DNA of 64,000 bases, taken from the NCBI RefSeq assembly GCF_900696045.1, contig NZ_LR216287.1, positions 310,001-374,000 of the forward strand. The letters are read 5' to 3'. Both the position numbers and the translations under genes were made by a program. Numbering within the stretch: position 1 is the first letter of the stretch; each line of letters opens with the position of its first letter. Source of the stretch: Candidatus Nitrosocosmicus franklandus (lineage in GTDB: Archaea; Thermoproteota; Nitrososphaeria; Nitrososphaerales; Nitrososphaeraceae). Below the pieces are notes generated by a model. It was not told the DNA's origin. It did not search any database and worked only from the letters and a program-made list of their open reading frames with translations. Below, piece by piece: positions 1-64,000 of this stretch.

Positions 1-905
1 TGCTCGTTGAAGAAATTCCTGGTCATTGGTATCCTGTTCGTAGGGATCCAACCCTCTAGTGAAAATGAATCTGCTGTAACCCCTAAATCATCGATTACCT
101 CAAGTTTCTTGTTTTCGATTTCAAGTTGTTCTTCTAAACCTTTAAGAAGTGAATAATATTCTTTAGAAATAACTGACAATTTATTATCTAATTCTTGAAG
201 GCCGTGATTAATTTCTTGTAATTTTGCTCTTTGATTAGTTAAAGCATCAGGTATATTGCCCTTTAGTTTAGGAACCGCCTCAAGGTGCACATTAAATAGA
301 TTAACGATTGAAGCTAATGCATTTGAAGGAAAATGCGGTAACACCACAAGAACGAATCTAGTCATCTTTGAATCACTTTTTGAGTACAGGATTATATCTT
401 GATTATTTGATTCCAATTTCTTTTTTAATTCTTGGTATTTTTCACTCTTAACTTTGCCAAAAAACGATAGCGTAGAGCTTAGATGAAGGAGTTCAAGATC
501 GTCTGGGAAAAAAGAATATTCTTCAAGCAATTTGATGTTATTTTCAATCTCTTTTAATTCAGTAAGTAATTTCTCCTTTTTACGTTCGATGGAAGCGATA
601 TCGTTATCAATTTTGATACTTTCTAGAGACTCGAACAAATCGTCAATTGTATTGAACTGAGTTTTGCTTATATTTGGTGTACTAGGTAGTGCATTAATCA
701 GACCACGTATCCTCAATAATTGTTCAGAGATTTTCTTGTGAACCTTGCCTTCTTTTTCTGTATACATGTATGGAATTGCGTCCTTTGACAAAGGCTCTAT
801 TTGTATCGTATTCATTTCTTGGAGAATCGTTACTATTTTTTCTCTGTATTTTTTGAGTCCTAATATAGCTATTTTGCTCATATGTTCTGGCTGCAACAAC
901 GCCAA
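1..905 (-). CDS. atpI: A/V-type ATP synthase subunit I (a-like), N-terminal part
   Basis: Membrane stator subunit that forms the ion half-channels of the archaeal ATP synthase. Only the cytoplasmic N-terminal arm (about 300 residues, helical and coiled-coil rich) is present; the membrane domain lies beyond the left edge. I chose the TTG at 905 because a GGTGAG Shine-Dalgarno lies 6 nt upstream and the resulting start (LALLQPEHMSKIAILGL) matches the usual start of this family; the internal ATG at 881 has no such site. Last gene of the operon, 13 nt after subunit H. Identity rests on position plus N-terminal similarity. Confidence 0.88.
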   Translation of the reverse strand, partial: MALLQPEHMSKIAILGLKKYREKIVTILQEMNTIQIEPLSKDAIPYMYTEKEGKVHKKISEQLLRIRGLINALPSTPNISKTQFNTIDDLFESLESIKIDNDIASIERKKEKLLTELKEIENNIKLLEEYSFFPDDLELLHLSSTLSFFGKVKSEKYQELKKKLESNNQDIILYSKSDSKMTRFVLVVLPHFPSNALASIVNLFNVHLEAVPKLKGNIPDALTNQRAKLQEINHGLQELDNKLSVISKEYYSLLKGLEEQLEIENKKLEVIDDLGVTADSFSLEGWIPTNRIPMTRNFFNE

Positions 906-918
906 TTATCTCTCACCC

Positions 919-1257
919 TTATATTTTAGAAAAAAGAATTTGAATCAATTCTTTTATTAGCTTCTGATCGCTCTTAAATTTATAACTCTTTGCCTTTTCT
1001 TTTGCTTCATTTATTATAGAATCTGCTTCATTTTGCGCCTCTTTTCGAGCGTTATCGATACTATCTTCAACTAATTTCTTTCCTTTTTCATTTGAAGTAG
1101 CAATAGCGTTCTTTAAATCCTGGTCTAAAATGGCTATCTCATTTTCAACCTTTAACTTAGTTTCCTCTATCTCTTTTTGAGCCTTATCTTCTACTTCTTT
1201 TATCTGTTTAAGAGTCTTTATATACTCATCTTGTCCTTGTATTTCTGACATTTTCAT
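919..1257 (-). CDS. atpH: A-type ATP synthase subunit H (peripheral stalk)
   Basis: 112-residue protein, almost entirely charged coiled coil (Lys/Glu heptads through residues 10-95), as expected for AhaH, which pairs with subunit E as the peripheral stalk between the catalytic head and subunit I. Met1 and Met3 are both possible starts. The first ATG overlaps the stop of the upstream 52-aa ORF as TAATG, so translation is probably coupled. The 3' neighbour is subunit I, its structural partner. Size and composition rather than a motif support the name. Confidence 0.78.
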   Translation of the reverse strand: MKMSEIQGQDEYIKTLKQIKEVEDKAQKEIEETKLKVENEIAILDQDLKNAIATSNEKGKKLVEDSIDNARKEAQNEADSIINEAKEKAKSYKFKSDQKLIKELIQILFSKI

Positions 1258-1415
1258 TAGACTCCAAAAATGTATTTCATAGCAATGATACTAAAAACAA
1301 GAATGACAATGATATTTACCATCTTTAACATCTTTTTAATTGCGAGAAATTTTTTCTGACTGGAATTAAACGTAGACTTTTCGTTGACATCATTGGGATC
1401 AGTTTTTCCAACCAT
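1257..1415 (-). CDS. 52-residue single-pass membrane protein inside the ATP synthase operon
   Basis: A short ORF lying exactly between subunit D and subunit H. The first 30 residues are polar and basic (MVGKTDPNDVNEKS...), followed by a hydrophobic helix (MVNIIVILVFSIIAMKYIFG) at the C-terminus, so it is probably a tail-anchored membrane protein. A GAGGTGGGG sequence precedes the ATG, and its TAA overlaps the subunit H start codon (TAATG). I do not recognise the family. Its place suggests a small accessory or assembly factor of the synthase, which is inference. Confidence 0.6.
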   Translation of the reverse strand: MVGKTDPNDVNEKSTFNSSQKKFLAIKKMLKMVNIIVILVFSIIAMKYIFGV

Positions 1416-1419
1416 TTAC

Positions 1420-2073
1420 CTAAATCCCCACCTCTTTCAATGTTTCTTGTTCCCTTTCTCCCATCTTTCTTTTAACAGTCTTTAGCATAATAAATGTGTC
1501 ACGCTCCATTTCATCAAGCCTGAATGTAATAAATTTGACTGCCGCCATCAATCTCGGAACAAATACATTTTCTATTGCGTTTGATTTGCGTTTCGTTCTT
1601 TCGATTTCATATAACAGTTTTCGTAGTGCGGTTTCCTTTTCTGCAATGTCTAACACAATTTTGTGTATTCTATTGAAAGTTGCAATCGCCTCAGTAATAG
1701 ATGTTGGTAGTTCGAGAAGATATTCGTCATAAATTTCTGTCTGTCCACCTTTTAACTTTGGAATGTGTACGCCCATAATACTCTTAGATGACACATGCAA
1801 ATTACTCATCATTGGTAATTTCATGGATTCATTTTCCAAACGCATTGCTCCTGCTAACATCTCCGCTAGTTTAATGGACTCGTACCCTTTTTTCAATTCA
1901 TTCTGTAAACTTTCTCTCAATGCAGCGGCAGTTCTACTTGTATTAAAAAATTCGAGAATAAGAGCCTGACGTTTTAGTTTTAGAAGCTTTAACCCCTTCT
2001 TGGCTATGAGGATCCTTTTCTTTGTTCTAATATATTCTAACCTAGTAGGCCTAATGTTTGAAATCGCTGACAT
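1420..2073 (-). CDS. atpD: A/V-type ATP synthase subunit D (central stalk)
   Basis: 217 residues. Rotor shaft subunit that transmits rotation between the c-ring and the A3B3 head. The N-terminus has the family pattern (ISNIRPTRLEYIRTKKRILIA, then the helix of KGLKLLKLKRQALI), and the protein is long antiparallel helix at both ends with a central Gly-containing segment. Starts 17 nt after the stop of atpB. Length is normal for the family. Confidence 0.95.
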   Translation of the reverse strand: MSAISNIRPTRLEYIRTKKRILIAKKGLKLLKLKRQALILEFFNTSRTAAALRESLQNELKKGYESIKLAEMLAGAMRLENESMKLPMMSNLHVSSKSIMGVHIPKLKGGQTEIYDEYLLELPTSITEAIATFNRIHKIVLDIAEKETALRKLLYEIERTKRKSNAIENVFVPRLMAAVKFITFRLDEMERDTFIMLKTVKRKMGEREQETLKEVGI

Positions 2074-2090
2074 TGTGCTTCTATACCCTG

Positions 2091-3482
2091 TTATTGCTCT
2101 ACCTTGAGACTACTCTTCTTGTACTTTGATATGAACTCAGGCTTAATACGCTTCATTTCAGATTCAGGCAGCTCACTTATTAGCTCCCATCCAATATCTA
2201 ACGTTTGCTCGATGGATCTATTTTCATCAACGCCTTGATTGACAAACTTTCTTTCAAAGTCGTTAGCGATTTTTAAGAACTTTCGGTCATTCTCACTCAA
2301 TGCTTCTTCTCCTACGATTGCAGCAAGTGCTCTAGCATCTTTTCCTTGAGCATATGTTGCGTATAACTGATCTGCTAAATTTCTATGATCCTCTCGGGTT
2401 CTGCCACTTCCGATTCCCTGATTCATCAACCTGGAAAGAGAGGTCAAGACGTCTACAGGTGGTTGTATATTCAATCTGTGTAGCTCTCTACTCATAACTA
2501 TCTGACCCTCTGTAATGTATCCCGTCAGATCTGGAATAGGATGGGTAATATCATCAGCAGGCATAGCAAGGATAGGAATCTGAGTAACCGAGCCATTCCT
2601 ACCTTTAATTTTTCCTGCCCTCTCATAAATGGAAGCGAGGTCAGTATACATGTAACCAGGGTATCCTCGTCTGCCAGGAACTTCTTCACGCGCTGCAGAT
2701 ATTTCTCTCAAAGCTTCGCAATAGTTGGTCATATCTGTTAAGATAACCAATACATGCATTTCCCTCTCGTATGCCAAATATTCTGCGGTAGTCAATGCCA
2801 ATCTGGGAGTCAAAATTCTCTCCATGGATGGATCAGAAGATAAATTCAAAAAGAGAACACTTCGTCCTAAGGCTCCACTTTCTTCAAATTGTTTTACAAA
2901 AAAGTTAGCTTCTTCGCTAGTAATTCCTATTGCAGCAAAAACTACAGAAAAGTTTTCAGAAGAACCTAAAACTTTAGCCTGGCGGGCAATTTGGGAGGCC
3001 AAGAGATTGTGGGGTAATCCAGCACCAGAGAAAATGGGAAGTTTTTGTCCTCTAACCAATGTATTCATACCGTCAATATTTGACATTCCTGTCTGAATAA
3101 ATTCTGAGGGTTCCTCTCTAGAATATGGATTAATACCAGATCCAACTAAATCAAACTTTTTGCTTGATATGATCTTTGGTCCGCTATCTCTTGGATTTCC
3201 GAGTCCATCAAAGGTTCTCCCTAACATCTCATCTGATACAGAGATCATTGCAGTTTCTCCTGTAAAGCGTGTCGAAGTATTAGATGATCCTAACCCATAT
3301 GTTTGACCGAAAACTTGAACAACAGCTAGACCTGCTCGGGTATCTAATACCTGACCTTGACGTCGCTCACCGTCTTGCATCTTAATTTCAACCATCTCAC
3401 CGTAAGCTGCATCTTGAACTCCTTCAACAAAGATTAGTGGACCTGCAATTTTGCTTAGATTCTTGTATGCAATGTTTGACAT
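2091..3482 (-). CDS. atpB: A/V-type ATP synthase subunit B
   Basis: 463 residues, non-catalytic nucleotide-binding subunit of the A3B3 hexamer. The degenerate P-loop region reads SGAGLPHN (about residues 152-159), typical of archaeal B subunits that lack a working Walker A lysine. Conserved segments such as [22 protein letters not shown] and [32 protein letters not shown] are complete. The ATG immediately follows the stop of atpA with no spacer, so the two are likely translated together. Confidence 0.97.
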
Positions 3483-5249
3483 TTAATGAGCGACCTCCGC
3501 AAGTAATTTTTCAAATTGTGTTTTCATATTAGATCTGATTTCTTCAACCTTTGATTCCACTTCTTCCTCTCGAGTCCACTTGATCATTGACAGATCCTTC
3601 CTAACACTCAATGAGCTAATCTTTTGAGAAGTTGCGCCTTTCTTAATCGCCTCTGACTCTAATTTTCCAAACTCTAGAATAGTAGACAACATAAGTAATT
3701 GTTTCCGGATTGAAGTATAAGTGTCAACTTCGTCGTACGCACTCTGCTGTAAATAATCTTCTCTTATAGAACGGGCAGTATCTAATATTCCTTTTTCAGG
3801 TTCCGGTAAAGCATCATATCCAATAAGCTGAACAATCTCTTGTAATTCTGATTCCCTTTGTAGAATTTCAAGAGCTTCACGACGTAATGCAGTCCAGTTA
3901 GCGGAAATGTTTGACTTATACCATTCATCCATATCATCTGCATAAAGAGAATAACTAGTCAACCAATTGATTGATGGAAAATGCCTCCTGGATGCCAAAC
4001 TAGCGTCCAATCCCCAAAAGACTCTAGTCACTCTTAGAGTATTTTGAGAAACGGGTTCTGAAAAATCTCCTCCAGGTGGTGAAACTGCGCCAACCAAGGT
4101 TAAGGAACCTATACGGTCCTCAGGAGAAATTACAACGGCCTTGCCTCCCCTTTCATAAAACTCGGCCAAACGTCGACCCAAGTATGCTGGATATCCTTCC
4201 TCACCAGGCATTTCTTCCAATCTGCCAGATATTTCCCTTAATGCCTCGGCCCAACGCGATGTACTATCTGCCATTAATGCCACGTCATAACCCATATCTC
4301 TATAGTACTCCCCCATAGTAATGCCTGTATAAATGCTGGCTTCTCTCGCTGCTACTGGCATATTGGATGTATTTGCGACCAATACGGTTCTCTCCATCAA
4401 TGGTCTCTTAGACTTTGGATCCTCTAACTCAGGAAAGGTTGTTAATATTTCAGTCATTTCATTCCCTCTTTCTCCGCAACCGATATACACAATTACATTG
4501 CTATCAGCCCATTTTGCTAACTGTTGTTGTGTAACGGTCTTACCACTACCGAACGGTCCAGGGATGGCTGCAGTACCTCCTTTTGCAACAGGAAAGAAGG
4601 TATCTAATACCCTCTGGCCAGTCAGGAGTGGAGATTCTGGTGGCAATTTCTTGCTAACCGGTCTTGGAGTTCTAACCATCCACCAGCTAGATAATCCTAT
4701 TTGAGCTTTGCCACTATTGGTCTTAACCTCGGCAACATTTTCATTAACTGTAAATTTTCCATCAGATATAGAAGTCAAAACTCCATTTACATTAAATGGG
4801 ACCATTATTTTATGACTAATTAAGGGTGTCTCCTGGACGGATCCGATAATTTCTCCTGGCCTTACTTCCTCATTCTTTTTTTTTAAAGGTACAAATTCCC
4901 ATTTTGTATTCTGATCTAAGGCAGGAATTACAACACCTCTTCCAATAAAATCACCACTTTTTTCCCTGAGAACATCTAATGGGCGCTGAATTCCATCGTA
5001 TATTGATTTTAGTAATCCGGGACCTAGTTGAATAGAAAGGGGTCTTTTCGTATTGGTGACCTTCTCACCGGGTTTAATCCCTGTTGTATCTTCATAAACT
5101 TGGATAGTCGCCTTATTGCCTTCCAACCTAATTACCTCTCCCAATAAACCCATTTCTCCTATACGAACTACATCATACATTTGGGCATCTTCAACACCAG
5201 TTGCTACAACAACTGAGCCAGAAATACGCGAAACAATTGAGTCCGACAT
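3483..5249 (-). CDS. atpA: A/V-type ATP synthase catalytic subunit A
   Basis: 588 residues, catalytic subunit that makes or hydrolyses ATP. Walker A is GPFGSGKT (about residues 230-237), and the A/V-specific non-homologous insertion lies between the N-terminal barrel and the P-loop. GCGERGNEM and the Walker B/arginine region [18 protein letters not shown] are present, as is the [11 protein letters not shown] block. Full length for the family with no inteins. Embedded in the operon between F and B. Confidence 0.98.
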
Positions 5250-5269
5250 GCTACTAATCTTACCCTTTC

Positions 5270-5614
5270 CTATCCCGTTTTAATACTTATCCCAAGGACT
5301 CGCTTAGCCAATGCTGCAAGGGATTCTTCCTGCATGTTTCCAGTTAATGAAGGCATGAAAATAACTAACGGATTGATAGAAGATTCAACCTTTGATTTTG
5401 TAACTGATGACAAGGATTCTAAAACAAATTGGCTAGCTATTATCAGGTTATAATTATGTGATAATAGCAAATCTTCCATCTTCCTTGAAGCTTCAGATTT
5501 ATCAGTCACCAAAAAAGTATCTTCAATCCCCAAAAGTCTATATCCCAATACTAATTCTCTATCTCCAATTACAGCAATTTTACCTTTTGATTCATAATGT
5601 TTTTCTTCACCCAT
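5270..5614 (-). CDS. atpF: A/V-type ATP synthase subunit F
   Basis: 114-residue Rossmann-like regulatory subunit of the central stalk. It shows the family start (GKIAVIGDRELVLGYRLLGIEDTFLV) and the later strand-loop NPLVIFMPSLTG. It lies between subunits C and A, the usual place in archaeal operons. The symbol atpF here means the archaeal F subunit, not bacterial b. Confidence 0.93.
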   Translation of the reverse strand: MGEEKHYESKGKIAVIGDRELVLGYRLLGIEDTFLVTDKSEASRKMEDLLLSHNYNLIIASQFVLESLSSVTKSKVESSINPLVIFMPSLTGNMQEESLAALAKRVLGISIKTG

Positions 5615-5623
5615 ACAAACCCC

Positions 5624-6691
5624 TTAACCTTCAAGGATCAACATAGAATTAATCCTTTCTTCAGAAAACCCGTAGCGTTTACCATATGCAATTCTTTTAA
5701 CATTATCCCACTCAGTTTCAGCCTTTAATATAAAGTAAAAAATACTACCTATTGACAATGCAATACTTTTTAGTTTTCTTACATATCTTAATTGAATAAG
5801 CTTATCAATCGCGACTTCAAAGTCAATCAAGCTGTTGGATTTCTTAAAATGCTCGAGCAAATCCCCTAACTTCAGAATTTCATCTATCCTAGTGGATAAC
5901 TCTGAAATGTTACTATTTCCATATACTTCCAACATTTCATCCATAGAAATGTTCCCCCCAGGGATCAAGTGTTTCTTTACTAGTTCTCGGTCAAGGTTGG
6001 ATTCCTTTGCTTTCATTAATGTTAGTAGGTTTTTTTTATCCATTTGCATTCGAACCAAATCTCTTATATTTCCCTCGTCACCTTCATAAAATTTCAGCAT
6101 TTCAAGCAAGTTGGTATAATAAAATTCCATAAGATCTGCAATCATTGGGCTTAAATTACCCGTTTTTTGGTAGGTATCCAGATGTTGAATCAGTATAACT
6201 CCGTATTTGTACTTTACCAACTGATTTACAACACCTTCAAAAGTAGGTTGTGCCAATATTATTTTCATTTCATCATGTGAAATATTTCCAGCGGTTATTC
6301 CTGCAGGAAAATTTCGGCTAGAAACCAAAAATGGCTCTGTTTCCGTAATGGTACGGCCAATGGCTTTTGAAGATAAGATAAGTTCAATATTGTATATATC
6401 CCATTTTGACAAGTATGCTTGAATAGCCGATTTCCTGCTAAAGGGAGTGACCTGCAGAGCTATACGATTTGTCTCCACAATGTGACGATTCATTGCAACC
6501 TCTAATAATTCAGGGCCAGAATACATTGATGCCGCTCTCTCAATCTCTGGGCCATACCAGGTTGACTCCAATTTGCGAATCATAGCATCCAAGTCTTCTG
6601 ATTTTACTAAACTATTCAGAAAATCTTTATTTAAAAAACTCATGGACAGGGCTTGTATTCGTCCATAAGATGCGGAATATTGGGAGGTCAA
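5624..6691 (-). CDS. atpC: A/V-type ATP synthase subunit C (d-like)
   Basis: 355 residues, socket protein that couples the central stalk to the c-ring. The sequence is alpha-helical with the family features near the start (YGRIQALSMSFLNKDFLNSLVKSEDLDAMIRKLESTWYG split by no gap) and a C-terminal KRIAYGKRYGFSEERI. Begins one nucleotide after the stop of atpE and ends 9 nt before atpF. Length is normal. Confidence 0.92.
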   Translation of the reverse strand: MTSQYSASYGRIQALSMSFLNKDFLNSLVKSEDLDAMIRKLESTWYGPEIERAASMYSGPELLEVAMNRHIVETNRIALQVTPFSRKSAIQAYLSKWDIYNIELILSSKAIGRTITETEPFLVSSRNFPAGITAGNISHDEMKIILAQPTFEGVVNQLVKYKYGVILIQHLDTYQKTGNLSPMIADLMEFYYTNLLEMLKFYEGDEGNIRDLVRMQMDKKNLLTLMKAKESNLDRELVKKHLIPGGNISMDEMLEVYGNSNISELSTRIDEILKLGDLLEHFKKSNSLIDFEVAIDKLIQLRYVRKLKSIALSIGSIFYFILKAETEWDNVKRIAYGKRYGFSEERINSMLILEG

Positions 6692-6692
6692 G

Positions 6693-7259
6693 TTACTTCA
6701 TTACTTTTTCCATAAGTAAGCTCTTTATCTCGTCCTCGTGGTTCTGAATCAGTTCCTCAAATGTCATATCTATCTCTCGAAGTTCAGTCTTGTCAGAAGC
6801 TATTATACCCCCCATGGTATCTATATTACCACCGACGGTTACACCTAGTTTATTGAGTATCTCGACATCATCCTTTCGACATCTAACTACTAATTCACTC
6901 CCCAGTCGGTTTTTCGCGGAATCAACCATTTTTTCAAGAATTTTTTTATATTCTGCCTTTTTTACGAAGGTACTTAACTCATTTTTCAAAGCTTCAAATG
7001 TAAATTCCATGTTTTCGTTAATGGAATCAAAAATTATTTTTTTTGCTGCAAGTCTTGCAGATTCCCTTATGCGAGCAGATTCCCTCTGAGCTTTAGCAGT
7101 AGCCTCCCTTTGATACTTTGATTCAATTATCTTTACGGATTCTTCAATCGTCCTCTGGATCTGGGTTTTTTTTTCGACAAGCCTTTCATTCAGAGAGGCA
7201 ATCTCTCTCTTCTTCCTATCTTCTATTTCTTGAACAAAAGGGTTCAGTACCTCGGTCAT
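6693..7259 (-). CDS. atpE: A/V-type ATP synthase subunit E (peripheral stalk)
   Basis: 188 residues. The N-terminal 90 residues form a highly charged coiled coil; the C-terminal half is a mixed domain that includes the stretch GGIIASDKTELREIDMTFEELI, typical of subunit E. It partners subunit H to form the outer stalk. Located between the c-ring gene and subunit C. Confidence 0.93.
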   Translation of the reverse strand: MTEVLNPFVQEIEDRKKREIASLNERLVEKKTQIQRTIEESVKIIESKYQREATAKAQRESARIRESARLAAKKIIFDSINENMEFTFEALKNELSTFVKKAEYKKILEKMVDSAKNRLGSELVVRCRKDDVEILNKLGVTVGGNIDTMGGIIASDKTELREIDMTFEELIQNHEDEIKSLLMEKVMK

Positions 7260-7271
7260 AGGAGTTTACTC

Positions 7272-7619
7272 CTACAAAATGCCTAATAGCAGAATTATAC
7301 CGAGTACGAATCCAATAATCCACAGAGTTTCAGGAATTACAAAGAAGAATAGAACTTGGCCGAATTTTTCAGGTTTTTCGGCAATAATTCCCATACCTGC
7401 AGCACCAATACCTTGTTGTGCAATACCTGTTCCAATCAATCCTGCTGCAATGGCAATAGCTGCAGCGATTGCTAACAAGGATTTATTCAAACCTGCATCT
7501 GAAGCAGCAGCGTGCTCTTGTGCAAATACTTGCGGCGTTATGAAAGTGAAAACCAAGACAGTTGCTCCCAACACTATGGGTATCAAGAACAATTTAGAAT
7601 AGCGAGATGATCTACTCAT
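7272..7619 (-). CDS. atpK: A/V-type ATP synthase c-ring subunit K (proteolipid) with signal-like leader
   Basis: 115 residues, first gene of the operon. Residues 1-33 form a signal peptide-like leader ending FVFA-type (PQVFA, then Q34). Two transmembrane helices follow: the glycine-rich LLAIAAAIAIAAGLIGTGIA and the FFFVIPETLWIIGFVLGI helix with the ion-binding Glu at about position 97. A single hairpin means a two-helix proteolipid rather than a duplicated one. The leader must be cleaved or form an extra helix; which is not visible here. Confidence 0.94.
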   Translation of the reverse strand: MSRSSRYSKLFLIPIVLGATVLVFTFITPQVFAQEHAAASDAGLNKSLLAIAAAIAIAAGLIGTGIAQQGIGAAGMGIIAEKPEKFGQVLFFFVIPETLWIIGFVLGIILLLGIL

Positions 7620-8008
7620 TTGAACTAAATGCGTTCGGTGGCATATTAATAGGTTTTTTTAAAACTCAATCATTTCCTTTAATATACAGACTTGATAGTC
7701 TGTATATCCAAGCGACTCTAAGATAGACACCATCAATCTACCGAGCATGCTTAATGTGGCTAATGGTCAAATACTTAATCACATGAAATGTGGTATTGTT
7801 GAGTGTTAGTACGATCAATAGAAATAATATTTCTTGTTTGGATATCGATCTAATTCAGATCTAATCAGGCCTATCAGGATGTTAATTTTTGCCAAGGTAT
7901 CAACTAATAGGCTTGTCAATTAATTCATAATGCACCAGATCACCAGATGTACACAAAAAGGATAGAAGCATTTTTATTTAAAAATCTGTTATCTGAAATA
8001 GCCTCCAC
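7620..8008. other. Divergent spacer between the ATP synthase operon and a methyltransferase
   Basis: Holds both promoters of the divergent genes and the inverted repeat at 7682-7707. A possible TATA element for atpK (CTATTAATAT on the minus strand, about 7642-7652) lies roughly 28 bp before its ATG. No ORF is credible here. Confidence 0.5.
7682..7707. repeat. Inverted repeat, 10-bp perfect arms, 6-bp centre
   Basis: ATATACAGAC, spacer TTGATA, GTCTGTATAT. It sits 63-88 bp upstream of the atpK start in the divergent spacer, so it may be an operator for the ATP synthase operon or the methyltransferase; a hairpin role is also possible. Confidence 0.6.
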
Positions 8009-8920
8009 TTGTTTCGTAATATTTCATGGGTATCAGCAATTTCGATATTTAGAAGAGGCGACAGCGATATAATAAGGATTTATGATATCTTTTCAAATTT
8101 GATGAAAGTTACTACCGGAGCAAAGTTCTTGAATCTTGGTTTTTGGAACAAAGAACATGACACACCGTATCAGGCTCAGAAGAGGTTGACAGAATTACTT
8201 GGGGAATTTGGGTTATTTTCTTTTGCACATACAATTTTAGACGTAGGAAGTGGATACTCTCTCCCTGCTTATACGTGGCTATCGAAGTATCCGAATATTC
8301 AGGTTTATTGTATAAATTCAAGTTTTCACCAGCTTAAAGAAGCTAATTATGCCTGCCGCGAGGTAAAGAATAAATCTTATTACGGAATTGAACTCGTCTC
8401 AATCTCAAACCTGAACCAAAGGATTCATCATTTGAACGCCATTTCTAATTTATTGCCGTTAAGGAGTAATCATTTTGACAGAATTGTAGCTTTTGAATCA
8501 GCTCATCATTTTAGACCTCTCGAAATTTTTGTTAGCGATTGCAGTCGACTTCTCAAGCAGAATGGATTGTTGATACTAGCAATACCAGTAATTACAAGTG
8601 AAAGATCAAGAATCTGTCGATTTCTGGATCTTGGTATTCTCAATCTTACTTGGGCTTCTGAACATTATACAATTAGAAAAGTAAGATTTGCAATTGAGAA
8701 CAACGGCTTCAAGATTATTGAAACCAAGTTTATAGGTCCAAAGGTCTATCAATCTTTGGCCAATTACTATTTCAACAATTTAGCAGAATTGAGAACGAAA
8801 ATTGTGCAAGAATACCCTTCAGTTGTTGAATGGATTCTGAGAAAGTCGATCTTACGTATGAAGAAGGCTTCAGCGAGCGGCAAGATTGAGTATTTGTTGA
8901 TAAAATCTACAAAAAAATAG
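8009..8920 (+). CDS. SAM-dependent methyltransferase, class I
   Basis: 303 residues. Motif I is ILDVGSGYS (about residues 76-84); the DRIVAFESAHHF and LLKQNGLLILAIPV segments are motifs IV and VI of the Methyltransf_11 type. The preceding YDIFSNLMKVTTGAKFLNLGFW resembles the N-terminus of small-molecule or lipid methyltransferases that act on cyclic or prenyl substrates. The TTG start at 8009 keeps that segment whole; the ATG at 8102 would cut it. The substrate cannot be told. Confidence 0.82.
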   Translation: MFRNISWVSAISIFRRGDSDIIRIYDIFSNLMKVTTGAKFLNLGFWNKEHDTPYQAQKRLTELLGEFGLFSFAHTILDVGSGYSLPAYTWLSKYPNIQVYCINSSFHQLKEANYACREVKNKSYYGIELVSISNLNQRIHHLNAISNLLPLRSNHFDRIVAFESAHHFRPLEIFVSDCSRLLKQNGLLILAIPVITSERSRICRFLDLGILNLTWASEHYTIRKVRFAIENNGFKIIETKFIGPKVYQSLANYYFNNLAELRTKIVQEYPSVVEWILRKSILRMKKASASGKIEYLLIKSTKK

Positions 8921-9384
8921 ACAAGAAGTGTTCATATTTAATTATCACTACTAGATTTGCTATTATATTCCTGTAACTACAACCCATTAACAATTTATAT
9001 ACTACTGGAATAGTTTGGAGGCAGTTTCAGATGCAGTGAGAACATCTAAAGATTAGTCAAGTATCTTGATGTTTCATAAGTATATTTGAATACCCAGGGA
9101 TAGCCTGTGGTATAACAAACAAAATAAGGTATCGGCGGTGTTTCTTTTTTATCTGAAGATAATATTAGTCCTGGAATTTTGAAACCATAAAAGGTATAAG
9201 GTTAAGTTGTTTTTTGGAATTGTTATAGGACTATCCCTACAATAAATATTCAAACAAGGATATGATCAAAACATCTATAATCATTGTGGTATAGATTTCA
9301 CAGTTAATAAAAAAGAAGTATTACACTAGGTGGTCGCATCACAATGCTTCATTATTTAAATAGCATTTGTATTTAGATCACTCG
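8921..9384. other. Spacer with promoter only
   Basis: AT-rich, no credible ORF. The right end carries the TATA box of the next gene. Confidence 0.5.
9352..9361 (+). promoter_or_regulatory. TATA box, leaderless gene
   Basis: TTATTTAAAT centred 27 bp before the ATG at 9385. This spacing argues that transcription begins at that ATG and not at the in-frame TTG at 9367. Confidence 0.6.
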
Positions 9385-10038
9385 ATGTCCATATCGAACG
9401 AGGCGACGACTAATACCAAGAGGGAAAATATCACAGCTTCAACCCCAAAACCAACCAATCAAACATTTGGAGAGGGAGCTCAAGAATCTATACTGGATAT
9501 AAAAAAATCAAAATTCAATGAGTTAGTGAATTGGCTTAGAAGATGGGGTTTCCAAGTATCTGATAAGACAAAAGAAAATAAGATTGCAGGAATAGAGTAT
9601 CAAGCTGAGATAAGACCCCAGGTTCCGTACTCATCAGGACTGTGTACACCGTTTTATCTTGAATTTCAAGATGACTTGGAAGATGGTTTAATCATAAGGA
9701 CAATTTTTGAGCTTGATAAGAATATTGAAATCTTTTTAAAGAGCCAGAACCGTGCCAAGGATCTGGAATTAACTTACATCGAAATTGAACGCCTAGTGTT
9801 ACCTCTCAGAGTTTCAATAATAAGAGACCATCCTTTCATTAAATTATACAAGATCATTTTTTTCTCTAACTTAGATAAGCAATTTTTCTACGAGTGTATC
9901 ACTGATTTAATGAATTCAATGTCAATCATTATCGGAAAATGGGATGAAAAATATTATCAGACTAGACCTGCCGAAAAAAAAATGACGATAGAAAGAAAAA
10001 TTAATGATCCTGAATTAGAGAAAATCTTTAGAAAGTAA
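9385..10038 (+). CDS. Hypothetical protein, paralogue of the gene at 23983-24468
   Basis: 217 residues from the ATG fixed by the TATA box. The first 45 residues are polar and disordered; then comes a compact domain beginning FNELVNWLRRWGFQVSDKTKEN and ending with an amphipathic helix (CITDLMNSMSIIIGKW). The shape (W-L-R near the start, beta strands, a helix with MSNAMYLIE/LMNSMSIII near the end) is shared with the 24 kb gene, and recalls the small archaeal DUF2299 group. No function is known to me. Confidence 0.7.
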   Translation: MSISNEATTNTKRENITASTPKPTNQTFGEGAQESILDIKKSKFNELVNWLRRWGFQVSDKTKENKIAGIEYQAEIRPQVPYSSGLCTPFYLEFQDDLEDGLIIRTIFELDKNIEIFLKSQNRAKDLELTYIEIERLVLPLRVSIIRDHPFIKLYKIIFFSNLDKQFFYECITDLMNSMSIIIGKWDEKYYQTRPAEKKMTIERKINDPELEKIFRK

Positions 10039-10148
10039 GAAGGCCTTTGTCTTTGACTTTAACCCGTACTTTTTTTGTTTTTCGAATCAGCTTTTGTTAA
10101 ATAACAAGGTTAATAAATATAGAATTCGTTACAACGCATCTGTCTAAA

Positions 10149-10532
10149 ATGGTCAGTTTGGATCATTACCAAGTACTCGGCGTTCCCAATGACGCATCGA
10201 CCCGAGAGATTACCTCCGCATATAGAAAGCTTGCACTAAAATACCATCCAGACAGAAACAAGAGCCCTCATGCTAATGAGATGATGTTAAGGATAAATAC
10301 TGCTTACGGGATCTTGTCTGATCCACTTAAGAGAGAACAGTATGACTACTCTATTCGAGTTTTAAAAGTAGTCGGTAGAGAAGATTCTCCGAAAAGTACA
10401 AGAGAAAAGAAGGGCCTCATGCGGTTACTTTCATTCGTGGTAAAGACAGGGATTATTGTAGTATTATTTTTATATAAAGCATCAAAGGCGATTGTAAGAT
10501 TAATAATAGATAGAATTGATAACCTAAAATAG
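10149..10532 (+). CDS. J-domain protein with C-terminal membrane helix
   Basis: 127 residues. A J domain spans residues 4-66 with the HPD motif at 33-35 (KYHPDRNK), which stimulates Hsp70 ATPase. It lacks the Gly/Phe linker, zinc fingers and C-terminal domains of DnaJ. Residues 95-118 are hydrophobic ([20 protein letters not shown]), so it is probably a membrane-anchored co-chaperone. A TATA-like AATAAATATAG lies about 32 bp before the ATG. Confidence 0.85.
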
Positions 10533-10733
10533 CCACGATATAAGGATTTTGTACTACTCAAATAGGATATTGTTAGCTATAAAAAGAAATACATGAAGGA
10601 AAACGAAATACTGTATTAGATAAAGCAAGATTGACCTAGTAATATATTACTAAATTCCTGTGTCTAGGAACGCCTTATGAACATTTCATAAAAAACTACT
10701 GGGAGCTAGATATAATAAAAAGAGGGCATTTCA

Positions 10734-12434
10734 TTACTTACCGATAGCAGGTAAAATATTAGATGCTATCTTTTCAAGATACATTTGAATATGTGGTTCG
10801 ATATTCCAAATTTTTTCACTTTCAAATAAATGACCATACCGTTGAGAGCTGCCCAAAAGTTCTCTCTTATTCAATTTGTCGAGATAAGTATCCTTTACAG
10901 ACTTTTCCGTAAAGCCGTTTTTTCGCGCAATCGAATCTAATAGGTTGTGTATTCCTGATCCATGTTGTGCTGCCTCCTTAACTCTGTATGCGATTTCTCT
11001 CGGTATACCCAATTTCACGGCCAACCTTCTGTGCACCCTTTTTCCCAAAGTGTCGATACCATCTGCATCTTCATTCTGAATATTTAGTCTTGGATCTATC
11101 CTTAAAGCCGTATCAATCAGGTTAGGATCTAGGAACGGCTCCCTTAACTCGATACTCTGAGACATTGTTATTTTGTCTTCCCTTTCGAGAGTTTCCTTGT
11201 ATAAAAGTTGAACATCTTTAATCATATATTCTAAAATTTTTTCATACCCATATTTTTTCACTATTTTAGAATACCACGAGTAACCTCCAAATATTTCATC
11301 TGCCCCCTGTCCTGTCAACATTACTCGGATGCCTTGCTCTCTAGCTAACTTCACCGCAGCATAAATTGGGATAGCAACCTCAACCTGTCCCATATTATCA
11401 TCTTCTATAACGTTAATAATGTCAGGAATCATATTTTCCACGTCATTTTGAGAAAGTTCATTAATTTCAAGTTTCAAGCCTAATTTTTCGGCTATTTCAA
11501 TAGAATTCGTAATATCATTGGATCCTTTAATACCAGAAGTATAACAAATGACATCGGGAACCATTTGTTTTGCAAGAAATGCAACAATTACACTATCTAT
11601 ACCGCCAGAAAAAACTATACCGATTCTGCTAAAATCCCGTACCCTCTTTTCTACCGATGCGATTAAAGCATCATTATATGCATTGAGTGCGGAATCGATA
11701 TCCTTGTAAGTTACGGGATACTTTGATCGGATAGATTTATTGGTATTAACTGTAATTGGGTGTAATGTAGTGGTAAAGGTGTGCTCTGCAGGTTTTTGTG
11801 TTATGAAAAGAGCATACCCCGGTAGCAAACGTTGGATTTTACCATCAAGGTGAATCTTCCACAATGACTTTTTCTCTGATCCAAATGCAAAAAATCGTTC
11901 ATCTTCACCGTAATAAATTTGTCTGACCCCTATACCATCTCTGACTAGTATTATATTTCCAGTTGTTTGTTCTTTTATTGCCAGAATATATATTCCGTCC
12001 AATTGAAAGACTGTTCTCTTCACCGCTTCAAGTAGATGACCATTTGTCTTTTTATAATGATCCTCAAGCAAGTGGATAATAACCTCACTATCTGTAGATG
12101 TCTTAAACTCATGATGAGTCTCAAGACTCTTTCGCAATTCCCTATAGTTATAAATCTCTCCGTTATGTTCTAGTACAAGTTTTTTGTCACAGCTTAGGAA
12201 AGGCTGAGAACCGCAGGAACCACCAACTATTGCAAGTCGCGAGTGAGCCAATACATTAAATGCACTTGTTTGGGAAAAAAATAGCTTGTTAAACGTATTG
12301 GAATAAACTATTTCATCTTCTGTAGCCAATCCAACACCGTCAGGACCTCGGTTTCTCATACATGATAACATCTTTTCAATTAATGGTGCTACATTTTCTC
12401 CTTTTTTACTTAAAATTCCTACTATTCCACACAT
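10734..12434 (-). CDS. asnB: Asparagine synthetase, glutamine-hydrolysing
   Basis: 566 residues. An N-terminal class II glutaminase starts with the catalytic Cys2 (MCGIVGIL) and includes RNRGPDGVG, HSRLAIVGG, and HNGEIYNY. The synthetase domain has the pyrophosphate loop FSGGIDSVIVAFLAK at about residue 275, and later LTGQGADEIFGGY and REPFLDPNLID. Converts aspartate and glutamine to asparagine with ATP. A TATA-like TATAATAG lies about 31 bp upstream. Related amidotransferases that act on other carboxylates exist, so substrate is the family default. Confidence 0.92.
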   Translation of the reverse strand: MCGIVGILSKKGENVAPLIEKMLSCMRNRGPDGVGLATEDEIVYSNTFNKLFFSQTSAFNVLAHSRLAIVGGSCGSQPFLSCDKKLVLEHNGEIYNYRELRKSLETHHEFKTSTDSEVIIHLLEDHYKKTNGHLLEAVKRTVFQLDGIYILAIKEQTTGNIILVRDGIGVRQIYYGEDERFFAFGSEKKSLWKIHLDGKIQRLLPGYALFITQKPAEHTFTTTLHPITVNTNKSIRSKYPVTYKDIDSALNAYNDALIASVEKRVRDFSRIGIVFSGGIDSVIVAFLAKQMVPDVICYTSGIKGSNDITNSIEIAEKLGLKLEINELSQNDVENMIPDIINVIEDDNMGQVEVAIPIYAAVKLAREQGIRVMLTGQGADEIFGGYSWYSKIVKKYGYEKILEYMIKDVQLLYKETLEREDKITMSQSIELREPFLDPNLIDTALRIDPRLNIQNEDADGIDTLGKRVHRRLAVKLGIPREIAYRVKEAAQHGSGIHNLLDSIARKNGFTEKSVKDTYLDKLNKRELLGSSQRYGHLFESEKIWNIEPHIQMYLEKIASNILPAIGK

Positions 12435-12523
12435 TTTAAAAATTTCCTAAACAATTACTATTATACAACAAGATATAATAACAATAACCTCATTACTCAA
12501 ATTTAAGTATTACACTTTATATA

Positions 12524-13177
12524 CTACATATAGTTCAAAATTTCATTAAGATCGGGATTAGAAATTATATTTCTGCTCTGTTTAATTATGTCCGGATCCT
12601 TGGGCATGAATGCAATACCTAATCCTGCCTGTTTTATCATGCAAATGTCGCCTCTAGTATCACCTATAGCAATAGTATCTTCGTTACTTACACCATATTT
12701 GTTTGAATAATGATTAAGATGATATCGCTTACAAATCGAAATTTTACATGAACAATTTATTTTTTCCCAACCCAAAGGCATTTTTACTTCGCCAGTCACG
12801 ATTCCATCCTTTAAGATTAACTCATTTGCAGCAAAGAAATCAGTATCGAGTTTACTAGCAATAACATTGGCGGCTATTGTATAGCTATCAGTAATTATTC
12901 CAGTTACGTATCCATTCCTCTTAAACCAAGAAACTATCTTGTCGGCGTTATTCATAAATGGAATTGAATCGATAGCTTCAACAATTTCACTTGCTCTAAC
13001 ACCTTTCAACAGGGATGCTATCAATTCTGTTTTTCTGTACCCCTGAAGGGTTTTATCAGATTGAATGGCAATAACTTTGTCGAATATACCATATTTTTTT
13101 GAAATCACTTCAATTAGCCTACCGTTAATTAAAGTTCCATCCATATCAAAAACGACAAGTTTCGGTCTATTAGTCAT
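12524..13177 (-). CDS. HAD-superfamily phosphatase, probable partner of mpgS
   Basis: 217 residues. HAD motif I is VFDMDGTLI with Asp11 nucleophile and Asp13; motif II is in ITDSYTIAAN; motif IV is IGDTRGDICMIKQAGLGIAF. The overall pattern resembles phosphoserine phosphatase-like HADs more than classical MPG phosphatase. It is divergent from mpgS with only 95 bp between them, so mannosyl-3-phosphoglycerate dephosphorylation is a reasonable inference. A 10-bp direct repeat (ATGACTAATT) at its 5' end creates a second, out-of-frame ATG just upstream. Confidence 0.8.
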   Translation of the reverse strand: MTNRPKLVVFDMDGTLINGRLIEVISKKYGIFDKVIAIQSDKTLQGYRKTELIASLLKGVRASEIVEAIDSIPFMNNADKIVSWFKRNGYVTGIITDSYTIAANVIASKLDTDFFAANELILKDGIVTGEVKMPLGWEKINCSCKISICKRYHLNHYSNKYGVSNEDTIAIGDTRGDICMIKQAGLGIAFMPKDPDIIKQSRNIISNPDLNEILNYM

Positions 13178-13272
13178 AATTAGTCATAAATATATCTGGA
13201 ACAAGCTACTATAATATGATTTTCTTATTTTTTGTAGAATAGATATTATTATGAGAGCAATTATATGATGAT

Positions 13273-14478
13273 ATGAAGCTTGATTTTCCCCCGAGATTTT
13301 CTGAGAGGATAGGGGCTATTAGTCTGCATGCTGTACAGAAAATTTATGAGCTAGATTCTGGTAAATCCCCAGAATTCCACGGGGGGCATAGAACCATAAG
13401 AGCCTTTGATCATGACGAGCTGGCAAGTATTTTCAAAGATTTGGCAATAGTGATACCTGTAAAAAATGAAAGGTTACGTCTGATAGAAGGGGTTCTCAGC
13501 GGGATTCCTAATGAGTGTATGGTAGTCATAGTTTCCAATAGTCAAATTTCTCCGGTAAATAGATTCTCCATGGAAGTAGAAATGATCAAGCAATATTCTC
13601 AGTTTGCGGATAAGAAAATTATTTTGATTCACCAGAGAGACCCAGATCTAGCCAAGATATTTCAGGAGGTAAATTACACATCAATCCTCGATCCAAAGAA
13701 ACAAGTTCGAGATGGAAAAGCGGAAGGAATGATTATAGGAATTTTGATGGCAAAAATGCACAATAAAAAATATGTAGGATTTATCGATAGTGATAATTAC
13801 TTCCCCGGTGCTGTAAACGAATATTGCAAAATTTACGCCGTAGGTTTTGGAATGGCATCTACCCCTTATAGCAATATAAGGATATCATGGCTGTACAAAC
13901 CAAAGATCAGGAATAATATATTGAAATTCCCAAAATGGGGTAGAACTAGCGAGGTGACCAACAAATACCTAAATGCACTTCTATCTTATATCACAGGGTT
14001 TGAAACCGATATAATAAAAACAGGCAATTCGGGGGAACATGCTCTATCAATGTCCCTGGCTGGAAATTTGAATTACTCAAGTGGTTACTCCATTGAGCCT
14101 TATGAATTCATCAACATTTTGGAGAAATTTGGGGGCCTTTTGCCCGCGGATTCACCAGACATAGTTGAAAAGGGAGTTGAGATCTTTCAGATAGAAACAA
14201 GAAATCCACATTTTCATGAAGAAAAGGGAAAAGATCATCTAACAGAGATGTTACAGGCCTCACTTTTGGCAATCTGCAATAGTAAAGTGTGTAATGTGGA
14301 GTTAGCAAAGGAAATAAGAGAACATTTGTCTAGACTAGATGTCCTCTATCGGAAGGAAAAGGGAGGCAGCAAAATTGAAACAAAAAAGTATGTAATTATG
14401 GATCCGATAAAGACAATACCTATTGAAAAATTCGCTGAACTTGTCAAGAAAAATGCTAAAACTTTCAACAAAATTTGA
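13273..14478 (+). CDS. mpgS: Mannosyl-3-phosphoglycerate synthase
   Basis: 401 residues, GT55-type glycosyltransferase that joins GDP-mannose and 3-phosphoglycerate in the two-step route to the compatible solute mannosylglycerate. The N-terminus (FSERIGAISLHAVQKIYELD) and AIVIPVKNE, CMVVIVSNS are characteristic. The metal-binding D-S-D is at 172-174 (FIDSDNYFPGAVNEY). ISWLYKPKI and the long C-terminal helical part fit full length. A TATA-like GATATTATTA is centred 26 bp before the ATG, suggesting a leaderless mRNA. I recognise the family confidently by these blocks. Confidence 0.9.
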   Translation: MKLDFPPRFSERIGAISLHAVQKIYELDSGKSPEFHGGHRTIRAFDHDELASIFKDLAIVIPVKNERLRLIEGVLSGIPNECMVVIVSNSQISPVNRFSMEVEMIKQYSQFADKKIILIHQRDPDLAKIFQEVNYTSILDPKKQVRDGKAEGMIIGILMAKMHNKKYVGFIDSDNYFPGAVNEYCKIYAVGFGMASTPYSNIRISWLYKPKIRNNILKFPKWGRTSEVTNKYLNALLSYITGFETDIIKTGNSGEHALSMSLAGNLNYSSGYSIEPYEFINILEKFGGLLPADSPDIVEKGVEIFQIETRNPHFHEEKGKDHLTEMLQASLLAICNSKVCNVELAKEIREHLSRLDVLYRKEKGGSKIETKKYVIMDPIKTIPIEKFAELVKKNAKTFNKI

Positions 14479-14617
14479 TACAGGTATCGCAAAATCAAAT
14501 ACTGAATTTCATTTCGTTAGAACCACAGTTTGAATTTTATAGGAAGGTCTTTGAAGTGAATGAGCTATTGCTAAATATTTAGCTATATTAACCAGCAAAC
14601 CATTCTCTTATTGTCGA

Positions 14618-15232
14618 TTGAGAAACCTACAATCCATAATTTTGCCGGGTATAATCATTGGAGTTGTTGGCGGAATCCTGTTATTCTTTGCTGCCTATAA
14701 CTTCTACCCGCAGAAAAATGTTAACATAAACCTAAATGGCGATTGTTATGAGTTTTTGGACGAAGCTTTTGCTAAATATCAGTTGCTTGAAATTGAAAGA
14801 GAAAAAGAATTACTGAGATTGCAATTAGATGCGATTGGGAATATTCCCGCTCTAATACCCATAACTTTTAGTGGCTCTAGTGATGTAGTAGATCAAATCG
14901 TCGATGCAAACCAAATTAATGTCACAAATAGACAAACACTAGGCGACAACAATACTCAAATCGATAAGGTAATAATTAGAGGGATCGCCAATATTTCAGT
15001 TCTAGAACGAGTTTACGACAAATGGCAAAGAAATATTTCAGGAGCATCAACTGATATTGAAAATACAGAAATCGGCATATTGCCTAATCAATATATAACT
15101 TCAGAGGAGAGCATAAAAATTAGAGATAGCATTGATGATTTTATGTTAAAGGGAATCAAAGAAATAATCAACTCATCACAGGGAGTTAGGCCTGCAGAAT
15201 GTAGGAGTACCATAGTTTATCAGGATTCCTAA
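14618..15232 (+). CDS. Hypothetical membrane-anchored extracytoplasmic protein
   Basis: 204 residues. One N-terminal helix (IILPGIIIGVVGGILLFFAAYNF) is followed by a polar outside domain rich in Asn, Ile and Asp with two possible cysteines (GDCYEF near residue 43, AECRST near the end) that could form a disulfide. TTG start is the only in-frame choice before the helix. No recognised domain. Confidence 0.62.
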   Translation: MRNLQSIILPGIIIGVVGGILLFFAAYNFYPQKNVNINLNGDCYEFLDEAFAKYQLLEIEREKELLRLQLDAIGNIPALIPITFSGSSDVVDQIVDANQINVTNRQTLGDNNTQIDKVIIRGIANISVLERVYDKWQRNISGASTDIENTEIGILPNQYITSEESIKIRDSIDDFMLKGIKEIINSSQGVRPAECRSTIVYQDS

Positions 15233-15553
15233 ATTGATCAACCATAGGGTTAGGGTAACAATTCTCATTGAAAACGGGAGGTTATTTTTGTTGATTATAT
15301 ACCGATATATTGGAAATGAGCCAGTCCCTATATCTTGTTTATAAAATCACTGATTTAATTTCTTTGGAAAACTTGTGAAGATGCATTTATCCAAGGATTA
15401 TGCACACTTTTAGTTCAAGATCGTCTTTAATTTTTCAAAATTGAAAAATAATAAACAATTTAATGAATTAAATAGCTAGTCATACAGAATTTTTTTGTCA
15501 GATTTATTTTTGTTACTATTGATGATGGATGGTCTTTTACCAGTACCAGCCTG
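15233..15553. other. Convergent spacer
   Basis: Lies between the 3' ends of two convergent genes; holds only the palindrome at 15430-15449. Confidence 0.5.
15430..15449. terminator. AT-rich palindrome between convergent genes
   Basis: Arms ATTTTTCAA and TTGAAAAAT around a 2-bp centre, flanked by T-rich and A-rich runs on either side. Its location between convergent 3' ends suits a two-way terminator or processing site; the call is inference. Confidence 0.45.
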
Positions 15554-16474
15554 CTATTTATTTTCTGTCACTAAAATTGCTATTAAATGTCCGTTCTTGA
15601 ACGCGATGGGCTTTGATAAAAGCAATGTATTATTTAATTCCGAAATTACTGTATGATTAGCATTAACTAATTGGGTTGTATTGTAACTGATGCCTTCAAT
15701 GTAATGAAATTTTTTGAGGTTATCAGTAATGCCAGTGTCGCTAGAATTGAATAGTTGGGTACCATTTTTATCTATTACAAAAAAGTCGCCGATATTATTT
15801 GAGGTGACATTACTAACTAGGTCGTGGACCAGTTTCAGATTAACTATCCCTACCAAATAGCCAAAGGGTACTTCTCCGCTATTTAAAGTTGGAGATTCAA
15901 CGTCGCTATTGGTTGAGACTGGCACCGCAATTGCAAAAGCCGGAGCATTTATCGATGCAGATAAGAAGATAGAGCTAACATAAGTTTCATTTAATGTGGT
16001 AACCCCAACATACCATTCTCTGTCAGCAAAGTTTAACCTCGGCAATTGCTCTTGGTGTCTATATGGTTCACCCAAGTATATGTCACCATTAGGAAGTACA
16101 AAATAAATGCTAGCTATATCAGGATTTATTTTTAAGATATAATCTAATACCTGCCTCTTATCAGTCTCTAAATTACTTGCAATCCCGTGATATGCATCAG
16201 TGATATTGGACAAGTAAGATATGGTTGAAAAGGTCTTGTCCTTGCTTGTGAATTCCAAAATATCTATAATCCCTCTAATTCGATCTTCAACTAATTCTGC
16301 AAAAAGATCTAAAGTGAAGGCATAACTAGAATGTGTATCATTCAAGGCAGTATTGTTTTCAAAACTGTTGGCAAACAATCTCTGCAGATTCAAATTCGTA
16401 CTCAAAATTATTAAAAGAAATAGACCGCACAGTACGAAAAAACAAATACTTGATTTGTTCAACAAGTGTTTCAT
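15554..16474 (-). CDS. Membrane-anchored Cache-domain sensor without output domain
   Basis: 306 residues. One N-terminal transmembrane helix (ICFFVLCGLFLLIILSTNL) precedes a dCache/PDC-type extracytoplasmic domain: helix to residue 120, then IASIYFVLPNGDIYLGEPY, FADREWYVGV and a second lobe with FFVIDKNGTQLFNSS. The reading frame ends right after the domain with no second membrane helix, HAMP or kinase. It may work with a separate partner or be a truncated receptor; nothing downstream resembles the missing part. Confidence 0.78.
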   Translation of the reverse strand: MKHLLNKSSICFFVLCGLFLLIILSTNLNLQRLFANSFENNTALNDTHSSYAFTLDLFAELVEDRIRGIIDILEFTSKDKTFSTISYLSNITDAYHGIASNLETDKRQVLDYILKINPDIASIYFVLPNGDIYLGEPYRHQEQLPRLNFADREWYVGVTTLNETYVSSIFLSASINAPAFAIAVPVSTNSDVESPTLNSGEVPFGYLVGIVNLKLVHDLVSNVTSNNIGDFFVIDKNGTQLFNSSDTGITDNLKKFHYIEGISYNTTQLVNANHTVISELNNTLLLSKPIAFKNGHLIAILVTENK

Positions 16475-16664
16475 TATTTTCGCTTATATAAACGGTAAGA
16501 TTCCAGAGAAATAGCACATTTCCGTCAAAGATATATTATTGTATCATGTCCTAGGCACATTGTCACAATTATTCATTTATTCTCATAATAAGTTAGATTA
16601 AGATTTATAAGAAATAAATATTTATTACAAAAGAAGCAAAATCGAAGAAAACAAAAAATTAAGA

Positions 16665-17701
16665 TTAAGAGGAATTCAAAGTCGTTGTTACTTCATCTAA
16701 GACTACATTAATGTCAGCTAGACTTTTGCTTTATTTCATCAATCGTAGCGTTTTCATTAATTTGTTGTCTCAATTTTTCTCTCAACAACTGTTCCCCTCT
16801 ATCTGACACCCCTGACCCTATAATGCCCTGAAGAAACTCAAAATTATCCAAATAAACTGTCGTAGCTATTTCAATTTCACCTAATAATTCTCTAATATTC
16901 GAGATATAATCTTCAGGGGTCTTTTGATCGTTGATAGAGTCATAACCTCCGCTTAATGACAGCTGGTTGTGTATCTTGACGACGAGATCATTTATGATTG
17001 CAGGATCCTTAAGATTATTTATTGAATCTGTCAAGTATGAAAAATCTGTTAATATTTGGGTTATTACATTAGTATTATTGGAAATATTTTTGGTATTGTT
17101 GAATATGGAATAAGCTCTATCAACAAAGGCAGATCCATCTTGGTATTCTAATTCCATTACTATTGTACCATTAGAAACTCCTTCGGAATATTCTGCTGCT
17201 GAAACTGTCAACAAATCTTTTATAACACTTGCATTGTGCTCTACTGTACTCAATACACTTGCAGGAATGACAGTGGTGATAACTCTATTTGACAGATTAA
17301 GTGACGACAAAATGTGATTTTCGAATTCAATCAAGCTGTTGTTTTGGGAAGCCAGCTCAGACAATTGGGCAAATTATCATAGAATGTATTGTTTAATTCG
17401 TTGTTGATCGAAGCCAATGGAATTGTTACCAGTGATAAGACTTCTTCTAATGGATGGAGGGTATGGCCCAATGTGTTAGTTGTTTCATTAAAGAATTTAT
17501 TAAATACTGCCATTTCTATATGACCCTTTATCTGTTCAATATTGGAATGAAATTCAGTATAGTCAATAGTATTTTGTTGTTGTTGTTGTTAAGATCATCT
17601 TATGCAACAACAAAATTTATCGGCGTAAATCCAATCAATATCGATGATAAAACAAAAGTAGTTGTTATCATCGCCACAGCAGTATTTTTTAAATAATTCA
17701 T
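16665..17701 (-). pseudogene. Decayed paralogue of the secreted FTR1-like protein at 26820
   Basis: A signal peptide (MNYLKNTAVAMITTTFVLSS... ending NFVVA) begins at 17701 behind an intact TATA box (about 17716-17727), and TAA follows immediately. The reading frame then resumes after an AAC/CAA repeat (17576-17590 region) with DYTEFHSNIEQIKGHIE, shifts near 17360 (YDNL to SELASQNNS), and shifts again near 16727, where LADINVVLDE is out of frame. Every piece aligns with the intact copy. Two sub-ORFs (16714-17364 and 17331-17513) are fragments. At least four lesions make this a clear pseudogene. Confidence 0.88.
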
Positions 17702-18045
17702 AATCAAACCTCTATGGTTGTATATATATGTTGCGGGACAATTCTCATGGCAGAGAATTATTAGCTAATACCTAGTCGGATTAAATAAAAACCCTTTACC
17801 AAAGAAAGTTACTTCTTCCTCTTATTCCAAAAGTAAGGTCTGAAACCTGTATCTTCTGAAAGAGTAGAATTAGAATGATAAAATATGGTTTTTCCGTGAT
17901 ATCTAAAATACATTTGATGAATGAGGTTTAATTCCAAGATGTCACTATTTGATTAAACATCATCACTTAGCGTTGAAGGTCGAATCTAATCTAGTCTTAA
18001 ATCCACAGTTCGAATAAAGAAACGGACTTCAGCGAGAAACAACAA
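17702..18045. other. Spacer
   Basis: Contains the TATA box of the pseudogene to its left; nothing else seen. Confidence 0.5.
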
Positions 18046-18303
18046 TTACATATTTGATTGGATTTCAGATACAGATTTGCTAAAACACTTGATTGCCTCA
18101 TCATATTTTCTAAGTTGATAAAATGAGTTGCCCTTCATATACCACGTATCAAATTCACTGCCCTTGTCGCATTCAAGTGACCTACTGAAACATCTAATTG
18201 CAATTTCGTACTCCTTCTTATTGTAGTATTCGATACCTCTTGCATACCAGTAATTTTTAGCCTGAAAGTCCTTGATCATATAAGTATTAATATCTTCAAC
18301 CAT
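18046..18303 (-). CDS. Small tetratricopeptide-repeat protein
   Basis: 85 residues, two TPR units (YWYARGIEYYNKKEYEIAI and TWYMKGNSFYQLRKYDEAIK) with the usual W/L-G-Y-A-Y pattern, followed by a short tail. Such proteins are protein-binding adaptors; partner unknown. It stands alone between spacers. Confidence 0.72.
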   Translation of the reverse strand: MVEDINTYMIKDFQAKNYWYARGIEYYNKKEYEIAIRCFSRSLECDKGSEFDTWYMKGNSFYQLRKYDEAIKCFSKSVSEIQSNM

Positions 18304-18545
18304 TATTAAAGATTTTGGTATTGATTGACAATAGTAGCCTAATATTGTGCTAACACATCATTTTACTATTGATGAAAGGACATACTAAAAAAGTATTGTC
18401 AAGCCGCAAAAAGCAAGTTTAAGCAAAAGAACAACAGATAAGATTTGGATGCCAATTTTCCTTTTAGATGATTCTCAAATTCCAATTTCAACGAAAATAA
18501 GAAACAGAATACTATCACATACATTCAAATAACATTAAGCAGGAT

Positions 18546-20060
18546 TCAGCATATCAGATCATAAGTATCGGTAACGATTTCTTGATATAGAGAATTATTG
18601 AGATCTATCCTGTAATAGTCTAATTTATCTGGATCATGTCTTTGAACAATTTCAATTAATTCCAGTTTCTTCTTCCGTTGTAAAATTACATCCCTATGCG
18701 CATAACCAGTTACAAAGCTATAACCATCATTTATTGCTTCATTTAAGAATTTAATGCGTAAAAAGTGGCCACCCATTCCACCCCAAAAACCTTCGGTTAC
18801 GCTTACACCTTCCAAATAAGCTGTATTCATTAGGCCAAAATAAGGGTCGACAGTGCCTGGTCTCAAAAGATATTGTTCTAATGGACCTCCTTTTGCGTAC
18901 CCTACGATTTTTCCTTTAGAGGATTCAATTCTCAAGGTAACCAGCAACGTCCGATCATTTAGGAGAGAATTTGTAAAATCCTTTTCATCTACATGGATCA
19001 ATGTAGGAACAGTTTTGCGAATATCCATCAATGCGTCCAGAGTCTCTGTTTCCAGTTGGCTCATATTTTCAATAGTAAATACCAATTTTGTTCCTTTCTT
19101 AAGATCTCTTACTCCTATTTCCTTATTCCAGGCATCCTTAAATTTTGAAACATTATGATAAAAGTTCTGTTTTAAATTACTAGGCAATCCTGACATTACC
19201 ATTTCAAACATTTCTTTTTCATTTAACATCATTTGCTCAAAATACTTTACAGAATTTTTATTAATAACTGACGGATGCCATCCCAAGGCGTGAGCGTTTC
19301 TTCTTGCCATATCCTTTGCGTGTTCATAGTCCCCTAGTGCATATCCAGCAATTCTCTCGGACACAGAAAGTAGCCAACCTAGCTTGAAATATCGTTCTCG
19401 GTCCCGTTCGGTAGGACTCGAAGTCAGGGCACTATCGAGCAATCGATCAATTTTAACCCTAGAATGCTCGGCTATTTTTCCTTCAAATGGATATGCAGTC
19501 CTATGAATAAGTGCCATAACAGTATCTAAATTTAAATTAGCTTTTTCTATAAATTTCCTAATTTTTGAATCATTTCTGATAAAGTATTCAACACTATCTT
19601 CGTTTGGCTTGTCAAACTTCTTGAGTGGGTCATAATCATGGAATAAAGCCGCAACAAAAAGATATTTCATGTCTTGATTAGAAATTGCATTAGTTTTCGA
19701 ACGGTTGATTCCATCTATTACTATCAACACAAATAGAGCGGCCTCAAGCTCATGTTGTATGTTGTGATACCCGTAATAGTCGCTCCCTAGACCCTTCTTT
19801 GAGAACTCGGAGACGGTATGACGAAGAATATTTTTGAGCCAATTTTGATCTAAACCAAGGTTGCAGCCAATTTTGAGTATATTGTTTCGTATTTCAGATT
19901 CGATAGTATCTCCCTTGTGATAATGAAGCCACCAAGGGAACAATTTGATTCGGTTGTAAAATTCGATTCCAAAATGCAACCCTCTGTTCTGAATAGTGGA
20001 TTCAAATGTCTTGTTGATTCGGCGGAGCACATGTTCCTCCCTATCATCATCATTAGACAT
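18546..20060 (-). CDS. HD-domain protein fused to a GNAT-like C-terminal domain
   Basis: 504 residues. An HD-type metal phosphohydrolase domain lies around residues 95-235: YHNIQHELEAALFV supplies the first His, FVAALFHDYDP the His-Asp pair, and ALIHRTAYPF a later His. The C-terminal half (about 330-504) looks like an N-acetyltransferase fold: TLLVTLRIESSKGKIVGYAKGG, then NTAYLEGVSVTEGFWGGMGGHFLRIKFLNEAINDGY split around the acetyl-CoA loop. I infer an enzyme combining nucleotide or phosphate-ester hydrolysis with acyl transfer. The GNAT assignment is weaker than the HD one. Confidence 0.72.
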   Translation of the reverse strand: MSNDDDREEHVLRRINKTFESTIQNRGLHFGIEFYNRIKLFPWWLHYHKGDTIESEIRNNILKIGCNLGLDQNWLKNILRHTVSEFSKKGLGSDYYGYHNIQHELEAALFVLIVIDGINRSKTNAISNQDMKYLFVAALFHDYDPLKKFDKPNEDSVEYFIRNDSKIRKFIEKANLNLDTVMALIHRTAYPFEGKIAEHSRVKIDRLLDSALTSSPTERDRERYFKLGWLLSVSERIAGYALGDYEHAKDMARRNAHALGWHPSVINKNSVKYFEQMMLNEKEMFEMVMSGLPSNLKQNFYHNVSKFKDAWNKEIGVRDLKKGTKLVFTIENMSQLETETLDALMDIRKTVPTLIHVDEKDFTNSLLNDRTLLVTLRIESSKGKIVGYAKGGPLEQYLLRPGTVDPYFGLMNTAYLEGVSVTEGFWGGMGGHFLRIKFLNEAINDGYSFVTGYAHRDVILQRKKKLELIEIVQRHDPDKLDYYRIDLNNSLYQEIVTDTYDLIC

Positions 20061-20471
20061 TTATCTGGCCTCTCTTCTGAAAAAGCATACCCACGATATA
20101 TAAGTTGCTTTTATAGAGGTTTCATCTGCCCCTTTGTGTAATTTTTAATGAAAAGGTATTAAATCCTTGCAATATTTGATTAAAGACTATCATTTCTAAC
20201 ACCATTTTACTGAGCAATTCTACGAAGGATATTTGAAATACCGAGTACAATAAAATCTCGTGTCAAAAAATTCAAAAACCATTTGTAAATTAAAAAGGAA
20301 GGATACAATCTGTTTGGTTTTCTTCAAGATCGCTTTATTGATCAATGCTACATAGTTTGGTAATGATTAAAAATGGATACTGTATTCTTGATCTTGTAAA
20401 TGATTCTGAGTGTTTAAGATATGCTGTCTTATTTGTGGACCAAAATTGAATACTCTAGAACTACTACGTCG
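20061..20471. other. Spacer
   Basis: AT-rich; promoter of the HD-GNAT gene (TTTATATATCG near 20097) at its left end. No ORF or structure seen. Confidence 0.45.
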
Positions 20472-20858
20472 TCAACTTGGATTATAAGACGACACAAACC
20501 AACAAAGATCAAATGGATCTCTGACCTTTGCGACAATATCCACACCATATTTTAAGGTAGGAGGTTCTAAAGAGATACATCCCTTGGCTATCGCCTGTTC
20601 ATAAATCAAACTCACGTCCTCTACATAAATCCACAAAAAAGTTCCTTTTTGAGTGATGACTGAAATATTTTCTTCTATCATGAGAATTGAATCGCCTATC
20701 TTCGCTTCAGCGTAGTAAACACCATTTTCGTTTACCTCTTTGACCCTTTCAGCACCAAATACAGATTCTAGGAACAAAACGAATTCCTGAGCTTTGTTTA
20801 TGATGATATAAGGGTTTACTGAGTGGTAACCCTGAGGTAGTCCTTTTGTTTGGATCAT
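20472..20858 (-). CDS. VOC (glyoxalase/bleomycin-resistance) superfamily protein, PhnB-like
   Basis: 128 residues. Two beta-alpha-beta units: SVNPYIIINKAQEFVLFLESVFGAE, ILMIEE, then FLWIYVEDVSLIYEQAIAKG and a C-terminal AKVRDPFDLCWFVSSY. This is the PhnB/YkcA kind of stand-alone VOC protein. ATG at 20858 is preferred over the TTG at 20867 since an AT-rich box lies about 24 bp before it. Substrate unknown. Confidence 0.82.
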   Translation of the reverse strand: MIQTKGLPQGYHSVNPYIIINKAQEFVLFLESVFGAERVKEVNENGVYYAEAKIGDSILMIEENISVITQKGTFLWIYVEDVSLIYEQAIAKGCISLEPPTLKYGVDIVAKVRDPFDLCWFVSSYNPS

Positions 20859-20998
20859 AAAATCCAAATAATCTAAATTATCTATTTTAGGTTACGGAAA
20901 AATTCCTATCATATTATTTGCCATAAAGAATTTTAATACGAGCAAAACCTATTGATAAAACCTATTGATCATTTAATCACATATATATGATCGATTAG

Positions 20999-21006
20999 AT
21001 CTCGAA
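20999..21006. repeat. Left 8-bp target duplication of the IS
   Basis: ATCTCGAA, repeated exactly at 21674-21681 on the other side of the element. Confidence 0.9.
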
Positions 21007-21673
21007 GGCTCTGTTCAGTTAACAGGTTTTAATTCCTTGTTGTGATAGTCGACAAACAGGTTCAACCAGTTTTTTACGTGTTTTAGTTTGCAGTTCTTTA
21101 GCCTGCAGGGAAAGTAATCATCGAAACTTTCAGTTCTGTCCTTGATATACTGCATTGTTCTTTCAATCAAGTTTTTTTCATAGGAGGAATGGAGATGGTG
21201 TTCTAATTTAAGGAATTGACAAGCCATGGGATACCAAGTACCACCATCTGTTGAAACTGGATGCTTTCCATAGTCTCTGACTATGTTTGACAGAAACCGT
21301 TCCGCAACAAACATGTTTCTCTCCTTAGAAATGGATAGTGAGAGAATTTCCTTACTTTTCGCATCTATTGCAACCCATAACCACGTGTATTCTGAACCAA
21401 CCTTAAGCAATGTTTCATCTACAATGAATTCACATATCCTTCTTTGTTTTGTCTTGATAATCTTAGGTTGGTACTTTTGAATCCAGTTCCAGATAGTGAC
21501 ATGATTTCGTTTGATACAGTATGATAATCTTTCAGATGTTTTCCTAAGAGAAAGACCTGAAAAGTACAAATGTAAGCCATAATACACATATTTTGAAGGT
21601 GTTCTGTTTCTAGTATTCATAAAAGAGATAGGACATCTTCAAGCTATAGACTTGACGCTAAATGAACAGAGCC
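21007..21673 (-). mobile_element. Complete IS6-like insertion sequence, 667 bp
   Basis: Terminal inverted repeats begin GGCTCTGTTCA at both ends (left continues GTTAAC, right TTTAGC). An exact 8-bp direct repeat ATCTCGAA flanks it, the usual length for IS6. It carries one intact transposase. Matching flanks and an open reading frame indicate a recent insertion. Confidence 0.92.
21015..21620 (-). CDS. IS6-family-like DDE transposase
   Basis: 201 residues. A short N-terminal helix-turn-helix region (SLRKTSERLSYCIKRNHVTIWNWIQKY) precedes the DDE core: Asp in EFIVDETLLKVG, Asp in VSTDGGTWYP, and Glu in EKNLIERTMQYIKDR. TWLWVAIDAKSKEILSL is the usual strand between. The stop lies within the left end of the element. 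Length is on the short side for the family but all catalytic blocks are there. Confidence 0.9.
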   Translation of the reverse strand: MNTRNRTPSKYVYYGLHLYFSGLSLRKTSERLSYCIKRNHVTIWNWIQKYQPKIIKTKQRRICEFIVDETLLKVGSEYTWLWVAIDAKSKEILSLSISKERNMFVAERFLSNIVRDYGKHPVSTDGGTWYPMACQFLKLEHHLHSSYEKNLIERTMQYIKDRTESFDDYFPCRLKNCKLKHVKNWLNLFVDYHNKELKPVN

Positions 21674-21681
21674 ATCTCGAA
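21674..21681. repeat. Right 8-bp target duplication of the IS
   Basis: ATCTCGAA, identical to 20999-21006. Confidence 0.9.
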
Positions 21682-21878
21682 AGATGTCCCTATTAATTAT
21701 GGATATAACAATCCAAGTTCGGCTTTGCATGACTGATAACAAGGACTAAAGATACTGTATTTGATTAAAAGATAAGACCATTGGAATTTGAATTATCAAA
21801 ATTCATGAAATGACCTATACCTATTGATACAGCAAACAATATTACTGGAGGTAAGTTTTCTTATGTATTAAATAAAAT

Positions 21879-22958
21879 ATGGATATTAACAATCAAACTA
21901 AGATATGGCTGGTGCTCGTCTCATTATGGGTAATTAATGGGTCTAGTTTTTTAGCAATTAAGGTAGCCATTGACACAATTCCTCCATTATTAAGTGCCGG
22001 ACTTAGGTTTAGCTTTGCAGGAGCCATATTATTTACATTATATTTTATTGAACATTATAGAAAGAAATCTCTTTCCAAAGGAAAGATCAATACTAAAGCT
22101 AATCATATTTTGGTACAAGATTTATCTCCAAACGAAACGAAGGTGGAGAGAGAACCAATAACCTTGAAACAATGGAAAGATAGCATAATCTTGGGGGTAA
22201 CATTGTTCCTTGGCGGCCAAGGCTTGTTAACCTGGGGGGCCCAATTTCTTTCCTCAGGAATGACAGGACTATTGAATTCAACGATACCACTTTGGGTTGC
22301 TATTTTGGGCTGCGCTATGTATAGATGGTTCAAGAAAGGAAACTTAGGACAAAGTCTTTCTAGAACTACGACAATTGGCTTGGGTTGTGGATTTGGAGGT
22401 TTATTACTCCTTGTAGGTCCTTCAATTGGTTCTGGAGAAATGGATCCTGTAGGCGTAGTCGCTTTGACGATCAGCTCTGTGTTCTGGGCAATTGGTTCAA
22501 TATACTCTACCAAGGCTCAGCTTCCAGTAAGTATCTTAGCTTCCTCTGGAATGATAATGATTACAGGAGGTATAATGTTAACAGGAACAAGCTTCCTATT
22601 CGGAGAGTACAAAAGTTTTGATTTACAGCTAATATCTATACAATCCCTTATTGCCCAGGTATATCTAGTGGTGATAATTACGGTAGTTGGGTTTACTGAT
22701 TTTTACTACCTGCTTAGAGTGACTTCGGCATCATTGGCCAATACTTTTGCATATGTTAGTCCTGTTATCGCAGTTTTACTAGGATGGGCGATCCTGAAAG
22801 AACATGTGACTATGATGACAATAATTGCCATGATCGTGATCCTCTTTGGAGTTGCGCTTATGGTAACAAAGAGAAAAAAGAAGCTCAGTAAAAAACCTCA
22901 GGCCTTTAGAACTGAAATAGGACAAAAAGTTGACAAGGGAAATTCTGGTAAAGTTTAA
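21879..22958 (+). CDS. EamA/DMT-superfamily transporter
   Basis: 359 residues, two EamA repeats with ten predicted membrane helices, beginning WLVLVSLWVINGSSFLAIKVAIDTIPP, the classical start of RhaT/YdcZ-like drug/metabolite exporters. A 45-residue hydrophilic insert between helices 2 and 3 (about 55-100) is unusual. The tail after helix 10 is basic. A GGAGGT at 21846 lies too far upstream to serve the ATG at 21879. Substrate unknown. Confidence 0.88.
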   Translation: MDINNQTKIWLVLVSLWVINGSSFLAIKVAIDTIPPLLSAGLRFSFAGAILFTLYFIEHYRKKSLSKGKINTKANHILVQDLSPNETKVEREPITLKQWKDSIILGVTLFLGGQGLLTWGAQFLSSGMTGLLNSTIPLWVAILGCAMYRWFKKGNLGQSLSRTTTIGLGCGFGGLLLLVGPSIGSGEMDPVGVVALTISSVFWAIGSIYSTKAQLPVSILASSGMIMITGGIMLTGTSFLFGEYKSFDLQLISIQSLIAQVYLVVIITVVGFTDFYYLLRVTSASLANTFAYVSPVIAVLLGWAILKEHVTMMTIIAMIVILFGVALMVTKRKKKLSKKPQAFRTEIGQKVDKGNSGKV

Positions 22959-22993
22959 CAATATGGTTAAAAGATAGCAACAAAAATATTGAA

Positions 22994-23428
22994 TTGTTGG
23001 CTATATTTGTAAACCTAGAAACCGTTGACCCAAGTCTGATATTAAAGATAGTCAAGGAGATCGAATCTGAGCTAATTGCAGATGGTAACAAAGAGAAAAA
23101 TTACCTTAGATTGGTATATTTTGAATCACCTCTTGAGCTGGAAAATAGTAATTTGAAAGATGATAATTCACAGACAATCCGAGGTATTGAATTAAATGAA
23201 TATAACACCCAAATTGACAAGGTTAAGCAAAAGATAAAAGATATCTTGATTAAAAATCATATAAGTAAATACATAGTAAGAAACGACCCTATAAATCAAA
23301 ATACTTTATTTATTGTAAAGCGATCTACTCTGAATTTGACTGATGAAGTGCATTGTCGCCATTGTGGGATGGAATTTGAAGATGAGATTCAATTAGGTAA
23401 CCATCTGAGAATTCACTATATGATTTAG
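22994..23428 (+). CDS. Protein with a C-terminal C2H2 zinc finger
   Basis: 144 residues. The last 25 hold one C2H2 finger, HCRHCGMEFEDEIQLGNHLR followed by IHY (Cys-x2-Cys, 12 residues, His-x3-His). The rest is a polar alpha/beta region with no recognised motif. It starts 35 nt after the transporter, perhaps co-transcribed, from a TTG as no ATG is in frame. Single C2H2 fingers of this sort recur in archaeal small proteins; DNA, RNA or protein binding are all possible. Confidence 0.68.
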   Translation: MLAIFVNLETVDPSLILKIVKEIESELIADGNKEKNYLRLVYFESPLELENSNLKDDNSQTIRGIELNEYNTQIDKVKQKIKDILIKNHISKYIVRNDPINQNTLFIVKRSTLNLTDEVHCRHCGMEFEDEIQLGNHLRIHYMI

Positions 23429-23982
23429 GATCTCTGTAAAAGTAATAATTATCGCCTTATCTCACTTTTCATACTCCGAGATTTATGAGTAAAGAACAAC
23501 CTAATCAAAATATTATGCAAGATAACCTTTTGATAGACGATAATATCGTACAAATAACAAAAAAGGAGAATGAATAACAAATATTGTTTGACAGAGCATC
23601 AACCCTTTAGATCTTTTGTGCTAATTCGTTTCGTTGCTTCTAGCAGACAATATCTGAGTTACAATTTAGTATAGAATAATAAAATATCTGGATTTATTAA
23701 CATTCTACTATGATAAGATTATAGAAGCTTATTGAGATGTAGTTGACCACAGAAATCTCAAATAGTATCATTATAAATCAAATGACCAAAAAACGACGTT
23801 CGCAGTCCAATTCACTAAAGGGTCTTCTCCCAACATCAAGTGTATAGATTGTATTTTGATATTCCAGGGCGGCCATTTTATTTTTAGATCATGACTAAAT
23901 TCTTTCGAATTGGTTGTATATGAACATTAAAAGGTATCGTTATAATGGTTTCGAATTTGCCATCTCAATGCTTAAATTGTAG
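23429..23982. other. Spacer
   Basis: About 550 bp, AT-rich, no coding or structural signal I can support. Confidence 0.45.
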
Positions 23983-24468
23983 CTATCGATCCTTCTTTGG
24001 GAACAAGTCATCAATAAATTCAAAAAAGGTCAATTCTATAAGGTACATGGCATTGGACATTTCAATAACACTATCCCAAAAATACTGTTTACACATTACG
24101 GAATTCACATCAATAAACAAAAATTTTTCCACACTTATTACTGAATTTTCAATCTTACAAAGTAATCTGATAGGGGAGAGAATCTTATGTATACGAATAA
24201 ATAAGTCGTTTTGAGCCTCTTGCTTCAAACGTTCAAAGTCATTTCTGTCCTGCGGAGTAAATGCAACACTCATTCTGAGCAGAAACCCGTCCTTATAACT
24301 TTCATCGGACACAATTTCAAAAAATTTTACTTTTTCATTAGGCGGAAAGACCTTTGTATAATATTTAAGTGCATCTTTCTTACTTTCATCTTCTTTAACA
24401 GTATAATCATAATCCCTTAACCACTGGAGTAAAGTACCATAAACATGCGCCTTGTTACTATTGGTCAT
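23983..24468 (-). CDS. Hypothetical protein, paralogue of the gene at 9385-10038
   Basis: 161 residues from the ATG at 24468. The order of elements matches the 9.4 kb gene: YGTLLQWLRDYDYTVKEDES, a strand-rich middle with SYKDGFLLRMSVAFT, and a final helix WDSVIEMSNAMYLIEL. A palindromic AAATATTTAA centred about 24 bp upstream supports this ATG over the TTG at 24489. Function unknown; likely a small cytoplasmic domain of the DUF2299 kind. Confidence 0.66.
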   Translation of the reverse strand: MTNSNKAHVYGTLLQWLRDYDYTVKEDESKKDALKYYTKVFPPNEKVKFFEIVSDESYKDGFLLRMSVAFTPQDRNDFERLKQEAQNDLFIRIHKILSPIRLLCKIENSVISVEKFLFIDVNSVMCKQYFWDSVIEMSNAMYLIELTFFEFIDDLFPKKDR

Positions 24469-24487
24469 TGAATAGTAGGACTTCCTC

Positions 24488-24497
24488 AAATATTTAA
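24488..24497 (-). promoter_or_regulatory. TATA box, leaderless gene
   Basis: AAATATTTAA, centred about 24 bp upstream of the ATG at 24468. Confidence 0.5.
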
Positions 24498-25265
24498 GTC
24501 AATATTCGTTGACTATAAAAATTCGTGCGGAGTTTACTCTAATTTTCCGACATAGTAAACCGAAATCACTATTTTTATATCTTATCCACGACTATTCAGC
24601 CATTTTCTATCTCACAATATACGTTAAACTCATATCCCTTTGTCAGATTCAACAAATGACAATTCTTGTAAGGGACAGAGACTATTCGCGGAGTGTGTTT
24701 ATTTGCTATTGGTCTGATCTTTTTTTGAAATGGAAAGGGTTTTGCTCCTTTTGGGGCAGAAAAAAGCTGTATTATTATTGGAATTATTTTCTTCTGAACT
24801 CATCATCAAATTGCAAAAATGACTTATTAGCTAATGATATACAATAACTAGAAACTTGTAATCTTGAACCATTAATTAGATAATTGAATACCCTAGCTTT
24901 TTAGCCTTAATGACTAGTTATGAGAAATTTTCAAACAGCAACTGGCTTGAAACATGATGAAAGCCATATACCTTGAAGTGCCATAGACATTTACGAAAAC
25001 TCTAGCTTCAAGTTCAAAAGGAGCGGTATTGTATAATACTACTGAACAGATGATGAAAGCCAAACTACATTTCATACAATTTTGAGGATGGCAAAGAGAA
25101 GTGATTAAGAAGAATAAGCATCTTCTCATTGCCTTGGAATCGAATGATTGACCTACTGTCCTAGTATCCTTCCAAAGTTATTGCGGATGCTGATTTACTG
25201 AGGTGGTATATAGGTAGATAAAATTTATTCTATATTTTTCTACCATTCTCTCTATATAAAGTTAA
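24498..25265. other. Spacer without supported genes
   Basis: Only short ORFs of unlikely composition (24509-24847, 24914-25129). The right end leads into the promoter of the candidate RNA. Confidence 0.45.
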
Positions 25266-25273
25266 TATATAAA
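25266..25273 (+). promoter_or_regulatory. TATA box of the candidate RNA
   Basis: TATATAAA, placing transcription start near 25296-25299, about 12 nt before the closing stem begins. Confidence 0.5.
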
Positions 25274-25310
25274 GGGACTATTAAGCAATCCATACTAAAT
25301 TTATAGGATG

Positions 25311-25500
25311 GGGAGATAATCTGAGGTATCGAAATAGGCGTCAAGCGTCGTCTCACAACCCCTAGCGCTTTTGCATCTCATCATCAGATTGGAGCTTACA
25401 AATTGTATTAACGGATCCAACCTAGAAAGCAAATGGTAGCAATCCTGGTCTGGCCCATAGATGCTTATAGCGTAAACAGCCTACTTTAGATTATCTCCAC
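25311..25500 (+). ncRNA. Candidate structured non-coding RNA closed by a 17-bp terminal stem
   Basis: GGAGATAATCTGAGGTA (25312-25328) pairs along its whole length with TACTTTAGATTATCTCC (25482-25498), with two G-U pairs and no mismatch. About 150 nt of sequence richer in G and C than its surroundings lies between, with inner pairing such as TTGGA/TCCAA (about 25389-25422). A TATA box is correctly placed upstream and no ORF spans it. I looked for RNase P and SRP RNA hallmarks and did not find them, so the family is unknown. Confidence 0.62.
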
Positions 25501-26105
25501 ATCTAGGGTTCTACAGTAATGGTGTTTCTTCTTTGGCAGGAGTATATTAGTATCTTTGAATACTATTTATCAATTATTTAGCATGCAAATTTAGGGTGGA
25601 ATTATCCTTCCAGCGGCTATATTTTCCGCATTCTATCATAAAATCTAGATATTGTGAAAATAAGTTTAGAATAGTGATTTATGAGACAAAAGAACTTTGG
25701 TTTTAGTATGGAAAGCAACAAACTAAATCCTATGCCTGAACCACAAGATGCTGGAATGTGACAGTCGGGTATCCATGCTTGTTACATCAAGAATGAAGAG
25801 AACAAGCTATAGATTCTGATGCTGAAAATAATAAACTAAGAACTATATGCTTACTGGCTGTTCGTTTAGATAATGATATCGTTCTATAAATGAACCCAAA
25901 TAGAAGGACAACTACTCATCATTTTCCAATTAAACACATTATGATTATAGGTCCAACTTTATGATATACTTGATTTGAAGGAAAGATATCTATTTTTTAA
26001 TTTTTCTTCAGATTCTCTAATGAAGTATGTATACCCCGATTAGATATGAAATGTCGTTATATACAGAGAGAATTAGATTCTAATATTTAAGACAAGAGTT
26101 ACTAT
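25501..26105. other. Spacer
   Basis: No credible gene; the right end has an AT-rich box (TATTTAA, about 26083-26089) upstream of the broken cupredoxin. Confidence 0.45.
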
Positions 26106-26465
26106 ATGACACAAATGAGGCAATTCATTATTTTTGTTTTTCTCTCCATTGCATTAATGGGTGTTTGTACTGCGTTATCAAATACCACTCATGCTTAAGC
26201 AGTTGAAAAGGAAATCGCGATCGGACCCGATTCCTCTAAAAATGTAGTTTATAATCCTACAGAAATGACGATTAATAGAGGTGACAAATTGATTTGGGTG
26301 AACAAGGATTTTGGAATTCACACTGTGACTGAGAATCAAGGATTGTTTGGTTCAAAAGCTTTGCGTCCTGATCAGACATTCGAATTTACATTTGAGAATG
26401 CAGGAACATATGATTATCATTGTAAGCTTCATCCTGAAATGGTTGGAAAAATAATCGTAAATTGA
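26106..26465 (+). pseudogene. Secreted cupredoxin interrupted by one stop after the signal peptide
   Basis: ATG at 26106 starts a 30-residue signal peptide ending in NTTHA; TAA (26196-26198) is the next codon, then the frame is open to 26465. The mature part is a type 1 copper protein of the amicyanin/plastocyanin kind: FGIHTVTE gives the first His, and YHCKLHPEMVG gives Cys, His and Met ligands. No other lesion exists in 120 codons. The stop could come from CAA by one transition. The 66-residue downstream ORF at 26265 alone would be cytoplasmic and truncated. Confidence 0.82.
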
Positions 26466-26790
26466 TAATAATCTCTTTAGATTAGTGATTTACCGTATTC
26501 CAATAAAGATAAAACCGCAATAAGTTCTAGATGATGACCACCGTTTAAGATCAGTATGGAACTATGATATGTTTATTGAGATAGTTTCCAAAGAATCTTA
26601 TCAACATTAAATATATTCCTTGACCTCGGTGAACTGTGATAAACCCATTATCGCCGATCATCTATTTTAGTGGCAATAATAATGGACGTATCTTTTCTTC
26701 CTCATCTATTGTTTCAATTATCATAGTCGGGTTTATCATCAAGTCTTCTAAATGAACTGTTGATTTTCCAAGTAGAGAATTTACTACTAG
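26466..26790. other. Spacer
   Basis: Nothing seen apart from the TATA box at its right edge. Confidence 0.45.
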
Positions 26791-26798
26791 ATTATATG
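26791..26798 (+). promoter_or_regulatory. TATA box, leaderless gene
   Basis: ATTATATG centred 25 bp before the ATG at 26820, which favours that start over the ATG at 26841. Confidence 0.5.
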
Positions 26799-26819
26799 TA
26801 TTTCAAGATAATTTGAGCC

Positions 26820-27962
26820 ATGTATTTTCAAACATATAGTATGAAAATCAATTTGTTAATGTCAGTAGCAGGAATAGGAGCCATTCTCACCTTGGCTGCA
26901 ATTATTGGAGCACCTTATCCTCAGACAGTTATGGCTCAATCTAATAACACCCAAGAACCCAATGCTATGGATTATACAGGATTTCATTCCAATATGGAAC
27001 AAATAATAGGTCATATTGAAAAGGCAATTTTTAACAAGATAAATAACAATGAAACAAACACTCTAGGTCATTCGCTTCATCCTATTGAAGAGATCCTAAC
27101 ACTTGTAACAGTACCAATTACTAATGTTGATAGTAGTTTAAACAAGACCTACTTTGATAACCTATATCAACTCTCTAGTTTAGCATCGCCTGGTAATAGC
27201 ACTGTAGAAGAATTTGTAGATAAAGGTAATTCATCTATAGCATTAAGTTATCAAGTAATTTCAGCAGTTATACCAAGAGATGTTCTAGGTAGTGCAGAGC
27301 ATAATTCAAGCGTCATAAGGGATCTATTAACTATTGCTGGAGCCGAATATGCTGAAGGCGTAGAGAATGGAAAAATCATCATGGAATTAGAATACCAGGA
27401 TGGTTCAGCTTTTGTAGACCGTGCTTATTTGCTATTTAATTCCACCCAAATACCTAATGCTTCTGCTCCTGTCGTCAACACTACAAACAACACCAGTATC
27501 ACTACACCTAGTTTAAATGAAACGGGACCAGTAAAATCACAGATAGCTTCAGAGTTCTCCAATCTGGCTAGTTCCATAGAACAATTAAAAGATCCATCCG
27601 AGATAGACGCCATCATTCAAAAAATAAATAATAACTTGAGTCCAGAAGGAGTTAACGTCACAACGTCATCTCAGGACTATATTAACAAAATTCGAGAACT
27701 TCTAACTCAAGTAGTAGCAGCATACGAAGATAATGATACTATAAAGGCAAAGGAATTGGCTACTACAGCATATCTTGATAACTTTGAATTTATAGAAAAA
27801 CCAATAGGTGAAGAGCTATCTGAGAGAGGAGAGTCTTTATTGAGAGAAAAACTAATTCAGCAGATCGATACCAATGCTCCAATAGAAGAAATTAAACAAA
27901 ATATTGCAGACATCAATATAGTGTTAGATGAGTCCGAAAGTGTATTAAGTACCAACCAATAA
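26820..27962 (+). CDS. Secreted protein with FTR1-periplasmic-like helices
   Basis: 380 residues. A signal peptide ends at TVMA with Q next. The body is helical: GHSLHPIEEILTLVTVPI, then VIRDLLTIAGAEYAEGVENGKI with EYQDGSAFVDRAY, an Asn/Thr-rich linker (about 205-235), and a C-terminal part with AKELATTAYLDNFEFIEKPI and RGESLLREKLIQQI. The last block resembles the periplasmic domain attached to FTR1 iron permeases (AYLD-x-FE pattern), so metal binding is possible but unproved. The gene at 17.7 kb is a dead copy. Confidence 0.78.
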   Translation: MYFQTYSMKINLLMSVAGIGAILTLAAIIGAPYPQTVMAQSNNTQEPNAMDYTGFHSNMEQIIGHIEKAIFNKINNNETNTLGHSLHPIEEILTLVTVPITNVDSSLNKTYFDNLYQLSSLASPGNSTVEEFVDKGNSSIALSYQVISAVIPRDVLGSAEHNSSVIRDLLTIAGAEYAEGVENGKIIMELEYQDGSAFVDRAYLLFNSTQIPNASAPVVNTTNNTSITTPSLNETGPVKSQIASEFSNLASSIEQLKDPSEIDAIIQKINNNLSPEGVNVTTSSQDYINKIRELLTQVVAAYEDNDTIKAKELATTAYLDNFEFIEKPIGEELSERGESLLREKLIQQIDTNAPIEEIKQNIADINIVLDESESVLSTNQ

Positions 27963-29206
27963 CTACAGTCCGCTATTTTTTTTAATCGTCCGTCAGAATA
28001 AGAATACCAGGTGAATATGCACTTCCCTGCAGTTATATTTGGTAGTTAATTCCTGTTGAATTTTTTTTCCTCATTTTTTTGTAAAATTGTAAGAATATTT
28101 TCATAATCCAACCGTCACCATCATAATCAATAATTAAGTTTATCCGATGATTGCTTTAAAACCGTCTCACCGTATATAAATTCTAACCTTATTAATGTTT
28201 GATAATAAATTTTGAATATAATATTCTGCGTCCATCCCAAATTACTGTTTATAGTTATTCCTTTAAGTTACGTAAGGTAAGAAAAAATAGGCTTTAACAG
28301 TAACTCTTCTAGGTATTAATCAAATATGTGTTCAGCATTTTAGTCTAATCCACGATTAAGCCCTGTCCCTATTGTCAAATATAAAGGAAATAGGACATCC
28401 AGCATCAATCTATAGAAATATCGTTAAATTGATAGGTTGACAGGGTTACCTTTCAAAGATAGTATCAGTTTCGAAAATGAGAATATAGATCAGAAATACA
28501 TACAATCTCTTCCAAACAACTATGCCTTGGAACTCCAAAGGACAAAATCACACATAGCTCATTTCGACTTGCAAGAAAAGAAAGACTAAGGATTGAGGCT
28601 ACATTCATATGATTAGTATCAAAAAGCTTGGTCATCATATCACATACGCTGATAACTTTGATGATGGCAGAACAAAAAGTAAGATATCATTGAGCACACA
28701 TCATCTTACCATTTCTAACAAAGGATACAAAAGCATGAGAAAGTTCCCCATGTGAACTTCTAATTGATGCCTTTATCGTTACTCTTTCTACGAACCTGTA
28801 ACAATTATATTTCTAATCGAAAAAGCCAATTAGTTCTCTTATGACATAATATTCTACCAGTGACCTAATCGAAATTATTTTGAAAGAAAGGGTATCGACA
28901 ATTTATAAAAGTCATTGATTAGAAATTGGCTAAACTGATATAAATCAGACCTGACAGTGGATTTGATTGCCGAATTCTGTTTCACTTACTGAGATTTCGT
29001 TAATGACCCATACCATATTTCATATAAAAAATTAATTCTAGAATCCTAACGGATTAAACTATGTTAGAAGCAGAATCATCACCTTGGTTGTGTGAATATA
29101 TTATAGTGTGAACAATGGCAATGGGCTTATTAAATGAAAGCTTTAAAAATATTACCATATTGTAATTTGGATTGACCTTGACAGATTATTTCAAGAATCC
29201 GACTAA
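27963..29206. other. Long spacer
   Basis: 1.24 kb with no ORF worth calling. A short region with nested inverted repeats is listed separately at 28361-28445. Confidence 0.45.
28361..28445. repeat. Nested inverted repeats, weak RNA candidate
   Basis: CCCTGTC (28361-28367) can pair with GACAGGG (28439-28445); inside it ATCAAT pairs with ATTGAT, and TGTCC..TATT competes with AATAGGACA. No promoter match was found. Could be chance in AT-rich DNA. Confidence 0.25.
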
Positions 29207-29779
29207 CTATGATTTTTCCATTAGCATCGTTAAAATTTTTATTCGATTCGTGTCGCTCATGAATTGAGTAAGGTAATATGACGAAAGTGATGACGGAGGT
29301 TTGTCTACTAGTAATTTAATATGAAACCCTATGCTTTTGAAGGTTAAAGTAATCCATGCCTTCCATTTTTCATATTCTCTAGGAGTAACTGCAGACAACA
29401 GTTCATTTGTACACTCCGTTACTAGTAAGAATTCACCATACTTTTTCAATTTATTCAAGGCTGTTTTATAAAAAGGCACCCAGTTGTCGATTTTTTCTCG
29501 TCCTATGTAATTTGGATGAGGAAGAATTGATATGAACATTCCTATAGTTTCATTTTTATAGGTACTGATTATTTCTTCAAAATTAGCATTAACAAAAGTG
29601 ATGTTATTATTCTCAGACGATAACAAATGGCAAGCTTGTTCGCATAGTGATGAATCCTGTTCGATTCCGATGAAGTACAGGTTCTGTTTCTTGTTCTTGC
29701 TAGCTAAATCGAACAGCATTTGTCCATTCCCCGATCCTAACTCAACTATCAATTCCTTAACAGGCACCGATTCGTTCAA
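29207..29779 (-). CDS. SAM-dependent methyltransferase, TrmB-like
   Basis: 190 residues. Motif I is VELGSGNGQMLFDLA near the start, followed by YFIGIEQDSSLCEQA, an arrangement seen in tRNA guanine-N7 methyltransferase (TrmB) and its relatives. Downstream ISILPHPNYIGREKIDNW takes the place of the TrmB catalytic segment but does not match it well. AAGGAGG sits directly against the TTG at 29779, so the GTG at 29767, 12 nt from it, may be the true start. Substrate uncertain. Confidence 0.75.
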   Translation of the reverse strand: MNESVPVKELIVELGSGNGQMLFDLASKNKKQNLYFIGIEQDSSLCEQACHLLSSENNNITFVNANFEEIISTYKNETIGMFISILPHPNYIGREKIDNWVPFYKTALNKLKKYGEFLLVTECTNELLSAVTPREYEKWKAWITLTFKSIGFHIKLLVDKPPSSLSSYYLTQFMSDTNRIKILTMLMEKS

Positions 29780-30007
29780 ACCTCCTTACGAATATCAGAT
29801 TAACTTTATATACATTAAAGAAATCACGAGAGAAACTGGCCCAGGAGAATTGCAAACCTATTTCTGATAATATATATGTATGAATTGGCCAAATACTGGA
29901 AATTTACATTTTATTATCCTGATCGACAGTGACCGACTGTTAAACGAAATATAATTTAACTAGTTATGCATAGAAAGATAAATTCAATACCATGTATATC
30001 CAAAACC

Positions 30008-30757
30008 ATGTATCATAATTTCAAAGATCAAATAATCCTTGTTACAGGGGGAACAGGAGCATTAGGCATGGAGGTATCCGAGCTTTTTGTAAAATCCTCT
30101 CCTAGAGCAGTTGTAATCACCTATATAAATGATTCAGACAGACTCAACACAGAAGAGAGGCTTGACGCCTTATTCAGTGATCACGAAAATGAAAATAATA
30201 AGACAGAAATAGAATTTGCTCGTACTGATATTTTAAAGGAAAACGAGGTTCAAAATCTCGTAGATAAGATAATCGACAAATATGGACGGATCCACGTATT
30301 AGCAAATATTGTTGGAGGATATTTCGGGGGGGAGACAGTAGATGAAACTACAGAACAAGAATGGGAGAAAATGATGAATATAAATTTGAAATCCGCCTTT
30401 CTAATCACTAAATACATTCTTAAGCCAATGAAGATGTATAGATTCGGAAAAATTCTTCACGTATCTTCTGCTTCTGGTGAAAGTGCGATTGGAATGGATT
30501 CTGCGTATTCTTCATCAAAAGCAGGGTTAATTAGATTAGTTCAATCTGTTAAAGAAGAGGTAAAGGACTTTGAAATAAATATCAATTGTATCCTTCCAAC
30601 CATAATCGACACCAGTTCCAATCGGCGTGCTATGCCTACTGCTGATTTTCAAAAATGGCTAAAGCCACAAGATTTGGCCAGATTGATAGTTTTTCTATGT
30701 TCGGAAGATTCAAAGGTAATAAATGGTACTGCCATAAAGACCTCCGGATATGCATAA
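30008..30757 (+). CDS. Short-chain dehydrogenase/reductase
   Basis: 249 residues from ATG 30008. Rossmann motif TGGTGALG, the NAG-like segment ANIVGGYFGG, catalytic Ser in ILHVSSASGE and Tyr-x3-Lys in SAYSSSKAGLIRL are all present, with a C-terminal VINGTAIKTSGY. The AATATAATTTA box near 29948-29958 would put the transcription start near 29979, after the in-frame ATG at 29966, so the later ATG is chosen. NAD(P)-dependent; substrate unknown. Confidence 0.88.
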   Translation: MYHNFKDQIILVTGGTGALGMEVSELFVKSSPRAVVITYINDSDRLNTEERLDALFSDHENENNKTEIEFARTDILKENEVQNLVDKIIDKYGRIHVLANIVGGYFGGETVDETTEQEWEKMMNINLKSAFLITKYILKPMKMYRFGKILHVSSASGESAIGMDSAYSSSKAGLIRLVQSVKEEVKDFEININCILPTIIDTSSNRRAMPTADFQKWLKPQDLARLIVFLCSEDSKVINGTAIKTSGYA

Positions 30758-31592
30758 ATATATTAATTTATTGTGACTTTCACCAATTTCAATAAAAAGA
30801 AGATTAATTGGGAATGAATTCGATACAAGCTGTCCATTAAATATCTTGAGATAACCACATACTTATTCGAAGTAATTGTGGTTTCTCTTTGATCAGGATA
30901 ATCAGAAAGTCACTGGTTAAAGTGTATAGAAGATAACGAAGTATATGTATGAGATGGGATGGGATATGGTTAAATTTCTTGTTTAACGTTGATCTAACTC
31001 GAGATTTGTAACTAACCTAAGAATATCATTATCGAATCCAAGATATTAGCTCCAAACAAGAATCATTAAATTAGTTAAATAACTCGAGGTGGAGCACGTT
31101 TGCAGATATTTCAACATTTATCCACGACTATAAGAGAAGAAATGAAAAATGAGACTATTTACTGAACATAGAATAAATCTCAGCATGATTTTTCCATATA
31201 GGAAGATTGTAAGCCTGCCACTAATCGCAAGTGAAATTATCAGGATGTGAGCAAAAATATTGGGCCAATCATAGCTATAGGGGACGAATATTTTAGTTGG
31301 ATTAGAAAACTATAAGGTAAAGGATTTCCGAATTTACATTAAATCTCAACTAATTAGTAGTATATATATTGAACTGAAGTATGGATTGTAGTCATCAACC
31401 ACTACTCGGAATTTAGATCGATATTTTATCCACAAGTCCGAGGTAGGGAACATATCTTAATTTTAAGATCCGTTGTGGGGGAATGAATACAAATTCAGTG
31501 GATATTTTTTATCAATAGTGTGATAGGCCTATTGCAAATAAAGGTTGTTAAACTGCTCCTGTTTGAAATAAAAAATTATGACTAGATTAATA
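30758..31592. other. Spacer
   Basis: 835 bp between convergent genes; no gene or clear structure. Confidence 0.45.
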
Positions 31593-32771
31593 TCAACTAA
31601 AACTGAAATCTAGTCCAGCTGACCTCATTGTGTCTTCAACATTCTCCAGAATTCTGTCAACTCCAGAATTGTCTTCTGAATCATCAGTCCAAGATGATTC
31701 GGAATTGCTGTCTCTGGTATCAAAATCGAATCCAAAATCGAAATCGTTCAAACGGTTTGAGAAGTCAAATGCATCGTCATCATCATCATCATCATTGTTG
31801 TTGTTGTTGTTACTTCTACTGCTGCTGCTACTGCGGTCGTCATCATCATCATTATTCCTGTTGCTGTTATTGTCGTTATCATCATCATCATCATCGTCAT
31901 CATCATTATTCCTGTTGCTGTTATTGTCGTTATCATCATCATCATCATCGTCATCATCATTATTCCTGTTGCTGTTATTGTCGTTATCATCATCATCATC
32001 ATCGTCATCATCACTACTGCTACTAGAACCAGAACCAGACCCGCTATCACTTACTTGAGTAGTAAGTGCACTCGTTGTCTTACAACATACTGGTCCATTT
32101 CCTGTATCTTGGTTGAATTGTTGAATTTGAGCTACAGGCTGTATTGCACCTAAGGATGCTAATGTGCTATTTCCTCCGTTAGTTGAATTAGCAGCTGATT
32201 CTAACATTAACTCATAGTTTGCCAATTGAGCTTGTGTAAAGTTACTGCCAGTTACATTTACAGAGTAGTAAGCTTGTGATGCTGATTGAGATCCATTTGT
32301 ACCACCATTGTCAATACCAGCTGCACAGAATATCTTTGATGTTATCTTGTTACTTCCTTCTTTGATAGTTGTATAATTACTTGTAAGTGTATACTGCCAA
32401 GTTGAATAATCTTCATTGCCCTGAATTCCTGTTGGTTGTACGTTTTGATATGGCTTTACATTATTGACAATAATTGTCACATCACAATCAGTCGTAGCAT
32501 TATCCTTTGAAACACCATAGATTATTAATGATTTGTTTGAATTGGTGGGAACCAGGTCATCTTTACCAGGCGAAATTATCTTTATACCTCCTGCAAGTTT
32601 TGCCATATTTAAAGAGGACCCCTGGGTTGAAGTAGATGTTTCATTCGAATTTGGACTAATAATTCCAGATGTATTTTGAGCGAATGACAGAATGTTAGCA
32701 TTATGATTTGTATTCGATAACAACAATACCACTAATAGTACTGCAAAAATAACACCAAATTTTCTTACCAT
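31593..32771 (-). CDS. Secreted Asp/Asn/Ser-rich repeat protein
   Basis: 392 residues from ATG 32771 (signal peptide VIFAVLLVVLLLSNTNH... ending SFA, then Q). An Ig/beta-sandwich-like domain (about 55-180) starts with AGGIKIISPGKDDLVPTNSN. The C-terminal third is low-complexity: three exact 18-residue units DDDDDDDDDNDNNSNRNN, then Asp/Ser/Asn runs and an acidic amphipathic tail. The acidic repeats could bind calcium or other cations. A TATA box 25 bp upstream fixes the start; an upstream in-frame ATG (32873) is excluded on that ground. Confidence 0.82.
   Translation of the reverse strand: MVRKFGVIFAVLLVVLLLSNTNHNANILSFAQNTSGIISPNSNETSTSTQGSSLNMAKLAGGIKIISPGKDDLVPTNSNKSLIIYGVSKDNATTDCDVTIIVNNVKPYQNVQPTGIQGNEDYSTWQYTLTSNYTTIKEGSNKITSKIFCAAGIDNGGTNGSQSASQAYYSVNVTGSNFTQAQLANYELMLESAANSTNGGNSTLASLGAIQPVAQIQQFNQDTGNGPVCCKTTSALTTQVSDSGSGSGSSSSSDDDDDDDDDNDNNSNRNNDDDDDDDDDNDNNSNRNNDDDDDDDDDNDNNSNRNNDDDDDRSSSSSRSNNNNNNDDDDDDDAFDFSNRLNDFDFGFDFDTRDSNSESSWTDDSEDNSGVDRILENVEDTMRSAGLDFSFS
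31851..32012. repeat. Tandem 54-bp repeat, three copies
   Basis: Units begin at 31851, 31905 and 31959 and are identical or nearly so. They code on the minus strand for the Asp9-Asn-rich 18-residue unit; in-frame length means copy number can change without breaking the gene. Confidence 0.93.
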
Positions 32772-32789
32772 AAATAATTTTGATATTTC

Positions 32790-32800
32790 TATATATATTA
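32790..32800 (-). promoter_or_regulatory. TATA box, leaderless gene
   Basis: TAATATATATA on the minus strand, centred about 25 bp before the ATG at 32771. Confidence 0.65.
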
Positions 32801-33640
32801 AAGTTTGACAAGATTTTTCTATTTGATAAAACCATACATATCTTCTTTTGATGTGTAAGAATGAAAATCCCAAAAAAACGCTAACTTTGGTCGTTTTTAC
32901 TTACTAGAGGGTCTTTCCTGAAAGATCTAGTCTTCATCAAGGCAATTGAACTCTAAAGATCTAAGATCTATAGTAATTACAATAAAGAATCATAATTTCC
33001 AGATTAGTTTTATTCGAAACGAAATATGTCGCATACAAATTCCTTGAGATTTTTCATATGATCAGTTTGTTTGCTAACATATATGGAGTAATGCTGAAAC
33101 GGCAAAATTTGTATTTGAATCGATCAAACGAATGTTAAAAGAAAAAAAATTGTTTGTCAGATAAGAACATAACGTAATTTGCAGTATGGATTGTTGATAA
33201 AGATAACTAAGCTATTCTAATCCACAATTCTGTTGAATTAATATAGTCTCACATTGATAACGTATTCATAATCAATCTTAAATTATCACACACACTAATG
33301 GAATTTCCTAGTATTTCCCTTCGACTCAAAGAAGGACAAATCTGATTAGCAAGTTAACAGAATATGGCGTGTACAATATCGAGAAAAGAGTGCTGAATTA
33401 ATCAATAGAAGTCACAAACTTGTTGCCAACTTTAGGACTTAAAATTAAAATTGAACCAACTAAATATGATAGATCAGTATAGACATATAATTAAAAAGAA
33501 ATAGATATCTACCAATTAGTAGTAAAGAATAATAGTTTTCGTAATATACGAACGCACAGTTAAATAGGACTGAATATAGGCAGTACAAAAAAATAATGAT
33601 TCTTTTGTAATTTCAAAAATTAATTATTGGATAGCGACGT
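32801..33640. other. Spacer
   Basis: No gene or repeat that I can support. Confidence 0.45.
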
Positions 33641-33952
33641 TCAATAGTCGAGAAGGTCCAATGGGTCAGAAATGTCTGTATTGTGATCTATGATGTATTC
33701 TTTACCAAAAGTACATTTCAAATCTGAACAAAGCAATGGATTGCCTCCAATTTCTTCCTCCTCCTCATCGGTTGTAGTGCTTGTAGTTGTTTCAACATTG
33801 GAATGACTATTATATTGCTCACGACATGAAACATTTGGGTCAGTAATTTCATCACACAGGCCTTGCGCAACAATATTTCCGTTTGAAAATACTAACAATG
33901 ATGTTGCACCCGACAATAAAAGAGCGACGGCAAAGGTATAGAATGTTCTCAT
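33641..33952 (-). CDS. Small secreted Cys-containing acidic protein
   Basis: 103 residues. Signal peptide TFAVALLLSGATSLLVFSNG ends near IVAQ. The mature part has four cysteines (GLCDEI, VSCREQ, LLCSDLKC) and a Thr/Glu-rich linker with a run of five Glu. Two disulfides are possible. Family unknown. Confidence 0.62.
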   Translation of the reverse strand: MRTFYTFAVALLLSGATSLLVFSNGNIVAQGLCDEITDPNVSCREQYNSHSNVETTTSTTTDEEEEEIGGNPLLCSDLKCTFGKEYIIDHNTDISDPLDLLDY

Positions 33953-34768
33953 GATTTATTGTTCTGTTCCAAACAATATTAGAATTTATGAGCTAAATTC
34001 TGCAATATTATTTCTTATTATTTTACTGCTTTCTGACCTGCAATTGCGCAGATCCAGCTTAATCCGTTTAGTTATCTACTCCAAATTATAATATTTTTGG
34101 ATTTTGTGGTCAACAAGAAGGTCATGTCGCGAACTAGTATTCCAACACATTTCATGGCTTTTGATCGATTCAACAAGATTACTTTGAACCTGGATACAGA
34201 ACAGATATGACCAAGATCGAAAAAATTATCTATTGTGATGTACTCGAGCATTACTTTCACTGATTGTTAATATGTTCACCACTATGATCAAAGAACGCAG
34301 TCAAGTAATTTATTATCGAAATGTGTTAAGATATAAGGAAACAGTAACATACTACTTACCAAAAACAAACAGAATAAGGTATTTTTAACTTTTGGTTTAT
34401 TAGTAGTAAAAACAAAGATTCGCATCTAACCATAGCAACATATTATGTAGAAAGTTACATGCTATCTCTAATGATGGTAAAAGTTTAACTTTATTAATTT
34501 GCAACCAAAATTGTATTGTTAAGATGTTGGAAAGGGACTGTACCGAATCGAATAAGTTGTCATTCTCGAAGATCATGTATGAAATTTAACCGTATTTAAA
34601 GCCCCTAAGATTTGTACTACGATCACAGGTTTAAACTTGGGGATAACTACTTCTAATCAACATTGTCTTCAATTTTAGAGAAAAAGAAGTCTCGTCAGAC
34701 CTTTCACTAAAACGATATCCATAATGTCATAAACACGGAATGAAGTCCAGTGCGATACGGCTGCAAAG
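33953..34768. other. Spacer
   Basis: About 800 bp; a 62-codon ORF at 34072-34260 was not accepted. Nothing else seen. Confidence 0.4.
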
Positions 34769-34776
34769 TTATATAG
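34769..34776 (+). promoter_or_regulatory. TATA box, leaderless gene
   Basis: TTATATAG centred 26 bp before the ATG at 34798. Confidence 0.6.
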
Positions 34777-34797
34777 ATTAAAAAATATCTCCAAATA

Positions 34798-35061
34798 ATG
34801 AGCTTAAGATGTCCTAATTGTTCGACCGAAATGATGCTAAGTAATAAAAACGGAGTTGAAATAGATCATTGTCCCAGATGCAAAGGGGTTTGGCTAGATA
34901 GAGGAGAATTGGAAAAAATCACCAGCATGCAAAATAAATACAACGATGATCACTACCGTAAATACCATTATGGAAGAGACTATGATGACGACGATGACTA
35001 CTACTACAGACGAAAGCACAAAAAGAAGAGTTTTTTTGGCGACCTGTTTGACTTTGACTAA
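34798..35061 (+). CDS. TFIIB-type zinc-ribbon protein
   Basis: 87 residues. A zf-TFIIB-like domain: CPNCSTEM, HCPRCKGVWLDRGELEKI, that is two Cys-x2-Cys knuckles. A very polar tail follows, with an Asp/Tyr/Arg run (DYDDDDDYYYRRKHKKKS), ending FFGDLFDFD. Proteins of this kind are small and of unknown role. A paralogue with the same ending in a shifted frame lies at 50872-51128. Confidence 0.82.
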   Translation: MSLRCPNCSTEMMLSNKNGVEIDHCPRCKGVWLDRGELEKITSMQNKYNDDHYRKYHYGRDYDDDDDYYYRRKHKKKSFFGDLFDFD

Positions 35062-35189
35062 CTCGGCTCGTTATTCTTATTTGAATATATAATTTTTTCA
35101 ATTTTTGCAGTCATAAACCGGAAATAATAGAACTGACAATAAGAGGAAATCATAAGTAAATAACTCAAATTCTCATAAAATCTAGTGTC

Positions 35190-35327
35190 TCACTTCTTTA
35201 TATCAAATCCTCGAAATTGAATACATTGGCATATGTAACAATGATGATCTTCTATTTTCTGAAGAAATTTATGAGAAATTCTGAGATGACCACAATTCCT
35301 GCAAATATGATATTTTTCTGAACCCAC
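35190..35327 (-). CDS. Small two-knuckle zinc-binding protein, start uncertain
   Basis: 45 codons from GTG: VGSEKYHICRNCGHLRISHK and then a HHCYICQC segment, giving two Cys-x2-Cys pairs. The stop is at 35190-35192. A TATA-like CTATATAT (about 35371-35379) points to ATG codons at 35349 and 35346, which are in another frame and hit TGA after five codons, so the 5' end may be frameshifted. Could be a remnant. Confidence 0.42.
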   Translation of the reverse strand: MGSEKYHICRNCGHLRISHKFLQKIEDHHCYICQCIQFRGFDIKK

Positions 35328-36182
35328 CCCATCATTTACAAAGCATCATCGTATTAAAGGCATTTGGGTGATATATAGATGCGAAAGGGATTTCTAATCA
35401 GTTTAATAAAACGAATCAATTCTAGATTGAATTATTGCTTTTGACTATGATTTGTTATAAACAGTATTTTGCGTATCTGGATATTCATTTTCTATTGAAA
35501 GGATGAAAGATTTGATCGTAGATTCGTACGTCTTCGGCACTACCTAAAATCTAGGTAAAGATAATCATCAGACATATGTAGGTTATAATCTGGACCTCCA
35601 CATCAACTCGTATCATAATCGTCATTAGATAAGACTTATAGTAGAATTTTCCGAGGATAGCATTCAGATCACCATAAATTTTGTCGCAAAAATAGACTAC
35701 TTATGAAATATTTGCCAAGGTAAAGGCATTGTTGTCTATCTCACGTATACTTTATCTATACGAGGGTAAAGAGTTCATGTAAAAACGGAAGCAACCAGTG
35801 TGCTATTAGATCTGTTCTCCTTTAGGGCCTGAATTCAATTAGATTAAAAGATGAATGGATCGAGCATTAATGTAATCCTCTAGAATTAGAGATTATCCAG
35901 ACAAAACCAAACGTAAATTTGACAAAAGTCAAAATATCAATGAATTGTCTTAGGGAGCTTATATATCAGAGTAAATAACTCCAAATAAGATGTAAATTAT
36001 CATGTAAAGGTTTGGAAACTAAAATTTCGATTTTTATAATTAGTACCAACGCCACTAGTCAATAATTAAAAAGCGACTATTGAGATATTTGATGATTCTA
36101 TCATTAATCTTAGTCTAGTGGATAATCAACCCAAAGTAATTGCTAAATGCATTTTAATTAGTATGTGCTTTCCCTTTATGAT
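35328..36182. other. Spacer
   Basis: No ORF accepted. A TTTTAATT box near 36151 probably belongs to the next gene. Confidence 0.45.
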
Positions 36183-36926
36183 ATGGGCTATATGGATTTA
36201 ATGAGCAAGGTAGAGAATATTGAGCTCCTAGGTGGAATGATAAAACATTTGGTAACAAATCGTGGCAAATTAGATACTGTATTCGATCTTGAAGACGGGT
36301 TTAGAGACACGATATGGATGAAAAATTGTATAGAACGTCTCAAAGAAGATCCAGAATCTGCAAAAATGTTTGAGGAAAGATACATGGGACCAGAATATAA
36401 TTTAGATGAATTGTTAAAGCTTCCAAAGGAATCGTTGGGTTACAATTATGCGTTTTTAATGAAAACAATGGGATTCGAACCGCACTTTTATCGAGCAAGA
36501 GATAGACCTTCATTAGAAAATGATTCTGACTATGTGACGATGAGAGTAAGAAAAACACATGATCTTTATCATACAATCAGTGGTTTTAATATGGCCATAG
36601 GTGAAATTGGAGTTATAGCACTAAATGTCACCCAGTATTCCTACCCCGCATTTATGCTTATTGATCTTGTAGCTGTTGGCGCAGCTTGTTTTCCGGGCCT
36701 CGCCAATATTCCTCAATCCGAGAAAATACAGTCTTCGACGGTTTTTGAAACCTTGGCAAAGGGAATAAAAATGGCCCGAGAAGCGAAACCGTTATTCCCA
36801 GTGAAATTTGAGGAGATGGTTGAAATGCCGATTGACGAAGTCAGGAAAAAACTTAACATTGTGCCACTAAAGGATGGTCCAAGCTGGTATCAATATCCTA
36901 AAATAAAAGAAGCAGGAATTCACTGA
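36183..36926 (+). CDS. Coq4-family protein
   Basis: About 247 residues. The zinc motif HDLYH with a Glu 11 residues after the second His (HDLYHTISGF, then NMAIGE) lies in the block VTMRVRKTHDLYH, the hallmark of Coq4, the ubiquinone-biosynthesis scaffold and C1-decarboxylating hydroxylase. Alternative starts are GTG 36165 and ATG 36192. An archaeon of this type makes menaquinone-like or thermoplasmaquinone-like quinones, not ubiquinone, so the role is open. Confidence 0.82.
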   Translation: MGYMDLMSKVENIELLGGMIKHLVTNRGKLDTVFDLEDGFRDTIWMKNCIERLKEDPESAKMFEERYMGPEYNLDELLKLPKESLGYNYAFLMKTMGFEPHFYRARDRPSLENDSDYVTMRVRKTHDLYHTISGFNMAIGEIGVIALNVTQYSYPAFMLIDLVAVGAACFPGLANIPQSEKIQSSTVFETLAKGIKMAREAKPLFPVKFEEMVEMPIDEVRKKLNIVPLKDGPSWYQYPKIKEAGIH

Positions 36927-37595
36927 CTGTTATTTTTTTCACATTTTGATTCCATTTTGTCGTTGAATTATTTTTATCCTCATGAGATTAGAGAACGAAT
37001 ACTAATATTAGAACAGGCTTTGGAGGAAAGTCAGTTCTCCATTGATATCATTTAGTCGCTACTTCTGTTCCAAAAGTCTTCATTATTTGTATCTCTCGCA
37101 ACAGCGCCTAGTAATACACTATAATCTACATGGATAGATTACTTTTATATGATTCGCCAATCATGATATTTTCTGGATTTTCACTATAACTTTAACTTAT
37201 ATTTCTTCGTTATAAATCGACCCTGAACAACTTTCTACGATCGCTTTGAATGTGATCGCTAAACGATAGAACAAAGTCACCGAAATGATCGTTCCTATTG
37301 GTAATATTTGAATCAATTTAGAATGATGATTTGTTTTATTCTTAACATCAAAAATTAACATCAAAAAAGTAGTAATTATTTAGTCGAGGCTCATCAGATT
37401 TCTGAACAACATGTCTATACTAGAACAAGTTTTGAAAATGATCAATTATAATTCCGTAATGCAACACCAAGGGATCGATTCCTTCTCAGATATATCATAA
37501 AATCATTCGTTTGAAGCTTGAGCTTTTGTTTGATATTCTAACTAAGAACCAAAAATAGGAAAATACTTTAATGAATATTGTAAAAGTCAAAACTG
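36927..37595. other. Spacer between convergent genes
   Basis: Includes two nearby copies of GATCGCT (about 37230 and 37254); otherwise nothing. Confidence 0.4.
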
Positions 37596-38150
37596 TTACA
37601 AAGAATTTTCCTGTAAGGTAATTCTCTCTACCAGATCCTCATAGTACTTACGTGTCTTCTTAGATGAATTTAACTTAACCTGTTCGATGTTTTCCAAGTC
37701 ATTCGTGACTGTCTCATCCTGACCGGCTAACAACATGTCCGCCATGACAAATAATCTCTGGTTTTCTTTAGCAAGATGAAGCGTCACATGATTTATGTAT
37801 TTGTCAATATCACTTAGTAATTCTTCGCTCTTATGCGTAGAAATGTATAGTTCTGCGGATTTTCTAAGATTATCGGTGAGAGTCTTTGTTATCTCATGTT
37901 CATACAACATACGGGCTATTGGACCTCCTTCCTTAGGCATCCCATTCTTCTCTAAAGAAGGAAATAATGATTCCTCTTCCTTCCCATGATGACATGTATT
38001 AGTAAAATTAGTTGAAAACTCAATGGTTTGTTCTAGTATAGTCGGTGGAATTGAATTCCCGTTACGTAATAGCGTTGACATAGTTCTAAGTGCATTTATC
38101 ATTTTCTCAATAAGCACATGATCTTTTCTCAAGGAGTCTGTAGGGCTCAT
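37596..38150 (-). CDS. Hemerythrin-like domain protein
   Basis: 184 residues from the ATG at 38150, fixed by a TATA box. HHE-type four-helix bundle: RKDH (first His), THHGKEEE-like CHHGKEEESLFP, MLYEHE, and HVTLHLAKENQRLF supply the di-iron ligands. Acts in O2, NO or iron sensing or storage; exact role unknown. The longer frame up to 38303 adds a non-conserved N-terminus. Confidence 0.88.
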   Translation of the reverse strand: MSPTDSLRKDHVLIEKMINALRTMSTLLRNGNSIPPTILEQTIEFSTNFTNTCHHGKEEESLFPSLEKNGMPKEGGPIARMLYEHEITKTLTDNLRKSAELYISTHKSEELLSDIDKYINHVTLHLAKENQRLFVMADMLLAGQDETVTNDLENIEQVKLNSSKKTRKYYEDLVERITLQENSL

Positions 38151-38170
38151 TGCTCTAATCTTCGAAAATG

Positions 38171-38178
38171 GTTTATAA
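38171..38178 (-). promoter_or_regulatory. TATA box, leaderless gene
   Basis: TTATAAAC on the minus strand, centred about 25 bp before the ATG at 38150. Confidence 0.6.
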
Positions 38179-38303
38179 TAATTTAGCTGGTTAAGGATAA
38201 CCACTAACTTAATGGTCATAAAAGTTTGACTGCAAAGAACGCCTGCCAACAGCAGATCTCCAGCTGAAGTAAAGATGTTTCTGGATGTATTATCCTCATG
38301 CAT

Positions 38304-38830
38304 CTCAACCTATAAACATAAGTTAGAAAAACATGAAATATACTTCAGGATTAAAGAAAATTTAAAAGTCAATAAAACAAATCATTTTCTAGAGTATATC
38401 AGATCAGGATGAAAAAGAAGGTAGGCCACTTCAATACGTCGAAATACAGATAGTAGCATGGACTTTGCTTATTACTACTATAATGGATCTTAAACCAGCT
38501 AAAATCAGTGCATTAGTTCTTTTAATTCAATTCCCCATGCCTAACTCATACAACCACATATTCCACCGTTACCGCAGAGTTTAGGCCAATTAAATTGCTA
38601 TATACATCATCCCTGTACCAAACCTAATTTTTGTATTATTACCAGCATCGCTAATTAATTTGCAAAGTGAATTTCCAACATCCATAAATCAGCAATCATA
38701 GCCATAATTGTTACAATCAACAGTCTATTGCCTTTTATGCATTCTTTTGTAAAGCTTTATCCGTTAAATTTACTGACACTCGTCAAATCTAGCAAAGGCA
38801 TATACAGATCTCAAATTTTACTTTCCCTTT
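38304..38830. other. Spacer
   Basis: No supported feature. Confidence 0.45.
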
Positions 38831-39802
38831 CTATTCGTTTTTAAAACCCTGTGCAACCAGTATAGAATAACATCCAATACCACACTTTTCGCAAATGGGT
38901 TTTATTGCGTTAGGATCAGAACTGCCTATACAACATGGATGTTTAGTTTGGCCTTTATGATCCAGCAATAGAATAGCCCAAAAAGGGCAATCAATTGGCG
39001 TATTGCTAACACCCCCTCCCCACGATCCTTTCATGAGCTCAAGTTGCCTTTGTGTATTCATTATGAAATCAGGATACTTCCTCTGTAATTGTATCAAAGT
39101 GTCTACAACCTGATTCCTGATTTTACCATACGGTAGCCGCAGGCGATCATTATCTCCAAAAGGTGTGTGGAATTGGAAACCAATCTTATTTATCACTCCT
39201 TTCCATTCTGATACTAAATCCTCAATCGTCTTGTAGTTCAATGAATTAATAGTCATAGTAATCCAAATATCCTTCTAGGAGGGTTTACCATTTCTATCTG
39301 GTCCTTTTGTATAATTTAATATGTTCTTCTTTGTTTTTTCATATGCTCCCTTGCCTCGTATACTATCATGTATCTGAGCAGTATCATCAAGTGAAACCCA
39401 ATAAAAATAGAGGTTGGGCAATCTGGGCAGTGGAATAGTTCCACTTGTAACCACACATATACGCCTAGGCATCTCATCACAGAAAGTTCTGATAATATCT
39501 TCTCTTAACAACGGTTCTCCGCCGACAAGAGTAACAAAGTATACATGATGCTTCTTAAACGTATTTTTGATTATTGTTCTCCAATCTTCTACACTTAGTT
39601 CGTCTTTTTCGTTTCTCCTAGTTTTCCACCTATAACAATGAGAACAATGAAGGTTGCAAACATTGATGATGTCAGCAGAACCGTAAATAAACGGCTTAGA
39701 TTTAAGCAGTCTTATGGATATATACTTTAACAACATGTTAAAAATTGCAGGAAAATCTCTAATGATATCAGTAGTACCCATTCCATAAATGATATCAACC
39801 AT
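38831..39802 (-). pseudogene. Radical SAM protein interrupted by a single in-frame UAG
   Basis: Two ORFs (39275-39802 and 38831-39256) are in the same frame, separated only by TAG at 39275-39277 and six codons. Together they make a normal-length radical SAM enzyme: Fe-S motif CNLHCSHC at residues 49-56, VGGEPLLRED, YWVSLDD, then after the stop FQFHTPF and a C-terminal Cys cluster (CPFW, PCCIG, CEKCGIGC) like a SPASM domain. There is no frameshift or other lesion. Most simply a young pseudogene, or a strain-level or assembly difference. Confidence 0.8.
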
Positions 39803-40427
39803 GGATTACTCAGACATAGTATGCGCCCAAACTATATTAGATTGTGTCTGCATTTACTTAAGCATAAACTCAATATCAAAAACATCAGGTCTTGCTCCCT
39901 TCAAGATTTATATTGTTACGTCTAGGCCTTAGGTTGATGAACGTTACACTGAGATAATCCTAATTCATGGTTAAAATAAAAAACATAGTAAGTTCATACA
40001 TACTGTTTATAAGTAACAAGGAGGCTTTTTTTGAATGAATAAAAAGATCCTGTTGTCATATTTAAGAATACAATAATCAAAAAAGGTATAGATTGTTTTC
40101 TTCAGCTTATGCTAGAAAGTAGTAGATACACGAGTGAGATTTTTGATATGATATGTGAACAGTATCAACTTAACAAATAGATCATAACCCTTCGATCCAA
40201 TTTTAATTCCTTAATAAAGATCAAGATTAATCTTGCATATCCCATGTAAATAAAACATGCGGGAATTCTAATTATTGAACCAAGGTTATCAGAATTTTTA
40301 AAATAAAATATCAATAGTAAATATAAAAAAAGATTAGTTGTTTACTATTCAAAACGAATTGCAGTCGCTTAATGGAATCTTGCTTCCTAAAAATTAGGTA
40401 TATATCGCGATCATTAAGATCTCAATA
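39803..40427. other. Spacer
   Basis: No gene or structure supported. Confidence 0.45.
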
Positions 40428-40670
40428 CTACTTATTCTCCAGTGGATTTCCATACCTATCGTTGTCTAGCGCTCCCTTGAATACCTTGTCGTAGCATGCT
40501 TCGGCATTATCTATGGTAAATGTTGAGTTATGATTAGCAACTCTTGTAACACAATTGAAATATCTAGTCAATGCGTTTGCTGTGTCAACTATCGTTACCT
40601 GTGCGATAATTATCAGCAAAAATGCCAAGCAAGTGACTGTCAAGAGTCTTTTGTTAAGAGTCCAAACCAT
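40428..40670 (-). CDS. Small secreted protein, partner of the upstream repeat protein
   Basis: 80 residues: signal peptide TVTCLAFLLIIIAQVTIVDT then a short mature part FNCVTRVANH...ACYDKVF. The Cys pattern and the ending C-Y-x-x-V-F match the middle of the next gene upstream (CIDDKI...CYNEVF), so the two share a module. They are 10 nt apart and probably co-transcribed. Confidence 0.62.
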   Translation of the reverse strand: MVWTLNKRLLTVTCLAFLLIIIAQVTIVDTANALTRYFNCVTRVANHNSTFTIDNAEACYDKVFKGALDNDRYGNPLENK

Positions 40671-40680
40671 TATCTATCCC

Positions 40681-41166
40681 TTACCCCATTACTCCGAACA
40701 GAGAATTGAACCTTTCAATATCACGGTGTATCGAATTTTCGTTTGATTCTACCTCAGTGTCGTCGTTTGATTCTACCTCAGTGTCGTCGTTTGATTCTAC
40801 CTCAGTGTCGTCGTTTGATTCTACCTCAGTGTCGTCGTTTGATTCTACCTCAGTGTCGTCGTTTGATTCTACCTCGGTATTAGCGCTAAATACTTCATTA
40901 TAACAAGTACTAACCTCATGTTTAGTAGGTTCCTTTTCAAAGTATGGATCAACTCCTACCCCTTTACTTTCATCTATTTTATCATCTATACAATCATAAA
41001 ATTCTGGCAATCCTTTATCCAACGTAGCATTTCCACTTTGAATCGGGATCAAGTCTACTGCCTGACCATAAGAGATAGGTGTGTGTTCAAAAGATGCACC
41101 TATCATTATCGTAACGAAAGTAAAAATCATTGAAGGTATTGGAAGTTTCTTGATTTCAGCCTTCAT
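40681..41166 (-). CDS. Secreted protein with TEVESNDD tandem repeats
   Basis: 161 residues from the ATG at 41166 (an in-frame start at 41190 adds eight residues). Signal peptide IPSMIFTFVTIMIGASF, a module with two Cys (FYDCIDD...STCYNEVF) shared with the next gene, then five TEVESNDD units and a sixth ending NEN. The acidic repeats look like a cell-surface spacer. Confidence 0.68.
   Translation of the reverse strand: MKAEIKKLPIPSMIFTFVTIMIGASFEHTPISYGQAVDLIPIQSGNATLDKGLPEFYDCIDDKIDESKGVGVDPYFEKEPTKHEVSTCYNEVFSANTEVESNDDTEVESNDDTEVESNDDTEVESNDDTEVESNDDTEVESNENSIHRDIERFNSLFGVMG
40738..40882. repeat. Tandem 24-bp repeat, about six copies
   Basis: Unit GTTTGATTCTACCTCAGTGT plus CGTC on the plus strand, near-perfect copies, in frame with the coding sequence above (minus strand). 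The near identity suggests recent expansion. Confidence 0.93.
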
Positions 41167-41483
41167 GCAAAATAAACAAAGAAAAACCATTTAACTTATT
41201 CTACAATTTACTATGATAATTTCACTAATAGGATTCTGACCGTAGATTTTAATTGTTAAAAATTATTAAGGATTTTCATAATTTTACATAGGACACCCAC
41301 ATACTAAACCTGTAGCGTCTAATTATCGGACCTTCTGATTCACTCTTTTATTCAAAAGCCGCTTTTGAGAATCATACTCATATTTTCCTTTTTATATATA
41401 AGATTACATTACCACCATCGATAGTTAAGTAAATCTTGATTTGATCTGGTACAGATTATTTAAATTCTGGTGGATCGATTCGC
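41167..41483. other. Spacer
   Basis: Nothing supported. Confidence 0.4.
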
Positions 41484-41798
41484 TTATTCGGTTACACGCA
41501 GATATGTGTTGATTTCGAGAGGTTTAGCCAACAATCCTCTAACTCGTTCACGATTATTTTGGGACTTTAAACTATCATAGTGTCTATCAAAGTCACCTTT
41601 AGTACGCCAGACTTCATCGAAGAGAAACTCGTTCGGATTTTGAGTTGAACGGTACAGATCGTAAGAAATGTTGCCTTCCTCTTTCCTTGCAGGTATAACC
41701 AAAGAAACTAAAAAATCCATTAACTCTTGTCTTGATTCACTTTTTGCCTCAAGAGTTGCCAACACTCTAAAGGACGAATTTTCATTTGTCTTCTCCAT
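41484..41798 (-). CDS. Antibiotic biosynthesis monooxygenase (ABM) domain protein
   Basis: 104 residues. Single ABM ferredoxin-like domain: FRVLATLEAKSESRQELMDF, SYDLYRSTQNPNEFLFDEVW and HYDSL. Small quinol- or heme-degrading monooxygenases share this fold. The ATG at 41798 is chosen over the TTG at 41813 since TAATATATTA is centred 25 bp before it. Confidence 0.86.
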   Translation of the reverse strand: MEKTNENSSFRVLATLEAKSESRQELMDFLVSLVIPARKEEGNISYDLYRSTQNPNEFLFDEVWRTKGDFDRHYDSLKSQNNRERVRGLLAKPLEINTYLRVTE

Positions 41799-41817
41799 AT
41801 TAATGGGTTGCAAACCG

Positions 41818-41827
41818 TAATATATTA
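41818..41827 (-). promoter_or_regulatory. TATA box, leaderless gene
   Basis: TAATATATTA, centred about 25 bp upstream of the ATG at 41798. Confidence 0.6.
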
Positions 41828-42200
41828 AAGTCTACAATAAGCAAATATAAATCGATTAAATAACTAAAATTTTGCGAACATAATTTCCGTATCTATTGTG
41901 AGACCATAACTCTAACTTCTGGGTTTTCATCTTGTTCAACAGATTAATGTAATACGAACTATCCTTAATGCAATTTAATCTCATTCGTATCATAAATCGT
42001 TAAGTGACTTCTCAAATTCGCCCATGATTTATTTGATGAGGCAAACAGCTGAAAAAAATTTAAAACTAATATCTAAGACGTTACAATAATCATACTAATC
42101 AAATAAATCATATTTTACTATATTCCACATATTCATTCAGTTACCATTTAAGATATTGATGACAAGAAACATGAATTTAGGGGGGATTCTAATCTAAAAT
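41828..42200. other. Spacer
   Basis: Nothing seen except the 3' side of tRNA-Met. Confidence 0.4.
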
Positions 42201-42273
42201 GGGCCCAAGGGGGTTTGAACCCCTGACCTACCGGTTATGAGCCGGTCGCTCTACCAGGCTAAGCTATGGGCCC
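42201..42273 (-). tRNA. tRNA-Met (CAT), elongator type, no intron
   Basis: 73 nt. Acceptor GGGCCCA/TGGGCCC, D-arm with GCTTAGCCTGGTAGAGC, anticodon stem ACCGG/CCGGT around loop CTCATAA, T-arm AGGGG-TTCAAAC-CCCCT. It lacks the three G-C pairs of initiator tRNAs. CCA is not encoded. A tRNA-Ile with modified CAT anticodon cannot be fully excluded. Confidence 0.93.
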
Positions 42274-42317
42274 TTTCATTCTAGTTAAGCATTGAAATGA
42301 ATGTATAAAGGTTTTGC

Positions 42318-42989
42318 TTATTGTTCAGTATGAACGAGGGTTCCATCCACATATCTTTTTTGAACAGCATCTAATAACTCATTTTGGGCCTTCAAAGAAT
42401 TTTTTGCTGCATTCAATGCTTTTTCCTGTATATCCTCTGGACAATTATTCAAGATATTTTCCCATATCTTGGCATGGTATATATCAACCTCTTTATGGGT
42501 GTCAAAGTATTCGTGTGCTGCTGCTTCATGAAGACCATAAAACTTTCTCAACCCATGACTCTTTGTTTCACTTATTTTTGGAAGCTCTTTTTCAAAAGCA
42601 TACATTGCAGCAACACCTTCAATAAAGGAAGAAGTGCAAAGTTTCAATAAATTATCTATCGCTTTAGTCGTAAGAGAATCTGGAGAGTAATTATTCAGAT
42701 CCTCAGCGCTCACATTCAATGAAGAGGCAAATTTTTTCCAAAGTTCAACATGTTCATTTTCTTCTCTTAGTGTAGTTTTGATCAAGTTTCCACTGTGAGG
42801 GTCAGAGTTATTATTTAAAGTATACTGAACCATCTCTGGAACTATTTTTACCAATTGGTAGTATTCCTTCGAGTAACCCGCCAGATGATCCAAGGTCAAT
42901 TTACCTTCCTGCCAAAGCTGGTAAAATCTATGCTTCAACAAACTATGTTTCTCAATCTCTGTATTTATTAGATCAATTAAGAGGCTCAT
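42318..42989 (-). CDS. TenA/PqqC/CADD-like heme oxygenase-fold protein
   Basis: 223 residues, all-helical. Putative di-metal ligands: Glu and His in LREENEHVELWKKF, Glu in YAFEKELP, and the H-x3-D-x2-H motif in DTHKEVDIYHAKIW. This set matches CADD-type proteins, which in ammonia oxidisers and chlamydiae supply p-aminobenzoate for folate-like cofactors by a self-consuming reaction. That role here is inference; PqqC or TenA functions lack their usual motifs. Confidence 0.8.
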   Translation of the reverse strand: MSLLIDLINTEIEKHSLLKHRFYQLWQEGKLTLDHLAGYSKEYYQLVKIVPEMVQYTLNNNSDPHSGNLIKTTLREENEHVELWKKFASSLNVSAEDLNNYSPDSLTTKAIDNLLKLCTSSFIEGVAAMYAFEKELPKISETKSHGLRKFYGLHEAAAHEYFDTHKEVDIYHAKIWENILNNCPEDIQEKALNAAKNSLKAQNELLDAVQKRYVDGTLVHTEQ

Positions 42990-43919
42990 AATATATTTGA
43001 GTATGTTTCAGATAATAAATATTGTGTAGTGTATATATTATCTTGGAAATTCGGATCTAAATAAAACCTTCGGGATTCAAATTGATTAGATACAACAACG
43101 CAAACTAGTGCAGATTAAAGTGATACATTGCTTTCTGAGTAAGGTGTTTTGAGTTTGATTAAGATAATCCAGCAAATTTAGCTATCAATAGATATATAAA
43201 AAATGTTTGAAAAATGCTAGATTTCGATTCAATCAACCATAAAACTTGCCCTGTCTAATTAAGCCATACATCCAAAAGGTCTAATTTGTTCCATAATAAC
43301 AGACAACTATAATTATAAAAAAGATTACTTGTGAATCTATCTTGAGACAGTTATTGACTGTAGACTCTTGGAAACCAAGTTATTAACAACATTAATTATC
43401 GAAAATGTGATTCAATCAATTGATAACGTAACATCACGATTGTATCTGTTAATAATATCCATTTTCACACCATTTTCAAGAAACCTGCAGGTAGGAGCTT
43501 GTATTGATTTATGCAAAAAATTAAGATCAGTTGTAATTTCTAGCAAAAGTTAATTGTTCATAGGATGATTCGTTTCTAAAATAAAATTTGACCATATTTG
43601 TTGGACTACATGGGTCTTACGATTGAAAAAGATAGGAATGAATGTTGTTTTCTTATGTTAATTTCCCAATATCTTGTGATTTTTTATGACCAAGCAAGTA
43701 ACATAATCAATTTCTAATAGGGCCATAATGAAAAGTTTTGACAAGACATCATGAATTTATGCAATCTCTGCAAAATATCATAATCTAGATATGAAATAAA
43801 ACCCATCCAATGAAGCCTTGATTTCAGAAGCAGCAGTTATCGATCTGAGAAAGAATAAACCTAATAATTCGATGGATTATAAATAACATCTGATCACATA
43901 TTATTAAACTCTTCCTATG
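42990..43919. other. Long spacer
   Basis: 930 bp; one 61-codon TTG ORF (43368-43553) not accepted. No other structure. Confidence 0.4.
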
Positions 43920-43929
43920 TATTTAATAT
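43920..43929 (+). promoter_or_regulatory. TATA box of the small membrane protein
   Basis: TATTTAATAT centred 30 bp before the ATG at 43955. Confidence 0.5.
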
Positions 43930-43954
43930 GGTATGTTAAATAACAAGATTAAGT

Positions 43955-44122
43955 ATGAGCTTAGTTGGCGGAATAATCCTCTTAGTTATCGGAGCGATAT
44001 TGTATGCAGTAGCAGGCATGTTACCACCCATAGTTACTAAAATTGCAAGAATACTTGGGATCGTGTTGGGAATAATTGGTGTAATACTGATTGTAGTGGG
44101 AGCTTTGGGTATAGCTTTATAA
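43955..44122 (+). CDS. 55-residue two-helix membrane protein
   Basis: MSLVGGIILLVIGAILYAVA, a short loop with MLPPIVTK, and ARILGIVLGIIGVILIVVGA: two glycine-rich hydrophobic helices and nothing else. A TATA box lies upstream. Small membrane proteins of this kind are common in archaea; function unknown. Confidence 0.68.
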   Translation: MSLVGGIILLVIGAILYAVAGMLPPIVTKIARILGIVLGIIGVILIVVGALGIAL

Positions 44123-44261
44123 TTAGAACAAAAACTAAACTTCTTTTATAATAGTTAATTTTTTAAATCGTCTTGACGAAAAACAAACTCAGCATATGAT
44201 TATCCTAATAAAACCAAAATTAAGATCAATTTGAATTTACCAATGATAGAAACTCATCTAT

Positions 44262-44543
44262 TCACATGTCAAAGTATACATAATTGCATTTTTTACATTG
44301 AATCTTTTTCGGTTTGTTGTAGCCAAACGGTTGCAAGACTTCGCATTCTGATAACTCACAATCTTGACAAATAACTCTGCATCCAAATTTATCCTTGCTT
44401 CGGCTATTCTTTTTTATCGTTAATAACGTAAGATATCTCTTTGTATCATCCAAAGCCTCCTCCAAAAATCGTATACTATTTTCATTCAACTTGGACACAA
44501 TAATATCCGAATCGATCTGTGGCGGTTCTAGTCGCTTGCTCAA
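44262..44543 (-). CDS. Zinc-ribbon-containing hypothetical protein
   Basis: 93 residues. The N-terminal half is helical (IRFLEEALDDTKRYLTLL); the C-terminal half has CRVICQDCELSEC and, after a short hairpin, CKKCNYVYF, a zinc-ribbon layout. Family not recognised; might bind nucleic acid. Confidence 0.62.
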   Translation of the reverse strand: MSKRLEPPQIDSDIIVSKLNENSIRFLEEALDDTKRYLTLLTIKKNSRSKDKFGCRVICQDCELSECEVLQPFGYNKPKKIQCKKCNYVYFDM

Positions 44544-44708
44544 TGCTTTATTAAGAAGACACCGATACTTGAATTTTCCGTCTTGGATTTAGGATTAATA
44601 CGATAGAGATATTTTAGATTTTGGACATTCTTTATCTAAGCTGTCATCATCACAAAAGCCGCAGCCATATAACATATTGCAATTTGTGAGATCCAAAATA
44701 AAAAGGAT

Positions 44709-44718
44709 TTTATAATAT
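44709..44718 (+). promoter_or_regulatory. TATA box of tRNA-Glu
   Basis: TTTATAATAT, centred 26 bp before the first base of the tRNA. Confidence 0.6.
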
Positions 44719-44739
44719 CTCCAAATTAAACAGTTTGAA

Positions 44740-44835
44740 GCTCCGGTGGTGTAGTAGCATAAAATGCTGCACAATCCGGTCAAGCATTGCGGCCTTTCGA
44801 GTCGCAGATCCCGGGTTCAAATCCCGGCCGGAGCA
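44740..44835 (+). tRNA. tRNA-Glu (TTC) with a 20-nt D-loop intron
   Basis: Acceptor GCTCCGG/CCGGAGC with discriminator A, anticodon stem GCGGC/GTCGC with loop CTTTCGA, T-arm CCGGG-TTCAAAT-CCCGG. The total is 96 nt, 20 more than a normal tRNA-Glu; removing 44755-44774 gives the usual D-arm GTGTAGTCCGGTCAAGCAT. CCA is not encoded. Confidence 0.9.
44755..44774 (+). other. Non-canonical tRNA intron with bulge-helix-bulge
   Basis: After exon nt 15. A 4-bp central helix GTGT (44749-44752)/GCAC (44769-44772) lies between 3-nt bulges AGT and AAT; cutting AG/T and AA/T excises exactly 20 nt. An inner hairpin AGCAT-AAA-ATGCT completes the motif used by archaeal splicing endonuclease. Confidence 0.8.
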
Positions 44836-45034
44836 TTCTATTTTGTGCTTGTTTTTGGGCTCCTCGAAAGGCCTGAGAGTTATTTTCAGTATACGGTTTT
44901 GTTTCCGTATACGGATTTTCCGTATACGATTTACAGTTAATGCAATAATAGCTTAGTTTTGTAAACACGGCTTTAGGACCAAGCCTAATGTAGGTAGTAT
45001 GAAGCCCCTTTTGACATTTTGAACATCTGGCCAA
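44780..45034 (-). CDS. Small zinc-ribbon protein whose frame runs antisense into tRNA-Glu
   Basis: 84 codons from TTG 45034. The N-terminus has CSKCQKGLHTTYIRLGPKAV and YYCINC (two Cys-x2-Cys). A repeat YTEN-P-YTET-KP-YTEN follows, encoded by three CCGTATACGG-like palindromes (about 44888-44934). The last 20 residues are merely the antisense of the tRNA. A partly decayed copy at 45669-45842 supports the zinc-ribbon part as a real gene; the true C-terminus is uncertain. Confidence 0.5.
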   Translation of the reverse strand: MARCSKCQKGLHTTYIRLGPKAVFTKLSYYCINCKSYTENPYTETKPYTENNSQAFRGAQKQAQNRMLRPGFEPGICDSKGRNA

Positions 45035-45272
45035 TTACAATAAAAATAAACATATACTATTTGATCTTTGTGTAAATGTAATAGAGTATTATAATCAAAA
45101 ACGATAGTAATAACCGCTCAGGTCTACGACCCTCGCTATTGGGAACTGATTTTAGATCTAAGACTGCTATGATTGATAATACTCTGAAAATTGATGGACC
45201 ATTGGACTACTAGTAAAGTTTGCATTCTTTTCTGGATTAAGAGGGGAGGAAATAACACACTCCCATCAAACT
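45035..45272. other. Spacer of the small zinc-ribbon gene
   Basis: Holds the sequence CAAAGATCAAATA (minus strand) that also precedes the decayed copy near 45860. Confidence 0.4.
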
Positions 45273-45521
45273 CCCATATGTAATAATTTGTCTGGATGTA
45301 ATTGTGAAAATTTACATATAATACAAAATGGTAAGTTTGTAGTTGTCATATTAAATAGAATCTTTGGCCACAAGCGTTCTTATTTTACAACAGTTCCTTT
45401 AGATACTTGATCCCAATTTAGAAAGTTGCATAAAGCAACCGTAGCTGAAAGAAAAGCTGTTCATAGGCTCATAAAATCACATACAAGTGAAGTTAATGCA
45501 TTTGCACAAATTTCATTATAA
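45273..45521 (+). pseudogene. Unidentified coding remnant with one internal stop
   Basis: An 83-codon frame with plausible protein composition (NGKFVVVILNRIFGHKRSYF, and after one TGA, KATVAERKAVHRLIKSH) and Cys pairs at the start (CNNLSGCNC). It has no start codon. May be a transposon or zinc-binding gene fragment; weak. Confidence 0.25.
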
Positions 45522-45557
45522 CATATTGTATAGGTCTAAAATGAGGGAACTTGGCGC

Positions 45558-45577
45558 GGAAGCCCTGCAGGGCTTCC
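45558..45577. repeat. Perfect 20-bp GC-rich palindrome
   Basis: GGAAGCCCTGCAGGGCTTCC, an unbroken inverted repeat, with a PstI-like core, in AT-rich surroundings. Could be a hairpin terminator or a protein-binding site. Confidence 0.7.
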
Positions 45578-45668
45578 TATTTGGACATTTAATTAACATA
45601 GCCAAAAATTTTCATAATTAAGTTCCTTTTCCTTTATTGTCGTTATTTACTTAACTTCAAATCGAACG

Positions 45669-45842
45669 CTACGTTTCGGAGTCTTGAATAACAACAGTAT
45701 ACTGTTTTGACAAATCAGGAGAATAATAGATATCAAAAGTGATACAGTAAAGATCCATATTTTTAAAGGATTCTTTGGCACTAATGTGAATATATGTAGA
45801 GGCAAGACCCTTGTGACAAATTCGGCATCTTATAAATAATTC
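45669..45842 (-). pseudogene. Decayed duplicate of the small zinc-ribbon gene
   Basis: CRICHKGLASTYIHISAKES and DLYCITF align with CSKCQKGLHTTYIRLGPKAV and YYCINC of the gene at 45034. The frame has no start codon and the second Cys knuckle has lost a Cys. Upstream sequence CAAAGATCAAATA is shared as well, so the promoter was duplicated too. Confidence 0.5.
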
Positions 45843-46648
45843 AGTATCGGAATCCCATTATTTGATCTTTGAGGTTTTTATTTTTTTTAAGCATAATTAA
45901 AAATGAATAGATTCAATGTTTATAGACAAAACCTTGCTAACTTTTATAATTTCGGAAAACTAATAGAATCGAAAATAACACCGATGGATTATTTGATTAA
46001 TCAAGTATGTCTCAACCAAGACAACGTATCAAAAAATCAAATAATCAGTAACATTCCTTTTTCTCCTTCGTAAAATTCATTATCCGCGTTACTGTTTGGA
46101 ACTAAATTGTATCCACAGTGAAACATTATAAAGTATACATCTCATTTTTAAACACAAAACGCTAGGAACAATCACATCTCCAATAATTTCATAAGGCTAT
46201 TGTATCACTGGTACACTCCCTCAGCTGCATCCTCCATCACATCGTCCAAAAGGCTCAATGGATTTTTGGACTTTTTTTATAACCAAATTATTCTAACTAG
46301 TAATTGTCAACAAAACCCTTTATTTAATTTTAACATTCTATTCCATAAGTAACGCCATTATGGTTGGGAAGAATAGTTCTGTGCAGCTTTCTGACTTAGT
46401 CCTTAGAGTTATGATATTTATGAGAACAGCTAGAAATCATTCTTTACATTAGCTGTTTATCTCATCCTTTTCAGACCGTTGACTAGATAAAGTAGATTCA
46501 TAGGTCTATAAAATGTTCTATCATTTTTTCGGAGATGAATTGTTTGGTGATAAAATAATAATATATTCGTCAAATTACTAGCTAAGCAATTAGTCATTTA
46601 ATAACACTTATCTTTCTTGTAAATTGTTATAGTCGCATGTGTTCTATC
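45843..46648. other. Spacer in the gene graveyard
   Basis: A 57-codon ATG frame at 45903-46073 has protein-like composition but no match I recognise. Otherwise no supported feature. Confidence 0.35.
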
Positions 46649-47119
46649 GTGAAGATAGAATCAAAAATTAGAGAAATAATAAACAGAGAAACAGAAGCAT
46701 GGAATCGACAAGATATTTAAAAATTGCATAGTATTTTTCATCCCGATATGGTTTGGCCATGGCACAGAACACCAAAGTCACATGACCCAATCCATTGGGT
46801 AATGGAATTAGGTTGATTTAATTATCAACGTTGGAGTAAGATCTATAGTCAATTATTTGATAATCATAGGTTAATACATAACAATAGGACAATATAGAAG
46901 ACAAAAATCTCAAAAGAAGGTGATGGCGCGTTTGCAGTAGTTGATGTTGACACCCTATGGAAGAATAGGCGTACGGATGAGGATTTACATTGGAAATGCA
47001 GGGTGTGTAAGATATATACAAAAATCAATGCTGAAGAATGGAAATTGATAGCATAAACAAGAGTGCTTGAATATGATAGCAAAATCGGGCAAGAATATTT
47101 AGATGAATGTCCAATCTGA
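46649..47119 (+). pseudogene. SnoaL/DUF4440-like protein with four in-frame stops and no frameshift
   Basis: 157 codons in one frame from GTG: IREIINRETEAWNRQDI, then stop (46718), HPDMVWPWHR, stop (46814), FNYQRWSKIY, stop (46895), then DGAFAVVDVDTLWKNR and YTKINAEEWKLIA, stop (47054). The pattern is the NTF2-like SnoaL fold (HPD near the start, VDVD-LW strands). Four stops of all three types with the reading frame kept shows decay by point mutation. Confidence 0.75.
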
Positions 47120-47264
47120 CAGTCAAATGTGATGAACTAGACGTTCAATACATATTTGCTGAATCATACCATTTGTATGCGAATAGGTACCAAACGAGAT
47201 CTATCCGAGTCACAAGAAGATGATATTTTTGTTCTGAAATTATAAAAAAAATGAAATATTGCTG

Positions 47265-47660
47265 GTACAAGTTCCTATCGATTCTCTTCTATTCTTACAG
47301 TACCATTGTAGTTAACATTACCGTTAAAACTGAGTACCACCAAAGGTTTAAATGTGACCCTGCTTATTGCACTGATTTTAGCTATAGATTCTGAGTACGT
47401 TGCATTTGCTCGTTCCCCTCAAGTGATAACGCCTGTATCTCCTTCTACTGAAATTTCTGCATCTATAGAGGCTGTAATACTTGAATTACCAGGATTAATC
47501 TTGTCTCCAAATGTAACCCCGCCATTTTTATAGCCCTAAACATAACCTCGCCGTTGCTGCTAGGTGTTCCCTTATCTGTAGACCAGACGATATAGATGTT
47601 ATTTCAGATATTAAGGCTAAGACCTGTAAATTGAAATATGTCTCACCCTATTGGACATCC
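47265..47660 (-). pseudogene. Sialidase/BNR-repeat-like secreted protein, fragment
   Basis: Read on the minus strand: NNIYIVWSTDKGTPSSNGEV, MFRAIK, then a 1-nt frameshift to NGGVTFGDKINPGNSS, AEISVEGDTGVIT, TGA, GERANATYSESIAKISA. This follows the repeat pattern of archaeal sialidase-like beta-propeller proteins (W-S-x-D-K-G, F-R-A, G-x-T-F-G). Two in-frame TGA codons (47604-47606 and 47419-47421) plus the shift mark it as dead. Both ends are lost. Confidence 0.65.
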
Positions 47661-48052
47661 ACTTTATTGTGTAACCGTATTCGGTATCCAATCTTTTTGT
47701 TTTTCTAAATTACGTACAAAGTCAAAGTTTTCTTCTTATCGTTACTTTTATAAGATTATTATGGCGAATAAATCGAATATTGTAGTATACTAGTAACGCT
47801 ACAATTCTATCGTCTACTCTTCCTGTTACAAGATATTACTGTTACTATATAATATGACAATTATTTAGTTTATTGTCAAATGGACGTAATTTCATGGCTT
47901 ATCCAAATTCGATGTAAGAGAGCATTTTTATCGAATAATAAATAAGATGTAATGTCGAAATTGCGCCAAATTCATGATCGAAAGGATATCATATTATTTG
48001 AATTTGTTACCTATTTCCTAAGGTTTATTACTGTATTTGACGAAATATGATT
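47661..48052. other. Spacer before the candidate RNA
   Basis: No gene seen; no clear TATA box either. Confidence 0.35.
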
Positions 48053-48290
48053 ATACATGTCTGACTGACATGTATCAATGTGTGAACTGGTTTTTCGTCT
48101 CGTCAATGAGAAGCGGATCAAGTTCACGTATTGAAGTGGCCAGACCCGAGACTTCTTGTCTCATCATCATGGTTCTGATCACTTGTCTCTCACGGTTTTC
48201 TTCGAACCCGTGAGTCCTCTAGTTCTTTTACCTCCTGCAAATCTCCATCATGTTGGCCCAAAGGCCTATTAAGGCTTTTGGGCTTTTGTT
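48053..48290 (+). ncRNA. Candidate structured RNA with five hairpins and terminal stem-loop
   Basis: Richer in G and C than its surroundings. Hairpins in order: ATACATGTC/GACATGTAT (48053-48075), GTGAACT/AGTTCAC (48082-48127, enclosing CTC/GAG), GAGAC-TTCTT-GTCTC (48148-48162), CTCACGG/CCGTGAG (48189-48214), and an 11-bp stem ending at 48283 followed by T-rich sequence. A short protein-like frame exists on the minus strand but has stops and no start. Orientation is taken from the terminal hairpin. Confidence 0.55.
48256..48290 (+). terminator. Terminator-like hairpin
   Basis: GCCCAAAGGCC, loop TATTAA, GGCTTTTGGGC (one G-U pair in 11), then TTTTGTT. Strongest stem-loop in the window with a following T-run. 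Confidence 0.65.
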
Positions 48291-48559
48291 AAAAGCAAGT
48301 CACCAATATAGCATGTTGTAGTTCAGGTAATCCAATAGGTAAAACATACAAGATCTTAATACCAAGATATACTTAATTGTTAAATAGGGCAAAAAATATC
48401 ATCATCCTTGCTCCCAAATAAATCTAATATTTTTATTAAATTCAGTCTATTCTGTCAATGTTTCCACTATTAAGTTTCACATCATCATCACCATCTTTAA
48501 TCTATTCTCAGAAAGATGAGAATTTAATATTATTTTCTCCTCGTGCAGTATATGAAATA
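48291..48559. other. Spacer
   Basis: No supported gene; repetitive CATCATCATCACCATC near 48481. Confidence 0.35.
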
Positions 48560-48780
48560 TTCATGACCGATATTCCAAAAGGTAAGGAAGAGAGAATGCT
48601 ACAGGTTTAACTTCGGTTATTGGACCTGTGCAAAATAATTCTACTGAAAACGTAGTAGATATAAGAATTAACATCACTTTATTTGATTCAGAAAATAACA
48701 TTATAAGATAGTTAACAGGATTGTTTCTGGTCCTTTTACCGTCTATCAACGAAATTCTAGAGTTTTAATTTTCTAATGAG
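48560..48780 (+). pseudogene. FxLYD-like secreted protein remnant
   Basis: GLTSVIGPVQNNSTENVVDI and RINITLFDSENNIIR are followed by TAG (48709-48711), and a shifted frame then reads VSGPFTVYQRNSRVLIF. The pattern G-x-V-x-N-x-S/T...I-x-F-x-x-x-G is that of FxLYD-domain proteins; compare the intact gene at 58307. Neither end is whole. Confidence 0.5.
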
Positions 48781-49087
48781 TGTAGAAGAATTTAACAATT
48801 ATATGGCTAGAGCATATGCTCTACGAGCTTCTTGAAAAAAACAGCAGGAGCATCTATCGTAGGGCACTATGAGGATTTAAATGAAGAATTCATCGCGTAG
48901 GTACATTTTACTGGACTTGATTTTCTCTTAGAACTTCATTAAGTAGGGTCACAACCTAAAATTGATAGCGAAAACAAAATATCCATTAGTATCTAGTTAA
49001 TTCCTGTTACACAACTGCTAACAATAAAATTTTGGATGTGAATGTAGGTAGGTTGTCCCTAATGGAGAATTTGTTATTATTAATTTA
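48781..49087. other. Spacer
   Basis: Probably further decayed coding sequence of the FxLYD-like gene; no frame is open. Confidence 0.3.
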
Positions 49088-49091
49088 GAGC

Positions 49092-49646
49092 CTATCCCAA
49101 AATTAACTTTCTATAGATGATTATACTACAAGAGAACTGTGCTAGACCAAGATAGTTTTCATCCTTCTTTTCATATCGTGTGAAGAGTTTCCTAAACCTG
49201 TTATGCCATGAATTCGTTCTCTCTACAACCCATCTCTTGGAAGAATATTTCTTACGGTTTGGCATTGATATTTCTTTGCCAATTTCACCTTTCTTCCCTT
49301 TTTTCTTCTTGATTGGAATGTGCAGAACATATCCTCGTTTGATTAATTCCTGTTCTTCCTCTGCAGATTTGTATCCCTTATCAAGACACAGATGTTGTAA
49401 TCGTCGTCGTCGTCGTCTCGATCTGGATAATGATTTTGGTCTTTTTATTACTGTATTATCGACTACATCTGTTACCAGATTGATGTCGTGAGTGCTAGCA
49501 GGTGAAATTACAACCGATAGAGGAATACCTTTCTTCTCTGTCAAAATGTGTCTTTTTGTGCCTAGTTTGCTCCTGTCTGTGGGATTATTTCCAGTCTTGG
49601 CCCCCCTAAAGATGACTTTATGGATATACTGTCTATGGATTGCCAC
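49092..49646 (-). CDS. IS5-type transposase, downstream ORF (B)
   Basis: 184 codons, read by frameshift from ORF A. Holds NPTDRSKLGTKRHILTEKKG, LDKGYKSAEEEQEL (second Asp) and the C-terminal Glu region KRWVVERTNSWHNRFRKLFTRYE, a typical IS5 DDE core with Y-(2)-R-(3)-E-like spacing (VVERTNSW). The stop lies in the left terminal repeat. Its own first ATG overlaps ORF A and is not expected to be used. Confidence 0.88.
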   Translation of the reverse strand: MAIHRQYIHKVIFRGAKTGNNPTDRSKLGTKRHILTEKKGIPLSVVISPASTHDINLVTDVVDNTVIKRPKSLSRSRRRRRRLQHLCLDKGYKSAEEEQELIKRGYVLHIPIKKKKGKKGEIGKEISMPNRKKYSSKRWVVERTNSWHNRFRKLFTRYEKKDENYLGLAQFSCSIIIYRKLILG

Positions 49647-49981
49647 GTCCAGTTGAGACCAATTTTATCATCATAATCTTTCAATAGTTTGATCCATGCA
49701 TTTTTAAATACATCCAGTTTATTCCACTCCTGAAATCTCCTGTGACAGGTAGAACCTGAACCATATTCTTTTGGAAGCATCTTCCATTGGCACCCCGTTC
49801 TAAGAACGTAAAGGATCCCATCCAGTACTTGTTTATATGGAATAATCGGTCTACCCACAGTTTTTGGAGGCTTTTCTTTAGGCAGTATCTTCTTAAACTC
49901 GTCCCATAATTCATCGGGAATCCTTCTGATAGTAGGAAGGGTGTGTTTTGCTTTGTCTTCCTTAGTCTGGACACAGATCAC
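49562..49981 (-). CDS. IS5-type transposase, upstream ORF (A)
   Basis: 139 codons: DUF4096-like N-terminus (IPDELWDEFKKILPKEKPPK, YVLRTGCQWKMLPKEYGS, FQEWNKLDVFKNAW) and the first catalytic Asp in WTWQSIDSISIKSS. At TTAGGGGGG a -1 slip joins it to ORF B as L-G-G-A-K-T-G, giving one complete transposase of about 285 residues. Confidence 0.88.
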   Translation of the reverse strand: MICVQTKEDKAKHTLPTIRRIPDELWDEFKKILPKEKPPKTVGRPIIPYKQVLDGILYVLRTGCQWKMLPKEYGSGSTCHRRFQEWNKLDVFKNAWIKLLKDYDDKIGLNWTWQSIDSISIKSSLGGPRLEIIPQTGAN

Positions 49982-50279
49982 GGTTTACCAAGACAGATAA
50001 GGAGCTATATTTCTATCGAATTTTGGGATAGGTTCTTAGTACTTCATATCAATAGCAGCGCTACCTTAGTAGCGCATGAAAGTTACTAAGAGATATTTAA
50101 TCAAAACCATTCCAAGGTGGAAAAGGTGTTGATTACCAAAATTAATAACACAGAATAAATAATCATTTAAGATCTGATAAAAAAGTCAATCAAATAATGA
50201 AAGTATATCTGTATGTTGTTGTAAGTAAGATTGTTTATAATATTTAGAATTCCTAAACGGGTAGATATATTAAAACAAA

Positions 50280-50821
50280 ATGATCATATGGTGTATGTTG
50301 TACTGTATAGTCACCAGTTTGAAGGATTTTCGAATATCGCTTTTATTTCTAGCATTGCTTTTGATTCCTTTGACATTAAGTGAAAATATGGCTATTGGAC
50401 AGCAAGAACTACAGCAACTTCATCAGCAGGCTCAAATTACTAATTCTCCAGTAAACTCCATCTGTCAACTCATTCAGGATAATAGCCTCATTGTGGGCCT
50501 TGCAGGACTAGATCAAACAGTAAACATATGTAATAACTTGAGCACGATTATAATGCCAATCAAGCATTATCTGAGCTATGTTCTATCGTAGCCAGGTCTA
50601 ATATTATCAACGTAGAATCCTTCTGTAATCAACAAAACCTAACTCAGGAGCAACAACAACAGCAGGCTCAATCTTCAAACAACGCTAATCAAATTCCAGA
50701 AGCCAACCAGGATAAAAGTAAACAAAGCAGTATCTCACTACAGACTCAGCAAGAACAATCAGGCTCAATAATAGATAGATTGTTAAACATGCTATTTGGG
50801 TTTCTCAATTTTGGTAATTAA
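50280..50821 (+). pseudogene. Secreted Gln-rich protein split by a frameshift
   Basis: Frame 1 (50280-50591) has a signal peptide (ISLLFLALLLIPLTLSENMA) and QQELQQLHQQAQ, ending early. From about 50557 another frame continues with NQALSELCSIVARSNIINVE, CNQQNLTQEQQQQQAQSS, and a C-terminal helix IIDRLLNMLFGFLNFGN to TAA at 50819. The two halves make one protein of about 180 residues. Cys and Gln content link them. Confidence 0.6.
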
Positions 50822-50871
50822 ATCAATAGCAATGCTAGTTAGGTAGTGATTGAATTACTTGATGGAAGATA

Positions 50872-51128
50872 TCAATCAAAGTCAAATAGATCGCCTAAAA
50901 AGCCCTTTTTTTTAGCTTTCTTCTATGGTAATAATCATCATCATAATCCATCCCATCATGGCACTTCCTAAAGTGATCATCTTCATATCTCTCCTGAATT
51001 CTAGTTAACTTTTCCAGTTCTCCTCTGTCTAACCACACTCCTTTGCAACTAGGACATTGATCTATTTCTACACCCATTCTACTACTAATTCTCATTTGAG
51101 AGGAGCAATTTGGACAAATTAAATTCAT
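50872..51128 (-). pseudogene. TFIIB-type zinc-ribbon protein, C-terminus frameshifted at an A8 run
   Basis: From ATG 51128: CPNCSSQMRISSRMGVEIDQ, CPSCKGVWLDRGELEKL, HFRKCHDGMDYDDDYYHRRK, a close paralogue of the gene at 34798. The open frame ends at 50895, but the next frame encodes KGFLGDLFDFD and TGA (50872-50874), the same ending as the paralogue. One A added to the A8 run (plus-strand T8 at 50906-50913) would restore it. The zinc domain is intact, so it may still work. Confidence 0.75.
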
Positions 51129-51173
51129 TATTATATTTTGTGATTTATGCTTTTTATAGTCCACACAGGCCAA

Positions 51174-51635
51174 TTATTTGAGAAGCGATCACATACAGAT
51201 ATCAAGACGAATAATACAAAACCAACAGTGCTTTAGTTTTGTAAGCAGATTTGCAAGAGTTTTTAAATTCTTTACTATTCATAAGATAAATGATAATTTG
51301 ACCAGCCAATGCAAAGACTAGATCTATAATAGCTCGTCCATATGGATAAGCACCCTAAGATGAACGAAGTTTTAAGGCTATTGACCAAAATACTAGAAAA
51401 GGGATTGCAAGACAAGGTGTAAAGTCTAAATAAAGCCTCATCTGCGACCCAATTATTTTTGCAGTCAAAGTAATGTAATTACGGTGGATAACACCAGTAT
51501 GAATCAGTTATGACATAATATACCACCTAATGACAATTTATTGACCTAAACAGTATTATCATTCATGGGAGGAACTATTCAGAATTTCAAGCTCCATGTC
51601 TATATATTTAAATACTTTCAATTACAGTTGTAAGC
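51174..51635. other. Spacer
   Basis: Ends in a strong TATA box, TATATATTTAAATA (51600-51613). Confidence 0.4.
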
Positions 51636-51704
51636 ATGCCCACACCTCTATCAGTTATGGTAGTGGATAATGAAAGGAACGAGCAAAACTATTCAATGCT
51701 TTTT
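51636..51704 (+). pseudogene. Possible response-regulator remnant
   Basis: ATG 51636, 27 bp after a strong TATA box, opens MPTPLSVMVVDNERNEQNYS and stops after 22 codons. VMVVDNE matches strand 1 and the acidic pair of receiver domains. No later receiver sequence could be read. Confidence 0.3.
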
Positions 51705-52219
51705 TAGTACTCATTGCATTTAATTGCAAATACCTTACTTGCTCTCTGTTAATCCTTCATAACTTTAGAAACGACCCAGGTAGTTATTGTCTAGTATTTG
51801 CAGATTAAAGTATGGCAAGACTTCATGGATCCGAACCTGCCAAGCGAATCTATCATTATAGTAAAAAGGTAATGAACATACTACAAGCAGATTTTTGGTA
51901 GAGCAAAACATCGTTAGCAATGTGAAAAAAGACGATGTAGGAATATCTACATCTTACCCGTGTCATAACTAGAAACTAAGAACATAATTTTAAATTTGAT
52001 GGACCGAATATATAGTAACTCGAGAAGAGAACTATAAAATAATCCAGATTTCTTATTGTATTGATTCTTCAAAAAAGATTTCCGCATAACTATTGGTCTC
52101 TTTCGCCAATTTACAAATACGATGAATTGTAATTACGGCAGATCAGATATAGTGTATCCTTAAGAAAAAATCCTAACTTTTATGATAAAATATATCTATA
52201 TCATTCATGGCTAAATGAT
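51705..52219. other. Spacer
   Basis: No open frame; possibly decayed continuation of the preceding remnant. Confidence 0.35.
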
Positions 52220-52786
52220 ATGGATTTGAAATCATATTATTTATTCTCAACATTCTCCTTTTTGCTCATATCTATAAATATTTCACTGGCTATTGCCCAG
52301 CCATCATGGGAATTATATGAAAATGAAAGTTGTGCGATTTCACTGATGCATCCCTACATGGAAGACAAGATATCACAAGCTTCCAGCGGAACTTTTCAAA
52401 TATTCATCACCAAAGATAACAAAGATCCTGATTCGTTAAATATGAATATCACGGTTTCTTGTTTAGATAAGCGATTGCCCATAACAGAACAATCCATGAA
52501 CTTGACAATGTCAGGGTTAGAACAGGAATTTGAATTAGTAACTTATGAAGAGAATTCATTAAATAAAACTGCAATTGATGGAGAAAAATTAAGCTTCGTT
52601 ACAGTTGGCGGACAGATTGAGAGAGGAGAGTTGTTTAACGCGCAAACAGTGGCCGAAATAAATCATGAAAATAACACTTATATCATACGCATTTTATCCG
52701 TAGGTGATGATGGGTTGAGTGGTTTTATCAACAACCACAATTATTTAAAAGATAATATCCTTAGTTCAATAAAATTCCTAAATTGA
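52220..52786 (+). CDS. Secreted protein, PsbP-like
   Basis: 188 residues. Signal peptide YYLFSTFSFLLISINISLA with Q after AIA. The mature part starts WELYENESCAISLMHPYMED and has alternating strands with NMNITVSCLD, YEENSLNKTAIDG, NTYIIRILSVG, closing with KDNILSSIKFL. This matches the PsbP/MOG1 layout often found in these archaea as extracellular proteins. Function unknown. Confidence 0.72.
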   Translation: MDLKSYYLFSTFSFLLISINISLAIAQPSWELYENESCAISLMHPYMEDKISQASSGTFQIFITKDNKDPDSLNMNITVSCLDKRLPITEQSMNLTMSGLEQEFELVTYEENSLNKTAIDGEKLSFVTVGGQIERGELFNAQTVAEINHENNTYIIRILSVGDDGLSGFINNHNYLKDNILSSIKFLN

Positions 52787-52857
52787 AAAGTTCTTTTACT
52801 GGCTTGATAAAAACTTAAAGAGATGTAACTAAAAGAATTTTAATGATCAAATGTTGA

Positions 52858-53160
52858 TCATTTAGTACGCATTGCATGGGTTTCATAAATGTTCATCAAG
52901 ATTAAAGTTAATTTTGAATAAAATTTCTCTAGCTTAAAATCATCCCAATAATCAATCGGGCCAGTCGATAATCCCTCAATTTTGATTTCTTTGGACTCTT
53001 CCAACCCATTGCGCACTGGTCGCTCTTGTTCTCGAACAACGATCCTGAGACCCATGTCATGAAGAATGTAGTCATTAATTGGAAGTCTTAATAACAAATA
53101 ATTACATTCAGTTACCAATCGTTTGTGCCTTTCAGAGCTCCTTAAGAGAGATGACGCCAT
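52858..53160 (-). CDS. Hypothetical cytoplasmic protein
   Basis: 100 residues, no signal peptide. Mixed alpha/beta: helix SSLLRSSERHKRLVTECNY, strand LRIVVREQE, then an acidic loop GPIDYWDDFKLEKFYSKL and a helix to the end. No motif recognised. A TATA-like TTTTTAATATAAC near 53207 would leave a leader of about 20 nt. Confidence 0.5.
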   Translation of the reverse strand: MASSLLRSSERHKRLVTECNYLLLRLPINDYILHDMGLRIVVREQERPVRNGLEESKEIKIEGLSTGPIDYWDDFKLEKFYSKLTLILMNIYETHAMRTK

Positions 53161-53928
53161 TACTTTAAAAATACTATCATCAATAATTATGCGTTCAAGA
53201 GAGTTATATTAAAAATTTGATCTATAAGAAAATTCTACCAGCATGTAGCAAAAAACCATATAATAAAATTTTGGTCATAATATTATTATAGTATGACAAA
53301 AGGTTTCTTGATACCCATTCATTAATTTTTTGCCATTGGACAGAATCACGTCTAATTCTAGTCCACTAAATTGTATCTTAATTCTTTATAGTGTTTGAGT
53401 ATAACCATCTAATACTAATTGAGACAATCTATTTTTCAGAATATGAAATTTGAGATTATTAAAAAATCATTTAATTCCAATAATTAGTTTAATGCGAATA
53501 TCCAGAATTACATGAGTTTACAATACTTGCGTCAGGAGAATAACAATGGTCCCCCTGAAATGTATTTTGGGAATTCCTTATGCGGTTATCATATCTGAGG
53601 TTAAAATCAAATCCCAAGAAACCATCATAAGTTGCCATGAATACGCTGTTTATTGAAAAATATGACTGTAGTTATTATTAAAGAAAAAACAAATACTTTA
53701 GTATGTTTCTTTGGATTCATGACTTAAAAACAGGATCATCTTATATCCAGCTTTTTATTTTCTCGAAATCTTGTAAAATAAGATCAATATATTTAATCAT
53801 AAGACATAGTTTTATATTGATTAAAGTTAGGACCTATTTGTTCATTTGTAAATCCTTTTTCCGAAGGAGTGTAAATGTCTCATTCTTAGCCTAACGGACC
53901 CTGATTGTATCAAGCTATACAAGATAGG
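53161..53928. other. Spacer
   Basis: One 63-codon ORF (53703-53894) not accepted. Nothing else. Confidence 0.4.
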
Positions 53929-54141
53929 CTATCCTTCTGGAGGATACGTTACTAAATTAAGATGTTGGAAAGTTAATCCTTCACCGGTGTTTGAGAAACC
54001 TTTTAGGAGGTCTAATTCCTTGGAATCCAAATGACCATAAATTTGAGTTTCAGGCAAGTAATTATCAACAGAAGAGAGCAAGAATAAGATCAATATTAGA
54101 GTAGGAATTATCGTAATAGAACAAAACGTGCGTAGTCGCAT
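53929..54141 (-). CDS. Short secreted or anchored peptide
   Basis: 70 residues: basic start MRLRTF, hydrophobic helix ITIIPTLILILFLLSSVD, then a short polar tail (HLDSKELDLLKGFSNTGEGL). AATATTTTTAAG is centred 29 bp before the ATG. Unknown function. Confidence 0.5.
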   Translation of the reverse strand: MRLRTFCSITIIPTLILILFLLSSVDNYLPETQIYGHLDSKELDLLKGFSNTGEGLTFQHLNLVTYPPEG

Positions 54142-54369
54142 GATAAAGATTCGTCATCAAAGCTTAAAAATATTTTCTTATATGCTCTAGATATACCTAC
54201 ATCTTATAATCACACTATGATAAAAAACCACCTTTTGTTGAAGATAAATATATGAGGGTGTAAATAGATATCATCGTGATGTATCTATTTACATAGGTAA
54301 TAGACTGGATCCTGTTATTAATGAGACCCGTATTCATGATATACGATTAAGGATGGTCACCTTTTTGAA

Positions 54370-54909
54370 CTAGTTGTGTGTATTCGTGGTTGAAATACCA
54401 TATTCTTCAAAAGAAACTAGCTCAGTTAATGGTAGCCTATTTTTCTTTTTAGTCTTTCCTGTAATTTTACGCTTTGGGTATCCAAATCCTACTACTATAA
54501 CAGGTTTGTAATCTACAGGTATAGCAAAATCATCTCGGATTTTTTGTTCATCCATACCAGTGAACAAAGCAGATCCTACACCAAAATTCCATGCCGCAAG
54601 TTGCATATTTTGCACAACTTTACCCGCATCAATAAGATGAAAACGGAAATAAGGATTAGTTATTATAATTATTGCGAAATTGGCTGCAGATATCCATTTT
54701 CCACTAGTACTATCATTAGCTAGTTTTCCAAGGTTATTCTGATTTTGTACCACTACAAATCTCCAAGGTTGGGTATTTAATGAGCTGCCCGTCAATCTAG
54801 CAGCCTCTAGAATCTTTAACCGAATCTCAGATGGAACTTGTGTTTTTTCATCGAATTCTCTTACCTCTAATTTAGTCACTATACAATCATAAGCATCCAT
54901 GGTATTCAC
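54370..54909 (-). CDS. Nitroreductase-family FMN protein
   Basis: 179 residues. IRLKILEAARLTGSSLNTQP WRF, VVVQNQNNLGKLAN, AANFAIIIITNP, DAGKVVQNMQLAAWNFGVGS and VVGFGYPKRK are the expected FMN-binding and dimer blocks. NAD(P)H-dependent reduction of a nitro, quinone or flavin-like substrate; unknown. The N-terminal helix before the Arg-Ser motif is short but normal for small family members. Confidence 0.88.
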   Translation of the reverse strand: MNTMDAYDCIVTKLEVREFDEKTQVPSEIRLKILEAARLTGSSLNTQPWRFVVVQNQNNLGKLANDSTSGKWISAANFAIIIITNPYFRFHLIDAGKVVQNMQLAAWNFGVGSALFTGMDEQKIRDDFAIPVDYKPVIVVGFGYPKRKITGKTKKKNRLPLTELVSFEEYGISTTNTHN

Positions 54910-55371
54910 TCACTATTTGATTATAATAACAGTTTCAGATAATCTTATAGATCATAGTTAGAGTTAATTACCTAGTTCACAACATTAAATATGTAATATC
55001 TTTTTGGATCGTAATAAGACCACTAGAGGAAATATTTCACTTAAATACGAATTTGGTTGATGACAGCTTAACTAACCTTGACGAGTCAGGAATTTTTAAG
55101 ACAGCTAACTTGTTAAATGCAAAAAAAAGCTCCCATGAAATTCCATTATCCATAGATCTGAATTCTAATGGCCCCACTGCAATCTTTGATTAGGGAATTA
55201 GTCCTCAGAACAATAACAAAATTGTAGAAATACCACAACGACTCAAAATATGTTCATAAGGGCAGATTAATAAATATCATATTACTATATAACAAAAATC
55301 CTTATGCGCTTGGTAGAGAAGATTCAATGAATTGTGGTCACCATGTCTACTGATATAAACCTTATTCTTGG
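54910..55371. other. Spacer with a possible decayed frame
   Basis: About 60 stop-free codons on the plus strand (around 55020-55190: VDDSLTNLDESGIFKTANLL ... SSHEIPLSIDLNSNGPTAIFD) without a start. Too weak to call a gene. Confidence 0.3.
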
Positions 55372-56037
55372 TCAACTGATACTCGCTGTATTAAAATGAG
55401 GGTTTTTCCATTCTATAAAGCTAGCATAGTTAAGTGAGCGAGCATCCTCTAAGTAATTCGTGAGTATCTTTATGAACCTAAAGCCGTTAATTAGATCGAA
55501 GCTTAGTACAAGATCGTGAATCTCACATCTTACTACTTTAAGAGCGTATTCCAAAGGTGTAAATTCGTTAGCATAATCACAATAATTGTATAACCTTCCT
55601 CCAGCAATCATCCGTTTAAGATTAAATTTCATTGTCACATCCTTACGTCCTTGATAAAGCTTATGTCCGATTCCCTTGTGTCTCACCTTAGGATGGGTTG
55701 AAATATCAGCACCATAAAGACTATCCCCTTTGTACGTATGTGTTGTTAACATGCCATCAGCAGTGATATCTTTCCAAGTGTGATTAGCATATTCAGGAAC
55801 GAGATCAACAATTAGACTAGTGGCAGAGCCAACTATTTCTCCATCCAATTCAGCAACTAGTTGACCCTCAGGAAAAATTTCTAGGTGACTCCGCAATTCA
55901 TCTGGATGCCATATATTTCCTATTTTTGCAAGGTCAGCAAAGGATTCTTCTTGCAATTTTACTATTGCAGGTATATCTTTCTTAACTGTTCGTCTAACAA
56001 TAACGGAATCCGAATTCAAAACATAAAATGAGCTCAT
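55372..56037 (-). CDS. GNAT-family N-acetyltransferase
   Basis: 221 residues. VRRTVKKDIPAIVKLQEESF, VAELDGEIVGSATSLIVDL and the acetyl-CoA loop in ADISTHPKVRHKGIGHKLYQ show a GNAT fold. The later part (AGGRLYNYCDYANEF) suits the subgroup acting on small molecules or lysine-like amines. Stands alone between spacers. Confidence 0.84.
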   Translation of the reverse strand: MSSFYVLNSDSVIVRRTVKKDIPAIVKLQEESFADLAKIGNIWHPDELRSHLEIFPEGQLVAELDGEIVGSATSLIVDLVPEYANHTWKDITADGMLTTHTYKGDSLYGADISTHPKVRHKGIGHKLYQGRKDVTMKFNLKRMIAGGRLYNYCDYANEFTPLEYALKVVRCEIHDLVLSFDLINGFRFIKILTNYLEDARSLNYASFIEWKNPHFNTASIS

Positions 56038-56353
56038 TTAAACTTGGTAGGAATTAGCTAAAGATTTATATCTTTAGTATTTAAATGTATTCAATTTAGT
56101 ATCAATCGATTCTGAAGACGGCATTTCAAGCTCGTTGATAAAAGATATTGGTCTTTAAGATCAATGTGCCTTACAATTTTTAGCAAACTTCTAAAGCTAT
56201 CTTTAGTCACAATATTTTTAAATTCAACCAGTTAGATGATCTAATCAATAGAACTTTATTGCGCTATCAACTTGCAGAACTTTAGTTCTCAGCACTTCCT
56301 GAAAACAAGCATTAATAAGTTCATGTCAGATTATTTATGTAGGCTAGGAATTA
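56038..56353. other. Divergent spacer
   Basis: Promoter region of the two flanking genes; no element singled out. Confidence 0.4.
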
Positions 56354-57235
56354 TTGTTGAATGAAAGAGATTACCAATTAACTCCGTTCATTGAGAGGTT
56401 TAATGAATATATTGAAAAGATAAATGATTCATTATCCAAAGAAATTGAATGCTATTCATGGTCAGAGTTCTATTTACCGTTAAAATATGCCTGCCAAGGT
56501 GGTAAACGTATAAGACCCCTAATTCTGAATTTAGCTGCAGAAACTATTCTTGATAAAAGCATAAGTTCAATGAACTCTAAGGTCGCTGATAATATTTTCT
56601 CTGTGTCCTCTGCTATAGAATTATTACATACAGAATCCGTAATACATGATGATATAATTGATTCAGACAATATTAGAAGAGGACAACCTGCATTCCATAT
56701 TAAGTACGGACATAATGCAAGTATCTTAACAGCAGATTTCATTTTAGGAATAATTTTGAATATTAGTGCTAAAACAAACAACAGCCATGTAACGCGCGAA
56801 CTATCTAAAGCATCTATAAAAATGAGCGAGGGTGAAATGTTAGAATTAAGGCTGGTGAAGAATCACAAAATTTCCCAGAAACAATATATAAACGTGATTG
56901 AGAATAAAACAGCTTCACTTTTTGAGGCAGCTGCTAAAATTGGAGCAATACTTGCAAATGGAAATGAAGATCAAATAAATGCGTTGGCAAACTTTGGAAG
57001 GCTATTGGGGATTGCCTACCAGATACATGATGATATAATTGATTATAACAATGAAGAAAGGCTTTTCAATATCCTAGTCAAACAAAGTGAGCAAAACAAC
57101 ATTTTTATCGACATAATGGAGAATACCTATTTAAATTATTCGGAACTCGCAAGAAAAGAACTCGAGAGAATCGAAGGAAATAACAGATCAAAAAGAATCC
57201 TTCAGGATTTAACAAACTTGAGCTCATTTTCATAA
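56354..57235 (+). CDS. Trans-isoprenyl diphosphate synthase-like protein, divergent
   Basis: 293 residues from TTG. First Asp-rich motif VIHDDIIDSDNIRRGQPAFH with YGHNASILTADFILG, and a second, YQIHDDIIDYNNEE. GGKRIRPLI is in place. After the second Asp motif the usual K-P-x-G-x-D-x-x-E-G-K-x-T is missing and the rest is short (family members have about 320-350). It may make a polyprenyl chain with altered specificity or be a non-catalytic partner subunit. Confidence 0.78.
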   Translation: MLNERDYQLTPFIERFNEYIEKINDSLSKEIECYSWSEFYLPLKYACQGGKRIRPLILNLAAETILDKSISSMNSKVADNIFSVSSAIELLHTESVIHDDIIDSDNIRRGQPAFHIKYGHNASILTADFILGIILNISAKTNNSHVTRELSKASIKMSEGEMLELRLVKNHKISQKQYINVIENKTASLFEAAAKIGAILANGNEDQINALANFGRLLGIAYQIHDDIIDYNNEERLFNILVKQSEQNNIFIDIMENTYLNYSELARKELERIEGNNRSKRILQDLTNLSSFS

Positions 57236-57451
57236 TCTCCGATCTTTGCGTGCAAGTCGATCTATTACAATTATCCATTAACAATAATTATCAAAGATTT
57301 GAAAGCAAACTCTATTTAGTCATGGATTTTTGATCTTGTATGATTATTATTTCGAATTCCGAAGTGATAAAATGAATTGCAAGAAATTACTGTCACAAAT
57401 ACAAAAACAAATACAAAGAAATAGCAAATTTAATGTTACTAATACTGATAT

Positions 57452-58219
57452 CTACTTTAGTACCTTTCTAGCAAACCCCAGGTATGTAGTATGACCAATC
57501 ATGCGCATGGAAGGTCGAGTCTTTCCTTCTCTTGCTTCTATTTTTCTTATAAAAATTTCTACACAATCTACATCAACAAAACCACCTCGAAAAAAGCTTG
57601 TTGCTAAATTCTCTAATTGATTCATAGTTGGACAAATACAAACTACCGATGCTCCACTCTTCATGACAGGGTGGACTATCTCAAGATATTGCCAAGGATC
57701 CCCCAGATCGATAATTACCAAGTCAATGTCTCTTAACAGGCCAATACTTTCTGGTTCATACTTTCGTTGAGTGACATATGGGATCATCCCCGATTTCTCT
57801 AGATTCTTCTTAGCTATAGACATAAAGTCTTCATTAATGTCAAATGTATGAATATGACCATTGGGCATTACAATGCTTGCAAGAAAGGTAGAAAGAGCAG
57901 CACTACCGGTTCCTATTTCCAATACCTGAAATCCGTTCCTTAGTCCAGTCCTTGCCGCAATGTAGCCGTAGTCTTTGGGGTAAACAATCTGGGTTGTTCT
58001 TTGGGATTTCATTACAAGATCAAAAGTAGTAGGAGGTAGCAGGAAAATTCGCTTATCTTTATTTGTATACACACTAGAGCCGTATTCTAATCCCACTGAA
58101 GCTCCTACATCTATAATTCCTAAATGAGTATGAAGTTTTTTTTCTTTTTCGGCTCTTATCAACCACTTTTTGTCACTATTGAAATAATAAAGTACTAGTG
58201 ATCCTTCTTCAATTAGCAC
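57452..58219 (-). CDS. trmI: tRNA (adenine-N1)-methyltransferase, TrmI family
   Basis: 255 residues from GTG. The N-terminal small beta domain (SLVLYYFNSDKKWLIRAEK) leads to IVYPKDYGYIAARTGLRNGF and motif I LEIGTGSAALSTFLA, then IHTFDINEDFMSIAKKNLEK and LVIIDLGDPWQYLEIVHP. This is the TrmI arrangement (m1A58, in archaea also m1A57). Complete length. Confidence 0.9.
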   Translation of the reverse strand: MLIEEGSLVLYYFNSDKKWLIRAEKEKKLHTHLGIIDVGASVGLEYGSSVYTNKDKRIFLLPPTTFDLVMKSQRTTQIVYPKDYGYIAARTGLRNGFQVLEIGTGSAALSTFLASIVMPNGHIHTFDINEDFMSIAKKNLEKSGMIPYVTQRKYEPESIGLLRDIDLVIIDLGDPWQYLEIVHPVMKSGASVVCICPTMNQLENLATSFFRGGFVDVDCVEIFIRKIEAREGKTRPSMRMIGHTTYLGFARKVLK

Positions 58220-58306
58220 GCATCTTTGTTGATTCCTAGGTAAATATATACATACTATTTACCATTCAACAGAAGATTAATCTAAGAATCAAACTCTGTA
58301 AGTGAC

Positions 58307-59002
58307 ATGGAATTAAGTAGAGGTAAAATTCGAATTTGGAAAGAATCTGAAGTTAAAAAGATCCTAATTGTAAAAATGATTATGACATTAGGATTGTTGA
58401 CAGGTACATCATTTATTAATTCAGGTCTAGCCTTAGAAATCATACAACAAGAGATGGTACAAGATGAGAATGGTTTCTTGCACTTAATTGGTCTAGCTCA
58501 AAATAACGAGAATAAAACATTAAAAAACATATATGTAATTGGAACCCTGATAGGTAGTAACAAGACGCCATTAGCAAATTATAGTAACCAAGTAGAGGTT
58601 GATCCATTGAACCCATCAGAAAAGACAGCTTATGATATAATGATTTACGATAAGGATCAAAACGACTTAATTCATGACTATTCTATTGCTTTTACTGCCA
58701 ACTTTAGTAATAGTAAAAATATAAAGAATCTAGAAATACACTCACTAAGCTCGCGTTATGACTTGCTAGGGTTTTTTTACATAAGCGGCAGAGTTACTAA
58801 TGAGATGGATTCCATCTCTAACAATACAATTGTGATTGCAGCAATTTCAGACGAGGATCAAAATCTTCTAGGTATTTGGAAGGCACAAACTGAGCCATAC
58901 AATATTCCTCCATCAGCTACTGCATCGTTTACAATTCCCATAACGGATAATACGCAAACTTCAAAGATAGCCAACTATACACTTTTCGTCAATAATTCGT
59001 AA
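58307..59002 (+). CDS. FxLYD-domain membrane-anchored protein
   Basis: 231 residues. One N-terminal helix (IVKMIMTLGLLTGTSFINSG) ends near ALE. Two FxLYD-like beta domains follow: HLIGLAQNNENKTLKNIYVI with SNQVEVDPLNPSEKTAYDI, and FFYISGRVTNEMDSISNNTI with SATASFTIPI. Extracellular. The remnant at 48.6 kb belongs to the same kind. Confidence 0.74.
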   Translation: MELSRGKIRIWKESEVKKILIVKMIMTLGLLTGTSFINSGLALEIIQQEMVQDENGFLHLIGLAQNNENKTLKNIYVIGTLIGSNKTPLANYSNQVEVDPLNPSEKTAYDIMIYDKDQNDLIHDYSIAFTANFSNSKNIKNLEIHSLSSRYDLLGFFYISGRVTNEMDSISNNTIVIAAISDEDQNLLGIWKAQTEPYNIPPSATASFTIPITDNTQTSKIANYTLFVNNS

Positions 59003-59073
59003 TTCACATATCACGACTTGGTCAGCAAAGTTGTCAAATATAGATAAGGAATATTGTCAGATTTAGAATGTTT

Positions 59074-59376
59074 CTAATCTGGCCGTGGACTTTTTAATGA
59101 GAGAACATATTTTTCGATCTCATTGAAACGTTGAATTGCGTTTTCGCTTTTCATGACCGGGGCAAAAGATTCATCGGTTTTAATTTTTTGGAGAACAAGT
59201 ATGACTTCGTCTATCGTAACACCATGTTTTAAATCATAATCAACTTGTTTACAGCAATTTGCAATAGTACCATATCTTTTATGTTGTCGTTTTTCCCAAA
59301 TACTAGCTGTTTCCGATAGACCTGTAATAAATTTCTTGATAGTTTTTTCAACATGTTCTAAATGCCATTGCTTCAT
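59074..59376 (-). CDS. Small helical protein, unknown function
   Basis: 100 residues from ATG 59376; the frame extends to 59553 but the added 59 residues are not protein-like. Helices LEHVEKTIKKFITGLSETAS and a segment IANCCKQVDYDLKHG, TIDEVILVLQKIKTDESF, RFNEIEKYVLSL. TTATATAAT lies about 40 bp upstream. Confidence 0.55.
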   Translation of the reverse strand: MKQWHLEHVEKTIKKFITGLSETASIWEKRQHKRYGTIANCCKQVDYDLKHGVTIDEVILVLQKIKTDESFAPVMKSENAIQRFNEIEKYVLSLKSPRPD

Positions 59377-59516
59377 GGGAAAACTATTTTGAGTCAAAAA
59401 AATATCATTATATAATACACCGAACATACATATAAGTGAAACTTGAATCACTTTGTTTGTATCATTACTCAGTATCCAAAGGACCTTAATCCGTGTGGAT
59501 AGGCTAACGTTAAGAT

Positions 59517-60323
59517 ATGGCCAGCAAGTGCATCCCCATTTATCCTTATCCAATCTTGCTTGTTGAGACCTCAGACTACAGAAAATTCCTCACTATTTCT
59601 GATGTTCACATCGGATGCGAAGACAGAATAAGGCGTGCAGGAGTTTTGATCAATCCTCAGGAAAATATTAATAGTTTGGTAGAAACTTTGATGACTGTCC
59701 ACAAGGATACCGGGGTTAGCAATTTAATCATCTTGGGAGATGTAAAATCATCGACCAATGTAATTTCAAGGTCGGAATGGCATACGGTTCCGGATTTTTT
59801 CAGATCTCTATTGAACAATTTTGAAGTATATATAATACCAGGTAACCATGATGGAAATCTAAGCCAGCTTTTACCAACAGATATAAACTTAATGTTAGCC
59901 AGAGGAATGCAAGTTGATGATATTCTCTTTATCCATGGCCATTCAGTTCCAAAGATAACTCCAAATGTGAAGAAAATTATTTCTGGTCATCTGCATCCAA
60001 CTTTAAGAAAAGAAGGAAGCATAATACATGGTAAGAGAGTCTGGATAAGAATCCTTCTTTCTAATGGTGAATATATACCAATTGCAAGTCACATTAGCGA
60101 TGCAGGTAGAATAGAAGTGATAATATTGCCTCATTTTAACGATTTGCTCGATTTCTTCTACAACTCACATAAGAGGAAAAATGTGTCAAACAAAAAGTCA
60201 AAGTTACCTTTTTTGAATAGTATGTTACATAAACACAAATGGAAAATAGACAATGCGTTTATTTATACATTAGATGGTTCTTTGGTGGGAACGATAGCAG
60301 ATTTGGACCCAATACTCTACTAA
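59517..60323 (+). CDS. Calcineurin-like metallophosphoesterase
   Basis: 268 residues. Metal motifs: LTISDVHIGCED (D-x-H), IILGDVKSS (G-D), IPGNHDGNL (G-N-H-D), and IIPGNHD followed later by FIHGHS and IISGHLHPTL (G-H-x-H). This is the archaeal SbcD-related single-domain type. The C-terminal 60 residues are basic and variable. Substrate unknown; nucleic acid or nucleotide is plausible. Confidence 0.87.
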   Translation: MASKCIPIYPYPILLVETSDYRKFLTISDVHIGCEDRIRRAGVLINPQENINSLVETLMTVHKDTGVSNLIILGDVKSSTNVISRSEWHTVPDFFRSLLNNFEVYIIPGNHDGNLSQLLPTDINLMLARGMQVDDILFIHGHSVPKITPNVKKIISGHLHPTLRKEGSIIHGKRVWIRILLSNGEYIPIASHISDAGRIEVIILPHFNDLLDFFYNSHKRKNVSNKKSKLPFLNSMLHKHKWKIDNAFIYTLDGSLVGTIADLDPILY

Positions 60324-60351
60324 CGGTTGATTAAGGTAAGTCTACAATTGA

Positions 60352-63300
60352 TTAATAATCTCTGACAGGTCTTACCGTGGGTTTGTTAGTTCTTATCCAT
60401 TCAAGGGTTTTCACAAATGAGATAGTGCTTTCGACTGTTGTTAAAACCGGTATCCCCATTTCTACAGATTTTCTTCTTATTTGATATTCATCATCTAGCA
60501 TTCCGACATACTTTTCAATCGTTGAGGTTGAAGGAACATTGATAATAAAATTGATTTTTCTTTCCGTAAGTAAATTTAAAATATTTGGATGTCGTTCAGG
60601 TTCACTGATCTTGTGAACAAGTTCTACTCCTTCCAGTCCAGACTTTATAAAGAATTCCGCAGTATGTTCTGTTGCCAGAATCTTAAATCCTAACGAAGAA
60701 ATCAATGAAACAATCGGAAATAATTTTTCTTTATTCTTTACTCCGCCTATAGTAATCAATGCTGATCCACCTGTTGGTAATGAATATCCCGCAGCAAGAT
60801 AAGACTTTGACAATGCATCATAAAAAGTATTGCCAAAGCAAGCCACCTCGCCTGTTGACTGCATTTCAACTCCCAACATTATATCGGCCCCTTCAAGTTG
60901 CATAAAAGAAAATTGTGGAACTTTAATTCCAAACCCAGACTTTTTTAACCAATGTTCATTATCTATATCTGGCAATCGAATATCCAAGATTGCCTTTGAT
61001 GCAAGCTCTATCAAATTCAGATCATAAAATTTGGAAACAAAAGGCATTGATCTAGATGCACGGACGTTTGCTTCGATCACATACACTTCGTTGTCTTTGA
61101 CTAGATATTGTATATTGAGAGGTCCTTTAACATTCAAGGCTTTCCCTATTTTCAAAGTATATTCTATCAATGTATCCATTGTTTCGCGATTTAGTCTCCA
61201 CGGAGGGATACACATCATTGCATCTCCCGAATGAATTCCAGCATTATCTATATGTTCTATGATCGAACCGATTACAACCCGATCTGTACTTCCTACCGCA
61301 TCAACTTCGACTTCAGATGCATCTTCCAAAAACTTACTTATGACTATTGGATAATCCGGACTTATACTTGACGCCTCCATTATAAATTGTTCCAATTGTT
61401 TTTCACTCCATACTACTTTCATAGCTGCTCCGCTAAGTACATATGATGGCCTCACTAGAACAGGGTATCCTTGATTAAGAGCAAAATTTTTGGAGTCATT
61501 CAAGCTTGTAAAGGCCTTCCAAGGGGGTTGCTTTATGCCCAAGTCATCTAGTAGCTTACTGAATTTTGAACGGTCCTCCGCCTTATCGACGTCAAAACTA
61601 GAAGTCCCAAGGATGTTGACCTTATGCTTAGTCAGTCTTGCAACCAAATTGTTAGCACTTTGTCCACCCACACATGCTACTAACCCTCTTGGATTTTCCT
61701 TTTCATATATGTCTAGGACACGTTCCAAAGTCATCTCCTCAAAGTAAAGTCTATCAGGAACGTCGTAATCTGTTGAAACAGTTTCCGGATTACAATTAAT
61801 TATGGCCAAATTGTCGATTTTGTTACTTCTCAAACCATAAACCATATTAACTGTGGCCCAGTCAAATTCAACACTACTTCCAATTCGGTATGGACCGGCA
61901 CCAAGTACTATTATCGCATTGGTTTGATTATCCTTTGGAAAAGAAATGTCGTCATATGATCCATTGTATGTAAGATACAAATAATTGGTTTTGGCTGGCC
62001 ATTCTGCTGCCAACGTATCTATTTGTTTTATGACCGGTAAAATACCAAGCTTGTTTCGCAATTCTCTTACTTGATCTTCACTTAGACTCCAACAGCGACC
62101 TATCTGCTTGTCAGAAAAACCTAGCTTTTTTACCTCTTTTAGTAACCCTATATTCAGGTTGGCTTTCTTAAGCTGTTCTTCCTTGTCAACTATATTCTTG
62201 ATTTTCATTAAAAACCAAGGATCGATTGACGAAAGATTGCTTATGTGTTCTATACTCATGCCGAATTTAATGGCTCTAACAACGTTGAAAATAATTTCAT
62301 CATCAGGATGGATTAGAGAGTACTCAATTTTTTCTATTACAGAAGGATCAATGTGATCAGTTACGTCATCCGACTTTCTTTTCCTTAGATAAAATTCATT
62401 TTCATCTTCTAGATTACACACTAATCCATCTTTACCAATCTCACACATTCTTATCGCTTTCTGGATAACTTCTTCAAAGTTCTTTCCAATCGCCATAACC
62501 TCACCAACAGATTTCATTGCACTACCGAGCTTCCTTTTCACAAGTTCGAATTTTTTGAAATCCCAACGAGGCATTTTGACCACCATGTAATCTAATGCAG
62601 GTTCAAAACAAGCTGAAGTAACTTTGGTTATCTTATTGACCAATTCGGGTAAAGTATAACCAAGGCCTATCTTAGCAGCCATATATGCAAGCGGGTAACC
62701 TGTAGCCTTACTAGCCAATGCAGAAGACCTAGATAATCTTGCATTGATTTCTATAGCACAGTATTCTTCGGATTTAGGGTTTAAACCAAACTGGATATTG
62801 CACTCACCATTTATCCCGCAATAAGAAGTTGCCCTTAAAGCCGCATCCCTTAACATATGGTATTCATGGTTGTTTAAGGTCTGTGATGGAGCAACTACAA
62901 TATTATCTCCCGTATGGACCTTCATGCCTAAAACATTCTCCATATTGCATACAATTACGCTGTTCCCTTGAGAATCTCTCATAACTTCGTATTCTATTTG
63001 TTTCCATTCGCCGACATATTTTTCGATTAGAACTTGATGAACCATGCTAAGGGACAAACCGCGATGCACTATCTCATGCAGATCAAATTCATTATAGGCT
63101 ACTCCGCCTCCTCGACCACCTAATGTGTAAGCAACCCGTATGATTACTGGAAAGCCAATCTGCTTAGATATTTGTAGTGCCTCTTCATATGTATATGCTG
63201 TAGCGCTATCTAGAACTGGAACGTTACTGTTGATCATTGCATCCTTAAATTTTTGCCTATCTTCGGTTATTTTGATTCCGTCGATTGAGGTATTAAGAAC

Positions 63301-63668
63301 ATTTACACCATACTTTCTCAATACATCGTTTTCATACAGGTCGACACCGCAGTTTAGCGCGGTTTGACCTCCGTAACTTAACATTATGGAATCAGGACGT
63401 TCATTCTCAATGACCTGTTCAACAAAATTCCTATTAATTGGTAACAAATACACCTTATCTGCAAACTTATTATCAGTTTGGATTGTAGCAATATTAGGAT
63501 TAATCAGGATACTTGTGATTCCTTCTTCCTTTAAGGCTTTGAGGCACTGAGACCCAGAGTAGTCAAAATTGCGGTTAGATAAATATTCTAACTCTCGCCT
63601 GCTTCTCCGATCTTTATAGCACCACTGCCTAACACAAGAACCTTATTTATAGTCCTGTTTCGAGGCAT
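60352..63668 (-). CDS. carB: Carbamoyl-phosphate synthase large subunit, frame broken by a 26-nt insertion
   Basis: ATG 63668 has GGTGA 9 nt upstream and opens MPRNRTINKVLVLGSGAIKI, GEAGE, then hits a stop in a 26-nt insert (63568-63593); the frame resumes with FDYSGSQCLKALKEEGITSI. Without the insert the gene is 1096 codons, normal length. The two ATP-grasp halves are complete (GGRGGGVAYN, NVEN-like FGLNPKSEEYCAIEINARLS; GSSVEFDWATV, VLSGAAMKVV, IEANVRASRS), and the C-terminal MGS-like domain ends at 60352. Supplies carbamoyl phosphate for pyrimidine and arginine synthesis. Confidence 0.9.
63568..63593 (-). other. 26-nt hairpin-containing insertion in carB
   Basis: Read on the coding strand: AGTTAGAATATTTATC, then TAACCGCAAT. 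GTTAGA pairs with TCTAAC around ATATTTA; GCG just upstream pairs with CGC inside it, leaving 3-nt bulges AGA and AAT. This resembles the bulge-helix-bulge of archaeal introns (compare tRNA-Glu here), but the central helix has only 3 bp. Confidence 0.7.
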
Positions 63669-63733
63669 TAATTGTCACCACAATTACCAATTTAATCAGA
63701 ACTATCTTCTTTAGGAATTAAATTTATACCTTT

Positions 63734-64000
63734 TTATGAAATAACCTTTTCGGTTTTTTTCACTAATTCTTTGAACTTTTCGAAAACATACAAGCAATCA
63801 TCCGGACCAGGTGAGGCCTCGGGATGGAATTGTACCGCAATGATAGGCTTGCTTCTATGTTTTATTCCTTCAACAGTATTGTCATCAATATTCTTAAACC
63901 AGACTTCGAATTCGGTATCCAACAAGCTATTAGATTCCACACCATAGCCATGATTTTGGCTGGTAATAAGGGTAATTTTTGAATCCAAGTCTAAGCAACT
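63734..64000 (-). CDS. carA: Carbamoyl-phosphate synthase small subunit, C-terminal part
   Basis: The last 88 codons of the glutaminase subunit; the rest is beyond the right edge. ITSQNHGYGVES, then VEGIKHRSKPIIAVQFHPEA with the catalytic His and Glu (FHPE). SPGPDDCLYVFEKF ends the glutaminase domain. It precedes carB by 65 nt on the same strand, forming carAB. Confidence 0.93.
   Translation of the reverse strand, partial: SCLDLDSKITLITSQNHGYGVESNSLLDTEFEVWFKNIDDNTVEGIKHRSKPIIAVQFHPEASPGPDDCLYVFEKFKELVKKTEKVIS

Follow-up and report, generated by a model that had tools for sequence, protein, structure and literature searches.

The segment at 25311-25500 of the window (the whole 64-kb stretch of DNA analysed here) is, as judged from sequence comparison, a real structured non-coding RNA gene and one copy of a diverse multicopy family. 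The perfect 17-bp closing stem with two G-U pairs, which the original prediction of a stable non-coding RNA had put forward, is indeed present (25312-25328 pairs with 25482-25498) and is contained in the minimum-energy fold of the segment (-59.8 kcal/mol, z -4.4, with 0 of 200 shuffles as low). It is the only stem of at least 17 bp with a loop of 30-320 nt within the window; because an equally long stem occurs in one of 12 dinucleotide shuffles of the whole window, however, its length is only mildly unusual and makes weak evidence by itself. The fold, unlike the stem length alone, is clearly more stable than its shuffles. The segment is also free of open reading frames, as had been proposed, to the extent that ORFs of at least 60 aa do not overlap it and the longest in the stretch amounts to 43 aa. 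What stands of the predicted stable RNA is a structured non-coding RNA that matches no Rfam family, supported by covariation in relatives, whereas its boundaries and its exact stem do not hold and its strand probably does not. The perfect stem is not quite what the family conserves: its inner five pairs (25324-25328/25482-25486) compete with the family-conserved helix P2; the outer 12 bp of P1 (25312-25323/25487-25498) are compatible with the family fold. The proposed boundaries are too short, the conserved unit reaching to about 25640. A second family copy lies in the window in the opposite orientation (Table 1).

Table 1. Features of the RNA locus and of the second family copy, in window coordinates.
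Feature	Coordinates	Strand	Basis and remarks
Predicted non-coding RNA gene, copy 1	25311..25540	-	Core by covariance model; strand and start deduced from family evidence
Putative transcript of copy 1	Start ~25540, end at or beyond 25311	-	
Predicted TATA box GATAAATA	25564..25571	-	Motif conserved across subclasses; TAAATA counts and alignment
Near-palindromic element TTTGCATGCTAAA adjoining the TATA box	25577..25589	Minus-strand reading	Alignments, motif search; putative operator
P1 closing stem arms	25312..25328 and 25482..25498	-	Fold, stem search
P2 arms	25332..25339 with 25479..25486	-	Covariation
Highly conserved P2-P3 junction	25340..25361	-	Small third hairpin in several subclasses
P3 arms	25362..25368 with 25470..25475	-	Covariation
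P4 arms	25373..25377 with 25460..25464	-	Covariation
Apical arm, length and sequence varying between copies	25378..25459	-	Whole core 75-315 nt across members
TATA-like AAAGTTAATATATA	25259..25272	+	Conserved in the subclass only; possible promoter should the transcript be on plus
Second RNA core copy	28591..28779	Model match on -, hence + by family strand assignment	R2 bits 65.9, E 1e-12 (window)
Promoter element with TATA region predicted for the second copy	28478..28502	+	Pattern match with two mismatches, G000 338478-338502

The family is new in sequence and structure, with no corresponding family in Rfam 15. For the segment itself no Rfam family was found at the gathering threshold, nor even at E 10 save for a chance match upstream, and the scan of the window gave a tRNA as its only match, in agreement with the predicted absence of RNase P and SRP RNA hallmarks. 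A search of literature with few subscription journals in it turned up no relevant paper on the non-coding RNAs of Nitrosocosmicus, Nitrososphaera or Thaumarchaeota, and an earlier description elsewhere is possible. Archaeal C/D box and H/ACA guide RNAs resemble the present family in being multicopy and standalone and in carrying a variable part on a constant part, but the long closing stem and the junction seen here are not a guide-RNA architecture; a guide RNA was rejected because the Rfam scores stay below threshold (sub-threshold snoRNA scores of 15-19 at the second copy versus cut-offs of 35-50), and inspection by eye only revealed no clear C/D or ACA boxes. Likeness to tRNA, the hammerhead, the k-turn or attC was likewise weighed by eye only and set aside. 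RNase P RNA and archaeal SRP RNA are, like the present RNA, stable RNAs closed by pairing of their ends, but they differ from a family whose divergent copies number nine or more per genome and that has no Rfam match; in the window's own genome the presence of at least nine paralogues rules out a single-copy housekeeping RNA. OLE, GOLLD, ROOL and HEARO are large structured RNAs of bacteria to which no function has been assigned. The present family shares with them a conserved, intricate structure of unassigned function, yet it is smaller, archaeal and multicopy, and it matches no Rfam family.

Besides the segment, the own genome (2.84 Mb, one contig) contains two further copies, 99% and 85% identical in the RNA, plus a shorter match. 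Homology among the three close copies spans about 0.7 kb, and a conserved block is shared with a fourth, diverged copy in the same genome and with three copies in another species of the genus. When these first seven sequences were submitted to RNAalifold, helices P2, P3 and P4 emerged unaided, with five pairs changed on both sides. A first covariance model, built from the copies in the own and one related genome, brought in additional members, and two rebuilt models widened the family. In the resulting alignment of 77 sequences, which is fitted to the model and includes one doubtful member, two-sided changes occur at 17 of the 20 core pairs, the two-sided cells of P2-P4 number 173 against a shuffled mean of 57, and 84% of P2-P4 cells hold standard pairs as opposed to 28-47% for slid partners. 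The MAFFT-based test on seven sequences is the cleaner of the two, because later alignments were fitted to the model, and both tests agree. Relatives do show compensatory changes of the base pairs in a shared secondary structure, the evidence on which the original prediction had staked itself. Comparison of the sequences showed that the common core consists of three stacked helices, P2-P4, with strongly conserved internal loops and a copy-specific closing stem P1, and that the apical arm differs from copy to copy. One match (L057) was judged false and left out; another, which lies outside the family (G321) and overlaps an ORF, is probably due to chance.

Copies were counted with covariance model R3 at E 0.01. 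Nine Nitrosocosmicus genomes, including the own, carry 9, 12, 17, 12, 8, 6, 5, 2 and 1 copies, the first four figures belonging to G000 (the own genome), G003, G006 and G013, respectively; most well-assembled relatives in the genus have 5-17. One genome of another Nitrososphaeraceae genus (G023) has 19 copies, and a few other genera of this family have one or two. All these counts are lower bounds, because two members with cores longer than 310 nt surfaced only via the promoter motif. Three of 15 Nitrosocosmicus genomes (G001, G007 and G010) gave no match, and the RNA is therefore not universally required; the same three genomes provide a contrast within the genus that is useful for studying function. 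Among 200 genomes drawn from the order, matches were confined to the Nitrososphaeraceae, and nearly all of the named records that contain the conserved 3' motif belong to Candidatus Nitrosocosmicus, a genus of this family. Carriage by viruses was rejected, viral contigs containing no exact match to the conserved 3' motif. Soil ammonia-oxidizing archaea, as far as their genome sequences tell, carry this previously undescribed RNA in numbers that reach about 19 in a single genome, each copy with the same core and a different arm.

Dispersed copies have in common a stretch that begins about 20 nt ahead of the core and ends 115-145 nt past it. In many members the TAAATA of the conserved flank adjoins the near-palindrome TGANAATCTAGATCA, the counterpart in other subclasses of the element at 25577..25589, as established by alignments and motif search. 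Placed next to a TATA box, this near-palindrome is a putative operator. A search with the promoter element alone retrieved two further strong members with very long arms and cores above 310 nt, at L175:487-799 and L174:637-951, which had been missed by the genome searches. L117 at about 8100-8300, beside a promoter-motif match (G000 1722837), resembles a strongly diverged or decayed member.

The original prediction had assumed a plus-strand promoter and transcript. Our sequence comparisons suggest that the transcript is probably on the opposite, minus strand. Read on the plus strand, imperfect pairs comprise 50 A-C versus 26 G-U at 85% clusters (p 0.008; at 80% clustering, p 0.11), and as A-C in the plus reading is G-U in the minus reading, the excess of the latter is about two to one. 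For 54 of 77 members the minus strand has the lower composition-corrected folding z. The sole conserved flank is the plus-strand 3' side of the core, and 43 of 72 members have TAAATA on the minus-upstream side, whereas the opposite flank has it in 8 of 72 and control stretches have it in 5-14 of 72. The members in these counts are related and hence not independent. Raw fold energies are uninformative for the strand because they depend on composition, and we therefore used z-scores and wobble counts; the per-class consensus energies given by RNAalifold are mixed, differing little or in the other direction for classes C, D and Long. No T-run terminator turned up, and there is no enrichment on either strand. 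Transcription of the minus strand from about 25540 under the TATA box at 25571-25564 is supported, not proved, by these patterns. Could the same RNA family be transcribed from the plus strand instead, with the AAAGTTAATATATA box at 25259-25272 as its promoter? On this strand the window copy has the better fold (z -4.4 versus -2.3 on minus), the two odd pairs of its closing stem are G-U here, AAAGTTAA is conserved in seven of the seven first-aligned members from two species, the window's subclass keeps a plus-strand AAAGTTAATA, and class C has the more favourable folding energy on plus. The predicted TATA-like box exists upstream of the segment, but its conservation is limited to the subclass of the window copy, outside of which the plus strand upstream of the core is not conserved, and across the family minus is favoured by the wobble asymmetry, the z-scores, the conservation of one flank only and the position of the TATA box. 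Although the window copy alone leaves the strand unsettled, we consider plus-strand transcription rather unlikely.

The genes around the copies bear on what kind of element this is. Because the nearest downstream ORF lies at random on the same strand (34 cases) or the opposite strand (39 cases), and because no recurrent family is found among the neighbours (no Pfam family in more than three of 111 neighbouring proteins, the largest neighbour cluster comprising six), the RNAs are standalone. An RNA associated with a protein such as TnpB, a reverse transcriptase or a Cas partner was rejected for want of a recurrent adjacent protein gene. A riboswitch or leader controlling neighbouring genes in cis might also exist in many copies per genome with a conserved core and variable arms; given the random strand of the downstream ORFs, their distances of 80 to more than 2000 nt and the lack of a gene family in common, this reading can hardly be maintained. 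Several copies are arranged in tandem, and certain sets keep their synteny from one species to another. In one of these, set B, identity has fallen to about 50% in the flanks but stands at 61-90% over the core and a one-sided stretch of about 150 nt next to it; set A lacks such a contrast, its flanks having remained well conserved. These observations also bear on a non-autonomous mobile element, that is, a MITE- or IS-derived palindrome which an IS transposase would spread and whose structure would be kept at the level of DNA. Such an origin would account for dispersed, recently duplicated 0.7-kb copies and for IS6-like transposases within less than about 7 kb of several of them, but with 97 IS6-like matches in the own genome, proximity is uninformative, and no flanking element other than IS recurs. 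Moreover, some copies are syntenic across species while their conservation is limited to the core and promoter, and an excess of G-U on one strand is a signal of the RNA type. Synteny and the one-strand wobble excess thus render the mobile palindrome the less likely explanation, and we regard it as improbable.

We estimate at roughly one in two the probability of our preferred reading, namely that the gene of the Nitrososphaeraceae structured-RNA family at 25311-25640, which has a common core and a copy-specific arm, would be transcribed from the minus strand and act in trans together with its siblings. The conserved core would be bound by one common protein, or would otherwise provide stability and recognition; the arms, which differ between copies, would interact with different RNA targets or partners; and the common promoter element would let one regulator control many copies. 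Binding of a protein to the core and arm-specific targets are suggested by the fact that a folded core is under strong selection, that divergent copies are many and that a promoter-like element is shared. As a best guess, the family may act in trans in the manner of bacterial sibling small RNAs, of which CsrB-type duplicates (PMC6262261) and the sibling sRNAs of Neisseria (PMC5362039) are examples. Both systems are reported to comprise several paralogous standalone intergenic RNA genes that arose by duplication, and such paralogous genes are found here within one genome; set beside them, the present family has a shared promoter element, is archaeal and reaches 19 copies, the likeness drawn here being one of gene arrangement.

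More tentatively, the family could constitute an expanded, lineage-specific class of trans-acting RNAs in ammonia-oxidizing archaea, in which the core binds a dedicated protein and 9-19 or more individually armed copies are co-expressed via the shared operator; if true, this would represent an archaeal RNA-based regulatory network with no known counterpart. The main functional rival is a protein-titrating or scaffold (sponge-like) RNA, for which copy number would matter and the arms would hold no target information. Invariant core loops, fast-evolving arms and large expansions (19 copies in G023) are all consistent with a sponge, but the arms remain folded and are alike within syntenic sets, which suggests that they have some function; we deem the sponge somewhat unlikely. 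Apart from guide RNAs and riboswitches, structured RNAs that form large multicopy families are, to our knowledge, rare in archaea. Because cultured Nitrosocosmicus strains exist, expression, the partner protein and the targets of the preferred trans-acting siblings are directly testable, and the range from zero to about 19 copies among close relatives amounts to a natural experiment.

Two protein-coding features of the surrounding DNA deserve mention. An IS6/IS240-like transposase is located at 21015-21620, with about 97 matches in the own genome and 115 in G003, many of them broken. At 26115-26465 we noted a cupredoxin-like frame with an in-frame TAA right after its apparent signal peptide, which is probably a pseudogene.
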